Assembly: GCA_017621035.1 (NCBI GenBank)
Contig: JAGATY010000047.1
Coordinates: 1 to 38,598 of the forward strand
DNA length: 38,598 bases
Origin: Bacteroides sp.
GTDB taxonomy: Bacteria > Bacteroidota > Bacteroidia > Bacteroidales > Bacteroidaceae
Direction of reading: 5' to 3'
A model generated the notes under the pieces. The model saw only the letters and a program-made list of their open reading frames with translations. It made no database searches and was not told where the DNA came from. Each line of letters opens with the position of its first letter. Position 1 is the first letter of the stretch. The translations under genes were made by a program, and so were the position numbers. Below are positions 1 to 38,598 of the stretch, piece by piece.

Positions 1-33
1 ACAGAATATTTCTATTAAATTTGCGTCAGTCAT

Positions 34-100
34 GGGAGTGATTTTTATTTGTAACACTTTGATTTTGACACTATAAAGATACAAATAAATTTTCACTCCC
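34..100. repeat. Long imperfect inverted repeat
   Basis: The left arm (34-53) starts GGGAGTGA and ends TTTATTTGTA. The right arm (80-100) is its reverse complement apart from a 2/3-nt internal bulge, giving 10 bp plus 8 bp of perfect pairing around a loop of about 26 nt. No gene is visible in 1-461. The structure could belong to the leader or end of a gene left of the window. Function unknown. Confidence 0.55.
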
Positions 101-150
101 ACTACTTTTTATGATACTTTCTTATACCGAACTCACGTTTTTTTAGGACG

Positions 151-200
151 GGTGAGAGTTGATAGGTGATAGGTGAGAGTTGATAGGTGAGAGTTGATAG
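151..200. repeat. Short tandem direct repeat (GGTGAGAGTTGATA x3)
   Basis: The 14-mer GGTGAGAGTTGATA occurs at 151-164, 172-185 and 187-200, with a partial GATAGGTGATAGGT between the first two. A purine-rich stretch containing CACAGAGACACGGAG follows at 259-273. These look like simple slippage-prone intergenic repeats. No coding potential is seen. Confidence 0.7.
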
Positions 201-328
201 TTAGTTTCTCTGTGCCCCACCCCTCGCAAGAAACGCTTTGCTTGGGGATTGAATAAAACACAGAGACACGGAGATGCAGAGTTTTTGGTAAAAACACGGT
301 AGTTTCATCAAATGAATGCCGACGGTAT

Positions 329-361
329 AAAAAAAGTGGCTATTCTCACGAACAGCCACTT
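329..361 (-). terminator. Intrinsic terminator of the DUF4250 gene
   Basis: AAGTGGCT (334-341) pairs perfectly with AGCCACTT (354-361). Inside, TTC/GAA can add three more pairs. Read on the minus strand the hairpin is followed at once by seven T (329-335), the classical Rho-independent form. It lies about 100 bp past the stop of the small minus gene at 462. Confidence 0.8.
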
Positions 362-461
362 CTTAATATCCATTTCTTAATATACTCCCACAAGTAGAAA
401 GTATCTGATTAATTGATTTATTGCTCTACTTGCTGAGTTTTCCTGTCGATGGAAGGATGAT

Positions 462-641
462 TTACCAGAACCGATTCTTTTCCGGATTGTACTCAAAGCC
501 CACTTCCTTCAATTTTCTCTCCAGCTCTGCCCTGTTCAGTTGCAGGTCTTCGCAGAGTTCATTCAGAGATGAGTAACAATCTCGCAGTTTCATGTTGACG
601 TAACTGTACAACATCATTGGATCGTTGGGTAACTCCTTCAT
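462..641 (-). CDS. DUF4250 domain-containing small protein (59 aa)
   Basis: This small gene reads MKELPNDPMMLYSYVNMKLR, continues with a Leu/Glu-rich helical stretch (about residues 21-47) and ends NPEKNRFW. The opening LPNDPMMLYSYVNMKLRD and the final FxYNxExNxF/W pattern are those I associate with the DUF4250 family, which is about 55-60 residues long and of unknown function. Start: ATG at 639-641, preceded by a purine-rich AAGGAAAAAAG on the minus strand. It has its own promoter (711-740) and terminator (329-361), so it is a monocistronic unit downstream of, but separate from, the cobalamin import operon. The protein has no signal peptide or membrane segment and should be cytosolic. Family assignment is from memory of the motif; the function is unknown. 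Confidence 0.85.
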   Translation of the reverse strand: MKELPNDPMMLYSYVNMKLRDCYSSLNELCEDLQLNRAELERKLKEVGFEYNPEKNRFW

Positions 642-710
642 CTTTTTTCCTTAAAAGAACTAATACCTTTATTTATTACCTTATCTTGCTATTTTTTACT
701 AAAACCGATA

Positions 711-740
711 CAAATGTACGGCATTTCAGTCTACCGTCAA
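711..740 (-). promoter_or_regulatory. Bacteroidetes-type promoter for the DUF4250 gene
   Basis: On the minus strand TACATTTG (711-718) matches the -7 consensus TAnnTTTG. TTG (738-740) lies 19 bp upstream, the expected -33 spacing. The predicted 5' leader is about 60 nt. Confidence 0.6.
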
Positions 741-774
741 CAAGAGATGATGATTTTTTGTTCGGCATTTTATG

Positions 775-1791
775 CTATCGTTTGCGCTGGTTCAGCAGGA
801 CGTAAATTATTACCGGTGCACCTATCATCGGCGTTACGGCATTTAAGGGTATGATGCCCGACTGCCCGGGTAGCACGCAGAGCAGGTTGCAAAGCAGTGC
901 AACAGCTCCTCCCGAAAGCATGGTGACGGGCAGCAATGACTTATGATTGGCCGTCCCCATCAGCAGCCTGGCCACGTGCGGAACGGCCAAGTCGATGAAA
1001 GCAATCGGTCCGCAGAAGGCCGTGGTTGCAGCCGTAAGCAGTCCTGTTACTAAGAGAAGATGGTTTCGGACGCGCTTTGTGTTGATGCCCAGGCTTTCTG
1101 CATAGCGGTCTCCCAGCAACAAGGCATTCAGCGGTTTTATCAGCAGCAGTGCTCCCACCAGACCGGCAACGGTCACCAATGCAAAGGCCGGCATCTGTTC
1201 AAGCGACACTCCGCCGAAGTTTCCCAATCCCCAAACCATGTACGATTGCACTCCCTCGGCCGTTGCAAAGAAGTTTAACAGCGAGATGAGTGACGATGCA
1301 ATGTAACCAATCATAATGCCGGCTATGAGCAGAATCACACTGTTGCGTATCAGAGTAGAGAGAAAGAGTATCAACGCCAGCACCGTCATGGCTCCCACAA
1401 AGGCTCCCAACAGCACAGAGAAGAAACCCGAGAGGGTGAATGCTCCGGTTGTCAGACTGCCTCCAAACAGCAACATCACCAGCGCCACACCGAGGCTGGC
1501 ACCCGAATTGATGCCTAAGATGGAGGTTCCGGCCAACGGATTGCGGAACGACGTCTGCAACATCAGACCGCAAGCTGCCAGTGCCGAGCCGCACAACAGT
1601 GCCGTTAAAGCCTGCGGAAGGCGCGACTCCCACACAATGAAAGCCCATCCCGCCTTCACCTCCTCTGCCCCCGTAAGAGCATTCCACACCTCCTTGGGAG
1701 GAATGGAAACCGACCCCAACAGCAGATTCAAAGCAAACAGCAGCACGATGCAACCGAGCAGAATCAATCCATATTTTAATCCTTTTGACAT
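775..1791 (-). CDS. btuC: Cobalamin ABC transporter permease BtuC (FecCD family)
   Basis: 338 residues with about nine to ten hydrophobic segments, the usual length and shape of FecCD/BtuC inner-membrane permeases. Family hallmarks visible are ESRLPQALTALLCGSALAAC near residues 54-73, the NPLAGTSILGINSGASLGV region (about 83-101) and GPIAFIDLAVPHVARLL (about 261-277), which contributes to the coupling surface for the ATPase. It is the last gene of the riboswitch-led operon btuB-btuG-btuF-btuC, 71 bp after btuF, with short GAATGAA repeats in that gap. Vitamin B12 is the inferred substrate because of the riboswitch and the BtuB/BtuG/BtuF partners; sequence alone cannot exclude iron-siderophore. 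The partner ATPase BtuD is not in this window. Confidence 0.88.
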   Translation of the reverse strand: MSKGLKYGLILLGCIVLLFALNLLLGSVSIPPKEVWNALTGAEEVKAGWAFIVWESRLPQALTALLCGSALAACGLMLQTSFRNPLAGTSILGINSGASLGVALVMLLFGGSLTTGAFTLSGFFSVLLGAFVGAMTVLALILFLSTLIRNSVILLIAGIMIGYIASSLISLLNFFATAEGVQSYMVWGLGNFGGVSLEQMPAFALVTVAGLVGALLLIKPLNALLLGDRYAESLGINTKRVRNHLLLVTGLLTAATTAFCGPIAFIDLAVPHVARLLMGTANHKSLLPVTMLSGGAVALLCNLLCVLPGQSGIIPLNAVTPMIGAPVIIYVLLNQRKR

Positions 1792-1862
1792 GCTGTCTTA
1801 CAGTTTTAAAGTTTTGCCGACTCAACGCTAGGACAAAAGAAGAATGAAGAATGAAGAATTGT

Positions 1863-2996
1863 TTATTCTTTCAGCGGACAAAAGTAGCGCAAACTGTCCG
1901 AAAGTTCTAGTTCGGGATGGAAAATCTTTATATAATCGCCCAATAAATAGTCGGGACGGAAGGGAGCCTCTTCGTAATAAGGCACCTTGGCGGTGTTACA
2001 TCCGTAGACCTTCCGCTGCTTAAAAGCCTTCAGGGCAGTGTATCCCACAAACTCTTTCTCCAGGTCGCGATAGGTCATGTCGTGCGAGGGATGGTTGTAA
2101 CGAATAAGCCAGATGTCTGCCTCGCCTGCCTTATCGAAGACCGATTCAAAGGAGAGAGGCACCGACCCACTGTGAGTATCGGCCGCAAAGGCGTAGTCGA
2201 TGTGTGCATCACTATAGAGGCGACCTATGTAACTACGGCCTCCCGGCATGTACCAGGTAGAGGCCGTCTTCAGGTCGGGCAGTACCGAGAGACGACTCTC
2301 CGAGTTACTTGCCTGCCGTTTCAGTGCCAGATAGTTGGCCTCAATCTGCGAGAAGAGGCTGTCGGCATCGGCTTCCGCTCCCACCAGTCGGCCATAAAAG
2401 CGCATCCACTCTGCACGTCCGAGGGGAGATGTCTCCATATAGTCGGCACACGCAATGATAGGAATATTCAGTTTCTCTACTCTTCCGTAGCCACCACTGT
2501 TCTCAAAGGGGGATAGGAGGATGGCATCGGGATGCAGGTCGATAACGGCCTCGATGTCGGGATTCAGCGCATCGCCACAATCCTTCACTCTCCCCTCTTC
2601 CACGGCTTTATGTATCTCTTCGATGTTCAGATACTTCAAATCACACACTCCGCCGATACGATGCAGTCCTCCCAACCGGTGCAAAAGGCTGCAATGTACC
2701 GATGAATAGAACAGTGCGTTACTGAGAGGAGTGCGCACAACCACTCCTTCGGGCAGGTTTGCAGGCAGTGGAGCCGATGCTTCCACCAGAAGATAGGTAC
2801 CCAATGTCTGCACCGTGTCCCACGGATTGCGCAGTATCACTTTTGTAAAGTCCGCATACTCCACCATCTTTAAGTTGGAGGCATAACGCAACGAAATAGT
2901 GTCGCCCCCGACACTGTGTGCGGCAGATTGCCTACCGACACAGGACGAGAGCGACGCAGCGGACAGTAAAATTATGGTCAAAAAAAGATTCTTCAT
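1863..2996 (-). CDS. btuF: Cobalamin-binding lipoprotein BtuF (ABC transporter substrate-binding protein)
   Basis: 377-residue lipoprotein: signal peptide with lipobox ending SLSSC (Cys19). The residues after Cys19 (VGRQSAA) are not acidic, so it lacks the Bacteroides surface-export signal and is expected to face the periplasm. The body has the two-lobed class III binding-protein pattern: an N-lobe with VVRTPLSNALFYSSVHCSLL and IGGVCDLKYLN (about 85-125), VEAVIDLHPDAILLS-like strands (about 148-162), then a long linker helix and C-lobe with ADIWLIRYNH. It should receive B12 from BtuB and deliver it to BtuC. It lies 12 bp after the btuG-like gene and upstream of btuC. Iron-complex binding proteins share the fold, so substrate is inferred from context. 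Confidence 0.85.
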   Translation of the reverse strand: MKNLFLTIILLSAASLSSCVGRQSAAHSVGGDTISLRYASNLKMVEYADFTKVILRNPWDTVQTLGTYLLVEASAPLPANLPEGVVVRTPLSNALFYSSVHCSLLHRLGGLHRIGGVCDLKYLNIEEIHKAVEEGRVKDCGDALNPDIEAVIDLHPDAILLSPFENSGGYGRVEKLNIPIIACADYMETSPLGRAEWMRFYGRLVGAEADADSLFSQIEANYLALKRQASNSESRLSVLPDLKTASTWYMPGGRSYIGRLYSDAHIDYAFAADTHSGSVPLSFESVFDKAGEADIWLIRYNHPSHDMTYRDLEKEFVGYTALKAFKQRKVYGCNTAKVPYYEEAPFRPDYLLGDYIKIFHPELELSDSLRYFCPLKE

Positions 2997-3008
2997 GCAA
3001 ACCGACTG

Positions 3009-4109
3009 CTACTTCAGGAAAGTCATGTACACAGCGCCTACACCTACATCATACTTCTTCACCAGGTCGCCGTTGGTTTCATACTCAGCCACATAGCCCG
3101 GAGTACTGTATGAAGCATAGCCATCCACCAAGTTGTAAGAGGTGATAAAGATGCGTCCATCAGTAGGATGCACGGCAATGCCTGCGGGAGAATCCACGGG
3201 AGTGTTCACAAAAGATTGTTTTGTTACTGAACCTGTTGTAGTGCTGTATGCTTTGTAGGTCACTTCTGTTGCACCCCAAGGAGAGTTAATGGTGTAAAGG
3301 GTGTTGCCGGAGACAGTCATCATAGTGGCACTGATTCCCATGTCTGTTGCCACGTCACTGCTGTTTATCTTCCAAATGGAAGCAGGATTAGCACCGTAAT
3401 CTCCCATACAGAGCAGCAGAACGTTACCGGAAGCATCGGCTCCAATCTTAGTCGGGTTGATGCCTACATCAATCATTTTCTTCTCGGTCATAGTACTTAA
3501 ATCAATCTTCGACACGCTCTTACCGTTGGCATATCCGTTACTCCAGTTCAATCCGTCTGAGTTCACCACATAAAGGAAACCATTGGTGATAGCCATCTCT
3601 TCGGGATTAGGACCTACTGCCACGGTCTTGTCAATGGTATTGGTAGCAGGATTGATACGGGAAACGTGGCCTGAATACATGGAAACGTAAACATATTCGC
3701 CATCGGTAACAACGTCTCTCGGGCTGCTTCCTTCCGAAGAGGCGGGTTTAATCTGTGCAACGCTCTCCAGTGTGTTCTTATTGACCACCTCAATGGTGTT
3801 TGATTCGGACACGGCAATGTAAAGGTTCTTTCCCAGAATAACACCATCCTGCACGGTGCTTCCGAGGCTACGACCGTTCACGGTCATGAAGACACCGTTC
3901 AGTACAGTCTCGTTCTTCTCGTCGATAAAGGACAACGAGCCGTCGATGCTCTTACCCTGATTACCGGAATTGAACACAAAGAGGCCCTGCTCGGCAAGCG
4001 CCGGTTCGGCAGGTTCGTCATCGTCGTCACTACAAGCCGTAAAGGCCAAAGGCAATGCAAATAAGATTGCCAACACTCTCAAAATTGATTTAAAATCCAA
4101 TTGTTTCAT
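3009..4109 (-). CDS. btuG: BtuG-like surface beta-propeller lipoprotein (cobalamin capture)
   Basis: 366-residue lipoprotein with lipobox FTAC (Cys26) followed by SDDDDEPAEP. This acidic run after the Cys matches the Bacteroidetes lipoprotein export signal, so surface exposure is predicted. The rest consists of repeating beta-propeller strands of the YncE/DUF5074 type: DGVILGKNLYIAV, SSPRDVVTDGEYVYV, PEEMAITNGFLYVV, NPTKIGADASGNVLLL and PAGIAVHPTDGRIFI, consistent with about seven blades. In Bacteroides thetaiotaomicron, BtuG is a surface YncE-like propeller that binds B12 very tightly and hands it to BtuB. The position directly after btuB in a riboswitch-led operon makes this the natural assignment. 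I cannot measure similarity to characterised BtuG from sequence alone. Confidence 0.85.
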   Translation of the reverse strand: MKQLDFKSILRVLAILFALPLAFTACSDDDDEPAEPALAEQGLFVFNSGNQGKSIDGSLSFIDEKNETVLNGVFMTVNGRSLGSTVQDGVILGKNLYIAVSESNTIEVVNKNTLESVAQIKPASSEGSSPRDVVTDGEYVYVSMYSGHVSRINPATNTIDKTVAVGPNPEEMAITNGFLYVVNSDGLNWSNGYANGKSVSKIDLSTMTEKKMIDVGINPTKIGADASGNVLLLCMGDYGANPASIWKINSSDVATDMGISATMMTVSGNTLYTINSPWGATEVTYKAYSTTTGSVTKQSFVNTPVDSPAGIAVHPTDGRIFITSYNLVDGYASYSTPGYVAEYETNGDLVKKYDVGVGAVYMTFLK

Positions 4110-4121
4110 TGTTTTTTTAGT

Positions 4122-6140
4122 TTATAAAGTGATACTAAGTGTCAGTTTGTACGAACGTCCGGGCATCGGATAGTTCTTCACAATGCAATATTGTTTGTTG
4201 AAAAGGTTGATAAGGTCGGCACGCACAGCCCAATCTGTCCGCAACCAACGGAAGTTCCGGTAGCAGGCAAGGCCGCATTCGATGTAACCCTTCAGTTCAT
4301 TGGCCTTGACGTTCTGCTCCGAAGAGTAACGCTTCCCTACTCCCGTACCGTGGAAAGAAAGGTTCAACCAAGGGTTCTCCCAAGCCAAAGAGAGAGAGCC
4401 GGAGTGTTCGGGAGTGTAAGGAATCTGGTCGTTGTAATAGGCCGAAGCGGCATCTGTCTTGTCCACGGCATGCTGATAGGTGTATGAAAGGGTGGACAAA
4501 AGCGTATGTTTGTCAGCCGGACGGAAAGAGAAATCAGCCGTTACATCCGCACCCCAGATGTCTACCCTACCGAGATTGACCATCGTCCAAAAGAACATGT
4601 TGCGAGGCATTGCCACAATCTTGTTCTTCACGTAGTTGTAATATCCGTCTGCCGAGAAGCGAAAACCGGTAAACCAACCACTCTTCTTCAGGTCATAAGT
4701 AACTCCCAGATTGTATTGCCGAGCCGTTTCCGGTTGCAAGTTCCTACTGCCCCAACGGTCGAAATAGTTTTCAGTAAAGGTTGCCACTCTGAAAATATCC
4801 TTATATGAAGCACGCACGTAGAACTGAGATGCCTTCAACGGTTGCCACGAAAGCGATAAAGAGGGTGAAAGTCGACGTTCATCGGAAGCAGATTCCCCCT
4901 TCTTTGCCCCGTTCAGATAGATAGAACCCAGCAACATGGCCGTTACAGAGAGTTGGGAAGTACGGAAGCGTGCCGTCAGCGTTTGCAATAGGGTATGACG
5001 GTAGGGACGTACATCGGTAGAGGAGTTGGAATTGAGATTACCGTAAGCATAGTCTGCGGCATAGGCAAAGGCTAACGCTTCCTGCGGCTCGTAAAGCAGG
5101 GCGGCCGAGGCATAATACTCTCTTTGATAGTAGATGTTATCTTGTACGCCACCGGGATACTCGGGCGCTTCGTCGTGATAGTGGGAATAACCCCAGTTGA
5201 ACTTACCGTTAACCTGCAAGGACAGCCCATTGTTCCAATAGGTGCGATAGTTCATTTGGGTAAAGAAGTTACGGTCACTCAACTCCTCGTTGCTGACGTC
5301 GTTATAGAGAACAACCTGTCCGGGAAGCTGGCGATAAGAGTCGTAATAGTAGATTTTGGCATTCAACGACGAGCGCACACCCGGACGGGCATAGAGGTTC
5401 CATTCCCCGCGCCAGGTCTCAATGGCGTTGTTGTTGCGTCGTTCTTCGGTAACATACTTGCCGTTCACTAGTTCAAAAGGATAAAGATTGTCTGCCCGCA
5501 TGTAGTCGCCTGAGACAGACATGGTCGTCTTCTCTGAGAGTCGTTGGTCATAACGCAGGAAGGGATTTGCCAACCCAAACGAACCGGCTTTCACTTCCGC
5601 TTTCAGTTGATAGGATTTTTCCTCTAACTGCGGAGCCTTGGATTGCAACCGGACAGAGGCTGCCGAAGCTACCGTTCGGGCGGGTTGAAAGATGTCATCG
5701 TTGTCGCCAACCGTTAAAGAGAGGCTTTTGATATTATCCAATGAGAAACGGGAAAGGTCAATCTGTCCGCTCTGACAGTCGGTAACCGTCATGCCGTCGT
5801 ACACAACGGCCGTATGTTGTGAGCCTAGACTGCGTACCGATACGGTTTTCATTCCGCCTGCTCCGCCATAGTCCTTCACGTTCACACCCGAGAAACGTCT
5901 CAAGGCATCGGCAATATCGGTCACTCCTCGGTGTTGCAACGCCTCTTGGGAGAGTATCTGTACCGGAGCCGTACTGGTCACACTTTTGTGCACACGGTTT
6001 GCTGTCACGGTAACGGTTTCAAGCTTTCGCTCTCTTTCGGCTACCGAATCGGTCTCCACTGTCTGTGAGAAGGCATTGATGTGAATCAATAAGCCAAGAA
6101 CACCGACACAGATATACTGCGTCCAGCTTCTTCCATCCAT
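4122..6140 (-). CDS. btuB: TonB-dependent vitamin B12 outer-membrane receptor BtuB
   Basis: 672-residue outer-membrane barrel. An N-terminal signal peptide (about 1-25, ending NAFSQ) is followed by LETVTVTANRV (about 40-50), the TonB-box-like segment. A plug domain comes next (about 60-180: STAPVQILSQEALQHRGVTDIADALRRFSGVNVKDYGG), then beta-strands rich in aromatic residues ending YKLTLSITL. No N-terminal SusC-type carboxypeptidase-like domain is present, so it is of the short BtuB/colicin-I type rather than SusC. The first gene behind a cobalamin riboswitch, it imports B12 using TonB energy; BtuG downstream is the likely lid or capture partner. Start chosen at 6140 because the ORF then begins directly with the signal peptide. 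Confidence 0.9.
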   Translation of the reverse strand: MDGRSWTQYICVGVLGLLIHINAFSQTVETDSVAERERKLETVTVTANRVHKSVTSTAPVQILSQEALQHRGVTDIADALRRFSGVNVKDYGGAGGMKTVSVRSLGSQHTAVVYDGMTVTDCQSGQIDLSRFSLDNIKSLSLTVGDNDDIFQPARTVASAASVRLQSKAPQLEEKSYQLKAEVKAGSFGLANPFLRYDQRLSEKTTMSVSGDYMRADNLYPFELVNGKYVTEERRNNNAIETWRGEWNLYARPGVRSSLNAKIYYYDSYRQLPGQVVLYNDVSNEELSDRNFFTQMNYRTYWNNGLSLQVNGKFNWGYSHYHDEAPEYPGGVQDNIYYQREYYASAALLYEPQEALAFAYAADYAYGNLNSNSSTDVRPYRHTLLQTLTARFRTSQLSVTAMLLGSIYLNGAKKGESASDERRLSPSLSLSWQPLKASQFYVRASYKDIFRVATFTENYFDRWGSRNLQPETARQYNLGVTYDLKKSGWFTGFRFSADGYYNYVKNKIVAMPRNMFFWTMVNLGRVDIWGADVTADFSFRPADKHTLLSTLSYTYQHAVDKTDAASAYYNDQIPYTPEHSGSLSLAWENPWLNLSFHGTGVGKRYSSEQNVKANELKGYIECGLACYRNFRWLRTDWAVRADLINLFNKQYCIVKNYPMPGRSYKLTLSITL

Positions 6141-6212
6141 AAAAAGATAAGAATCGATATATTTTTCTTTCTTACACTGACCGCTTTCCTCGAACGATCA
6201 ATTTCTTGACTC

Positions 6213-6390
6213 GGCTTTGCAGGTCTTCTGACTTGTCTCGGTAACGCATCGCCTTCCCATTCGTCAAAGAACAGTGGCATTGGTTTCGTGATGCGCCTTT
6301 CTTTAGAGACTTACAGCAGCGGGACTGTTCAGGACTCTCACCTGATTCCCTTTTCATCCTCCCTCCGAACAGGAGTTACGGAACAAAACC
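6213..6390 (-). ncRNA. Cobalamin riboswitch upstream of btuB
   Basis: On the minus strand the leader shows the conserved parts of the cobalamin (AdoCbl) aptamer in order. A GGTTTTG arm (6384-6390) pairs with CAAAGCC (6213-6219) as P1. Between them lie AAAAGGGAATCAGGTG, AGTCCTGAACAGTCCCGC, TGCTGTAAG, GCCACTG, GGGAAGG and the closing AAGTCAGAAGACCTGC (B12 box). It lies about 70 nt before the btuB start. By established knowledge, ligand binding to this class lowers expression of B12 uptake genes; here it would control the whole btuB-btuG-btuF-btuC operon. Confidence 0.93.
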
Positions 6391-6394
6391 GTGG

Positions 6395-6424
6395 CAAAGG
6401 TATCGATAATATTTTAATCCGCAA
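6395..6424 (-). promoter_or_regulatory. Promoter of the btuB riboswitch operon
   Basis: On the minus strand TACCTTTG (6395-6402) fits the -7 box and TTG (6422-6424) lies 19 bp upstream. Transcription would start only a few bases before the aptamer P1 arm at 6390. Confidence 0.65.
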
Positions 6425-6481
6425 GAAATATAATAAGAAAATTAGCGTTTGCCCATTTATTCCCGTTTTCGAGATTATTTA

Positions 6482-6489
6482 TACTTTTG
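6482..6489 (+). promoter_or_regulatory. -7 promoter box for cobQ-cobD-cbiB
   Basis: TACTTTTG fits TAnnTTTG. Predicted transcription begins near 6495, leaving a leader of about 40 nt before the cobQ ATG at 6535, too short for a riboswitch. No good -33 element is seen at the expected spacing. The divergent btuB promoter lies about 80 bp away. Confidence 0.5.
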
Positions 6490-6534
6490 CGGCCAAGATG
6501 TTCGCTCCGACTTCGGAGGATTAAATGCACGTTT

Positions 6535-8037
6535 ATGACAGATTGTAAGAAACTTCGTCCCATCATGTTTGCCGGCACAGGAAGCGATGTAGGCAAAAGC
6601 ATCATTGCCACAGCCTTTTGTCGCATCTTTCTGCAAGACGGTTACCGGCCGGCTCCTTTCAAAGCACAAAACATGGCTTTGAACTCCTTCGCTACTCCTG
6701 AAGGGCTGGAGATTGGTCGCGCACAAGCAGTGCAAGCCGAAGCAGCGGGCGTTCCCTGCCACACCGACATGAATCCTTTGTTACTTAAACCGCAGAGCGA
6801 CCACACTTCACAAGTGGTGTTAAACGGTCGTCCTATCGGGAATCGCGATGCTTACGACTACTTCCGCAAAGAGGGAAGAGCCGAGCTTCGGAAAGCCGTG
6901 TGCGATGCCTTCGACCGCTTGCAACAACAATACAATCCGGTGGTCATGGAGGGAGCAGGCTGTCTGGCTGAGATAAACTTACGGGAAACCGACCTGGTTA
7001 ACCTACCGATGGCCATCCATGCCGGCGCTGATGTGATACTTGTGGCCGACATCGACCGAGGCGGAGTGTTTGCCAGCGTCTATGGTTCTCTGCTTTTACT
7101 GCAACCCGAGGAGCGCAAACGGGTGAAAGGAATCTTAATCAACAAGTTCCGAGGAGACTTTCGGCTGTTTGAATCGGGAGTAAAAATGCTGGAAGAGCTA
7201 TGCGGTATTCCGGTCGTGGGAGTTGTACCTTATTATAATGATATACACATTGAAGAAGAAGATTCGGTAGTCCTCGCCACCAAAGCCATGCAAGCCATGC
7301 GCGGAAAGATTAACATTGCCGTGGTATTGTTGCGTCACCTGAGCAACTTTACCGACTTTGATGTGCTGGAGCAAGACCCACGCGTACACCTCTTTTATAC
7401 GAACAACGTGGACGAACTGGCTAAAGCAGACATCATTCTGTTACCCGGAAGCAAGAGTACGATAGCCGACCTTTATGAGTTACGACGCAATGGAGCGGCC
7501 GCTGCCATCGTTCGTGCCCATCGGCAAGGAGCCACCGTTATGGGCATTTGTGGCGGTTATCAGATGTTGGGAATGCAAGTTCGTGACCCTCATCACGTGG
7601 AAGGCGAACTGGAACTCTTACCCGGACTGGGACTTTTACCGGTTGTTACCGACATGACGAGTGAGAAGATTACCCGCCAAGTAAGATTCTTCAGAACCGG
7701 AGAAGAGATACCTCTGGAAGGTTACGAGATACATATGGGAACAACCCACTTTGTGGAAGGTGCCCATGCAAAGCCTCTGAACCGTCTGGAGAGTGGAGAA
7801 ACAGAGGGATGCCTCGCCGACAACGGGTGCATGGGAAGCTACATTCACGGCATTCTGGACAATCCTTCTTTTGTAAACTTCCTACTCGCCCCGCATCTGC
7901 ATAAGACGGAAGCTGCTGGAGCTCCTATTGATTACCGCCAATTCAAAGAGGAACAATATAACAAACTGGCCGACCACGTGAGAAAACATGTGAATCTGCC
8001 GCTTATTTACCAAATACTTTCCCAAGCTCATGATTAA
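6535..8037 (+). CDS. cobQ: Adenosylcobyric acid synthase (glutamine-hydrolysing) CobQ/CbiP
   Basis: 500 residues, the normal family length. The N-terminal half is a dethiobiotin-synthetase-like ATP-binding domain with GTGSDVGKS (14-22), KAQNMALNSF (43-52) and MEGAGCLAE (138-146). The C-terminal half is a class I glutamine amidotransferase with nucleophile Cys339 in GICGGYQMLG and later His438 (YIHGILDN). The enzyme amidates four side chains of adenosylcobyrinic a,c-diamide using glutamine and ATP, giving adenosylcobyric acid. An upstream in-frame TTG at 6487 overlaps the -7 box, so ATG 6535 is preferred; GGAGGA (6516-6521) is a plausible but rather distant ribosome site. The stop overlaps the cobD start (8030), so translation is probably coupled. 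Confidence 0.93.
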   Translation: MTDCKKLRPIMFAGTGSDVGKSIIATAFCRIFLQDGYRPAPFKAQNMALNSFATPEGLEIGRAQAVQAEAAGVPCHTDMNPLLLKPQSDHTSQVVLNGRPIGNRDAYDYFRKEGRAELRKAVCDAFDRLQQQYNPVVMEGAGCLAEINLRETDLVNLPMAIHAGADVILVADIDRGGVFASVYGSLLLLQPEERKRVKGILINKFRGDFRLFESGVKMLEELCGIPVVGVVPYYNDIHIEEEDSVVLATKAMQAMRGKINIAVVLLRHLSNFTDFDVLEQDPRVHLFYTNNVDELAKADIILLPGSKSTIADLYELRRNGAAAAIVRAHRQGATVMGICGGYQMLGMQVRDPHHVEGELELLPGLGLLPVVTDMTSEKITRQVRFFRTGEEIPLEGYEIHMGTTHFVEGAHAKPLNRLESGETEGCLADNGCMGSYIHGILDNPSFVNFLLAPHLHKTEAAGAPIDYRQFKEEQYNKLADHVRKHVNLPLIYQILSQAHD

Positions 8038-9061
8038 AGGACACGGAGACGATGCGTATAACTACCGCACCCCCATTACCGCCAATTTCAGCTCCAATGT
8101 CTTCAGCCGCATAGACATTGGTGGGTTAGAAAGACACCTGCAGCGTTGCATCAGTCGGATAAAGCACTATCCCGAACCGGAACCTTATACGTTAGAAGAT
8201 GGTTTGGCCAAGCTTTGCCGCCTCACGCCGGAAGAGGTTTGCGTAACCAACGGTGCTACAGAGGCCATCTATCTGATAGCACAAACTTTCCGAGAGAGTT
8301 GTTCTGCCGTCGTGCAACCTACCTTCAGCGAGTACGCCGATGCGTGTCGGATGCATGGCCATCGCGTGAAATCTCTCTACCGCTTACCGGAAGAACGAGA
8401 AGAGTACCGCTTGGCTGCCGACATAGCTATCTGTTGGCTCTGCAATCCCAATAACCCTACCGGTAAGGTAGTGGAAAAGAGACATCTGTGTCGACTGATT
8501 GAAGAGAACCCAAAGGTTTGTTTCGTCATCGACCAATCCTACGAGGCGTTCACCCTCTCTCCGCTTCTCACCCCTGCCGAGGCAGCCGGCTATCCCAACG
8601 TACTTCTGTTGCACTCCATGACCAAACAGTATGCCATCCCCGGCCTCCGACTGGGATACATCACCGGTAACACCCTTTTGCTGGAACGTTTGCGCAGACA
8701 TCGCATGCCCTGGTCGGTGAATCAGTTGGCCATTGAAGCAGGTCTCTATCTGACTAGTCACCCAAGCGAAGGAGGTATCAATCTGTCGGAATATCTGGCA
8801 GAGACGGAACGATTGCGAACCTCTTTGCAGGCTTTGGGAGCCGTGGAGGTGTGGGAAACGCAGACTCACTTCATGCTTGCCCAACTAAGGTTCGGTAAAG
8901 CATCGGCACTGAAGCAGTATCTGGCCGAAGAACATGGTATCTTGATTAGAGATGCTTCAAACTTCGACGGACTGGACGAGCGTTTTTTCCGCATTGCCAC
9001 ACAGACTCCGGAAGAGAACCAACGTTTAATCAAAGCCATTTATCAGTGGTTGGAAGTGTAA
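8030..9061 (+). CDS. cobD: L-threonine-O-3-phosphate decarboxylase CobD (PLP enzyme)
   Basis: 343-residue class I/II aminotransferase fold. Visible PLP-enzyme marks are VTNGATEAIY (72-81), CWLCNPNNPTGK (135-146, the NPNNPTG signature), DQSYEAF (168-174) and the Schiff-base lysine Lys199 in HSMTKQYAIPGLRLGY. The opening GHGDD and NFSSN match CobD rather than histidinol-phosphate aminotransferase, which is the closest alternative. It makes (R)-1-amino-2-propanol phosphate, the linker joined to cobyric acid by CbiB encoded next. The ATG overlaps the cobQ stop by 8 nt. Note the naming clash: in aerobic-pathway nomenclature cobD denotes the CbiB enzyme. Confidence 0.88.
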   Translation: MIKGHGDDAYNYRTPITANFSSNVFSRIDIGGLERHLQRCISRIKHYPEPEPYTLEDGLAKLCRLTPEEVCVTNGATEAIYLIAQTFRESCSAVVQPTFSEYADACRMHGHRVKSLYRLPEEREEYRLAADIAICWLCNPNNPTGKVVEKRHLCRLIEENPKVCFVIDQSYEAFTLSPLLTPAEAAGYPNVLLLHSMTKQYAIPGLRLGYITGNTLLLERLRRHRMPWSVNQLAIEAGLYLTSHPSEGGINLSEYLAETERLRTSLQALGAVEVWETQTHFMLAQLRFGKASALKQYLAEEHGILIRDASNFDGLDERFFRIATQTPEENQRLIKAIYQWLEV

Positions 9062-9094
9062 AAGATTGTATCATTCTATCCGAAGAAAAGTATC

Positions 9095-10027
9095 ATGGAA
9101 GAGTTTATCGTTATTCTGCCGCTCATCGTTGCTTGGGCAATGGACTTGCTTTGGGGTGACCCTGCCCGCCTGCCCCACCCTGTTGTCGGGTTCGGCAAAC
9201 TGATTGCTCGGGGAGAACAAAGATTGAACCGAGGAAACAGACGCCGACTGAAGGGTGCCTGCCTGGCACTGGGGTTGGTAATGCTCGTATTCTTCGCCAC
9301 GAAAGGACTGTTGTCGGTCATCGGAAGTGTGTCGGTGGCGATGCACTTCATTTTGTCTGCCCTCTGCATTTTCTACTGCTTGGCCGGCACAACACTTATT
9401 CGCGAAGTGCGCGAAGTATTCCGTGCCGTGGATCGTTCCTTAGAGGAAGGCAGAAGACAAGTGGGACGCATCGTCGGGCGCGACACGTCTGAGCTATCGG
9501 CACAAGAGGTGCGAACGGCCGCTCTTGAAACACTTGCCGAGAACTTGAGCGACGGAGTGATAGCTCCACTCTTCTGGCTGGCACTGCTGGGAGTTCCGGG
9601 AATGATGGCTTACAAGATGATAAACACCCTGGATTCTATGATCGGCTACCGCAACGAACGCTATGCAGAGTTCGGTTGTTGGGCGGCTCGGATGGATGAT
9701 GTAGCCAATTTTCTGCCTGCCCGACTGACTGCTTTCCTCATGATTATGGCTTCGGGACGCCCATCTCTCCTCCGCTTTGTCCGCACTTTCGGGCCTCAAC
9801 ACGCCAGTCCCAACTCGGGTTATCCCGAAGCAGCGTTGGCCGGCATACTGGATTGTCGCTTTGGAGGGCCTCATAACTACTTTGGAAAAGAGGTTTGGAA
9901 ACCTTTCATCGGCACCCATTCACGCACACTGACCACGCAAGACATGCAACTTGCGGTGCGCATCAATCGACTCGCAGAGGTGCTGATGGTGTTACTGACG
10001 ACGCTTCTCACACTCACCTTCAACTGA
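9095..10027 (+). CDS. cbiB: Adenosylcobinamide-phosphate synthase CbiB
   Basis: 310 residues, an integral membrane enzyme joining aminopropanol phosphate to cobyric acid. Family features seen are DLLWGDPARLPHPVVGFGKLI (18-38, the N-terminal WGDPxxxPHPV motif), EVRTAALETLAENLSDGVIAPLFW (about 137-160), NTLDSMIGYRNERYAEFGCWAARMDD (about 177-202) and a C-terminal GYPEAALAGILDCRFGGPHNYFG (about 241-263). Several hydrophobic segments lie between them. It is third in the cobQ-cobD-cbiB operon, 33 bp after cobD. The substrate order of the three neighbours matches the pathway: CobQ makes cobyric acid, CobD makes the linker and CbiB couples them. Confidence 0.92.
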   Translation: MEEFIVILPLIVAWAMDLLWGDPARLPHPVVGFGKLIARGEQRLNRGNRRRLKGACLALGLVMLVFFATKGLLSVIGSVSVAMHFILSALCIFYCLAGTTLIREVREVFRAVDRSLEEGRRQVGRIVGRDTSELSAQEVRTAALETLAENLSDGVIAPLFWLALLGVPGMMAYKMINTLDSMIGYRNERYAEFGCWAARMDDVANFLPARLTAFLMIMASGRPSLLRFVRTFGPQHASPNSGYPEAALAGILDCRFGGPHNYFGKEVWKPFIGTHSRTLTTQDMQLAVRINRLAEVLMVLLTTLLTLTFN

Positions 10028-10146
10028 TAGCAAAAAGAGCTTTTTGCTAACACATTGCATCCAAACGCTACAATTTCCTAACACACACTTTTTACAAAAC
10101 AGAGATTCTAGGAGGAAGATTAAAGGAAAACCGGCAGAAATGCTCA

Positions 10147-10341
10147 CACTTTTGGCCAAAAGAGTGGACATTTCAGCCAAAAGAGTGGACTTTTCAGTCA
10201 AAAGTCTCGCTCTTTTCGGCAAGAAGTCCGCTACTTTTCGGGCAAAAGTCTTATTGTTGTGAGGCAAAGGTTTAAATCTTTTGGTCGAAAGGTTTAAATC
10301 TTAGCAGCCGAAGGTCTTATTGTTGTGGCAAAAAGGAACAA
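10147..10341. repeat. Degenerate 21-22-bp periodic array (about nine units)
   Basis: Purine cores of the type GGCAAAAG recur with starts of the A-run at 10158, 10179, 10200, 10221, 10244, 10266, 10288, about 10310 and 10330, so steps are mostly 21-22 bp. Units vary, but many carry a dyad: CTTTTGGCCAAAAG is a perfect palindrome, and ACTTTTCGGGCAAAAGT is nearly so. GTCTTATTGTTGTG recurs at 10248 and 10314. No spacer is present, so it is not CRISPR. It lies downstream of cbiB in a 576-bp gap. Confidence 0.7.
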
Positions 10342-10603
10342 ATCTTCCCGCATCGCCCCCTAATTCTTCGCTAGAATTTCTGTAAACATTTCGCGATGTA
10401 ACTAGCAGTCAGCGAGATAGCCACTTTTCACTTTAAAATTTTCGACCAGCAGTCCCTTCGGTCGGAAATAAGCGATTCTCAGGCGGTTTAAAATACAAAA
10501 TGTCAGCGGCTGACAAAATGTAATTGGGGTAAAGACAGCGTCAGTGCGATAGATGGTCTAAAAGACCTGGGTGGCATCGCCCATTGAATTCAGATTAAAG
10601 ATA
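10342..10603. other. Hairpin-rich non-coding interval between cbiB and cobC
   Basis: No ORF of note. Dyads include CGACC/GGTCG (10443-10464), the near-continuous palindrome TGTCAGCGGCTGACA (10501-10515), GGTCT/AGACC (10555-10567) and TGGG/CCCA around 10568-10583. The last two sit just past the cobC stop and could end that minus-strand transcript, but no T-run follows. It could also be a dispersed intergenic repeat or a small RNA. Confidence 0.4.
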
Positions 10604-11134
10604 CTAGATTTCGATGCGAATCATACCGCCGTAGGGCGTCAAAGAACGGAAAGCCTCCTCCTCAGTAACCTGTCCGGCAAAGATTTTGGCACACTCCAGC
10701 ACCCCTCCGTGTGTAAAGATGAGGACACGACGATAAGGACAGCCCTTCAGCTCGTTAAAGAAATCGGCCACACGACGATACTGCATGCGGAACGATTCAC
10801 CGCCGGTGGTTGGCACCTCCAAATAGTCGGTATACCACTCTTTCAGTCGGGGGTCGATGATTTCATCAAAACGTTTCAGCTCCCACTGACCGAAATTCAT
10901 CTCCAACAATCGAGAGTCGCGCACCGCTTCCGGGTAACCGCAATGGGTTGCTAAGCAGAGGCAACGGGTAAGCGGACTGGTGAAGACGGCATCGAAAGGC
11001 TTCAGGGAGTTCAGCAGTAAAGCAACCTGTGCTGCCTCGGTCTGGAAGCTATCGCGCAAAGGAACGTCACTCTGCCCGTAGCAAACACCGGCAGGAACAT
11101 CGACAGAGGTATGGCGGATAAGGATTACTTCCAT
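10604..11134 (-). CDS. cobC: Alpha-ribazole phosphatase CobC (histidine phosphatase family)
   Basis: 176 residues from ATG 11134, beginning MEVILIRHTSVDVPAGVCYG. This is the histidine-phosphatase opening LIRHT (catalytic His8), followed by FTSPLTRCLCLA (about 57-68) with the second conserved Arg, a FGQWE segment and the late FTHGGVL with the second catalytic His. An upstream in-frame start at 11341 would add 69 residues overlapping cobS and lacking family similarity, so it is rejected. CobC removes phosphate from alpha-ribazole-5'-phosphate or cobalamin-5'-phosphate in nucleotide-loop assembly. It is last in the cobU-cobT-cobS-cobC operon, 29 bp after cobS. Phosphoglycerate-mutase-like enzymes share the fold; context decides. 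Confidence 0.85.
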   Translation of the reverse strand: MEVILIRHTSVDVPAGVCYGQSDVPLRDSFQTEAAQVALLLNSLKPFDAVFTSPLTRCLCLATHCGYPEAVRDSRLLEMNFGQWELKRFDEIIDPRLKEWYTDYLEVPTTGGESFRMQYRRVADFFNELKGCPYRRVLIFTHGGVLECAKIFAGQVTEEEAFRSLTPYGGMIRIEI

Positions 11135-11163
11135 AACAATGCAAAGGAAATCAGAGTGAAAAA

Positions 11164-11925
11164 CTAAAGAAGAACGCCAGAAAAGCGGTTGAAATACAAG
11201 AGAAATGCCGTCAGATAAAAAGCCAGCTCGCAAAGCAGAAAGGTTGCACCGCAACAATCGCCCGTATATCCCTGCAATCTTTGTTTCATCAGTCGCACCA
11301 GCAGAAGCAATACCAACAGAGAGCCGAGAGAGGAAAGCCAATAGAACGGAGGTAACAAAAGCAGCATAGGAACGACTCCGGCAGAGAGGTTCAAAAAGAG
11401 TTCACCACCGTTCATACGGTTGTAGATGACTTTGGCTTTGCTCTCCTCCTCGTTGCGAGCGTAAGGAAGCAGGTTGATGAGTTGTGAAGCACAGCACTTA
11501 CTCCAACAATCGGCACAAAAAGCAAGCGCACAAAGCAGCTCCAACGGGAGGTTTGCCCACTGAGAGGTGAGCAGGAAGTAGACAATCAGTCCGATTACGC
11601 CATAGGTTCCGATATGGGAATCTTTCATGATGGCGAGTGTGCGCTGTCGGGTTGTTCCGCCACCAAAACCGTCGAAGAAGTCGGCCAAGCCATCTTCATG
11701 CAGACAGCCCGTCAGCAGCAAACGCCCTGCCAGCGCCACCAACCAAGCCAGCGACAAGGGCATTATGTGCGAGCAACCCCAAAGCAGTAACGCAACGGTG
11801 CCTCCCGTCACCCAGCCAACCATCGGCCAATAGGGTACAACGTGCTTGAAACATTCTGAAGAGACCGTTTTCCACTTCCAAAGCGGCAATCGGGTAAAAA
11901 AGATGAGGGCAGCCAGCAGGTTCAT
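11164..11925 (-). CDS. cobS: Adenosylcobinamide-GDP ribazoletransferase CobS (cobalamin synthase)
   Basis: 253-residue polytopic membrane enzyme of the usual length. The key motif HEDGLADFFDGFGGG (76-90), followed by IMKDSHIGTYGVIGL (about 99-113), carries the acidic metal-binding residues typical of CobS. FTRLPLW near residue 10 and the PMVGWVTGG stretch (34-42) are also family features. It condenses alpha-ribazole (or its phosphate) with AdoCbi-GDP, the last joining step of the lower ligand. It lies 2 bp after cobT and upstream of cobC, so all nucleotide-loop assembly genes are together. Confidence 0.93.
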   Translation of the reverse strand: MNLLAALIFFTRLPLWKWKTVSSECFKHVVPYWPMVGWVTGGTVALLLWGCSHIMPLSLAWLVALAGRLLLTGCLHEDGLADFFDGFGGGTTRQRTLAIMKDSHIGTYGVIGLIVYFLLTSQWANLPLELLCALAFCADCWSKCCASQLINLLPYARNEEESKAKVIYNRMNGGELFLNLSAGVVPMLLLLPPFYWLSSLGSLLVLLLLVRLMKQRLQGYTGDCCGATFLLCELAFYLTAFLLYFNRFSGVLL

Positions 11926-11927
11926 AC

Positions 11928-12965
11928 TTAGAAATATTTGGTAACGGACGCTCCGAGGAAACTATCCATTTCGTTAATCATTCTCACTGCCGAATCTACG
12001 ATGGGAAATGCACAGATGGCTCCCGTTCCTTCGCCTAAACGAAGTCCCAGATGCAGTAAAGGGTGTGCTCCGAGTGCTTCTAACAACAGGCGATGTCCGG
12101 ACTCGTCGCCTTGATGTCCGAAGATGGCATAGTGGAGCACTGCCGGATAGAGTCGAGAGGCAGCTAAGATGCAGGCCGTCATAATAAATCCGTCGACCAG
12201 CATCACCATACCTAACTCGGCAGCTTGCAGCATGGCACCTACGGCCATCACCATTTCCAAACCACCGAAGTATCGGATGATATCCATCGGAGAATGGTCA
12301 CCGGTGTAGTTCTCCAAGGCTTGTTGCAGCACGGAAAGCTTATGGGAAATGCCTTCATTACTCAGTCCGCTGCCCGCCCCCACACATTGTTCCAAGGGAA
12401 TGCCAGTAAAGAGCGTCATCCAAAGAGAGGAGGCAGAGGTGTTTCCGATACCCATTTCGCCAAAACTGAGCAGATTGCTCCCCTCGGCATGACACTGACG
12501 CACCACCTCGGCACCGTATTCGAGGCAACGGCATGCTTCTTCTTCCGTCATGGCAGCCTCGTGCAAAAAGTTACGAGTACCTTTGCGTACCTTCTTATCT
12601 ATGATTCCCAGCTTGTAGGGCAAATCGTAATCTACTCCGGAATCTACTATCTTCAAGCCGAAACCATGCTGTCGGCAAAGGAAGTTCACACCGCCACCGC
12701 CTTGGGTAAAGTGTATGGTCTGCTGCCAAGTAACCTCACGAGGAGATACGCTCACGCCCTCTTCGGTGATGCCATGGTCGGCACAAAAGATGATGTTCTG
12801 CGGATGATTGAGGCGCGGAGAGAGTGTCTGCTGAATCATACCTATCTGTAAGGCCAGTGATTCCAGCGTACCTAAAGAGCCTTTCGGCTTAGTCAGGTTA
12901 TCAATCTTTGCTTGTAATTGCGAACGAATCTGTTCGTCGGGAGGGAGGATATGGAATGTTTTCAT
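11928..12965 (-). CDS. cobT: Nicotinate-nucleotide--dimethylbenzimidazole phosphoribosyltransferase CobT
   Basis: 345 residues, standard for CobT. Seen: [19 protein letters not shown] (20-38), [13 protein letters not shown] (61-73), [12 protein letters not shown] (about 91-102), [13 protein letters not shown] (about 167-179) and the C-terminal GEGTGAI with the catalytic Glu312. It transfers ribose phosphate from nicotinate mononucleotide to the lower-ligand base, giving alpha-ribazole-5'-phosphate. It follows cobU by 8 bp and is followed by cobS after 2 bp. Which base it prefers (dimethylbenzimidazole or another benzimidazole/purine) cannot be told from the sequence. Confidence 0.94.
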
Positions 12966-12973
12966 GACGCCTG

Positions 12974-13483
12974 CTATTTTACTTTCATCGGAATACCGCT
13001 AACCATCAGAATGACTTCATCGGCTCGGGCAGCGACGTACTGGTTCATCCATCCCTGCATATCGGTAAACTTTCGTTGCAGTTCATCGGTTGAAGTACCG
13101 CCCATGCCTATTTCATTGGTAACAAAAATAAAAGTGGCGTCTTGCGAAGTAAAGCGATCGAACTCCTGTTTGATGGCTTCCAGGGAAGAGGAGACTTCGC
13201 CTTTCGACTCGAAGAAATAGTTGGTGCACCACAGCGTAATGCAATCGACCAGCACTACCCTACCGGTTACTGTGTGCTTGGAAAGTTCTTTCTCCTCCTC
13301 AATGTTTGTCCATTCGGGGCCTCTGGCTTGTTGGTGTCGGATAACTCTGCGACGAAACTCTTCGTCCCACACACGGGCGGTGGCCAGATATATCGGTCGG
13401 GGCGACAGGCTCAGTGCCAATTTCTCGGCATAAGAGCTTTTGCCGGAGCGTGCTCCACCTGTAATCAAAACTATTCGCTTCAT
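12974..13483 (-). CDS. cobU: Adenosylcobinamide kinase / adenosylcobinamide-phosphate guanylyltransferase CobU
   Basis: 169 residues. The P-loop [14 protein letters not shown] (7-20) is typical of Cob[25 protein letters not shown] (about 32-55) contains the region of the guanylylated histidine, VLVDCITLW (77-85) the Walker B-like strand and [12 protein letters not shown] (about 118-129) the later conserved loop. It phosphorylates adenosylcobinamide and then attaches GMP, giving AdoCbi-GDP for CobS; it also supports salvage of imported cobinamide. First gene of the minus-strand assembly operon, with a promoter at 13526-13559 and only about 35 nt of leader. Confidence 0.93.
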
Positions 13484-13525
13484 ATCTTTTGCTCAGAAAG
13501 AGAGGAATCTCCCAATTGTTTGCGG

Positions 13526-13559
13526 CAAAGATAGATGTTTTTTGTCTTTTACTGGCAAA
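13526..13559 (-). promoter_or_regulatory. Promoter of cobU-cobT-cobS-cobC
   Basis: On the minus strand TATCTTTG (13526-13533) is a full -7 match and TTTG (13556-13559) lies 22 bp upstream. The leader to the ATG at 13483 is about 35 nt, leaving no room for a cobalamin riboswitch. Confidence 0.6.
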
Positions 13560-13575
13560 GCACTTCCTGAAATCG

Positions 13576-13887
13576 TCAATCGAGTTTATACACTCGCACT
13601 CCGTATAGCTTTTGATTTCGGTCTATCTCGGAAAGGGACTTTCGAGCGTCGGACTGTTGCTTGCGCTGATAGAATTGCTGTAAACGTTGATTGCCGAGTT
13701 CTTCGCATTGCTTACTTAACTGTATGCGTTGTTCACTGAGTTGCTGACGCATGATGGAAGCGGCTTCGCGAATTTGGGTGACGGTTACATTCAACTGTTC
13801 CTTCCAAGTGTCATCAATGGCAAGCTCATTACCCAAATGGATGACGGTCTCGGGTGAGTACATAGTGGTGCTTTGCTGATAAAGCAT
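13576..13887 (-). CDS. Small coiled-coil protein of the sigma-factor operon (unknown function)
   Basis: 103 residues, not recognised. No signal peptide or membrane segment is clear. The middle (about 30-85) is a charged, Gln/Glu/Arg-rich helix (REAASIMRQQLSEQRIQLSKQCEELGNQRLQQFYQRKQQ) that should form a coiled coil. It starts 3 bp after the stop of the DUF4252 gene, so it is very likely the last gene of the ECF sigma operon. Cytosolic location and interaction with an operon product are guesses. A shorter start at the internal Met9 (MYSPETVIHLG) is possible. Confidence 0.6.
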   Translation of the reverse strand: MLYQQSTTMYSPETVIHLGNELAIDDTWKEQLNVTVTQIREAASIMRQQLSEQRIQLSKQCEELGNQRLQQFYQRKQQSDARKSLSEIDRNQKLYGVRVYKLD

Positions 13888-13890
13888 GAT

Positions 13891-14334
13891 TTAGCGGATG
13901 TCTTTCAACGTCATATCCCCTTCCAAATAGACAAACTTAAAGTATGAACTGGCATCAATCACCATTATCAGTTCCTTGACTTTCTCACCCTTACGGTTCA
14001 TGTAAAACTCTGAATTGGACTTGCTGTTTTTCTGTTTCATCAGCAATTCGTAACGGGAAGACTTCACCATTGCCTTTACATCCTTGCGCATCTCTTCCAT
14101 CATTTTGACATTGCGACTGGACAAAACCTGCACAGAGTTTAATTGACCGGACACCTTTCCTATATAGATGTCGTCGGCAAACAGGCTTGGATTCATCTCA
14201 ATCATAGCTTTAGAGATGTAGACCGATGAAACGTTAGGCTTGTCGCCATACTTATCGAAAAGTTGTTTCTGTGCTTGCGCCCACAGGGGCATACAAAGCA
14301 GACATAGAGCCAATAAAGCTTTTACCTTCTTCAT
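13891..14334 (-). CDS. Exported DUF4252 domain-containing protein
   Basis: 147 residues: a signal peptide (about 1-21, ending PLWAQAQ), then a compact domain with QLFDKYGDKPNVSSVYISKAMIEMNP and the ending ELIMVIDASSYFKFVYLEGDMTLKDI. I recognise this pattern as DUF4252, a family common in Bacteroides directly beside ECF sigma factors and membrane anti-sigma-like proteins, as here. Expected in the periplasm or the envelope. Molecular function is not known. It lies 15 bp after the anti-sigma-like gene and 3 bp before the small coiled-coil gene. Confidence 0.8.
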   Translation of the reverse strand: MKKVKALLALCLLCMPLWAQAQKQLFDKYGDKPNVSSVYISKAMIEMNPSLFADDIYIGKVSGQLNSVQVLSSRNVKMMEEMRKDVKAMVKSSRYELLMKQKNSKSNSEFYMNRKGEKVKELIMVIDASSYFKFVYLEGDMTLKDIR

Positions 14335-14349
14335 AACAGTATCTCCTCT

Positions 14350-14880
14350 TTAGTTTATTATTTCTTTTACATTCAGATTTGCTTGTATAATGTCCTTTTG
14401 CGTTTCATTGACTTGGGTAATTCCCTGATTCAGGTTGGCGGAAACTTCCATTAAAGTTGCCTGCAAAACTTTGTGCGCCTCCCTAGGGTCGCTAAAGGTA
14501 TCCATCGGTGTAGGCGGACAATAGTCCGGTTGCATCGTGGAAAGCGCATATCCCAAGCCCAACAGAAGCAACAAAGAAGCAGCGGCTCCCAGCATCCAAC
14601 GCCGACTGCGCTCTGTGTGGTTCTTTTGAAAGAAGTGCTGCTCTTCGTCGGCTTTCGCGTCGATGAGTAGGTTCAGCTTCTCTTCTAAGCCGGCGGGAAC
14701 TTCCACCTCTTCTTCCTTCCGACCAAAACATGCTTGGAAAAGAGCCTTTTCTTTCAGCAAATGTTCCGGAAGCTCTTCCGATTCCAATGCTTCGGCCAGC
14801 CACATTTCCTCTTGTTCGCTGGTATTTCCTTCATAAAACTTGGCTAACAAGCCTTCCAATTCCTCTGCTTTCATAATCAT
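14350..14880 (-). CDS. Single-pass membrane anti-sigma-like protein
   Basis: 176 residues with an acidic cytosolic N-terminus (about 1-90: ELEGLLAKFYEGNTSEQEEMWLAEAL), one transmembrane helix (about 94-112: WMLGAAASLLLLLGLGYAL) and a periplasmic tail with helical NLNQGITQVNETQKDIIQANLN. The layout fits an anti-sigma factor controlling the ECF sigma encoded just upstream, whose stop it overlaps by 4 nt (ATGA), a sign of translational coupling. The N-terminal YEGNTSEQEE motif is common in Bacteroidetes anti-sigma-like proteins. No zinc-binding ZAS motif is seen. Role is inferred from topology and position. Confidence 0.7.
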   Translation of the reverse strand: MIMKAEELEGLLAKFYEGNTSEQEEMWLAEALESEELPEHLLKEKALFQACFGRKEEEVEVPAGLEEKLNLLIDAKADEEQHFFQKNHTERSRRWMLGAAASLLLLLGLGYALSTMQPDYCPPTPMDTFSDPREAHKVLQATLMEVSANLNQGITQVNETQKDIIQANLNVKEIIN

Positions 14881-15371
14881 ACCAATTTATTAAATTCCTC
14901 ACGTATCTTCTTTCTAGCTCGGGAAAGCTGCACCCTGACGTTGGTTGCATTCAATCCCGTAAGTTGTTCTATCTCTTCATAAGAGCATCCTTTCACATCG
15001 CGCAGGGTGACAATACGCTTTTGTTGCTCCGGTAAGTGGGTGATAAGGGTGTGTACGTAGTGTACTGCATCTCTCGTTTCATAGTCATCCGAGTGCGACA
15101 TGCCATGTACTTCTGTCAACTCCACCTGCTGTTTGCCCGACAGATATTTCCCTGAACGCAGCAAGTCGAAGCACATATTCTTCACCAATGCTACACAGAA
15201 AGCCTCCGGATTACTGATTACAGCAAGTCCATCCCTTTTATCCCATAGTTTGAGATAAGCTTCCTGCACCACATCTTCTGCGTCGGCAACATCCTCCAGC
15301 AATCGGAAAGCTACCCTATAAAGTTTGCGGTGATATGGCAAAAACAGGTTTTTAAAAGACTCAGCATCCAT
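14877..15371 (-). CDS. ECF-type RNA polymerase sigma factor
   Basis: 164 residues. Region 2 (about 8-75): LPYHRKLYRVAFRLLEDVADAEDVVQEAYLKLWDKRD is the sigma2.2 core-binding pattern. Region 4 (about 105-160): LPEQQKRIVTLRDVKGCSYEEIEQLTGLNATNVRVQLSRARKKIREEF is the helix-turn-helix for the -35 type element. It heads an operon with an anti-sigma-like membrane protein, a DUF4252 protein and a small coiled-coil protein. On the minus strand TATTTTTG (15379-15386) lies only about 8 bp before the ATG; if it is the promoter, the mRNA would be almost leaderless. Targets are unknown. Confidence 0.88.
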   Translation of the reverse strand: MDAESFKNLFLPYHRKLYRVAFRLLEDVADAEDVVQEAYLKLWDKRDGLAVISNPEAFCVALVKNMCFDLLRSGKYLSGKQQVELTEVHGMSHSDDYETRDAVHYVHTLITHLPEQQKRIVTLRDVKGCSYEEIEQLTGLNATNVRVQLSRARKKIREEFNKLV

Positions 15372-15468
15372 TCGCGTCCAAAAATAGTGTTATTTTTTTG
15401 TTTCTACTCATAAGACGTTGCGATTTCTTTATCTGTTACAGAAAAAAAGAAAAAATAAGTCATTTTTG

Positions 15469-15499
15469 TTTGCAGTCTTAGTTTGAGTTAATAATTTTG
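15469..15499 (+). promoter_or_regulatory. Promoter for the exported orphan at 15538
   Basis: TTTG (15469-15472), 19 bp spacing, TAATTTTG (15492-15499): a full Bacteroidetes promoter. The leader is about 30 nt. Confidence 0.6.
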
Positions 15500-15537
15500 C
15501 AGACTAAAAGTAAACAAATAACAGATATATTGGAATT

Positions 15538-16122
15538 ATGTCGTTGGTTCTCTACATATTAGTGGCAGTTGCGATAGCATTGGTTGCAAATCTTTTGTGG
15601 ATTTATTGTGATTTTAGGAAATACAAGAAGCGTTTCCGCATTCTTTTGCTTCCCATTCTTTTGATTTCTTATACTGATAGTTTATCGGCACAGTATATTG
15701 ACCATGACTGTAAAGTCAGCTTCCGCTGGTATGATAATCAACGAGGAGAGCTGAAGTATCAAAGCAATGAACTTACTTATCACTTCATCCCGAATGAGAA
15801 AGAGTGGGAAATCATCATCAAAAACAACTCTGAGGAAGAGGCGAAGATTAACTGGAAGCACACACAGCTTATCATCAACGGACGGAATTGTGAGATTGCC
15901 ATCACTCCGAAGAACGGTGAGGGCGATGTGGTGAGTGTGAAAAGTCAAGAAGAAGCCAGTTGCCGCATACAGCTTGCAGCAGACAAAAAGAACAAGAAGA
16001 TTTATGACCGGAAGGATATCCGCAAGGGAAATCGGAAATCCATCAGCCTGATTCTGGCCACCGGAACCAACAAACAACCGAAATTCTTTCACACATTCGA
16101 CTTTGTTGTTACTGTCAACTGA
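15538..16122 (+). CDS. Membrane-anchored orphan protein (194 aa), function unknown
   Basis: Not recognised. It has two hydrophobic stretches at the N-terminus: residues 3-24 (LVLYILVAVAIALVANLLWIYC), then KYKKRF and residues 34-45 followed by SYTDSLSAQ, which looks like a second signal sequence. The soluble part (about 52-194) is beta-rich and highly charged (KEWEIIIKNNSEEEAKINWKHTQLIINGRNCEIAI), resembling an extracytoplasmic immunoglobulin-like or structural domain. It ends at a strong shared terminator (16189-16245). No in-frame ATG lies between the two hydrophobic stretches, so the double N-terminus appears real. Divergent from the ECF sigma operon; a functional link is speculative. Confidence 0.65.
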   Translation: MSLVLYILVAVAIALVANLLWIYCDFRKYKKRFRILLLPILLISYTDSLSAQYIDHDCKVSFRWYDNQRGELKYQSNELTYHFIPNEKEWEIIIKNNSEEEAKINWKHTQLIINGRNCEIAITPKNGEGDVVSVKSQEEASCRIQLAADKKNKKIYDRKDIRKGNRKSISLILATGTNKQPKFFHTFDFVVTVN

Positions 16123-16188
16123 GTCGTTTCACGATTTAATAAAACAGGTTACGCTAGTAGCCAAATATGGGTCAAGCTGGTTAGGAGA

Positions 16189-16245
16189 ACTAAAGCAATA
16201 CGAAAAAGGAGGGCTTTCACACCCTCCCTATCCGATTGCTTTAGT
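16189..16245. terminator. Bidirectional terminator between convergent genes
   Basis: An 11-bp perfect stem ACTAAAGCAAT (16189-16199) / ATTGCTTTAGT (16235-16245) encloses a second stem GGAGGG (16208-16213) / CCCTCC (16222-16227). TTCATTTTT follows on the plus strand. It lies between the converging 15538 gene and the YeiH gene. Confidence 0.8.
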
Positions 16246-16268
16246 TCATTTTTATGCGGAGCAAACGC

Positions 16269-17234
16269 TTATCCCCAATAGATGTACCCCAGCGTACTCA
16301 GGCTGATTACTATCCAAAGCAGCACACCTTGAATAAGAGGCTTGATGCCGACCGTGCGAAGTACATCCTTCGACAGAGAGGCACCAATGAAGAAGAGCGT
16401 TATCGTGAGTGACTTCCGTGCTAGTCCGTTGATGAACATACCTATCTGTGCACCCGTCTCTGTGCTACTCAGCACATACGTATTGAATACCATGGCCACC
16501 ACAAACCAGAGGATGAACCAGGGAATACTGATTTTCTGTCCCTTGCTCTTGAAGATGAACGACGTGGCTAATGCCAACGGAATAATCCAGAGTGCGCGTG
16601 TCAGCTTGATGGTGGTAGCTACTTGCAATGCCTCTTCGCCATAGGCAGCACCGGCTCCTACTACCGAGCTGGTGTCGTGGATAGCAATGGCTGCCCAAGT
16701 ACCGAACTGCTGCTGTGTCATATCCAGCGCATGACCGATGACGGGGAAAATGAACAAGGCGATGGCATTCAGTATGAAGATGGTGCCCAGTGCTACAGAC
16801 ATCTCCGCATCGCGAGCCTTAATACAGGGGCCTACCGCTGCAATGGCACTACCGCCACAGATAGCTGTGCCCGAACTGATGAGGTACGACGTGTTTCTGT
16901 CCACCTTCAGCAGTTTGCGACCAATAAGCCAACCGATAAGCATAGTACCTGCCACCGAGACGATGGTGAACATCATTCCTTCCTTACCCGACTGTAGCGA
17001 GGCTTGCAGATTCATACCGAAACCCAATCCAATCACCGAGTATTGCAGCAGTTTCTTGGAACATTTCTTATTAAACTTAGGATATGCCTGGCCGAATAGC
17101 AGAGCAAAAGCCAAGCCGAGAAACAGAGCCACCGGCGGAGTGACCCACGAAGATATTGCCTCAGCCCCGGGCACATAGTCCAGCAACAGGCAAACCGTAA
17201 GTCCCACAAGCAGGGCGAGATAAAGCTTTTTCAT
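16269..17234 (-). CDS. YeiH family (UPF0324) putative sulfate/anion exporter
   Basis: 321 residues with about ten hydrophobic segments. Family marks are ALFLGLAFALLFG (about 36-48), LQYSVIGLGFGMNL (63-76), the highly conserved SSGTAICGGSAIAAVGP (about 120-136) and TWAAIAIHDTSSVVGAGAAYG (about 179-199). The family is annotated as putative sulfate exporters (PSE), with experimental support for few members, so substrate is uncertain. Inner-membrane location. The start at 17234 sits next to TGATTTATGATTT repeats that occupy the upstream region; no clear TAnnTTTG box is seen there, so the promoter is unclear. Confidence 0.85.
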   Translation of the reverse strand: MKKLYLALLVGLTVCLLLDYVPGAEAISSWVTPPVALFLGLAFALLFGQAYPKFNKKCSKKLLQYSVIGLGFGMNLQASLQSGKEGMMFTIVSVAGTMLIGWLIGRKLLKVDRNTSYLISSGTAICGGSAIAAVGPCIKARDAEMSVALGTIFILNAIALFIFPVIGHALDMTQQQFGTWAAIAIHDTSSVVGAGAAYGEEALQVATTIKLTRALWIIPLALATSFIFKSKGQKISIPWFILWFVVAMVFNTYVLSSTETGAQIGMFINGLARKSLTITLFFIGASLSKDVLRTVGIKPLIQGVLLWIVISLSTLGYIYWG

Positions 17235-17236
17235 TG

Positions 17237-17266
17237 ATTTCTGATTTTTGATTTATGATTTATGAT
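17237..17266. repeat. TGATTT(A)T short repeat cluster
   Basis: TGATTTCTGATTTTTGATT followed by TATGATTTATGATTC: four to five copies of a TGATTT unit. The same unit recurs at 38147-38177 and, inverted, at 38553-38598. Confidence 0.7.
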
Positions 17267-17275
17267 TCGCTACCA

Positions 17276-17340
17276 CCGCACATCCACTCCCCTCTCTTGG
17301 GAGGGGTTGGGGGGCCAGGGGGTTGGGGAGGGTTCAGGAG
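17276..17340. repeat. G-rich/C-rich intergenic repeat
   Basis: CCCCTCTCTTGGGAGGGG forms a short hairpin (CCCCTC/GAGGGG), followed by runs of G (GGGGGG, GGGGG) up to 17330. It resembles the GC-rich element at 18014-18074 (AAAGCCCCCTCA twice, then CCTCCCGAGGGGGAG). It may be a dispersed Bacteroidetes intergenic repeat, and the hairpin could also terminate transcripts. Confidence 0.5.
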
Positions 17341-17358
17341 TTGTAGAGAGGCCTTTTT

Positions 17359-17964
17359 TTATTTCATCTCCTCCGCCCCTACTCCAAACGCTTTGAGCAG
17401 CGAGAAGGTGACAAAGTCTGTGCGGAACTTCCACTCCTGCGAGGGTTGCGACAGGGCAAAGTAGAACACCTTGCGGCACTCTTCGGCATCTTTCTCCTCC
17501 AACAGTTTGGTGAGTTCTCGCTCCATCTTCTGCCCGTACTCAGGATGGAAAGGAAGCAGGGCGAGGCATTGCACGTCGGCCGAGTCTTGTGCCAGCGTCA
17601 TCAGGTCAAGGAAGAGTTCTTCGCGAGTGGCAATGTCAGCGGGAGTGACGCAAGAGAACTGAAACTCTCCCAGCGGTGTGCGGCAGGCCATGCCGTTGAG
17701 GCTCGGTAAGTCGTTGGGCTGACAGCCGTTGAGGCGATGGGTGTCGGCCTCATGCACCAACAGCACCTGCACTTCGTTGTCGGCTCCACGCAGACCGGCA
17801 TCCAGCGCCAGGTAGGTGAGCCAGGTAGGCAGATCCAACTCAGGCAGCTCGCGTCCCAGTCGTTCTCCCAACACCTTGCGCGATGTGGCTGCAATCTCGT
17901 TGATAAACGTCACGTCAATCAGCAGTACGTTTGGTTGAAACTTTATTTTTTCGTCCATAGTCAT
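17359..17964 (-). CDS. Conserved Bacteroidales cytosolic protein (201 aa), function unknown
   Basis: Predicted from ATG 17964: MTMDEKIKFQPNVLLIDVTFINEIAATSRKVLGERLGREL and so on, ending KAFGVGAEEMK. No signal peptide or membrane helix. It has alternating strands and helices (LLIDVTFIN; WLTYLALDAGLRG; EVQVLLVHEAD; FSCVTPADIATREELFLDLMTLA; VQCLALLPFHPEYGQKMERELTKLL), suggesting an alpha/beta domain. I suspect a Bacteroidales-specific DUF (possibly DUF6621) but cannot confirm. The longer reading from 18015 crosses the -7 box TACCTTTG (17985-17992), so 17964 (or 17958) is preferred. Monocistronic by appearance. Confidence 0.65.
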   Translation of the reverse strand: MTMDEKIKFQPNVLLIDVTFINEIAATSRKVLGERLGRELPELDLPTWLTYLALDAGLRGADNEVQVLLVHEADTHRLNGCQPNDLPSLNGMACRTPLGEFQFSCVTPADIATREELFLDLMTLAQDSADVQCLALLPFHPEYGQKMERELTKLLEEKDAEECRKVFYFALSQPSQEWKFRTDFVTFSLLKAFGVGAEEMK

Positions 17965-17984
17965 CGTTGTTTTTTCTATGGCCG

Positions 17985-17992
17985 CAAAGGTA
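17985..17992 (-). promoter_or_regulatory. -7 promoter box for the 201-aa orphan
   Basis: On the minus strand TACCTTTG fits TAnnTTTG and places transcription start about 15 nt before ATG 17964. It decides against the upstream start at 18015. Confidence 0.55.
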
Positions 17993-18013
17993 CGGATTAT
18001 AATTGGGACGGGC

Positions 18014-18074
18014 AACCCAAAGCCCCCTCAAGCCTCCCCGAAAGCCCCCTCAACTCCTCCCGAGGGGGAGCTTT
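18014..18074. repeat. GC-rich intergenic repeat with duplicated AAAGCCCCCTCA
   Basis: AAAGCCCCCTCA occurs twice within 30 bp, followed by the hairpin-forming CTCCTCCCGAGGGGGAG. Together with 17276-17340 it brackets the 201-aa orphan gene. Confidence 0.55.
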
Positions 18075-18162
18075 AGATAGCCTGTTTTTGTTGATATTTT
18101 TAACCAAATGCAAAGAAACCGTAAATCACTGATTATAAAACGATTGGTTTAAGGCCATACAT

Positions 18163-18250
18163 TAGGGGTGTCAATGCGCTACATCGAGGGTGTCAATGTG
18201 CTACATCGGGAGTGTCAATGTGCTACATCGGGAGTGCCAATGTAGTACCT
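18163..18250. repeat. Exact 22-bp tandem array (four units)
   Basis: The unit GTGTCAATGTGCTACATCGG recurs with TCAATG (CCAATG in the last) at 18171, 18193, 18215 and 18237: exactly 22 bp each step. Units differ by one to a few bases; the last decays to CCAATGTAGTACC. Each holds the dyad ATGT-GCT-ACAT. No ORF crosses it convincingly. It lies downstream of the channel gene (minus). Confidence 0.9.
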
Positions 18251-18278
18251 TTTCCAGACTGTAATATTATTTCTTAAC

Positions 18279-19007
18279 TCAATCGTTCTTCAGATTGAAG
18301 TGTGCTTTGCGGGCTTGGTTTCGCCGTTCCACGAGGTTGGTGACGTAGACGGTGAAGATGGGAAACATCATCATACCCAAGGCGGCCAGCAGTACGGAGA
18401 GTATCTGACCGGTGACGGTGGTGGCAATGATGTTGCTGCCCACGGTGGTGGCGTCCATAAATGCCCACCAGAGGGCATCGCCATATTGTTTCACCAGAGG
18501 ATTGGCACCCATCTCTGCCAAGTAGAAGGCAAGGCTGGAGAAGTAAATCATAGCCAGTAACATGGAGATGTAGGTAAAGAGCAGTCCGGAGATGCGGTTG
18601 TAGGTCATCCATCCCACCACAATGGCCAGCGCATAGCCTCCTCTAATCAGAGGAATGAAACGCAGGAGGTAGGTGGCCTCGGAAGAGAAGGTTAAACCCA
18701 GATACTGAATGATGTTCAGGTAGGGAATGGAGACCAGCAGAAAGATGAAGTGGGTGGAGAGGTAGTGCCTTTTATCGGCAGCCAGGCGCCACTCAATCAG
18801 GAAATCAATCAGGAAGAGGATGCAGACGCAGAGCTGCACGTTCATGTAGACGGTCTGCGTATAGAAGGGGATGCCTTTGAAGGTATCCACGGAAATAAAT
18901 ATCACCAACAGCAATGAGAGAAACAACACCAGCAGATGTAACACTCCTCGGAGACCTCTACGCTGCATAAATGTGGCGGAAGTAGCATTTGTTTTCATGA
19001 CAATCAT
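18279..19007 (-). CDS. Voltage-gated-like ion channel family protein with atypical selectivity filter
   Basis: 242 residues with six hydrophobic segments and a pore loop, the layout of the VIC/potassium-channel superfamily. An S4-like stretch is TYLLRFIPLIRGGYAL (112-127, only two Arg). The pore helix QYGDALWWAFMDATTVGSNIIATT (174-197) aligns with the K+ channel pore, but the canonical TVGYGD is replaced by TVGSNI (188-193), so the second Gly-Tyr-Gly part is lost. Inner membrane. Ion selectivity cannot be assigned. An alternative start is Met4 (18998). No partner gene adjoins it, and a 22-bp repeat array follows its end. Confidence 0.75.
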   Translation of the reverse strand: MIVMKTNATSATFMQRRGLRGVLHLLVLFLSLLLVIFISVDTFKGIPFYTQTVYMNVQLCVCILFLIDFLIEWRLAADKRHYLSTHFIFLLVSIPYLNIIQYLGLTFSSEATYLLRFIPLIRGGYALAIVVGWMTYNRISGLLFTYISMLLAMIYFSSLAFYLAEMGANPLVKQYGDALWWAFMDATTVGSNIIATTVTGQILSVLLAALGMMMFPIFTVYVTNLVERRNQARKAHFNLKND

Positions 19008-19072
19008 CTTTTAACAGGTTATACAAATCAATGTATCAACCAGTAAACGAGAGTCGCTCGGGAATGTTTGTT

Positions 19073-19155
19073 GCGGGAAGTTAAGAAGAAGTCAAAGAAG
19101 TTAAGAAGTTAAAGGAGTTAAGTAGGCCAGGAGTTAAGGGGAAGAAGGAAGGGAG
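19073..19155. repeat. GAAGTTAA-type purine-rich repeats
   Basis: GAAGTTAAGAAG recurs at about 19076 and 19101, with further variants AAGGAGTTAAG and AGGAGTTAAGG up to 19139. This simple repeat fills most of the 260-bp gap before the sigma operon; nothing coding is seen. Confidence 0.6.
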
Positions 19156-19172
19156 TTTTCGGGAAATATCTC

Positions 19173-19180
19173 TACTTTTG
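19173..19180 (+). promoter_or_regulatory. -7 promoter box of the second sigma-factor operon
   Basis: TACTTTTG fits TAnnTTTG. It lies about 90 bp before the sigma gene, and no convincing -33 element is seen. Confidence 0.45.
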
Positions 19181-19267
19181 CAGCAGAAAAGTCGGGAGGT
19201 GTGATTTATGGACAACAGAACCGACTAATGGAAGAAACGTAACCAAACAGATAGCGTGACAGCAGCA

Positions 19268-19756
19268 ATGGAGAGTAACGAACAGGAATTCATCGGCATG
19301 ATACGTGAGTATGAGCGCGTCATCTACAAGGTGTGCTACCTCTACACCACGCCCAACGCCTCGCTGGAAGACCTCTATCAGGAAGTCATTCTCAACCTCT
19401 GGCGTGCCTATCCTAACTTTCGGCAGGAGTGCAAACGCTCCACGTGGGTGTATCGCATTGCACTGAACACCTGCATCAGTTTCCTCCGCAAAGAGAAAAA
19501 CATGCCGGAGATTGTCGCCCTGACGCTAGAAGCCGACCGTGTGGAGGAAAACGATGAAACACAAGTCATGCTACGACAACTCTACCAACTGATAAACAGA
19601 TTGGGACAACTGGAGAAGTCCATCATCCTGCTCTATCTGGAAGAGAAAAGTTATGAGGAGATTGCCGAAATCACCGGACTGACGGTAACCAACGTGGCTA
19701 CTCGTCTGAGTCGCATCAAAGAGAAGATGCGCAAAATGAAAAAAGAGGATTGCTAA
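19268..19756 (+). CDS. ECF-like RNA polymerase sigma factor
   Basis: 162 residues from ATG 19268 (an upstream GTG at 19256 would add four). Region 2 (about 7-70): EFIGMIREYERVIYKVCYLYT and LEDLYQEVILNLWRAYPNFRQECKRSTWVYRIALNTCISFLR, a full sigma2 pattern. Region 4 (about 105-155): LGQLEKSIILLYLEEKSYEEIAEITGLTVTNVATRLSRIKEKMRK. It is followed after 29 bp by a membrane protein that probably acts as its regulator, then by a metallophosphoesterase. Not closely similar by eye to the sigma factor at 14877, so probably not a recent duplicate. Confidence 0.87.
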   Translation: MESNEQEFIGMIREYERVIYKVCYLYTTPNASLEDLYQEVILNLWRAYPNFRQECKRSTWVYRIALNTCISFLRKEKNMPEIVALTLEADRVEENDETQVMLRQLYQLINRLGQLEKSIILLYLEEKSYEEIAEITGLTVTNVATRLSRIKEKMRKMKKEDC

Positions 19757-19785
19757 ACTGAAGTAACACCTATTATATTATATAT

Positions 19786-20412
19786 ATGGAACTGGACGAA
19801 TTAAAGAAATCGTGGAAGGCACTGGACCAACGACTGCAACAAGAACCGGTAGCAGACGAACGGAAAGTGGAAGAATTGATTCGACACTATAAAGCCGACA
19901 CCGGCACCGGACTTCGCAAACTGCTGGGCGTGCACAGATTCAACCTCTGGCTGGGAGGCAGCATTGCTGTTCTGTGTCTGATAGGAGGCATTGTAGGATG
20001 TCTCTACATCGAAGAGGACACCTTGCGCAACAAGCTGATGGCTACACTGACGTTTGTACTCATCTCCATCTTGTTTACCGGAGCGTGGGACTACCGCACC
20101 TATCTTTGGATTCGCAACACGCGGGTAGATAGCATGAGCGTCAGTCAGGTAAGCCTTCGCATGACCCGACTTCGCAAGTGGATTCGTAACGAAGTGATAG
20201 GGGTGGCCATATGGTGTTTGGCCTACACACTCTTTGATTTCTTCCTCTACGAAGGGTATCTGGCCTCAGTCACCCGACAAATTGCTTACTTCGCCCTCTG
20301 CTTGGTATTGGATGTCGCCATCATCGGATACTTCTACCGTCGCTTCGTCTATCGCCATCTGAACAACATTAAAGCTAACATTGAAGAGCTAAAAGAAATA
20401 TGCTGCGAATAA
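19786..20412 (+). CDS. Four-helix membrane protein, probable regulator of the adjacent sigma factor
   Basis: 208 residues. The cytosolic N-terminus MELDELKKSWKALDQRLQ (1-18) with a later KVEELIRHYK is a pattern I know from Bacteroidetes proteins encoded right after sigma factors. About four transmembrane segments follow: 54-73 (LWLGGSIAVLCLIGGIVGCL), 85-100 (LTFVLISILFTGA), 140-156 and 165-185. The C-terminal helix (190-208) is basic and acidic mixed. Topology and position suggest an anti-sigma role; no domain name is certain. It overlaps the start of the next gene by 13 nt. Confidence 0.65.
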   Translation: MELDELKKSWKALDQRLQQEPVADERKVEELIRHYKADTGTGLRKLLGVHRFNLWLGGSIAVLCLIGGIVGCLYIEEDTLRNKLMATLTFVLISILFTGAWDYRTYLWIRNTRVDSMSVSQVSLRMTRLRKWIRNEVIGVAIWCLAYTLFDFFLYEGYLASVTRQIAYFALCLVLDVAIIGYFYRRFVYRHLNNIKANIEELKEICCE

Positions 20413-21569
20413 CCCTTATTGTGGTAGCCGCACTGCTGCTACCCGACCTTTACATCTACTTCTGCCACGTGACGCATAGCACGAAAAAACGTCTGTGGCG
20501 CGCACTCTATTGGTTACCCACCCTGTTATTACTAACCATTTTCGGCTACTACCTCGGCATGAGTGGAGAAAACACACTGGCACACCATACGGTAGGCATC
20601 GGGCGACTGGCCATTGCCGTCATCTTGTTTGCCACTTCCAAGTTGGCCTTCATGCTCTGCTCACTGATTGGCCTCATCATTCACATGCTATTTTCTGCCT
20701 GTCCGCGCAAACCGTTCAATCTTTTGGGCGGTGTAGTGGGTGGCATCATCTTCGGCTGTACACTCTATGGGGCTACCATCGGTGTGACCAACTTTCAGGT
20801 AAACGAAGTGGAGTATTGCTCCGACCGCATACCGGCAGGATTCGATGGCTATCGCATCCTACAACTCTCAGACATCCATATCGGTAGCTGGAGTAAAGAG
20901 GGGCACACCATACAACGACTAGTCAAACTGGCCAACGAACAACAGGCTGACGTCATTCTCTTCACGGGTGACCTGGTAAACCAACGCAGTAGCGAATTGG
21001 AAGGCTTTACAGAAGCTCTCTCCCACCTCACCGCACCTGACGGAGTGTTCTCAGTATTAGGTAATCACGACTATGGAGACTACTATCGCTGGCCTACCGA
21101 AGCTGACAAAGCAAACAATCTGGAACGCTTAAAACAGTTGCAAGCCGACATGGGATGGAAGCTGCTGAACAACAGTCACATTTTCCTCCATCATCAGGGT
21201 GACAGCATAGCCCTCATCGGAGTGGAAAACGATGGAGAGCCTCCCTTCTCCCAGCATGCCGAATTGGCCAAGGCTAAGCAGGGAACAGAGGAGAACTTCA
21301 GTATCTTGCTTAGTCACAACCCTACACACTGGCGTCGTGAAGTGTTGCCGGAAAGTAACATCGACCTAATGCTGGCCGGACACACCCACGCTATGCAAAG
21401 CGTCCTCTTCGGTCGCTCGCTGGCAGAACTGAAGTACCCGGAATGGCGAGGTTTCTATTATGAAGGCAAGCGTGCACTCTATGTCAACATCGGTATCGGT
21501 TACGTGGGACTTCCTTTCCGCTTTGGTGCTAATCCGGAGCTAACCGTCATCACGTTACGCAAAAAATAA
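20400..21569 (+). CDS. Membrane-anchored metallophosphoesterase (YkuE-like)
   Basis: 389 residues. The N-terminal third has four hydrophobic segments (about 5-22, 37-53, 66-98, 108-128). The calcineurin-like phosphoesterase domain then shows all metal motifs: LSDIHIGSW (156-164), FTGDLVN (188-194), LGNHDYG (220-226), LLSHNP (about 303-308) and LAGHTHAMQ (about 324-332). Related proteins act on UDP-diacylglucosamine, membrane lipids or phosphodiesters; the real substrate is unknown. It overlaps the upstream membrane-protein gene by 13 nt, so it is part of the sigma-factor operon and may be among its outputs. Confidence 0.88.
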   Translation: MLRITLIVVAALLLPDLYIYFCHVTHSTKKRLWRALYWLPTLLLLTIFGYYLGMSGENTLAHHTVGIGRLAIAVILFATSKLAFMLCSLIGLIIHMLFSACPRKPFNLLGGVVGGIIFGCTLYGATIGVTNFQVNEVEYCSDRIPAGFDGYRILQLSDIHIGSWSKEGHTIQRLVKLANEQQADVILFTGDLVNQRSSELEGFTEALSHLTAPDGVFSVLGNHDYGDYYRWPTEADKANNLERLKQLQADMGWKLLNNSHIFLHHQGDSIALIGVENDGEPPFSQHAELAKAKQGTEENFSILLSHNPTHWRREVLPESNIDLMLAGHTHAMQSVLFGRSLAELKYPEWRGFYYEGKRALYVNIGIGYVGLPFRFGANPELTVITLRKK

Positions 21570-21601
21570 AGGCCACCGAGTGATGTTTTCCGATTTATGT
21601 C

Positions 21602-21609
21602 TATCTTTG
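21602..21609 (+). promoter_or_regulatory. -7 promoter box for alkaline phosphatase
   Basis: TATCTTTG, about 25 bp before the ATG at 21635; a -33 match is not clear. Confidence 0.5.
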
Positions 21610-21634
21610 CGCTTGGCTTTAAAAAACTATCATC

Positions 21635-22813
21635 ATGAAAAACTACAGACTTACCCTATTGGGTCTCTTATCTCTGCTACTAGCCTCGTGCACCACGCAG
21701 GAAACTAAAGTAAAGAACGTGATTTATCTGATTGGTGACGGCATGGGATTCGGTGCCGTTTCATCTTTGTTATTATCAGAAGACTCTTTGACCGGTTTCG
21801 AACTAGCCCCCGTCATCGGTCTCTCTGAAACCTGCTCGGCTAACAACTACGTGACAGACTCACCCGCCGGTGGAACAGCTCTTGCTTGTGGAAAACGTAC
21901 CAAGAATGGATATTTAGGTGTGGACCCTGACGGAAATCCCATGACTAGCATCATGAAGAAAGCACAAGCTCTGGGTAAGAAAAGCGGTATTGTGGTCAAC
22001 ACCGTACTGACCGAAGCCACCCCGGCAGCCTTCTATGCCGGTGTAACCAACCGCTCGCAAAGCTATAAGATTGCCGAACAATTTACTGAAAGCAATGTGG
22101 ATGTAGCCATCGGATCCGGCCTGAGTGCTTTCATCAATCGTCCCGACTCTGTGGACCTAACTGCTACCCTCATCGACAAAGGCTACGACGTCTATCTGGA
22201 TTGGAAAGCCGTACTGAATAGTACCTCCGATAAGTTTGTCGGTATTCTTCCGATGAACGATGTACACCGTCGTAACAAATCAAGGAACAGAACTGCCGGA
22301 GCAGCAGATGGTGCCGAGGTTTGCTTGGCCGCAAAGTTGGCTGCCTCGAATGAATCAACAACAGATACTACCCGCCTTTCCGAACCAACTCTCTATCTGG
22401 AAAAAGCCACAGCCAAGGCATTAGAAGTTCTGACTCAGAAGAGTGATGAAAAAGGTTTCTTCCTCATGATTGAAAGTGCCATCATCGATGGTTACGGACA
22501 CAACAATGATTCAGAAGGAATGATTGAGGAGATGCAAGAGTTCAACCGTACCCTGAAAGTGGTAGTAGACTATGTGAACAAACACCCGGAAACCTTGTTA
22601 GTTGTAGTAGCCGACCACGAAACCGGTGGCACCAGCGTTTCCTATAAGAGCTTCGAAGTGGGAGAAAAAGTTCCTGTTCAACTCTCGTTCAGCACTAAAG
22701 GACATAGTGGAACCGTTGTTCCCATCTTTGCATACGGAGCAGGAGCAGAAGCATTTGGCGGCATCATGAAGAACATCGACCTTCCTGCTAAAATCGAAGA
22801 ACTTATCCACTAA
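21635..22813 (+). CDS. Alkaline phosphatase lipoprotein
   Basis: 392 residues. The signal peptide has lipobox LLASC (Cys19). The alkaline-phosphatase core has IGDGMG (33-38, metal-binding Asp35), DSPAGGTALACGKRTKNG (75-92) with nucleophile Ser76, ESAIIDGYGHNND (about 279-291) and ADHETGG (about 328-334) with metal His. The residues after the lipidated Cys (TTQETK) are only weakly acidic, so periplasmic or surface location is open. It hydrolyses phosphate monoesters in the envelope. It is followed after 12 bp by an acyltransferase gene. No Pho-box can be judged from the sequence. Confidence 0.9.
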   Translation: MKNYRLTLLGLLSLLLASCTTQETKVKNVIYLIGDGMGFGAVSSLLLSEDSLTGFELAPVIGLSETCSANNYVTDSPAGGTALACGKRTKNGYLGVDPDGNPMTSIMKKAQALGKKSGIVVNTVLTEATPAAFYAGVTNRSQSYKIAEQFTESNVDVAIGSGLSAFINRPDSVDLTATLIDKGYDVYLDWKAVLNSTSDKFVGILPMNDVHRRNKSRNRTAGAADGAEVCLAAKLAASNESTTDTTRLSEPTLYLEKATAKALEVLTQKSDEKGFFLMIESAIIDGYGHNNDSEGMIEEMQEFNRTLKVVVDYVNKHPETLLVVVADHETGGTSVSYKSFEVGEKVPVQLSFSTKGHSGTVVPIFAYGAGAEAFGGIMKNIDLPAKIEELIH

Positions 22814-22825
22814 ACAAACAGTTTT

Positions 22826-23548
22826 ATGAAGATACTTTATGGCATTTACCAAGTATGTTTCGCACTCCCCATCCTATTGGTGCTAACCATACTTACGGCA
22901 ATAGTAACAATTATCGGTTCCCTCATCGGGGGAGCACACATTTGGGGATATTATCCGGGAAAGATTTGGTCACAACTCATCTGTGTGTTTCTACTGATTC
23001 CGGTCAAGATTCAGGGACGCGAAAAGTTACATAAACACACCTCTTATGTTTTCGCCCCCAACCATCAAGGAGCCTTTGACATCTTTCTGATTTATGGCTT
23101 CATCGGAAGAAACTTCAAATGGATGATGAAGAAGAGTTTGCGAAAAATTCCTTTCGTTGGGAAAGCATGCGAGAGTGCCGGACACATCTTCGTGGATAGA
23201 AGCAACCCCAAAGGAATCTTGGCTACCATGAAGCAGGCACAATCATCATTAGTCAACGGTGTATCTTTAGTTGTGTTTCCTGAAGGACGTCGTACCGTAA
23301 CCGGAAAGTTGGGAGAGTTCAAGCGTGGTGCGTTTCTATTAGCCGATGACTTACAATTACCGGTGGTACCTGTCACCATTACCGGCTCGTTTGAAATACT
23401 TCCACGTACAGGCAAATGGATTCAATGGCATCCCATGACACTGATCATCCACGACCCCATTCAGCCCAAAGGAAAAGGTGATGAAAACATCAAAGCCGTA
23501 ATGCAAGAGACCTATGCCGCTGTAGCAAGCGGATTGAACAATCCATAA
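22826..23548 (+). CDS. plsC: 1-acyl-sn-glycerol-3-phosphate acyltransferase
   Basis: 240 residues. An N-terminal hydrophobic region (7-35) anchors it in the inner membrane. Acyltransferase motifs: NHQGAFD (79-85; catalytic His80/Asp85 in HX4D), GHIFVDRSNPKG (119-130) and VVFPEGRRTVTG (149-160, EGTR-like), then the VPVTITGS motif (about 181-188). It makes phosphatidic acid from lysophosphatidic acid in phospholipid synthesis. Twelve base pairs downstream of the alkaline phosphatase, so perhaps co-transcribed; convergent with tilS. Confidence 0.9.
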   Translation: MKILYGIYQVCFALPILLVLTILTAIVTIIGSLIGGAHIWGYYPGKIWSQLICVFLLIPVKIQGREKLHKHTSYVFAPNHQGAFDIFLIYGFIGRNFKWMMKKSLRKIPFVGKACESAGHIFVDRSNPKGILATMKQAQSSLVNGVSLVVFPEGRRTVTGKLGEFKRGAFLLADDLQLPVVPVTITGSFEILPRTGKWIQWHPMTLIIHDPIQPKGKGDENIKAVMQETYAAVASGLNNP

Positions 23549-23579
23549 AAGGAACAGAAGATTCCCAGATGCAGAAGGA

Positions 23580-24854
23580 TTAGGAAGGGACATGGGTTAT
23601 CAACAATATCCGTCGAGTGGAAGCATCTACCCGAAAGCGATTATCAACTCGTTCATCCACCAGCCAACAAATCTCTTCACCCGAACAGAGTACCCATTGA
23701 GCACTCTTCTGCAGAAGTGAAAACTTACGGTCAGTCATGTAGTCACTTAGTTTCTTGCGTCCTTTCATCCCAAACGGAACAAAGCTATCACCCGACTTAG
23801 CCAAGCGTAAAGAGAGTGCTCCGGTTAATTTATCAGCATCCAGACAAGCAACGTTCCGTAAACGAGGAATAACAAAATCAGCATCATAAGCCCTTTCTTC
23901 CATCTGAAGAAGGGGCTTTTCTTGTGAAGATTCAAGGAGACTTAACAACAAATAATCACGGTCTTTTACAACACGATGTGTTGCAGAAAGAAATTGTTTA
24001 CCCGCTTGTCCGAAAAGAGAATGCAATATGTCTTGAATCTGTGCAGAATTAAATCCGTAAGGAGACAACAACTCATAAAGTACAGCCTCCGGAGCTACCT
24101 CAGAAAGTAGCGTTGGGATATGAATACCACTTTCTGTTTGCACTCGCTTTATGGAGTCATCCACTCCTTTTGCATAGATAAGTGCAGCCTCATCCAAGTG
24201 GGAAGCTGTACGCAAGATGTTTGCCTTGACCGCAGGATTTATCTCTTCCATCAACGGTAACAAATGGAGGCGAATTTTGTTACGCAGATATTCGTCTTGT
24301 AAATTAGTACAATCCGTAACATAATCTTGCCGGATGCTTTGCAGATAAGAAAGAATTTCACTCCTATCCACTCCAAGAAGAGGACGCACCACATAACCAT
24401 TTCGGGGACGAATACCACGCAGGCCATTGATACCCGTACCACGAAGCAAGTTCAAGAGAAAAGTTTCTGCACTATCGTCCCCATGGTGGGCTACGGCAAT
24501 CACATCAGCTTCACACTCTTTTCTCACCTCTTCAAACCAATCATAACGGAGTGCACGGGCTGCCATTTCAATAGAGACTTTACGTTGTTTGGCCTCTTGC
24601 AGAGTATCAAAATGAGCCACATACAGAGGCACTTCCAGTTTCTTACAAAGATGACGCACAAACTCCTCGTCCCGTTCAGATTCCTCTCCTCGCAAATGAA
24701 AATTACAATGAGCTGCCTTACAACGATAGCCTAAATCTAATAATACACGCAAGAGTGCTACCGAATCGGCACCACCACTGAGAGCCACCAACAGATTATT
24801 TGAGTGACTGAACAGTGTGTTTGAGCTGATGAATGATTCTACCTTTGCTTTCAT
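23580..24854 (-). CDS. tilS: tRNA(Ile)-lysidine synthetase TilS
   Basis: 424 residues from ATG 24854 (MKAKVESFISS). The PP-loop ATPase motif LVALSGGADSVALL lies at 22-35 with SGGADS at 26-31, followed by AAHCNFHLRGEESERDEEFV (about 47-66) and AVAHHGDDSAETFLLNLLRGTGINGLRG (about 126-153), all TilS hallmarks. A C-terminal substrate-binding domain includes FVPFGMKGRKKLSDYMTD. It modifies C34 of the AUA-reading tRNA-Ile to lysidine, essential in most bacteria. An ATG at 24875 lies upstream in frame, but the -7 box TATCTTTG (24862-24869) lies between them, so 24854 is preferred and the mRNA would be nearly leaderless. Confidence 0.92.
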   Translation of the reverse strand: MKAKVESFISSNTLFSHSNNLLVALSGGADSVALLRVLLDLGYRCKAAHCNFHLRGEESERDEEFVRHLCKKLEVPLYVAHFDTLQEAKQRKVSIEMAARALRYDWFEEVRKECEADVIAVAHHGDDSAETFLLNLLRGTGINGLRGIRPRNGYVVRPLLGVDRSEILSYLQSIRQDYVTDCTNLQDEYLRNKIRLHLLPLMEEINPAVKANILRTASHLDEAALIYAKGVDDSIKRVQTESGIHIPTLLSEVAPEAVLYELLSPYGFNSAQIQDILHSLFGQAGKQFLSATHRVVKDRDYLLLSLLESSQEKPLLQMEERAYDADFVIPRLRNVACLDADKLTGALSLRLAKSGDSFVPFGMKGRKKLSDYMTDRKFSLLQKSAQWVLCSGEEICWLVDERVDNRFRVDASTRRILLITHVPS

Positions 24855-24861
24855 ACCGCAG

Positions 24862-24869
24862 CAAAGATA
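24862..24869 (-). promoter_or_regulatory. -7 promoter box of tilS, nearly leaderless
   Basis: On the minus strand TATCTTTG ends 8 bases before ATG 24854. Initiation a few bases past the box would give a leader of only a few nucleotides. No -33 match is visible; that region lies in the terminal repeat of the neighbouring element. Confidence 0.45.
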
Positions 24870-24883
24870 GTGCATTTAATCTA

Positions 24884-25058
24884 AGAGTCTGTTTTGATTT
24901 TCTTTAAAAAGTTATTTTTCAGCTTCTTTGAAGTTCCTTTTTGGTCTCTTTTCCTCTTCTTTCTCGTCACATAGCCCGCTATGCTCCTCGAAAGAAAAGA
25001 AAAATATCTTCGAAAAGGCTACTTAAAAGAATGCAGAAATAAAATCAAAACAGACTCT
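24884..25058. mobile_element. MITE-like element with 18-bp perfect terminal inverted repeats
   Basis: AGAGTCTGTTTTGATTTT (24884-24901) is repeated exactly inverted at 25041-25058. The 175-bp interval has no ORF and is itself foldable: a central CATAG-CCCG-CTATG hairpin (about 24967-24980) is flanked by pyrimidine-rich CTCTTCTTTCTCG and purine-rich CGAAAGAAAAGAAAA arms that pair. No clear target-site duplication is seen. It is best read as a non-autonomous transposon-like or dispersed palindromic repeat; no transposase is nearby. Confidence 0.6.
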
Positions 25059-25101
25059 AAGCCTTCATTTTGCAGTGCTTATTTAAAAACAATCTAAATT
25101 G

Positions 25102-25133
25102 TTTGGAGGTTGGAAAGAGAAGCCTTATCTTTG
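25102..25133 (+). promoter_or_regulatory. Promoter of feoAB
   Basis: TTTG (25102-25105), 20 bp, TATCTTTG (25126-25133): a near-perfect Bacteroidetes promoter, 33 bp before the feoB ATG. Confidence 0.7.
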
Positions 25134-25166
25134 CGCTGTCTAAATAAGGAAAGGTAAAGATAAGAT

Positions 25167-27635
25167 ATGCGACTATCTGAATTACATACCGGAGAAAAGG
25201 GAATCATTGTCAAGGTATTAGGCCACGGAGGATTTCGCAAGCGCATCGTTGAGATGGGGTTCATCAAAGGGAAAAGCGTGGAAGTGCTGTTGAACGCACC
25301 GTTACGTGACCCTATTAAATATAAGGTAATGGGGTATGAAATATCTCTTCGTCGGCAAGAAGCCGAAATGATTGAGATTATCAGTGAACAAGAAGCACTC
25401 AACCAATCCGTAGAACCAAGTTATCATCAAGGGCTAAGCGAGAATCTACCGGTAGATGAAAACCGGTTGAAACAGGCAGCCTTAGGCAAACGACGCACCA
25501 TCAACGTAGCGTTGGTAGGTAACCCCAATTGCGGTAAGACTTCACTCTTCAACATTGCCTCCGGTTCACATGAACATGTAGGTAACTACAGTGGCGTTAC
25601 GGTAGATGCCAAAGAGGGATACTTTACCTTTCAAGGATACCGTTTCCGCCTGGTAGACTTACCGGGAACCTACTCCCTTTCCGCATACTCTCCCGAAGAG
25701 ATTTACGTTCGTCGGCACATCATCAACGAAACACCGGATATCATTATCAATGTAGTAGATGCTTCCAACCTAGAGCGCAACCTCTATCTCACCACACAGC
25801 TCATCGACATGAATGTGCGTATGGTTGTTGCCTTGAACATGTTCGACGAGCATGAACAGAGTGGCAACACGCTGGATTATGAAAAGCTGGGAGAACTTTT
25901 TGGTGTACCGATGGTTCCTACCGTCAGTCGCACCGGACGAGGCATTGACCATCTGTTTCACGTCATCATTGCACTTTATGAAGGAGCTGACTTCTTGGGA
26001 CAAAAAGAGGAGGTTCGCAAAGAGGTATTGAGTGAACTACAAGACTGGCATCGGGAATATGTGCCCGACCACGACTTTGGTTCTCAACAAGAAGACCGCC
26101 AAGCGAAAGGATTCTACAGACACATCCACATCAACCACGGCCCGGAACTTGAACGCAGCATTGAAGAGGTAAAGCGAGTCATCAGTCGAAACGAAGCTAT
26201 CCGACACAAGTACTCCACCCGCTTCCTCTCCATCAAACTATTGGAAAACGACCGTGATGTAGAAGAGTTCATCCAAACACTCCCCAACGGAGAAGAAATT
26301 CTAGAGACTTGCAACCGCGAGAAAGCCCGTCTTCGCAACGCCATCAGCGAAGAGAGCGAACAAGCCATTACCGATGCCAAGTACGGATTCATCTCAGGAG
26401 CGTTAAAAGAGACGTTTGTTGACAACCATAAAGATACGGCACAGACCACCCGCGTCATCGACTCCATCGTCACCCACCGCATTTGGGGCTATCCCATTTT
26501 CTTTCTGTTCATGTATCTGATGTTTCAAAGCACCTTTGTTCTAGGCGAATATCCGATGATGGGCATTGAATGGCTGGTAGAACAAACCTCTGAATTGGTA
26601 CGCACACACATGAGTGAAGGGCCACTGAAAGACTTACTGATTGATGGAATCATTGGTGGTGTAGGTGGTGTAATAGTCTTTCTTCCCAACATTCTCATCT
26701 TATATTTCTGCATCTCCATCATGGAAGATTCCGGTTACATGGCTCGTGCAGCTTTCATCATGGACAAGATTATGCACAAAATGGGACTCCACGGCAAATC
26801 ATTCATCCCGCTACTGATGGGATTCGGATGTAATGTACCGGCCGTAATGGCATCGAGAACCATTGAGAACCGTAAAAGCCGCCTGATTACCATGCTCATC
26901 AATCCACTGATGTCATGCAGCGCACGCCTCCCCATCTATTTAGTGATGGTGGGAGCCTTCTTCCCGAACAATGCAAGCCTTATCTTGTTACTTATCTATG
27001 CAACCGGTATTCTGCTTGCCGTTGTGATGGCACGATTGTTCAGTCGCTTTCTTGTAAAGGGAGACGACACTCCGTTTGTGATGGAACTCCCGCCCTATCG
27101 CATGCCAACAGCCAAATCCATCTTCCGGCATACCTGGGAAAAAGGGGCACAATACCTGCGCAAGATGGGAGGTATCATTATGGTGGCCTCCATTGTCATT
27201 TGGGCATTAGGATATTATCCCGACCACGGAAGCTATGAAAGTGTGGCAGAACAACAGAAGAACTCCTACATCGGGCAAATAGGACAAGCCATGGATCCGG
27301 TCATTGAGCCTCTAGGCTTCGACTGGAAGTTAGGCGTAGGACTGCTTTCCGGTGTTGGAGCCAAAGAGTTGGTTGTAAGCACGTTGGGAGTGCTCTATGT
27401 AAATGACCCCGAGGCCGATAGCGTCAACCTTGGCGAACGCATCCCCATCACACCATTGGTAGCCTTCTGTTACATGTTGTTTGTTCTGATATACTTTCCT
27501 TGCATCGCTACCCTGGCTGCTATCAAACAAGAATCCGGAAGCTGGAAGTGGGCTGCATTTGCCGTGGTTTACACAACCGTGCTGGCTTGGTTGGTCAGCT
27601 TTGCGGTATATCAGACAGGAAGTTTACTCTTATAA
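25167..27635 (+). CDS. feoB: Ferrous iron transporter FeoAB fusion
   Basis: 822 residues. Residues 1-73 form a FeoA (SH3-like) domain (MRLSELHTGEKGIIVKVLGH ... MGYEISLRRQEAEMIEI), fused to FeoB. The GTPase domain has G1 GNPNCGKTS (118-126), G3 DLPGTYS (164-170) and G4 NMFD (224-227). The membrane part has many helices, including two inverted GATE-like regions with conserved Cys: FIPLLMGFGCNVPAVMASR and LINPLMSCSARLPIYLV. It imports Fe(II) across the inner membrane. The FeoA-FeoB fusion is a known Bacteroidales arrangement. No Fur-like site could be established. A small Cys-rich partner follows after 12 bp. Confidence 0.95.
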   Translation: MRLSELHTGEKGIIVKVLGHGGFRKRIVEMGFIKGKSVEVLLNAPLRDPIKYKVMGYEISLRRQEAEMIEIISEQEALNQSVEPSYHQGLSENLPVDENRLKQAALGKRRTINVALVGNPNCGKTSLFNIASGSHEHVGNYSGVTVDAKEGYFTFQGYRFRLVDLPGTYSLSAYSPEEIYVRRHIINETPDIIINVVDASNLERNLYLTTQLIDMNVRMVVALNMFDEHEQSGNTLDYEKLGELFGVPMVPTVSRTGRGIDHLFHVIIALYEGADFLGQKEEVRKEVLSELQDWHREYVPDHDFGSQQEDRQAKGFYRHIHINHGPELERSIEEVKRVISRNEAIRHKYSTRFLSIKLLENDRDVEEFIQTLPNGEEILETCNREKARLRNAISEESEQAITDAKYGFISGALKETFVDNHKDTAQTTRVIDSIVTHRIWGYPIFFLFMYLMFQSTFVLGEYPMMGIEWLVEQTSELVRTHMSEGPLKDLLIDGIIGGVGGVIVFLPNILILYFCISIMEDSGYMARAAFIMDKIMHKMGLHGKSFIPLLMGFGCNVPAVMASRTIENRKSRLITMLINPLMSCSARLPIYLVMVGAFFPNNASLILLLIYATGILLAVVMARLFSRFLVKGDDTPFVMELPPYRMPTAKSIFRHTWEKGAQYLRKMGGIIMVASIVIWALGYYPDHGSYESVAEQQKNSYIGQIGQAMDPVIEPLGFDWKLGVGLLSGVGAKELVVSTLGVLYVNDPEADSVNLGERIPITPLVAFCYMLFVLIYFPCIATLAAIKQESGSWKWAAFAVVYTTVLAWLVSFAVYQTGSLLL

Positions 27636-27647
27636 AACAAAGATTGC

Positions 27648-27863
27648 ATGATGAATTGGCAGGAACTGTTCGTTGGCGTACTTTTATTCATTTGTTTCAT
27701 CCGCATAAGTGTGGGTATTTACCGATTCTACCAGAAAGTGAAAGAAGAAGAAAACCCCTGTGCCGGATGTGTAAGCGATTGTGAAATAAAGCGTTTGTAC
27801 GACAAACGTTGTGAACGAAAGGCGTCTGAACAGAAAAAAACGAAGAAAAGTTGCTGCGGATAG
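27648..27863 (+). CDS. FeoB-associated Cys-rich membrane protein
   Basis: 71 residues: one membrane helix (about 5-24, QELFVGVLLFICFIRISVGIY), then a basic cytosolic tail with NPCAGCVSDCEIK (Cys at about 38, 41, 45), a further KRCERK and a final KKSCCG. This layout is that of the small FeoB-associated proteins encoded directly after feoB. The Cys cluster may bind iron or sense redox state, which is inference. A second ATG three bases later (27651) is equally possible. Confidence 0.82.
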   Translation: MMNWQELFVGVLLFICFIRISVGIYRFYQKVKEEENPCAGCVSDCEIKRLYDKRCERKASEQKKTKKSCCG

Positions 27864-27893
27864 TTGGTAGTTTGAAAAAAAGCATTACCTTTG
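27864..27893 (+). promoter_or_regulatory. Promoter for tRNA-Cys
   Basis: TTG (27864-27866), 19 bp, TACCTTTG (27886-27893); the tRNA begins 37 bp later. Confidence 0.55.
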
Positions 27894-27930
27894 CAACCGC
27901 AATCCGAAAGGAAAGCGTTCTTTAAACATT

Positions 27931-28002
27931 GGTTCCTTGGATGAGTGGCTTAGTCAGCGGTCTGCAAAACCGTGTACGGCGGTTCGAATCCGCCAGGAAC
28001 CT
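27931..28002 (+). tRNA. tRNA-Cys (anticodon GCA)
   Basis: Acceptor GGTTCCT (27931-27937) pairs with AGGAACC (27995-28001). The anticodon arm GCGGT-CTGCAAA-ACCGT carries anticodon GCA (27963-27965). The T-arm GGCGG-TTCGAAT-CCGCC is perfect. The D-stem G-A-T/G-T-C has a non-Watson-Crick last pair, as often in tRNA-Cys. The discriminator is T (U73), the normal identity base for tRNA-Cys; CCA is not encoded. Confidence 0.96.
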
Positions 28003-28140
28003 CTCCCTTCCCCCTTCCCTCCCTGGGCAAACTTCGGTGGCCTGGGGATTTTTTTTGCCCCTAACAATCCCCATCTCTCTCCTTGCCGGCTGTAAGTGCA
28101 CGCTGTTTCTGCAGAAACATAGACACTTACGGATAAAACA
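28003..28140. other. Non-coding interval after tRNA-Cys
   Basis: No ORF. GGGCAAA (about 28025-28031) can pair with TTTGCCC (about 28056-28062) across a loop holding eight T, a possible but poor terminator for tRNA-Cys. GCACGCTGTTT (28098-28108) matches in inverse form AAACAGCGTGC (28136-28146), at the start of the next array. Confidence 0.4.
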
Positions 28141-28385
28141 GCGTGCTATTTTAATAGAAAGAGCGTGCTGTTTTAGTAGAAAGAGCGTGCTGTTACCGAC
28201 AAACAAACACCATATACACCCTGTTTATTCCACACAAGTGAGAAGTTTGCTCCACACAAGTGTGGAAGAAACTCGACACAAGTGTGGAGTAAATGCCGCA
28301 CAAGTGTGGAAGAAACGCCGTTTTAGTAAAGAGAAAACGTCGTTTTAACAAAGGAAACACACCGTTTTAGTGAAGAAGAAACGCC
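28141..28385. repeat. 22-bp periodic array with three successive unit families
   Basis: Family a: GCGTGCTGTTTTAGTAGAAAG-type units at 28141, 28163 and 28185. Family b: ACAAGTG at 28234, 28256, 28278 and 28300, inside dyads such as CCACAC-AA-GTGTGG. Family c: GTTTTAGT-type units at 28320, 28342 and 28364. Steps within each family are exactly 22 bp, and b runs into c without losing phase. The end of family b (GAAGAAACGCC) reappears in c. No spacers, no ORF. It lies between tRNA-Cys and the nrdD riboswitch. Confidence 0.88.
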
Positions 28386-28549
28386 CTACCCTCTCCGGAA
28401 TTACGCATCAACGGAAGACACCTTGTTTAGACACAGAATAAATTATCGACGATTTCCTTAAAAAAGCATAAACCTCTCACTTTCAAGCCGAGTGAAAAAA
28501 GTATCTGAAATTTCTTTCTAACAAACATGATATTCTCCACAAAAATCAG

Positions 28550-28557
28550 TAAGTTTG
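28550..28557 (+). promoter_or_regulatory. -7 promoter box before the nrdD riboswitch
   Basis: TAAGTTTG fits TAnnTTTG; the aptamer begins about 6 bp downstream, which supports a start near 28563. Confidence 0.5.
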
Positions 28558-28562
28558 CTCCC

Positions 28563-28752
28563 GAATCGGTTCCCCGTTAGGCTATCGCCCTCGGGGATGA
28601 AAAGGGAATCGGGTGGAAATCCCGAACAGACCCGCTGCTGTGAAGCTCTGCCGACGTTCTGATACACACCTTTGCCACTGACCGACAACGGAATCTACCT
28701 GCACGGTTGGGAAGGCTTCAGAACGAGGAGTCAGTCAGAAGACCTGCCGTTC
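28563..28752 (+). ncRNA. Cobalamin riboswitch upstream of nrdD-nrdG
   Basis: The aptamer elements appear in order: GAATCGG (28563-28569) pairing with CCGTTC (28747-28752), GATGAAAAGGGAATCGGGTG, AAATCCCGAACAGACCCGC, TGCTGTGAAG, GCCACTG, GGGAAGGC and GTCAGAAGACCTGCC. They match the same landmarks as the btuB leader at 6213-6390. A small AAAGG-CCG-CCTTT hairpin (about 28757-28769) follows and may take part in the switch. By known precedent, such riboswitches repress B12-independent ribonucleotide reductases when B12 is plentiful. Confidence 0.92.
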
Positions 28753-28832
28753 ATTAAAGGCCGCCTTTACTCGTGGAATAGGAAGACGGTACGAAAGCAT
28801 TTTACCCACAACTCAAAATCATCGAAGAGCGT

Positions 28833-31076
28833 ATGATTCAAACAGTAGTGAAGCGCGACGGGCGCATTGTCGGCTTCAATGAAGAGAAGATTGCCACCGC
28901 TATCCGAAAGGCAATGCTCCACACGGAGAAGGGAGAGGATATGCAACTTATCAGGCAAATAACCGACCACATCTCCTTCCGAGGTGAAGCACAGATGGAG
29001 GTGGAAGCCATCCAAGACATGGTGGAGATGGAGCTGATGAAGAGTAGTCGTAAGGATGTTGCCCAAAAGTATATTGCCTATCGCAATCAACGACGCATAG
29101 CACGCAAAGCCAAGACACGTGACATTTTTCTGGAGATTATCAACATCAAGAGTAACGACGTTACACGAGAAAATGCCAACATGAATGCAGACACGCCGGC
29201 CGGCATGATGATGAAGTTCTCCAGCGAAACCACCAAGCCTTTTGTGGATGACTACTTATTGAGTGATGAAGTGAAAGAGGCAGTACGAGGAAACTATCTG
29301 CACATTCACGACAAAGATTATTATCCGACCAAAAGTCTAACCTGCGTGCAACATCCATTAGACCGCATTTTGCAACATGGTTTCTTTGCCGGACACGGAG
29401 CTTCGCGACCGGCCAAACGCATCGAAACAGCCAGCATTCTGGGATGTATATCACTGGAAACTGCCCAAAATGAGATGCATGGCGGACAGGCTATTCCTGC
29501 TTTCGATTTCTATTTGGCTCCCTACGTGCGTTCCTCTTTCATCGAAGAGGTCAAATCGTTGGAAGAGTTAATGGGGAAAGACTATTCACATCTGTATAAC
29601 AAAGAGTTGGACGACTATCTTTCCGCACCGTTGGAGGGTTTGGAGGGCGAAGCACGCATTCTGCAAAGTGCTATCAACAAAACCGTCAGTCGTGTGCACC
29701 AAGCCATGGAAGCGTTTATTCATAACATGAATACAATACATAGTAGGGGTGGTAACCAAGTTGTATTCTCTTCTATCAACTACGGCACCGACACCAGTGC
29801 CGAGGGACGTTGCATTATTCGTGAGTTATTGAACAGCACCTATCGAGGTGTGGGCAATGGCGAAACCGCCATCTTCCCTATCCAGATTTGGAAGAAGAAA
29901 CGAGGTGTAAGTTACTTGATTGAAGACCGTAATTACGACCTCTATCGTTTGGCTTGTAAAGTAAGCGCACGACGTTTCTTCCCTAACTTCCTCAACCTGG
30001 ATGCCACTTTCAATCAGAATGAAGCTTGGCAGGCTGATGACCCGAAGCGCTACGAGCACGAAGTGGCTACCATGGGATGCCGTACCCGTGTGTTTGAAAA
30101 TCGTTTTGGACCAAAGACCTCCATCGGACGCGGTAACCTTTCGTTCTCCACCATCAACATTGTGCGTCTGGCTATCGAGTGTATGTCTGTTACCGATGTT
30201 GAACAACGCATTGCTCTCTTCTTCTCCAAATTGGACAATCTGTTAGAAATTACAGCTCGTCAATTGCACGAGCGCATGGAGTTTCAAAAGACGGCATATG
30301 CCAAGCAATTCCCTCTGCTGATGTCTTCGCTTTGGATAGGAAGCGAGAATCTGAAGCCCGGCGACACCATTGCCTCTGTCATCAACCAAGGTACACTAGG
30401 AATAGGTTTCATTGGATTGGCAGAATGCTTGGTTGCTCTGATAGGAAAGCATCATGGAGAGAGTGATGAAGCACAACAATTGGGCCTTCGCATCATCACG
30501 TACATGCGCGACAGAGCCAACGATTTCTCCGAGCGTAACCAACACAACTACAGTATTTTGGCTACTCCTGCAGAAGGACTCTCCGGGCGTTTTACCCGCA
30601 TTGACCGTAAGGAATTTGGCATCTTATCTGGTATTACAGACCGCGATTACTACACCAATTCAAACCATGTGCCTGTTTACTATAAATGCTCCGCCCGACA
30701 TAAAGCCGAAGTGGAAGCTCCTTATCACGAACTTACACGTGGCGGACACATCTTCTACGTGGAGATGGATGGTGATGCAACTCACAATCCTGAAGCCATA
30801 ATGCGTGTGGTAGACATGATGGACGCTTACAACATTGGGTACGGTTCGGTCAATCACACACGCAACCGTTGTATGGCATGCGGATATGAGAATGCTGAAA
30901 GCGGATTGGAACAATGTCCCAAGTGTGGAAGCAAACACATCGACCGCCTGCAACGCATCACCGGATACTTGGTTGGAACAACCGACAGATGGAACGCTGC
31001 CAAGCTATCTGAACTTAACGACCGTGTTATTCATAACTTAGATGCCTCTCAACCATGCTTGCCATTCTCAGAGTAA
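28833..31076 (+). CDS. nrdD: Anaerobic ribonucleoside-triphosphate reductase NrdD (class III, glycyl radical)
   Basis: 747 residues. The N-terminal ATP-cone (about 3-92: VVKRDGRIVGFNEEKIATAIRKAM) is the allosteric domain. The catalytic barrel includes IHDKDYYPTKSLTCVQHPL and RGGNQVVFSSINYGTD. At the C-terminus a zinc site has Cys680, Cys683, Cys695 and Cys698 (CMAC ... CPKC), followed by the glycyl-radical loop RITGYL with Gly711. It reduces ribonucleotides to deoxyribonucleotides without oxygen. The enzyme does not need B12, yet its mRNA carries a cobalamin riboswitch. It overlaps nrdG by 22 nt. Confidence 0.96.
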   Translation: MIQTVVKRDGRIVGFNEEKIATAIRKAMLHTEKGEDMQLIRQITDHISFRGEAQMEVEAIQDMVEMELMKSSRKDVAQKYIAYRNQRRIARKAKTRDIFLEIINIKSNDVTRENANMNADTPAGMMMKFSSETTKPFVDDYLLSDEVKEAVRGNYLHIHDKDYYPTKSLTCVQHPLDRILQHGFFAGHGASRPAKRIETASILGCISLETAQNEMHGGQAIPAFDFYLAPYVRSSFIEEVKSLEELMGKDYSHLYNKELDDYLSAPLEGLEGEARILQSAINKTVSRVHQAMEAFIHNMNTIHSRGGNQVVFSSINYGTDTSAEGRCIIRELLNSTYRGVGNGETAIFPIQIWKKKRGVSYLIEDRNYDLYRLACKVSARRFFPNFLNLDATFNQNEAWQADDPKRYEHEVATMGCRTRVFENRFGPKTSIGRGNLSFSTINIVRLAIECMSVTDVEQRIALFFSKLDNLLEITARQLHERMEFQKTAYAKQFPLLMSSLWIGSENLKPGDTIASVINQGTLGIGFIGLAECLVALIGKHHGESDEAQQLGLRIITYMRDRANDFSERNQHNYSILATPAEGLSGRFTRIDRKEFGILSGITDRDYYTNSNHVPVYYKCSARHKAEVEAPYHELTRGGHIFYVEMDGDATHNPEAIMRVVDMMDAYNIGYGSVNHTRNRCMACGYENAESGLEQCPKCGSKHIDRLQRITGYLVGTTDRWNAAKLSELNDRVIHNLDASQPCLPFSE

Positions 31077-31528
31077 TTGAAGATACCACTGTAGACGGGC
31101 CCGGATTCCGAACATCCATCTATGCTGCCGGATGTAATCATCGGTGTCCGGGTTGCCATAACCCGCAATCGTGGGACATTCGAGCCGGAAGAGTGATGGA
31201 AACAGACGAATTACTCAGTATTATCCTGGCCGATCCGTTTGCAGATGTCACTTTTACCGGAGGCGATCCGATGTTGCAGGCTGAAGGTTTCTGTGAATTG
31301 GCGCGTGCCATTAAACAACAGAGCAACAAAACCATTTGGTGCTATACGGGCTACACATTTGAGGCTTGTCTGCAACATTCTGCCAGACGTCAATTGCTGC
31401 AATATGTAGATGTGCTTGTGGATGGTCCTTATATAGAGGCATTGAGAGATGAAACGCTGTTATTCAGAGGCAGCAGTAACCAACGATTGATAGACGTTAA
31501 AAAGGAACTTCAGAAAATGAATCAATAG
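31055..31528 (+). CDS. nrdG: Anaerobic ribonucleotide reductase-activating protein NrdG (radical SAM)
   Basis: 157 residues. The radical-SAM cluster CNHRCPGC uses Cys27, Cys31 and Cys34 (CX3CX2C). FTGGDPMLQAE (about 67-77) is the SAM-binding GGxP-like motif. It generates the glycyl radical on NrdD Gly711 using S-adenosylmethionine and an iron-sulfur cluster. The start ATG 31055 lies inside the end of nrdD (22-nt overlap), which indicates coupled translation, and both are under the cobalamin riboswitch. No further gene follows in this operon; a new promoter precedes the next gene. Confidence 0.95.
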   Translation: MLAILRVIEDTTVDGPGFRTSIYAAGCNHRCPGCHNPQSWDIRAGRVMETDELLSIILADPFADVTFTGGDPMLQAEGFCELARAIKQQSNKTIWCYTGYTFEACLQHSARRQLLQYVDVLVDGPYIEALRDETLLFRGSSNQRLIDVKKELQKMNQ

Positions 31529-31611
31529 AAAACTGTACTTGCAATCACCGGACGAAGGAAAGAAATAAGGGAAAAAGTAGTGCTGGCGAAGAAGTTTCAG
31601 GGAGAAAGTCA

Positions 31612-31619
31612 TACCTTTG
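31612..31619 (+). promoter_or_regulatory. -7 promoter box for the RNA methyltransferase
   Basis: TACCTTTG, 26 bp before ATG 31646. It rules out the longer in-frame start at 31580. Confidence 0.5.
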
Positions 31620-31645
31620 CAGAGAATCAAACTAACAGAAATGAT

Positions 31646-32446
31646 ATGCCAATCATCCAAATATCCTCTCTCAACCATCCCGGAGTAGAGATTTTCTCTA
31701 CACTGACCGAAGCACAACTACGCAATAAACTGGAACCGGAAAAGGGAATCTTCATTGCCGAAAGCCCGAAAGTGATTCGAGTAGCACTGGATGCTGGCTA
31801 TGAACCGGTAGCTTTATTGTGTGAAGAGCGACACATCGGAGGTGATGCTGCCGACATTGTGGAGCGTTGCAACCATATCCCCATCTACATCGGTAGCCGA
31901 GAACTGTTAGCCAAGCTAACCGGTTATACATTGACACGGGGCGTTTTGTGTGCCATGAAACGGCGTCTTCTTCCTCGCATTACGGAGGTTTGTAAGGACA
32001 AAAAGCGTATTGTTGTTATAGACGGAGTGGTAGATACAACCAACATCGGAGCCATCTTCCGCTCAGCCGCAGCCTTAGGCATGGATGCAGTAGTACTGAC
32101 GCCAACCTCATGCGACCCACTCAACAGACGATCCATACGTGTTTCCATGGGTTCTGTCTTTCTGATTCCGTGGACATGGTTGGAAGGGTCTGTTTCTACG
32201 TTGAAGGATGAAGGCTTCCGAACGGTAGCTATGGCTCTGACTGAAAACTCTATTCCACTCTCACACCCATCACTAAAGAGAGAATCTCAATTAGCTATCA
32301 TCATGGGTACAGAGGGGGACGGATTGGATCCGAAAGTGATTGAAGAGGCCGATTACACCGTACGCATACCCATGGCACACGGAGTGGACTCGCTCAACGT
32401 AGCTGCTGCATCTGCCATAGCCTGCTGGGAATTGGGCAAAAAATAA
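31646..32446 (+). CDS. TrmH/SpoU family RNA 2'-O-methyltransferase
   Basis: 266 residues from ATG 31646 (MPIIQISSLNHPGVEIFS). An N-terminal substrate-binding part (about 1-105) includes KGIFIAESPKVIRVALDAGYEP. The SPOUT catalytic domain (about 115-266) shows motif 1 VDTTNIGAIFRSAAALGMDAVVL (conserved Asn and Arg), motif 2 AIIMGTEGDGL (conserved Glu) and motif 3 RIPMAHGVDSLNVAAASAIACWE. It methylates ribose in tRNA or rRNA using S-adenosylmethionine; the exact target (for example a 23S rRNA guanosine, as with RlmB) cannot be decided. Expected to be a knotted dimer in the cytosol. Confidence 0.88.
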   Translation: MPIIQISSLNHPGVEIFSTLTEAQLRNKLEPEKGIFIAESPKVIRVALDAGYEPVALLCEERHIGGDAADIVERCNHIPIYIGSRELLAKLTGYTLTRGVLCAMKRRLLPRITEVCKDKKRIVVIDGVVDTTNIGAIFRSAAALGMDAVVLTPTSCDPLNRRSIRVSMGSVFLIPWTWLEGSVSTLKDEGFRTVAMALTENSIPLSHPSLKRESQLAIIMGTEGDGLDPKVIEEADYTVRIPMAHGVDSLNVAAASAIACWELGKK

Positions 32447-32448
32447 GA

Positions 32449-32467
32449 CTACTTCATAGTAAAGTAG
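32449..32467. terminator. Small hairpin between convergent genes, possible terminator
   Basis: CTACTT (32449-32454) pairs with AAGTAG (32462-32467). On the minus strand it is followed by TCTTATTTTTT, so it fits a terminator for the minus-strand block ending at 32493. In the plus direction only CCTTTCTG follows. Confidence 0.5.
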
Positions 32468-32492
32468 CCTTTCTGTGAATTATTGAGATGTG

Positions 32493-33041
32493 TTACACAT
32501 CCATTTTCTCAAACTTATAGCCCAGCCTTTTCAACTCGATGGCAGCTCCCAAACGATACATGACCTTGCAAGCACGAGCAAAGATATGAAAAGCCATGGG
32601 GCTTTGGGGTTCGATGTGCTCATGACGAATACGAGTTACAGAAGCCTCGGCACATCGACGAATGATATCTTCCAGCGCACGCGCCTCGTAGCCATCAAGA
32701 GGCAAGCCAAGTAAGTCGCGCACTATATGCTCGTCCATGTCATCAAATCCTTGCTCACCATAATAAGATTGGAAGTTTGCTTGACTACAACGCTCCCAAT
32801 CGGTATCCCACCCTTTTGCTACGGCCAATCCTAGATAGGCTGCCCAAGCAACACTGACGGTAGGATAGTCACGAATCTGCGGTACGGCATCGGCCATATA
32901 TTCAGGTGCCAAGTCGTGCCAACGATTATCAATGTCTTCACTGGCTAGTAATTGGCCATTCAACAGATTGGCGGAAGTACAAAGACGAAGCAATTCGTCT
33001 TGCAAGCGGGTTTCAAAATCGCTTAGATATTCTTTATTCAT
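32493..33041 (-). CDS. All-helical conserved protein (182 aa), function unknown
   Basis: Not recognised. No signal peptide or membrane helix. It appears mostly alpha-helical, with segments LSDFETRLQDELLRLCTSANLLNG (6-29), WAAYLGLAVAKGWDTDW, DDMDEHIVRDLLGLPLDGYEARALEDIIRRCAEASVTRIRHE and FHIFARACKVMYRLGAAIELKRLGY. The spacing of conserved-looking aromatic and acidic residues suggests a folded cytosolic domain. Its start overlaps the end of the GNAT gene by 8 nt, so it is probably the last gene of a ligase-GNAT-orphan operon. Function cannot be inferred. Confidence 0.7.
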   Translation of the reverse strand: MNKEYLSDFETRLQDELLRLCTSANLLNGQLLASEDIDNRWHDLAPEYMADAVPQIRDYPTVSVAWAAYLGLAVAKGWDTDWERCSQANFQSYYGEQGFDDMDEHIVRDLLGLPLDGYEARALEDIIRRCAEASVTRIRHEHIEPQSPMAFHIFARACKVMYRLGAAIELKRLGYKFEKMDV

Positions 33042-33486
33042 GGGTTTTCTTGTTAGGGTTCATCTTCATACGATAGACATTGGTCATCTTTTGTTCAAAA
33101 CCTTGCGAACGATAGAGATGATTGGCTTCTACACGTTTGGGATTGCTGGTAAGCATAAGCAGAGGTATCTGATGTGAACGTACATAACGAATGGCATGCT
33201 CGAGCAACAACTTACTATATCCGTGTCCGCGATAAGCCTTGTCTACCACAACATCTTCCACCCAAGCCTTCTTTCCCGTAGGGCTGCAATAGCTACCAAT
33301 GGTAAGCATACCTACCACTTCGTCAGCATGAAGTAAGAGGAAGAGATGGCTACCGGCATCGGCCAGTAATGCTCGGAAAGCCACTTCGTCGAACACGAAA
33401 GGTGAGGTTGTGAGCTGATGCAACAAAGCCGTTACGCTTTGTTGCACGCTCATACTGTATTCGGTCACTTCAACAACACGCATCAT
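33034..33486 (-). CDS. GNAT family N-acetyltransferase
   Basis: 150 residues. The acetyl-CoA site is VEDVVVDKAYRGHGYSKLLLEHAI (about 74-97), with the Q/RxxGxG/A motif RGHGYS. A following strand PLLMLTSNPKRVEANHLYRSQGFE (about 107-130) is the usual GNAT motif B. Substrate unknown; small molecule or protein amines are typical. It sits 7 bp after the acyl-CoA ligase gene and overlaps the orphan downstream by 8 nt. Start at MMRVVEV; the second Met is equally possible. Confidence 0.85.
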   Translation of the reverse strand: MMRVVEVTEYSMSVQQSVTALLHQLTTSPFVFDEVAFRALLADAGSHLFLLLHADEVVGMLTIGSYCSPTGKKAWVEDVVVDKAYRGHGYSKLLLEHAIRYVRSHQIPLLMLTSNPKRVEANHLYRSQGFEQKMTNVYRMKMNPNKKTHE

Positions 33487-33493
33487 ATGTACT

Positions 33494-35395
33494 TTACTTC
33501 AATGCATCAAGATTTTGCTGATTGAGAAGCTGCTTGCCTTCTGCAGTGTACATATAGGCGATACGTTCGGCATAAGCCTTTTCTATCTTTCCACGCACCA
33601 TCTTCATGGTAGAGTTAATCATCTGATTCTTCTCCGTGAAAGGTTCTGCCAGTACGGCAAAGCAACTGGGTAACCAACGTTCCGGGAACATACCTTCCAG
33701 TTCTCCACCCTTTTTAAACTTGCCAACAGCCTTATCCAATACTTGCAAAGCAGCCTTACGTCCCTCTTCTGTATCCAGTGTGAGATTCTGTTGCTTTAGC
33801 TTTCTAGTCAATTGTTCCTTATTGGGAACGATAAGAGCCGTTGTGTATGCAGACTGATTGTTGTAGAGCATTACCTGGTCGATGTAGGGAGATTGTTCTA
33901 CCAATGACTCTTCGATACCTTCCGGGCTGTACTTCTCGCCATCGCTAGAAATAAGCAGGCTTTTGAAGCGTCCCTTCACATAAAGCAATCCTTCTTTCGA
34001 CATGTAGCCCAAGTCACCGGTATAGAGTTTGCCATCTTTCACGGTTTCGGCTGTAGATTCCGGATTCTTCCAATAACCGGCCATTACGTTCTCACCCTTT
34101 ACAACGATTTCTCCCATCTCTCCAACAGGCAGTTCCTTGCCTTCGCTATCGCAAATGGTCAGTTCAATGGGGCTTACCAGCTTACCACTAGAACCAAAAC
34201 GGTAACGATCGGGACCATTGGATGAGATAACCGGAGTGGCTTCGCTCAATCCATAGCCTTGGAACATAGGAATACCGATACCAATGTAGAACTTCTGCAA
34301 ATCTTTGTCCAGCAATGCACCTCCACCAATAAAGAAGCGAAGCTGACCACCGAAGTTCTCTCTTACCTTGGAGAATAGAATCTTGTCGAACATCCATACC
34401 AACGGTTTCAACAGGTATCGCCATCCTTTGAAATCGAGATTACTATCTCCATAGTAGAGCTGACGTACTTTCAGTCCGAAGTTGAAAAGACGCACCGTAG
34501 TATCGCCTTTGGCACGAATACCTTGTTCAATGTTCTTCTTGAAAGTCTTGGCCAATGCCGGTACACTAAGAATAAAGTGTGGCTTTACCTCTTTTATATT
34601 GAGAGGAATGTTCTTTAATGATTCCAACGGAGTACGACCTACTTGTACGGTAGCTACCGTTGCGCCTACCGACATCATAATATAGAATCCCACCACATGG
34701 GCAAAACAGTGGTCAAGAGGCAAAATGATGAGAGTACGCCAAGTCTGGTCAATGTTTACTAACGTGAGCGATTGTTCCACATTGGCCGTATAGTTACGGT
34801 GAGTAAGAATGACACCCTTCGGATCGCTCGTGGTACCACTGGTGTAAGTAATGGTGGCATAGTCATCGTTCTGGATGGAGTTTGCCACAGCCATAAACTC
34901 CTCATGCGTGTGGTTGGAGAGGAAAACATCTCCCAATTTCATCACGTCTTCCACACACATTTCCCCGGCTTCATAACTCTCCTGTTTGTCGAAGACGATG
35001 ATTTTCTCCACACTGGTCAACTGCTCTTTAATGGCACGTACCTTCTTCAAGTGTGTACCGCTCACCATGATGTACTTCACATCTCCGTGGATGAGGCGGA
35101 ACAACAAGTCGTTGCTCTCTTCCAGCTTGATACTGAGAGGAACATTCACCGCACCGGCATAGAACATGGCCAACTCTCCGATTACCCACAAGTTGCGGCC
35201 TTCGCTAAGCAGAGCCATACAGTCACCCTTCTTCACTCCCAGCGCTTGCAGGCCTGCGCCCAGACGATATACCTGTTCCTTTACCTGCGTGTAGGTAGTG
35301 GGTTGAAATACTTTGTCGGTTTTTTCAAGCAGGAATGTATTATTGGGATACTGCTTGACCGAGGCTTCGAATAAATCTACAAGTGTTTTCTTCAT
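33494..35395 (-). CDS. Long-chain fatty acid--CoA ligase (AMP-binding family)
   Basis: 633 residues, typical length for FadD15-like bacterial ligases. The P-loop ATITYTSGTTSDPKGVILTH lies near 185-204, followed by PLDHCFAHVVGFYIM, GGGALLDKDLQKFYIGIGIPMFQGYGLSEATPVIS (about 355-390) and the hinge YTGDLGYMSKEGLLYVKGRFKSLLISSDGEKYSPEGIEE (about 460-500) with the invariant acidic and Arg residues. It activates fatty acids to acyl-CoA through acyl-adenylate; peripheral membrane association is likely. It heads an operon with a GNAT and a helical orphan and has a full promoter at 35451-35481. Confidence 0.9.
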   Translation of the reverse strand: MKKTLVDLFEASVKQYPNNTFLLEKTDKVFQPTTYTQVKEQVYRLGAGLQALGVKKGDCMALLSEGRNLWVIGELAMFYAGAVNVPLSIKLEESNDLLFRLIHGDVKYIMVSGTHLKKVRAIKEQLTSVEKIIVFDKQESYEAGEMCVEDVMKLGDVFLSNHTHEEFMAVANSIQNDDYATITYTSGTTSDPKGVILTHRNYTANVEQSLTLVNIDQTWRTLIILPLDHCFAHVVGFYIMMSVGATVATVQVGRTPLESLKNIPLNIKEVKPHFILSVPALAKTFKKNIEQGIRAKGDTTVRLFNFGLKVRQLYYGDSNLDFKGWRYLLKPLVWMFDKILFSKVRENFGGQLRFFIGGGALLDKDLQKFYIGIGIPMFQGYGLSEATPVISSNGPDRYRFGSSGKLVSPIELTICDSEGKELPVGEMGEIVVKGENVMAGYWKNPESTAETVKDGKLYTGDLGYMSKEGLLYVKGRFKSLLISSDGEKYSPEGIEESLVEQSPYIDQVMLYNNQSAYTTALIVPNKEQLTRKLKQQNLTLDTEEGRKAALQVLDKAVGKFKKGGELEGMFPERWLPSCFAVLAEPFTEKNQMINSTMKMVRGKIEKAYAERIAYMYTAEGKQLLNQQNLDALK

Positions 35396-35450
35396 ATCTC
35401 TTGATAAATGTGTTGATTAGCTGTTGCTTAAAATAGTTTCAATTCGGCCG

Positions 35451-35481
35451 CAAAGATAGCTATTTATAACACATCAGCAAA
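35451..35481 (-). promoter_or_regulatory. Promoter of the acyl-CoA ligase operon
   Basis: On the minus strand TTTG (35478-35481), 19 bp, TATCTTTG (35451-35458); leader about 50 nt. Confidence 0.65.
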
Positions 35482-35645
35482 ATGGCACATTCCCGGAGAC
35501 TGAGGCTGCGATTAGACATTGAGGGAACAACTATCAGGCTTTTACAACGTACACCTTTGGCATCAGGAAGGAGAAAACGATGTGTTTAGCAACCTAAAAC
35601 GACGTTTTCTTTCCGGGAAATGCGCTTACTTTCGCTTCTTTCCAT

Positions 35646-35653
35646 TACCTTTG
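35646..35653 (+). promoter_or_regulatory. -7 promoter box for the AraC-type regulator
   Basis: TACCTTTG, about 40 bp before ATG 35694. Upstream, AAAACGA at 35574 and 35596 repeats at a 22-bp distance. Confidence 0.45.
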
Positions 35654-35693
35654 CTCGTAACAAAACATCTGCTAGAAAAACAACAAGAGTATT

Positions 35694-36524
35694 ATGGAAT
35701 TTCCGCAAGTAGATTTACCAGTCGATGTCATTGCATGGACGGAAGTGACCGAAGACATTCTGAACATTTACAAGCAATCGTGCCGACTGAAGGCCTGCAT
35801 CTTCGTGCTGTGCATCGAAGGCTCCATCACTGCCTCCATCAACCTGAGAGACATCGAGGTGAAGCAGGGCGACTTCATTACGCTTCCGCCGGGCAGCATC
35901 ATTCAGGTGTACGAGCAGAAGGCTAAGTTGAGATTGGGCTTCATCGGCTTCTCGTCGCAAAGTGTGGAGCGAGTGAACATCATACAATCCTGCGCTTCGT
36001 TACTTACGCTCTCCAAATATCCGGTCATTTCACTGCCTCCGCAAGTGGCATCTTACTGGGAGAAGTTCTTCGAACTATGGGCACAGCTGACCACAGGGCC
36101 ATACACGCCCGACAGCAAGCAGGTGGAGTTTGTGCTGAAGGAAATCCTCTACGGAGTGGACAAGCTCTACCAACGCTACCACCATCAGGAGGAGAGCATC
36201 AAGAAGAAGAAAGAGTCCATCTTGCGCGAATTGATTCAGCTCATCATCGAGAACTACGTTACGGAGCGTCATGCCCAGTTCTATGCCGACAAGTTGGGCA
36301 TCACGCTACAGTACCTGAGCACCACCGTGAAGCAGATTACCGGAAAAACCGTGCTCGACCTGATTGCCTACGTGGTACTGGTGGACGTGAAGGCCAAATT
36401 GAAGTCTTCAGACATGACGGTGCAGGAGATTGCCTATTCGCTCAACTTCCCCAACGCCTCGTTCTTCGGAAAATACTTCAAACGATACACGGGAATGACA
36501 CCACTGGAGTATAAGAACAGTTAG
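35694..36524 (+). CDS. AraC family transcriptional regulator
   Basis: 276 residues. The N-terminal half (about 1-150) is a cupin-like sensor: ITASINLRDIEVKQGDFITLPPGSIIQVYEQ is the usual beta-barrel pattern. The C-terminal DNA-binding domain (about 178-274) has two helix-turn-helix units: HAQFYADKLGITLQYLSTTVKQITGKTVLDLI and MTVQEIAYSLNFPNASFFGKYFKRYTGMTPLEYK, the last being the AraC signature. Ligand and targets unknown. An AT-rich 21-bp repeat array and a DUF3298 lipoprotein gene follow downstream on the same strand, which could be a target, but nothing proves this. Confidence 0.9.
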   Translation: MEFPQVDLPVDVIAWTEVTEDILNIYKQSCRLKACIFVLCIEGSITASINLRDIEVKQGDFITLPPGSIIQVYEQKAKLRLGFIGFSSQSVERVNIIQSCASLLTLSKYPVISLPPQVASYWEKFFELWAQLTTGPYTPDSKQVEFVLKEILYGVDKLYQRYHHQEESIKKKKESILRELIQLIIENYVTERHAQFYADKLGITLQYLSTTVKQITGKTVLDLIAYVVLVDVKAKLKSSDMTVQEIAYSLNFPNASFFGKYFKRYTGMTPLEYKNS

Positions 36525-36553
36525 GGGAGTCAAGAAGCCAAAGAAGAGCATCC

Positions 36554-36614
36554 GAAAAACTTCTCTTTTGTCTGAAAAAACTTCTCATTTATCTAAAAAA
36601 ACTTCCTATATTTG
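36554..36614. repeat. 21-bp tandem array (three units) overlapping a promoter
   Basis: GAAAAAACTTCTC-type units have CTTCTC at 36560 and 36581 and CTTCCT at 36602: 21-bp steps. The last unit merges into the -7 box TATATTTG (36607-36614) of the lipoprotein gene at 36663, so copy number here could affect transcription. Confidence 0.75.
36607..36614 (+). promoter_or_regulatory. -7 promoter box for the DUF3298 lipoprotein
   Basis: TATATTTG fits TAnnTTTG; it is formed by the last unit of the 21-bp repeat array. Confidence 0.45.
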
Positions 36615-36662
36615 CTGCCAATGCAACAAGCAGAAATCGTCTAACCCAATGAGTGACTGATT

Positions 36663-37514
36663 ATGAAGAAGCAAATTATCACCATGTTAACCATTTGCTG
36701 CACGCTGGGAGGCCTCTTCACCGCCTGCAACAATGCCGATAAAACGGGCGAGCTGAAGTTCAGCAACACCAAAGTAAGCACCATCTTCCACGTCTTTGAC
36801 GACAGTGCCATGCCGGCATGTTTCCTCAACATGAAGATTGAGTATGCCAAGAAGGCTATCAACGAAGAGATGAAAGACTGCGTCAACAAGTACATCATTG
36901 CCTCGTGCCTGGGAAGCCGCTATATCGACAAGCAACCCGAACCGGCCGTACAAGCATATGCCGACAGATACATCTTGGAGTATCGCAACACCGTGGAACC
37001 AATGATACGGAGAGATCAGGACGAGAACATCGACAATCCTACCCTCAGAGACTGGTACTCCTACTTCATGACGGTGACCGGAGAGGTGAAATACTACCAG
37101 AAGAACCTCCTCATCTACTCCACATCCTACGAAGAGTATGCCGGCAGCCCCGACCGAATCTTCAACTTCAACTTCCTCAACCTCGACCTCCGCACCCTAA
37201 CCCCCATACACCTGGACGACCTGTTCGTGGAGGAGTATCAGGAGGCACTGACCGAGCTGTTGTGGAACCAGCTGATGGTGGACAATAAAGTGACCACCCG
37301 ACAGGAACTGGAGGAGATGGGATATGGCAGTACCAGCGACCTGAAGCCCATCGACAACTTCTACCTCACCCCCCGAGGCATCACCTTCCACTACAACGTC
37401 TACGAGATTGCCCCCTACGCCATGGGCAATGTCACCATACACATCCCCTACGAGCAGATGGAGCACATCTTGAGCGACGATTATGCCATTCTGCAAAGTA
37501 TCCGAAAACAATAA
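36663..37514 (+). CDS. DUF3298 (RsiV-like) lipoprotein
   Basis: 283 residues with lipobox FTAC (Cys22). The domain shows TGEVKYYQKNLLIYSTSYEEYAGSPDRIFNFNFLNLDLRTLTPIHLDDLF (about 139-188) and the ending IDNFYLTPRGITFHYNVYEIAPYAMGNVTIHIPYEQM (about 235-271), the DUF3298 pattern also found in the extracytoplasmic part of RsiV anti-sigma factors; a preceding DUF4163-like part is probable. No cytosolic sigma-binding segment is present, so it is not itself an anti-sigma factor. Envelope location; function unknown. Codons are distinctly richer in C in this gene and in rsmG than in genes to the left. Confidence 0.75.
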   Translation: MKKQIITMLTICCTLGGLFTACNNADKTGELKFSNTKVSTIFHVFDDSAMPACFLNMKIEYAKKAINEEMKDCVNKYIIASCLGSRYIDKQPEPAVQAYADRYILEYRNTVEPMIRRDQDENIDNPTLRDWYSYFMTVTGEVKYYQKNLLIYSTSYEEYAGSPDRIFNFNFLNLDLRTLTPIHLDDLFVEEYQEALTELLWNQLMVDNKVTTRQELEEMGYGSTSDLKPIDNFYLTPRGITFHYNVYEIAPYAMGNVTIHIPYEQMEHILSDDYAILQSIRKQ

Positions 37515-37526
37515 CCCTACAAACGC

Positions 37527-38147
37527 ATGGAACTCATCCTGAAATACTTCCCCGAGCTGACCGACGAGCAGAAGCAGCAATTCGCTGCCCTCGACGCGCT
37601 CTACCACGACTGGAATGCGAAGATTAACGTCATCTCGCGAAAAGATATCGACAACCTGTACGAGCACCACGTGCTCCACTCACTCAGCATTGCCAAGGTC
37701 ATCAACTTCCGCCCCGGCACGCACGTCATGGACTTAGGCACCGGCGGAGGTTTCCCCGGCATTCCGCTCGCCATACTCTTCCCCGAAGTGAAATTCCACC
37801 TGGTGGACAGCATCGGCAAGAAGGTGCGCGTGGCCACCGAGGTAGCATCGGCCATCGGACTGAAGAACGTCACCTTCTGCCACGAGCGGGCGGAGGACGA
37901 GAAGCAGACCTTCGACTTCGTAGTCAGTCGAGCCGTCATGCCCCTCACCGACCTGCTGAAAATCATCCGCAAAAACATCTCCGTCAAGCAGCAAAACGCC
38001 CTCCCCAACGGCCTCATCTGCCTGAAAGGCGGAGAATTGGAGCGCGAAACCCTCCCCGTGAAGCACAAAACCACCATCTGGGAGCTGAAAGACCACTTCA
38101 CCGAAGAATACTTCGACACCAAAAAGGTCGTTTACGCAAGCATTTGA
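37527..38147 (+). CDS. rsmG: 16S rRNA (guanine(527)-N7)-methyltransferase RsmG
   Basis: 206 residues, usual length. The opening LTDEQKQQFAALDALYHDWNAKINVISRKDIDNLYEHHVLHSLSI (11-55) is typical of RsmG. The S-adenosylmethionine site is MDLGTGGGFPGIPLAI (68-83), followed by LVDSIGKKVRV (about 92-102) and FDFVVSRAV (about 131-139). It methylates G527 of 16S rRNA; loss gives low-level streptomycin resistance in other bacteria. It lies 12 bp after the DUF3298 lipoprotein gene. Confidence 0.95.
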   Translation: MELILKYFPELTDEQKQQFAALDALYHDWNAKINVISRKDIDNLYEHHVLHSLSIAKVINFRPGTHVMDLGTGGGFPGIPLAILFPEVKFHLVDSIGKKVRVATEVASAIGLKNVTFCHERAEDEKQTFDFVVSRAVMPLTDLLKIIRKNISVKQQNALPNGLICLKGGELERETLPVKHKTTIWELKDHFTEEYFDTKKVVYASI

Positions 38148-38178
38148 TTTCTGATTTCTGATTTATAATTTCTGATTT
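38147..38178. repeat. TGATTT direct repeats upstream of the four-helix gene
   Basis: TGATTTCTGATTTCTGATTT, then ATAATTTCTGATTTTATG leading into the ATG at 38180. The unit is that seen at 17237-17266 and, in reverse orientation, at 38553-38598. Confidence 0.75.
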
Positions 38179-38179
38179 T

Positions 38180-38587
38180 ATGCTGCAGAACCCCACCTTA
38201 TCAAAGGCCATTGCCTACGCTGTACGGATAGTAAATTTATATAAGTTTCTCGCCGAACAGAAGTCCGAGTTTGTCATGAGTAAGCAACTATTGCGTTGCG
38301 GAACCTCCATTGGAGCCAATATTAGCGAAGCCTTGGGTGCCGAATCTACTGCCGACTTCATTCACAAACTTGCCATCGCTCAAAAAGAGGCCAACGAAAC
38401 CATCTACTGGCTGATTCTGCTCAATCAGACCCAATACATATCAGATATTCAGTACGAATCCATGCACAACGACTGCAACGAACTGCGGAAAATACTTACC
38501 TCCATCATACTAACTACCAAGCAAAAGCACCCCCAAAAAATAACAGCCCCCAATCATAAATCCGAAATCAAAAATCATAAATCATAA
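38180..38587 (+). CDS. Four helix bundle protein (23S rRNA IVS / Avd-like family)
   Basis: 135 residues. Pattern: AIAYAVRIVNLYKFLAEQKSEFVMSKQLLRCGTSIGANISEALGAESTADFIHKLAIAQKEANETIYWLILL, ending ELRKILTSIILTTKQK. The motif LLRCGTSIGANISEA marks the four-helix-bundle family first described from 23S rRNA intervening sequences and related to the Avd accessory protein of diversity-generating retroelements. The last residues (about 121-135, NHKSEIKNHKS) are encoded by the flanking ATCATAA repeat and look like a read-through tail. Function unknown; no reverse transcriptase or rRNA is nearby. The gene ends 11 bp before the window edge. Confidence 0.88.
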   Translation: MLQNPTLSKAIAYAVRIVNLYKFLAEQKSEFVMSKQLLRCGTSIGANISEALGAESTADFIHKLAIAQKEANETIYWLILLNQTQYISDIQYESMHNDCNELRKILTSIILTTKQKHPQKITAPNHKSEIKNHKS

Positions 38588-38598
38588 ATCATAAATCA
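38553..38598. repeat. AAATCATA repeats (inverted copy of the TGATTT unit), cut by window end
   Basis: AATCATAAATCCGAAATC, then AATCATAAATCATAAATCA and further units to the last base. It is the reverse complement type of 38147-38178, so the four-helix gene is bracketed by inverted repeat clusters. The stop codon (38585-38587) lies within it. Confidence 0.8.

Follow-up and report, generated by a model that had tools for sequence, protein, structure and literature searches.

The 22-bp arrays described here retain their spacing more faithfully than their sequence, and family F1, to which the central array of this study belongs, appears to be a dispersed cis-element in which four 8-bp sites, CAC(AA|TT)GTG, lie exactly 22 bp apart. 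Since this spacing equals two helical turns, the sites would be expected to face the same side of the duplex, and most likely a putative sequence-specific DNA-binding protein sits side by side on them. That the arrays are such phased sites, spread by MITE-type mobility and reshaped by inversion and by gain and loss of units, is the explanation we tentatively prefer on the basis of the sequence data: a two-turn spacing, conserved cores and linkers that change without indels would be as predicted for a phased multi-site for DNA binding. Dispersal, exact spacing, an array better conserved than its carrier, flipped segments and differences in unit number and presence are direct observations; that a protein is bound, that it binds cooperatively and that selection accounts for the conservation are inferred.

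In the window, i.e. the whole stretch of 38,598 bp that was analysed and that corresponds to an entire contig of its genome (G000), three abutting 22-bp arrays are located between a tRNA-Cys gene on the left (27931–28003, forward strand) and a cobalamin riboswitch on the right (28550–28765, forward strand), the latter lying upstream of an ORF at 28833–31076. The unit starts reported in the first-pass annotation proved to be exact (GCGTGCT at 28141, 28163 and 28185; ACAAGTG at 28234, 28256, 28278 and 28300; GTTTTA at 28320, 28342 and 28364), and an extra copy of GTTTTA was found at 28170. TRF placed 22-bp arrays at 28136–28194, 28250–28316 and 28313–28385, as well as additional 21/22-bp arrays of different sequence at other positions of the window. 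The left array (28136–28203) comprises about three units of the type GCGTGCT[A/G]TTTTA[A/G]TAGAAAGA, as judged by TRF, and shows palindromic symmetry (p = 0.002); the right array (28313–28385, TRF) likewise has about three units (CCGTTTTAGTAAAGAGAAAACG). The middle array spans 28230–28309 and contains four cores CACAAGTG, all in the same orientation, which lie at 28233–28240, 28255–28262, 28277–28284 and 28299–28306. Alignment with 34 further loci defined the F1 element at 28222–28317 as four units (14-bp core plus 8-bp spacer) bounded by ends of 8 bp; its assignment to the reverse strand is a convention taken from the family alignment. The units of the window arrays abut one another. The small dyad CCACACAAGTGTGG, previously ascribed to many units, could be upheld as a perfect one in one of the four window units, but not in the remaining three, which carry two, one and one mismatches. 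On visual comparison, the two outer GTTTTA arrays (left and right) are closer to one another than to the middle array, and the spacer words AGCGTGCT and AAGAAACG are common to the window arrays and other copies of the middle family.

The window also contains a 22-bp array of family F8 (GTGTCAATGTGCTACATCGGGA; 18149–18253, TRF), which is unrelated to F1 and has a second copy at L223:19480, and, at 10155–10315 (TRF), an array with a period of 21/22 bp that belongs to a third family (CTTTTGGNCAAAAGTCTTA type) and has similar counterparts at L220:16227, L221:3015 and L231:7232. Separate heptamer arrays (TGATTTA, AATCATA and GGTGATA types) are found at 151–202, 17235–17267, 38145–38178 and 38552–38598, one of them reaching the contig end. 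With regard to known RNA elements, a search of the window against Rfam at gathering scores gave two cobalamin riboswitches, both on this one contig (the other at 6201–6403, reverse strand), and one tRNA, and no match for the arrays. An array behind tRNA-Cys was seen in none of the 28 loci compared in relatives, two of which end about 115 bp or less from the tRNA.

The middle-array region gave 67 matches in its own genome, counting both strands, and 35 copies (including that of the window), picked as ungapped chains of four cores, align with the same architecture, in which each of the four units combines a 14-bp core with an 8-bp spacer. The centre of the core was AA in 71 and TT in 69 of their 140 cores and nothing else in any of them, and a single AT was found among 140 core centres of the relative G132. 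Comparison across species shows a constant 8-bp core within a unit that otherwise differs, and F1 arrays are also present in B. heparinolyticus DSM 23917. A triple-core pattern occurred in 10 of 158 genomes of the genus, including the own genome (44 pattern windows in G000, 63 in G132, 30 in G027 and 1–5 in each of seven others), in three of 201 genomes in a draw from the family and in one of 118 in a draw from the phylum, each of these counts including G000. The backward control pattern gave five pattern windows in two of the 158 genus genomes (four in G081 and one in G153). It did not occur in the phylum draw; G222, from another genus of the family, had 26 such windows, which read GTGWWCAC with 22-bp spacing and seem to constitute a family of their own. 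Among the matches listed outside Bacteroidota in a contig scan, single ones to Gemmatimonadaceae, Burkholderiales, Phycisphaerales, Deltaproteobacteria and Paenisporosarcina may be due to chance. The number of units per array was four in 41 of 44 arrays in G132, in all ten in G027 and in 22 of 34 in G000, where 11 arrays had five units and one had twelve; for the unit and orientation counts in G132 and G027, the loci were selected by the triple-core pattern. In several species, one side of the F1 arrays carries a tail motif near CTGATAATCAACGGTTTATA, sometimes directly upstream of a start codon (G000 loci L043, L050, L080, L083, L086 and L088, the G132 MITEs, and L274 and L297).

Distances between neighbouring strict cores in the G000 loci compared, taken up to 80 bp and without demanding the value 22, were 22 bp in 79 of 87 cases, 44 bp in six, 66 bp in one and 18 bp in one. 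Many of the G132 arrays are embedded in an element of about 229 bp that has the ends ACC[C/T]GTTGGCGGAATTAA, and this genome was searched with 77 bp of MITE flank devoid of array, which avoids selection for spacing; 40 candidates were scored and 23 of them matched. Each of the copies found in this way (the query's own copy included) contains the array, and all of their 59 core spacings are exactly 22 bp, while the MITE flanks carry indels; this supports the statement of the first-pass annotation that sequence is less well preserved than period. Ten of the 19 measurable MITE copies differ from 229 bp in total length, and the first core, at position 87 in 13 copies, is shifted by one base (86 or 88) in the other ten. 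Pairwise comparison of the 23 copies gave a mean identity of 92.0% for the array, with 0.00 gap events per pair, as against 72.4% for the left flank (0.76 gap events) and 76.8% for the right one (0.87), the array being the best-kept of the three MITE parts compared. Selection on the array predicts such a difference between array and flank; gene conversion between copies would also fit. The positions between the cores differ at 33% between the 35 G000 elements (picked as ungapped chains), yet strict neighbouring cores are 22 bp apart, which rules out simple slippage as the sole cause. Spacings other than 22 bp were seen among orthologues at one locus, where one of four was 23 bp in G088 and one of three was 33 bp in G041.

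The first-pass annotation had also named enrichment of 21–22-bp periods in intergenic DNA above shuffled controls as a test of a real element class, and such an excess was evident: in the G000 sample, lag 22 covered 2267 intergenic bp, as compared to a mean of 9 and a maximum of 44 in ten dinucleotide shuffles. It was the strongest intergenic repeat lag between 8 and 60, followed by 14 (1126), 44 (973) and 21 (945); lag 44 is twice 22, and lags 14 and 21 are at least partly due to the separate heptamer class. The sample of 514,598 bases consists of the window and 24 stretches at round coordinates on contigs having F1-region matches; it was not chosen by arrays, yet it includes the window with its five arrays. 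F1 is under-represented in it because the window's F1 element is the sole aligned one there. It holds 54 intergenic 22-bp arrays and three within long ORFs; some of the 54 consist of two units, and 33 are at least 60 bp long. At least eight families with unrelated units could be distinguished by eye among the G000 arrays, in agreement with the earlier remark that the unit sequence changes from one family to another under a common 22-bp period. One of these, F4 (TGCACAAGATGGCATCTTGTG), is a near-palindrome of about 70 bp with three units and is present in seven copies in the sampled 515 kb (L223:11057, L227:17869, L228:18499, L231:13276, L232:14793, L237:19203 and L238:9293).

Expressed per 10 kb of intergenic DNA, with shuffle values in brackets, lag 22 amounted to 357 (0) in G000 and 137 (3) in G036. 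Seven further members of the genus gave 126 (3) and four representatives of other genera in the family 117 (1); G222 reached 830 (0) on just 2.8 kb of intergenic DNA. Ten genomes from elsewhere in the class, beyond the family, yielded 30 (2), and the excess was absent in ten genomes of other classes, at 0 (3). It is also unevenly distributed, being zero in the sampled stretches of G021, and the stretches of G039 show a period of 23 bp instead. In the latter genome, an array of about 470 bp with a 23-bp period (L192:8198–8664) starts within a called ORF. G036, which shares 73% identity with G000 in long DNA matches, has many 22-bp arrays whose cores look wholly different from those of G000; no closely related genome from the species of the window was found.

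The arrays are rearranged in place. The core order TT TT AA AA was observed in 43, 39, 41 and 42 of 45 oriented G132/G027 arrays, counted by slot, and the middle segment, which is the one usually lying between inverted cores, was inverted in six of the 45, as compared to one and none for the outer segments; two, three and seven segments fitted neither orientation. In G000, a two-and-two order (head-to-head or tail-to-tail) was found in eight of the 35 copies, the window copy having four like cores. A palindromic build might allow inverted neighbouring cores to recombine or switch template, whereby the intervening segment would flip, and loss or gain of units would change their number. Comparison of orthologous loci, suggested earlier as a check for unit gain and loss, indeed revealed differing unit counts between close relatives: G088 and G039 are syntenic, with main matches 82–93% identical, and at one site they have five and three units, respectively, between near-identical flanks, one of the G088 spacings being 23 bp. 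Of three further sites of this pair, one has no array in G039, one has arrays that differ, and at one the array is the same (97% over 450 bp). A dispersed element of about 180 bp with ends of the types GTGTCAAAAC and GTTTTGACAC is present at L205:14949–15128 in G088, absent at the orthologous G039 site, and found elsewhere in G039 at C1:2674026–2674204. At the L055 locus, which was compared in 30 of 133 matching genomes by means of a protein query starting at a GTG within the array, the 30 orthologous loci include six with at least three F1 cores, two with degenerate F1-like arrays (G111 and G027), three with other families (22 bp in G096, 23 bp in G086 and G042) and 19 with no array, the upstream alignment of G116 being incomplete. 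As arrays are frequent, the claim for L055 is limited to repeated occupation of one place. G000 and G061 have arrays of different families at one site, which may be a coincidence. Local inversion and loss or gain of units are thus both seen, and neither accounts for the pitch of 22 bp.

Five versus three units in close relatives, a copy with twelve units, segments that flip in place and the spacings of 23 and 33 bp in relatives are all consistent with a neutral minisatellite that is kept uniform by gene conversion and quasi-palindrome template switching, its 22-bp period being an accident of ancestry. Such an origin nevertheless appears rather unlikely to us, as the 22-bp period is common to G000 families unrelated by eye and to other families in G036, four units predominate, and spacings of 21 or 23 bp are lacking both between strict G000 cores and in the MITEs selected by their flank.

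The spread that we propose for the phased protein sites involves MITE-type mobility, and the carrier was seen in relatives. Both MITE ends were found for 19 of the 46 G132 arrays; the other 27 were without both ends within 260 bp, some of them lying near contig ends. Allowing up to four mismatches per end, inverted end pairs numbered 19 in 45 G132 loci and nine in 14 G027 loci, and all contain the array; one G132 pair, spanning 1386 bp, is probably spurious. Flank repeats of at least 8 bases (scored at no more than one mismatch, the length of about 8 being judged by eye and without a shuffled control) were present in 13 of the 19 G132 copies, repeats of 5–6 bases in four and none in two. The G132/G027 carrier thus has the terminal inverted repeats as well as the target-site duplication of a MITE. 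It also has an autonomous partner, an IS of 1019–1020 bp with the same ends (L254, L247 and L257, from other species of the genus than G132), whose transposase matches NCBIfam IS982 with E-values of 9.5e-72 (L254) and 2e-72 (L247). At one orthologous site, the element is present in G132 and absent in G027. Searching G000 with the G132 MITE gave no match, and the MITE ends are absent from that genome; the array flanks of G000 share no clear ends, the copies falling into several flank types, and terminal inverted repeats and a target duplication were not found for the window copy. MITE-type mobility is hence a property of the arrays in two relatives, G132 and G027, and presumably of the window copy too.

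It is conceivable that the array is merely the interior of a selfish MITE, serving the element's own transposition by binding transposase or host factors, without a function for the host. The location of the G132/G027 array in a MITE of about 229 bp with IS982-type ends argues for this, as do BrickBuilt of P. gingivalis, a MITE with 23-nt tandem repeats (PMC4596501), and an IS982-derived MITE of about 240 bp described in Cardinium (PMC9769881), both as portrayed in the available parts of these sources. We consider it improbable, however, given that arrays without these ends occur in the own genome and in part of the G132 copies, and that the flanks have diverged and the array has not, which selfish use alone does not predict.

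Folding of the arrays was variable. Single-strand folding was far above shuffles for the tested F1, F4 and F5 arrays (z from −3.7 to −7.7) and not good for those of F2, F7 and F8, the result for F8 being mixed (z +0.7 for the window copy and RNA z −3.6 for the copy at L223:19480). The RNA-fold z-value was −3 or lower in 15 of the 54 G000 arrays, between −3 and −1.5 in five and above −1.5 in 34. Of the 60 arrays that are at least 60 bp long and have a period of 22 or 23 bp, 33 proved palindromic (p < 0.05) in a symmetry test applied to each array, which replaced an earlier and weak consensus-based test; these were 15 of 34 in G000, nine of ten in G036, four of eight in other genomes of the genus and five of eight in other genera. 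A conserved block plus a variable linker within the units, which one would expect if the units were binding sites, was discernible (p < 0.05) in only 13 of the 54 arrays, taking all families. No covariation was found in the 35 copies for local, spacer-centred or whole-element pairing (27 permutation tests; the lowest p, 0.01 for core 1 with core 3, is uncorrected). The genes around F1 arrays in G000 were convergent in eight, divergent in four and tandem in 12 cases, against 16, 15 and 33 in the background, and the corresponding numbers in G132 were 7, 5 and 13 against 16, 16 and 37; 11 of 35 places in G000 and 21 of 46 in G132 were not assignable, and the background includes array-bearing gaps. 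Because gene orientation around the arrays is like the background, no promoter or terminator role is apparent. Hairpins, which the first-pass annotation had offered as one common cause, could not be sustained as such, since the pairing is without covariation and most arrays fold poorly; the common feature is the pitch. RNA or cruciform hairpins serving as transcript ends, stability elements or targets of structure-specific recognition are accordingly a very unlikely explanation, despite the strong folding of F1, F4 and F5 and the frequent symmetry, the placement relative to genes also being like the background.

With regard to the phased protein sites that we favour, it should be underlined that gene conversion among copies could equally make the array more uniform than its flanks, that a few spacings in relatives deviate from 22 bp, and that the head-to-head order is not general. 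An essential function common to the relatives is unlikely, as G036 is without the triple-core pattern and without an array at one compared site. On a wider scale, the arrays might represent a Bacteroidaceae class, with some hundreds of members in this genome by extrapolation, in which the geometry (22 bp, often dyadic, mostly three to five units) would be inherited and the sequence free between sister species, either via fast-evolving architectural DNA-binding proteins and sites that evolve along with them, or via a recombination or copying process fixing the two-turn pitch; we regard this as possible but speculative. Were the spacing under selection, common gut bacteria would carry binding arrays for unnamed proteins at many intergenic places, and turnover of the arrays could make sister species differ in gene control or in the organisation of their chromosomes. 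The protein-site reading predicts that 22 bp works and that half a turn more fails. Should the spacing owe nothing to selection, a mutational process working at a pitch of two turns would be a novelty.

Several known systems resemble the arrays in part. REP/BIME and REPIN sequences, associated with RAYT (Y1) transposases, consist of numerous palindromic units that are scattered over intergenic DNA and often grouped in small arrays, and the window family likewise has a dispersed palindromic intergenic unit. In contrast to REP/BIME, the arrays described here show a strict 22-bp head-to-tail spacing and no pairing covariation. Y1_Tnp (PF01797) gave no match in G000 (91% complete) and had matches in 35 of the 158 genomes of the genus, and the lack of a Y1 match in G000 speaks against identity with REP/RAYT. 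The ends of Tn7 and Mu and the iterons of plasmids contain protein sites of about 22 bp placed side by side, at one element end or origin, whereas the present arrays occur at dozens of scattered places. No published account of a 22-bp array class was recognised in the literature searched, in which journal coverage was partial. The closest published relatives known to us are BrickBuilt (PMC4596501) and, for the carrier, the Cardinium IS982 MITE (PMC9769881), each as described in the available part of its source. The latter fits the G132/G027 carrier in size and in its IS982-type parent; the word 'tandem' is absent from its main text as available, and, unlike that MITE, the F1 array is also found outside such a carrier, the own genome being without a MITE match. 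BrickBuilt, from which the available part of the source reports no relative outside P. gingivalis, shares with the arrays its occurrence in Bacteroidales, its dispersed intergenic location and a spacerless tandem repeat of similar length within a MITE that bears terminal inverted repeats, those of BrickBuilt being of the GAGACCTTTGCA type (PMC4596501). Its unit is 23 nt and that of the window arrays 22 bp, and whereas the available part of the BrickBuilt account reports no set of families with one period (PMC4596501), such a set is present here.
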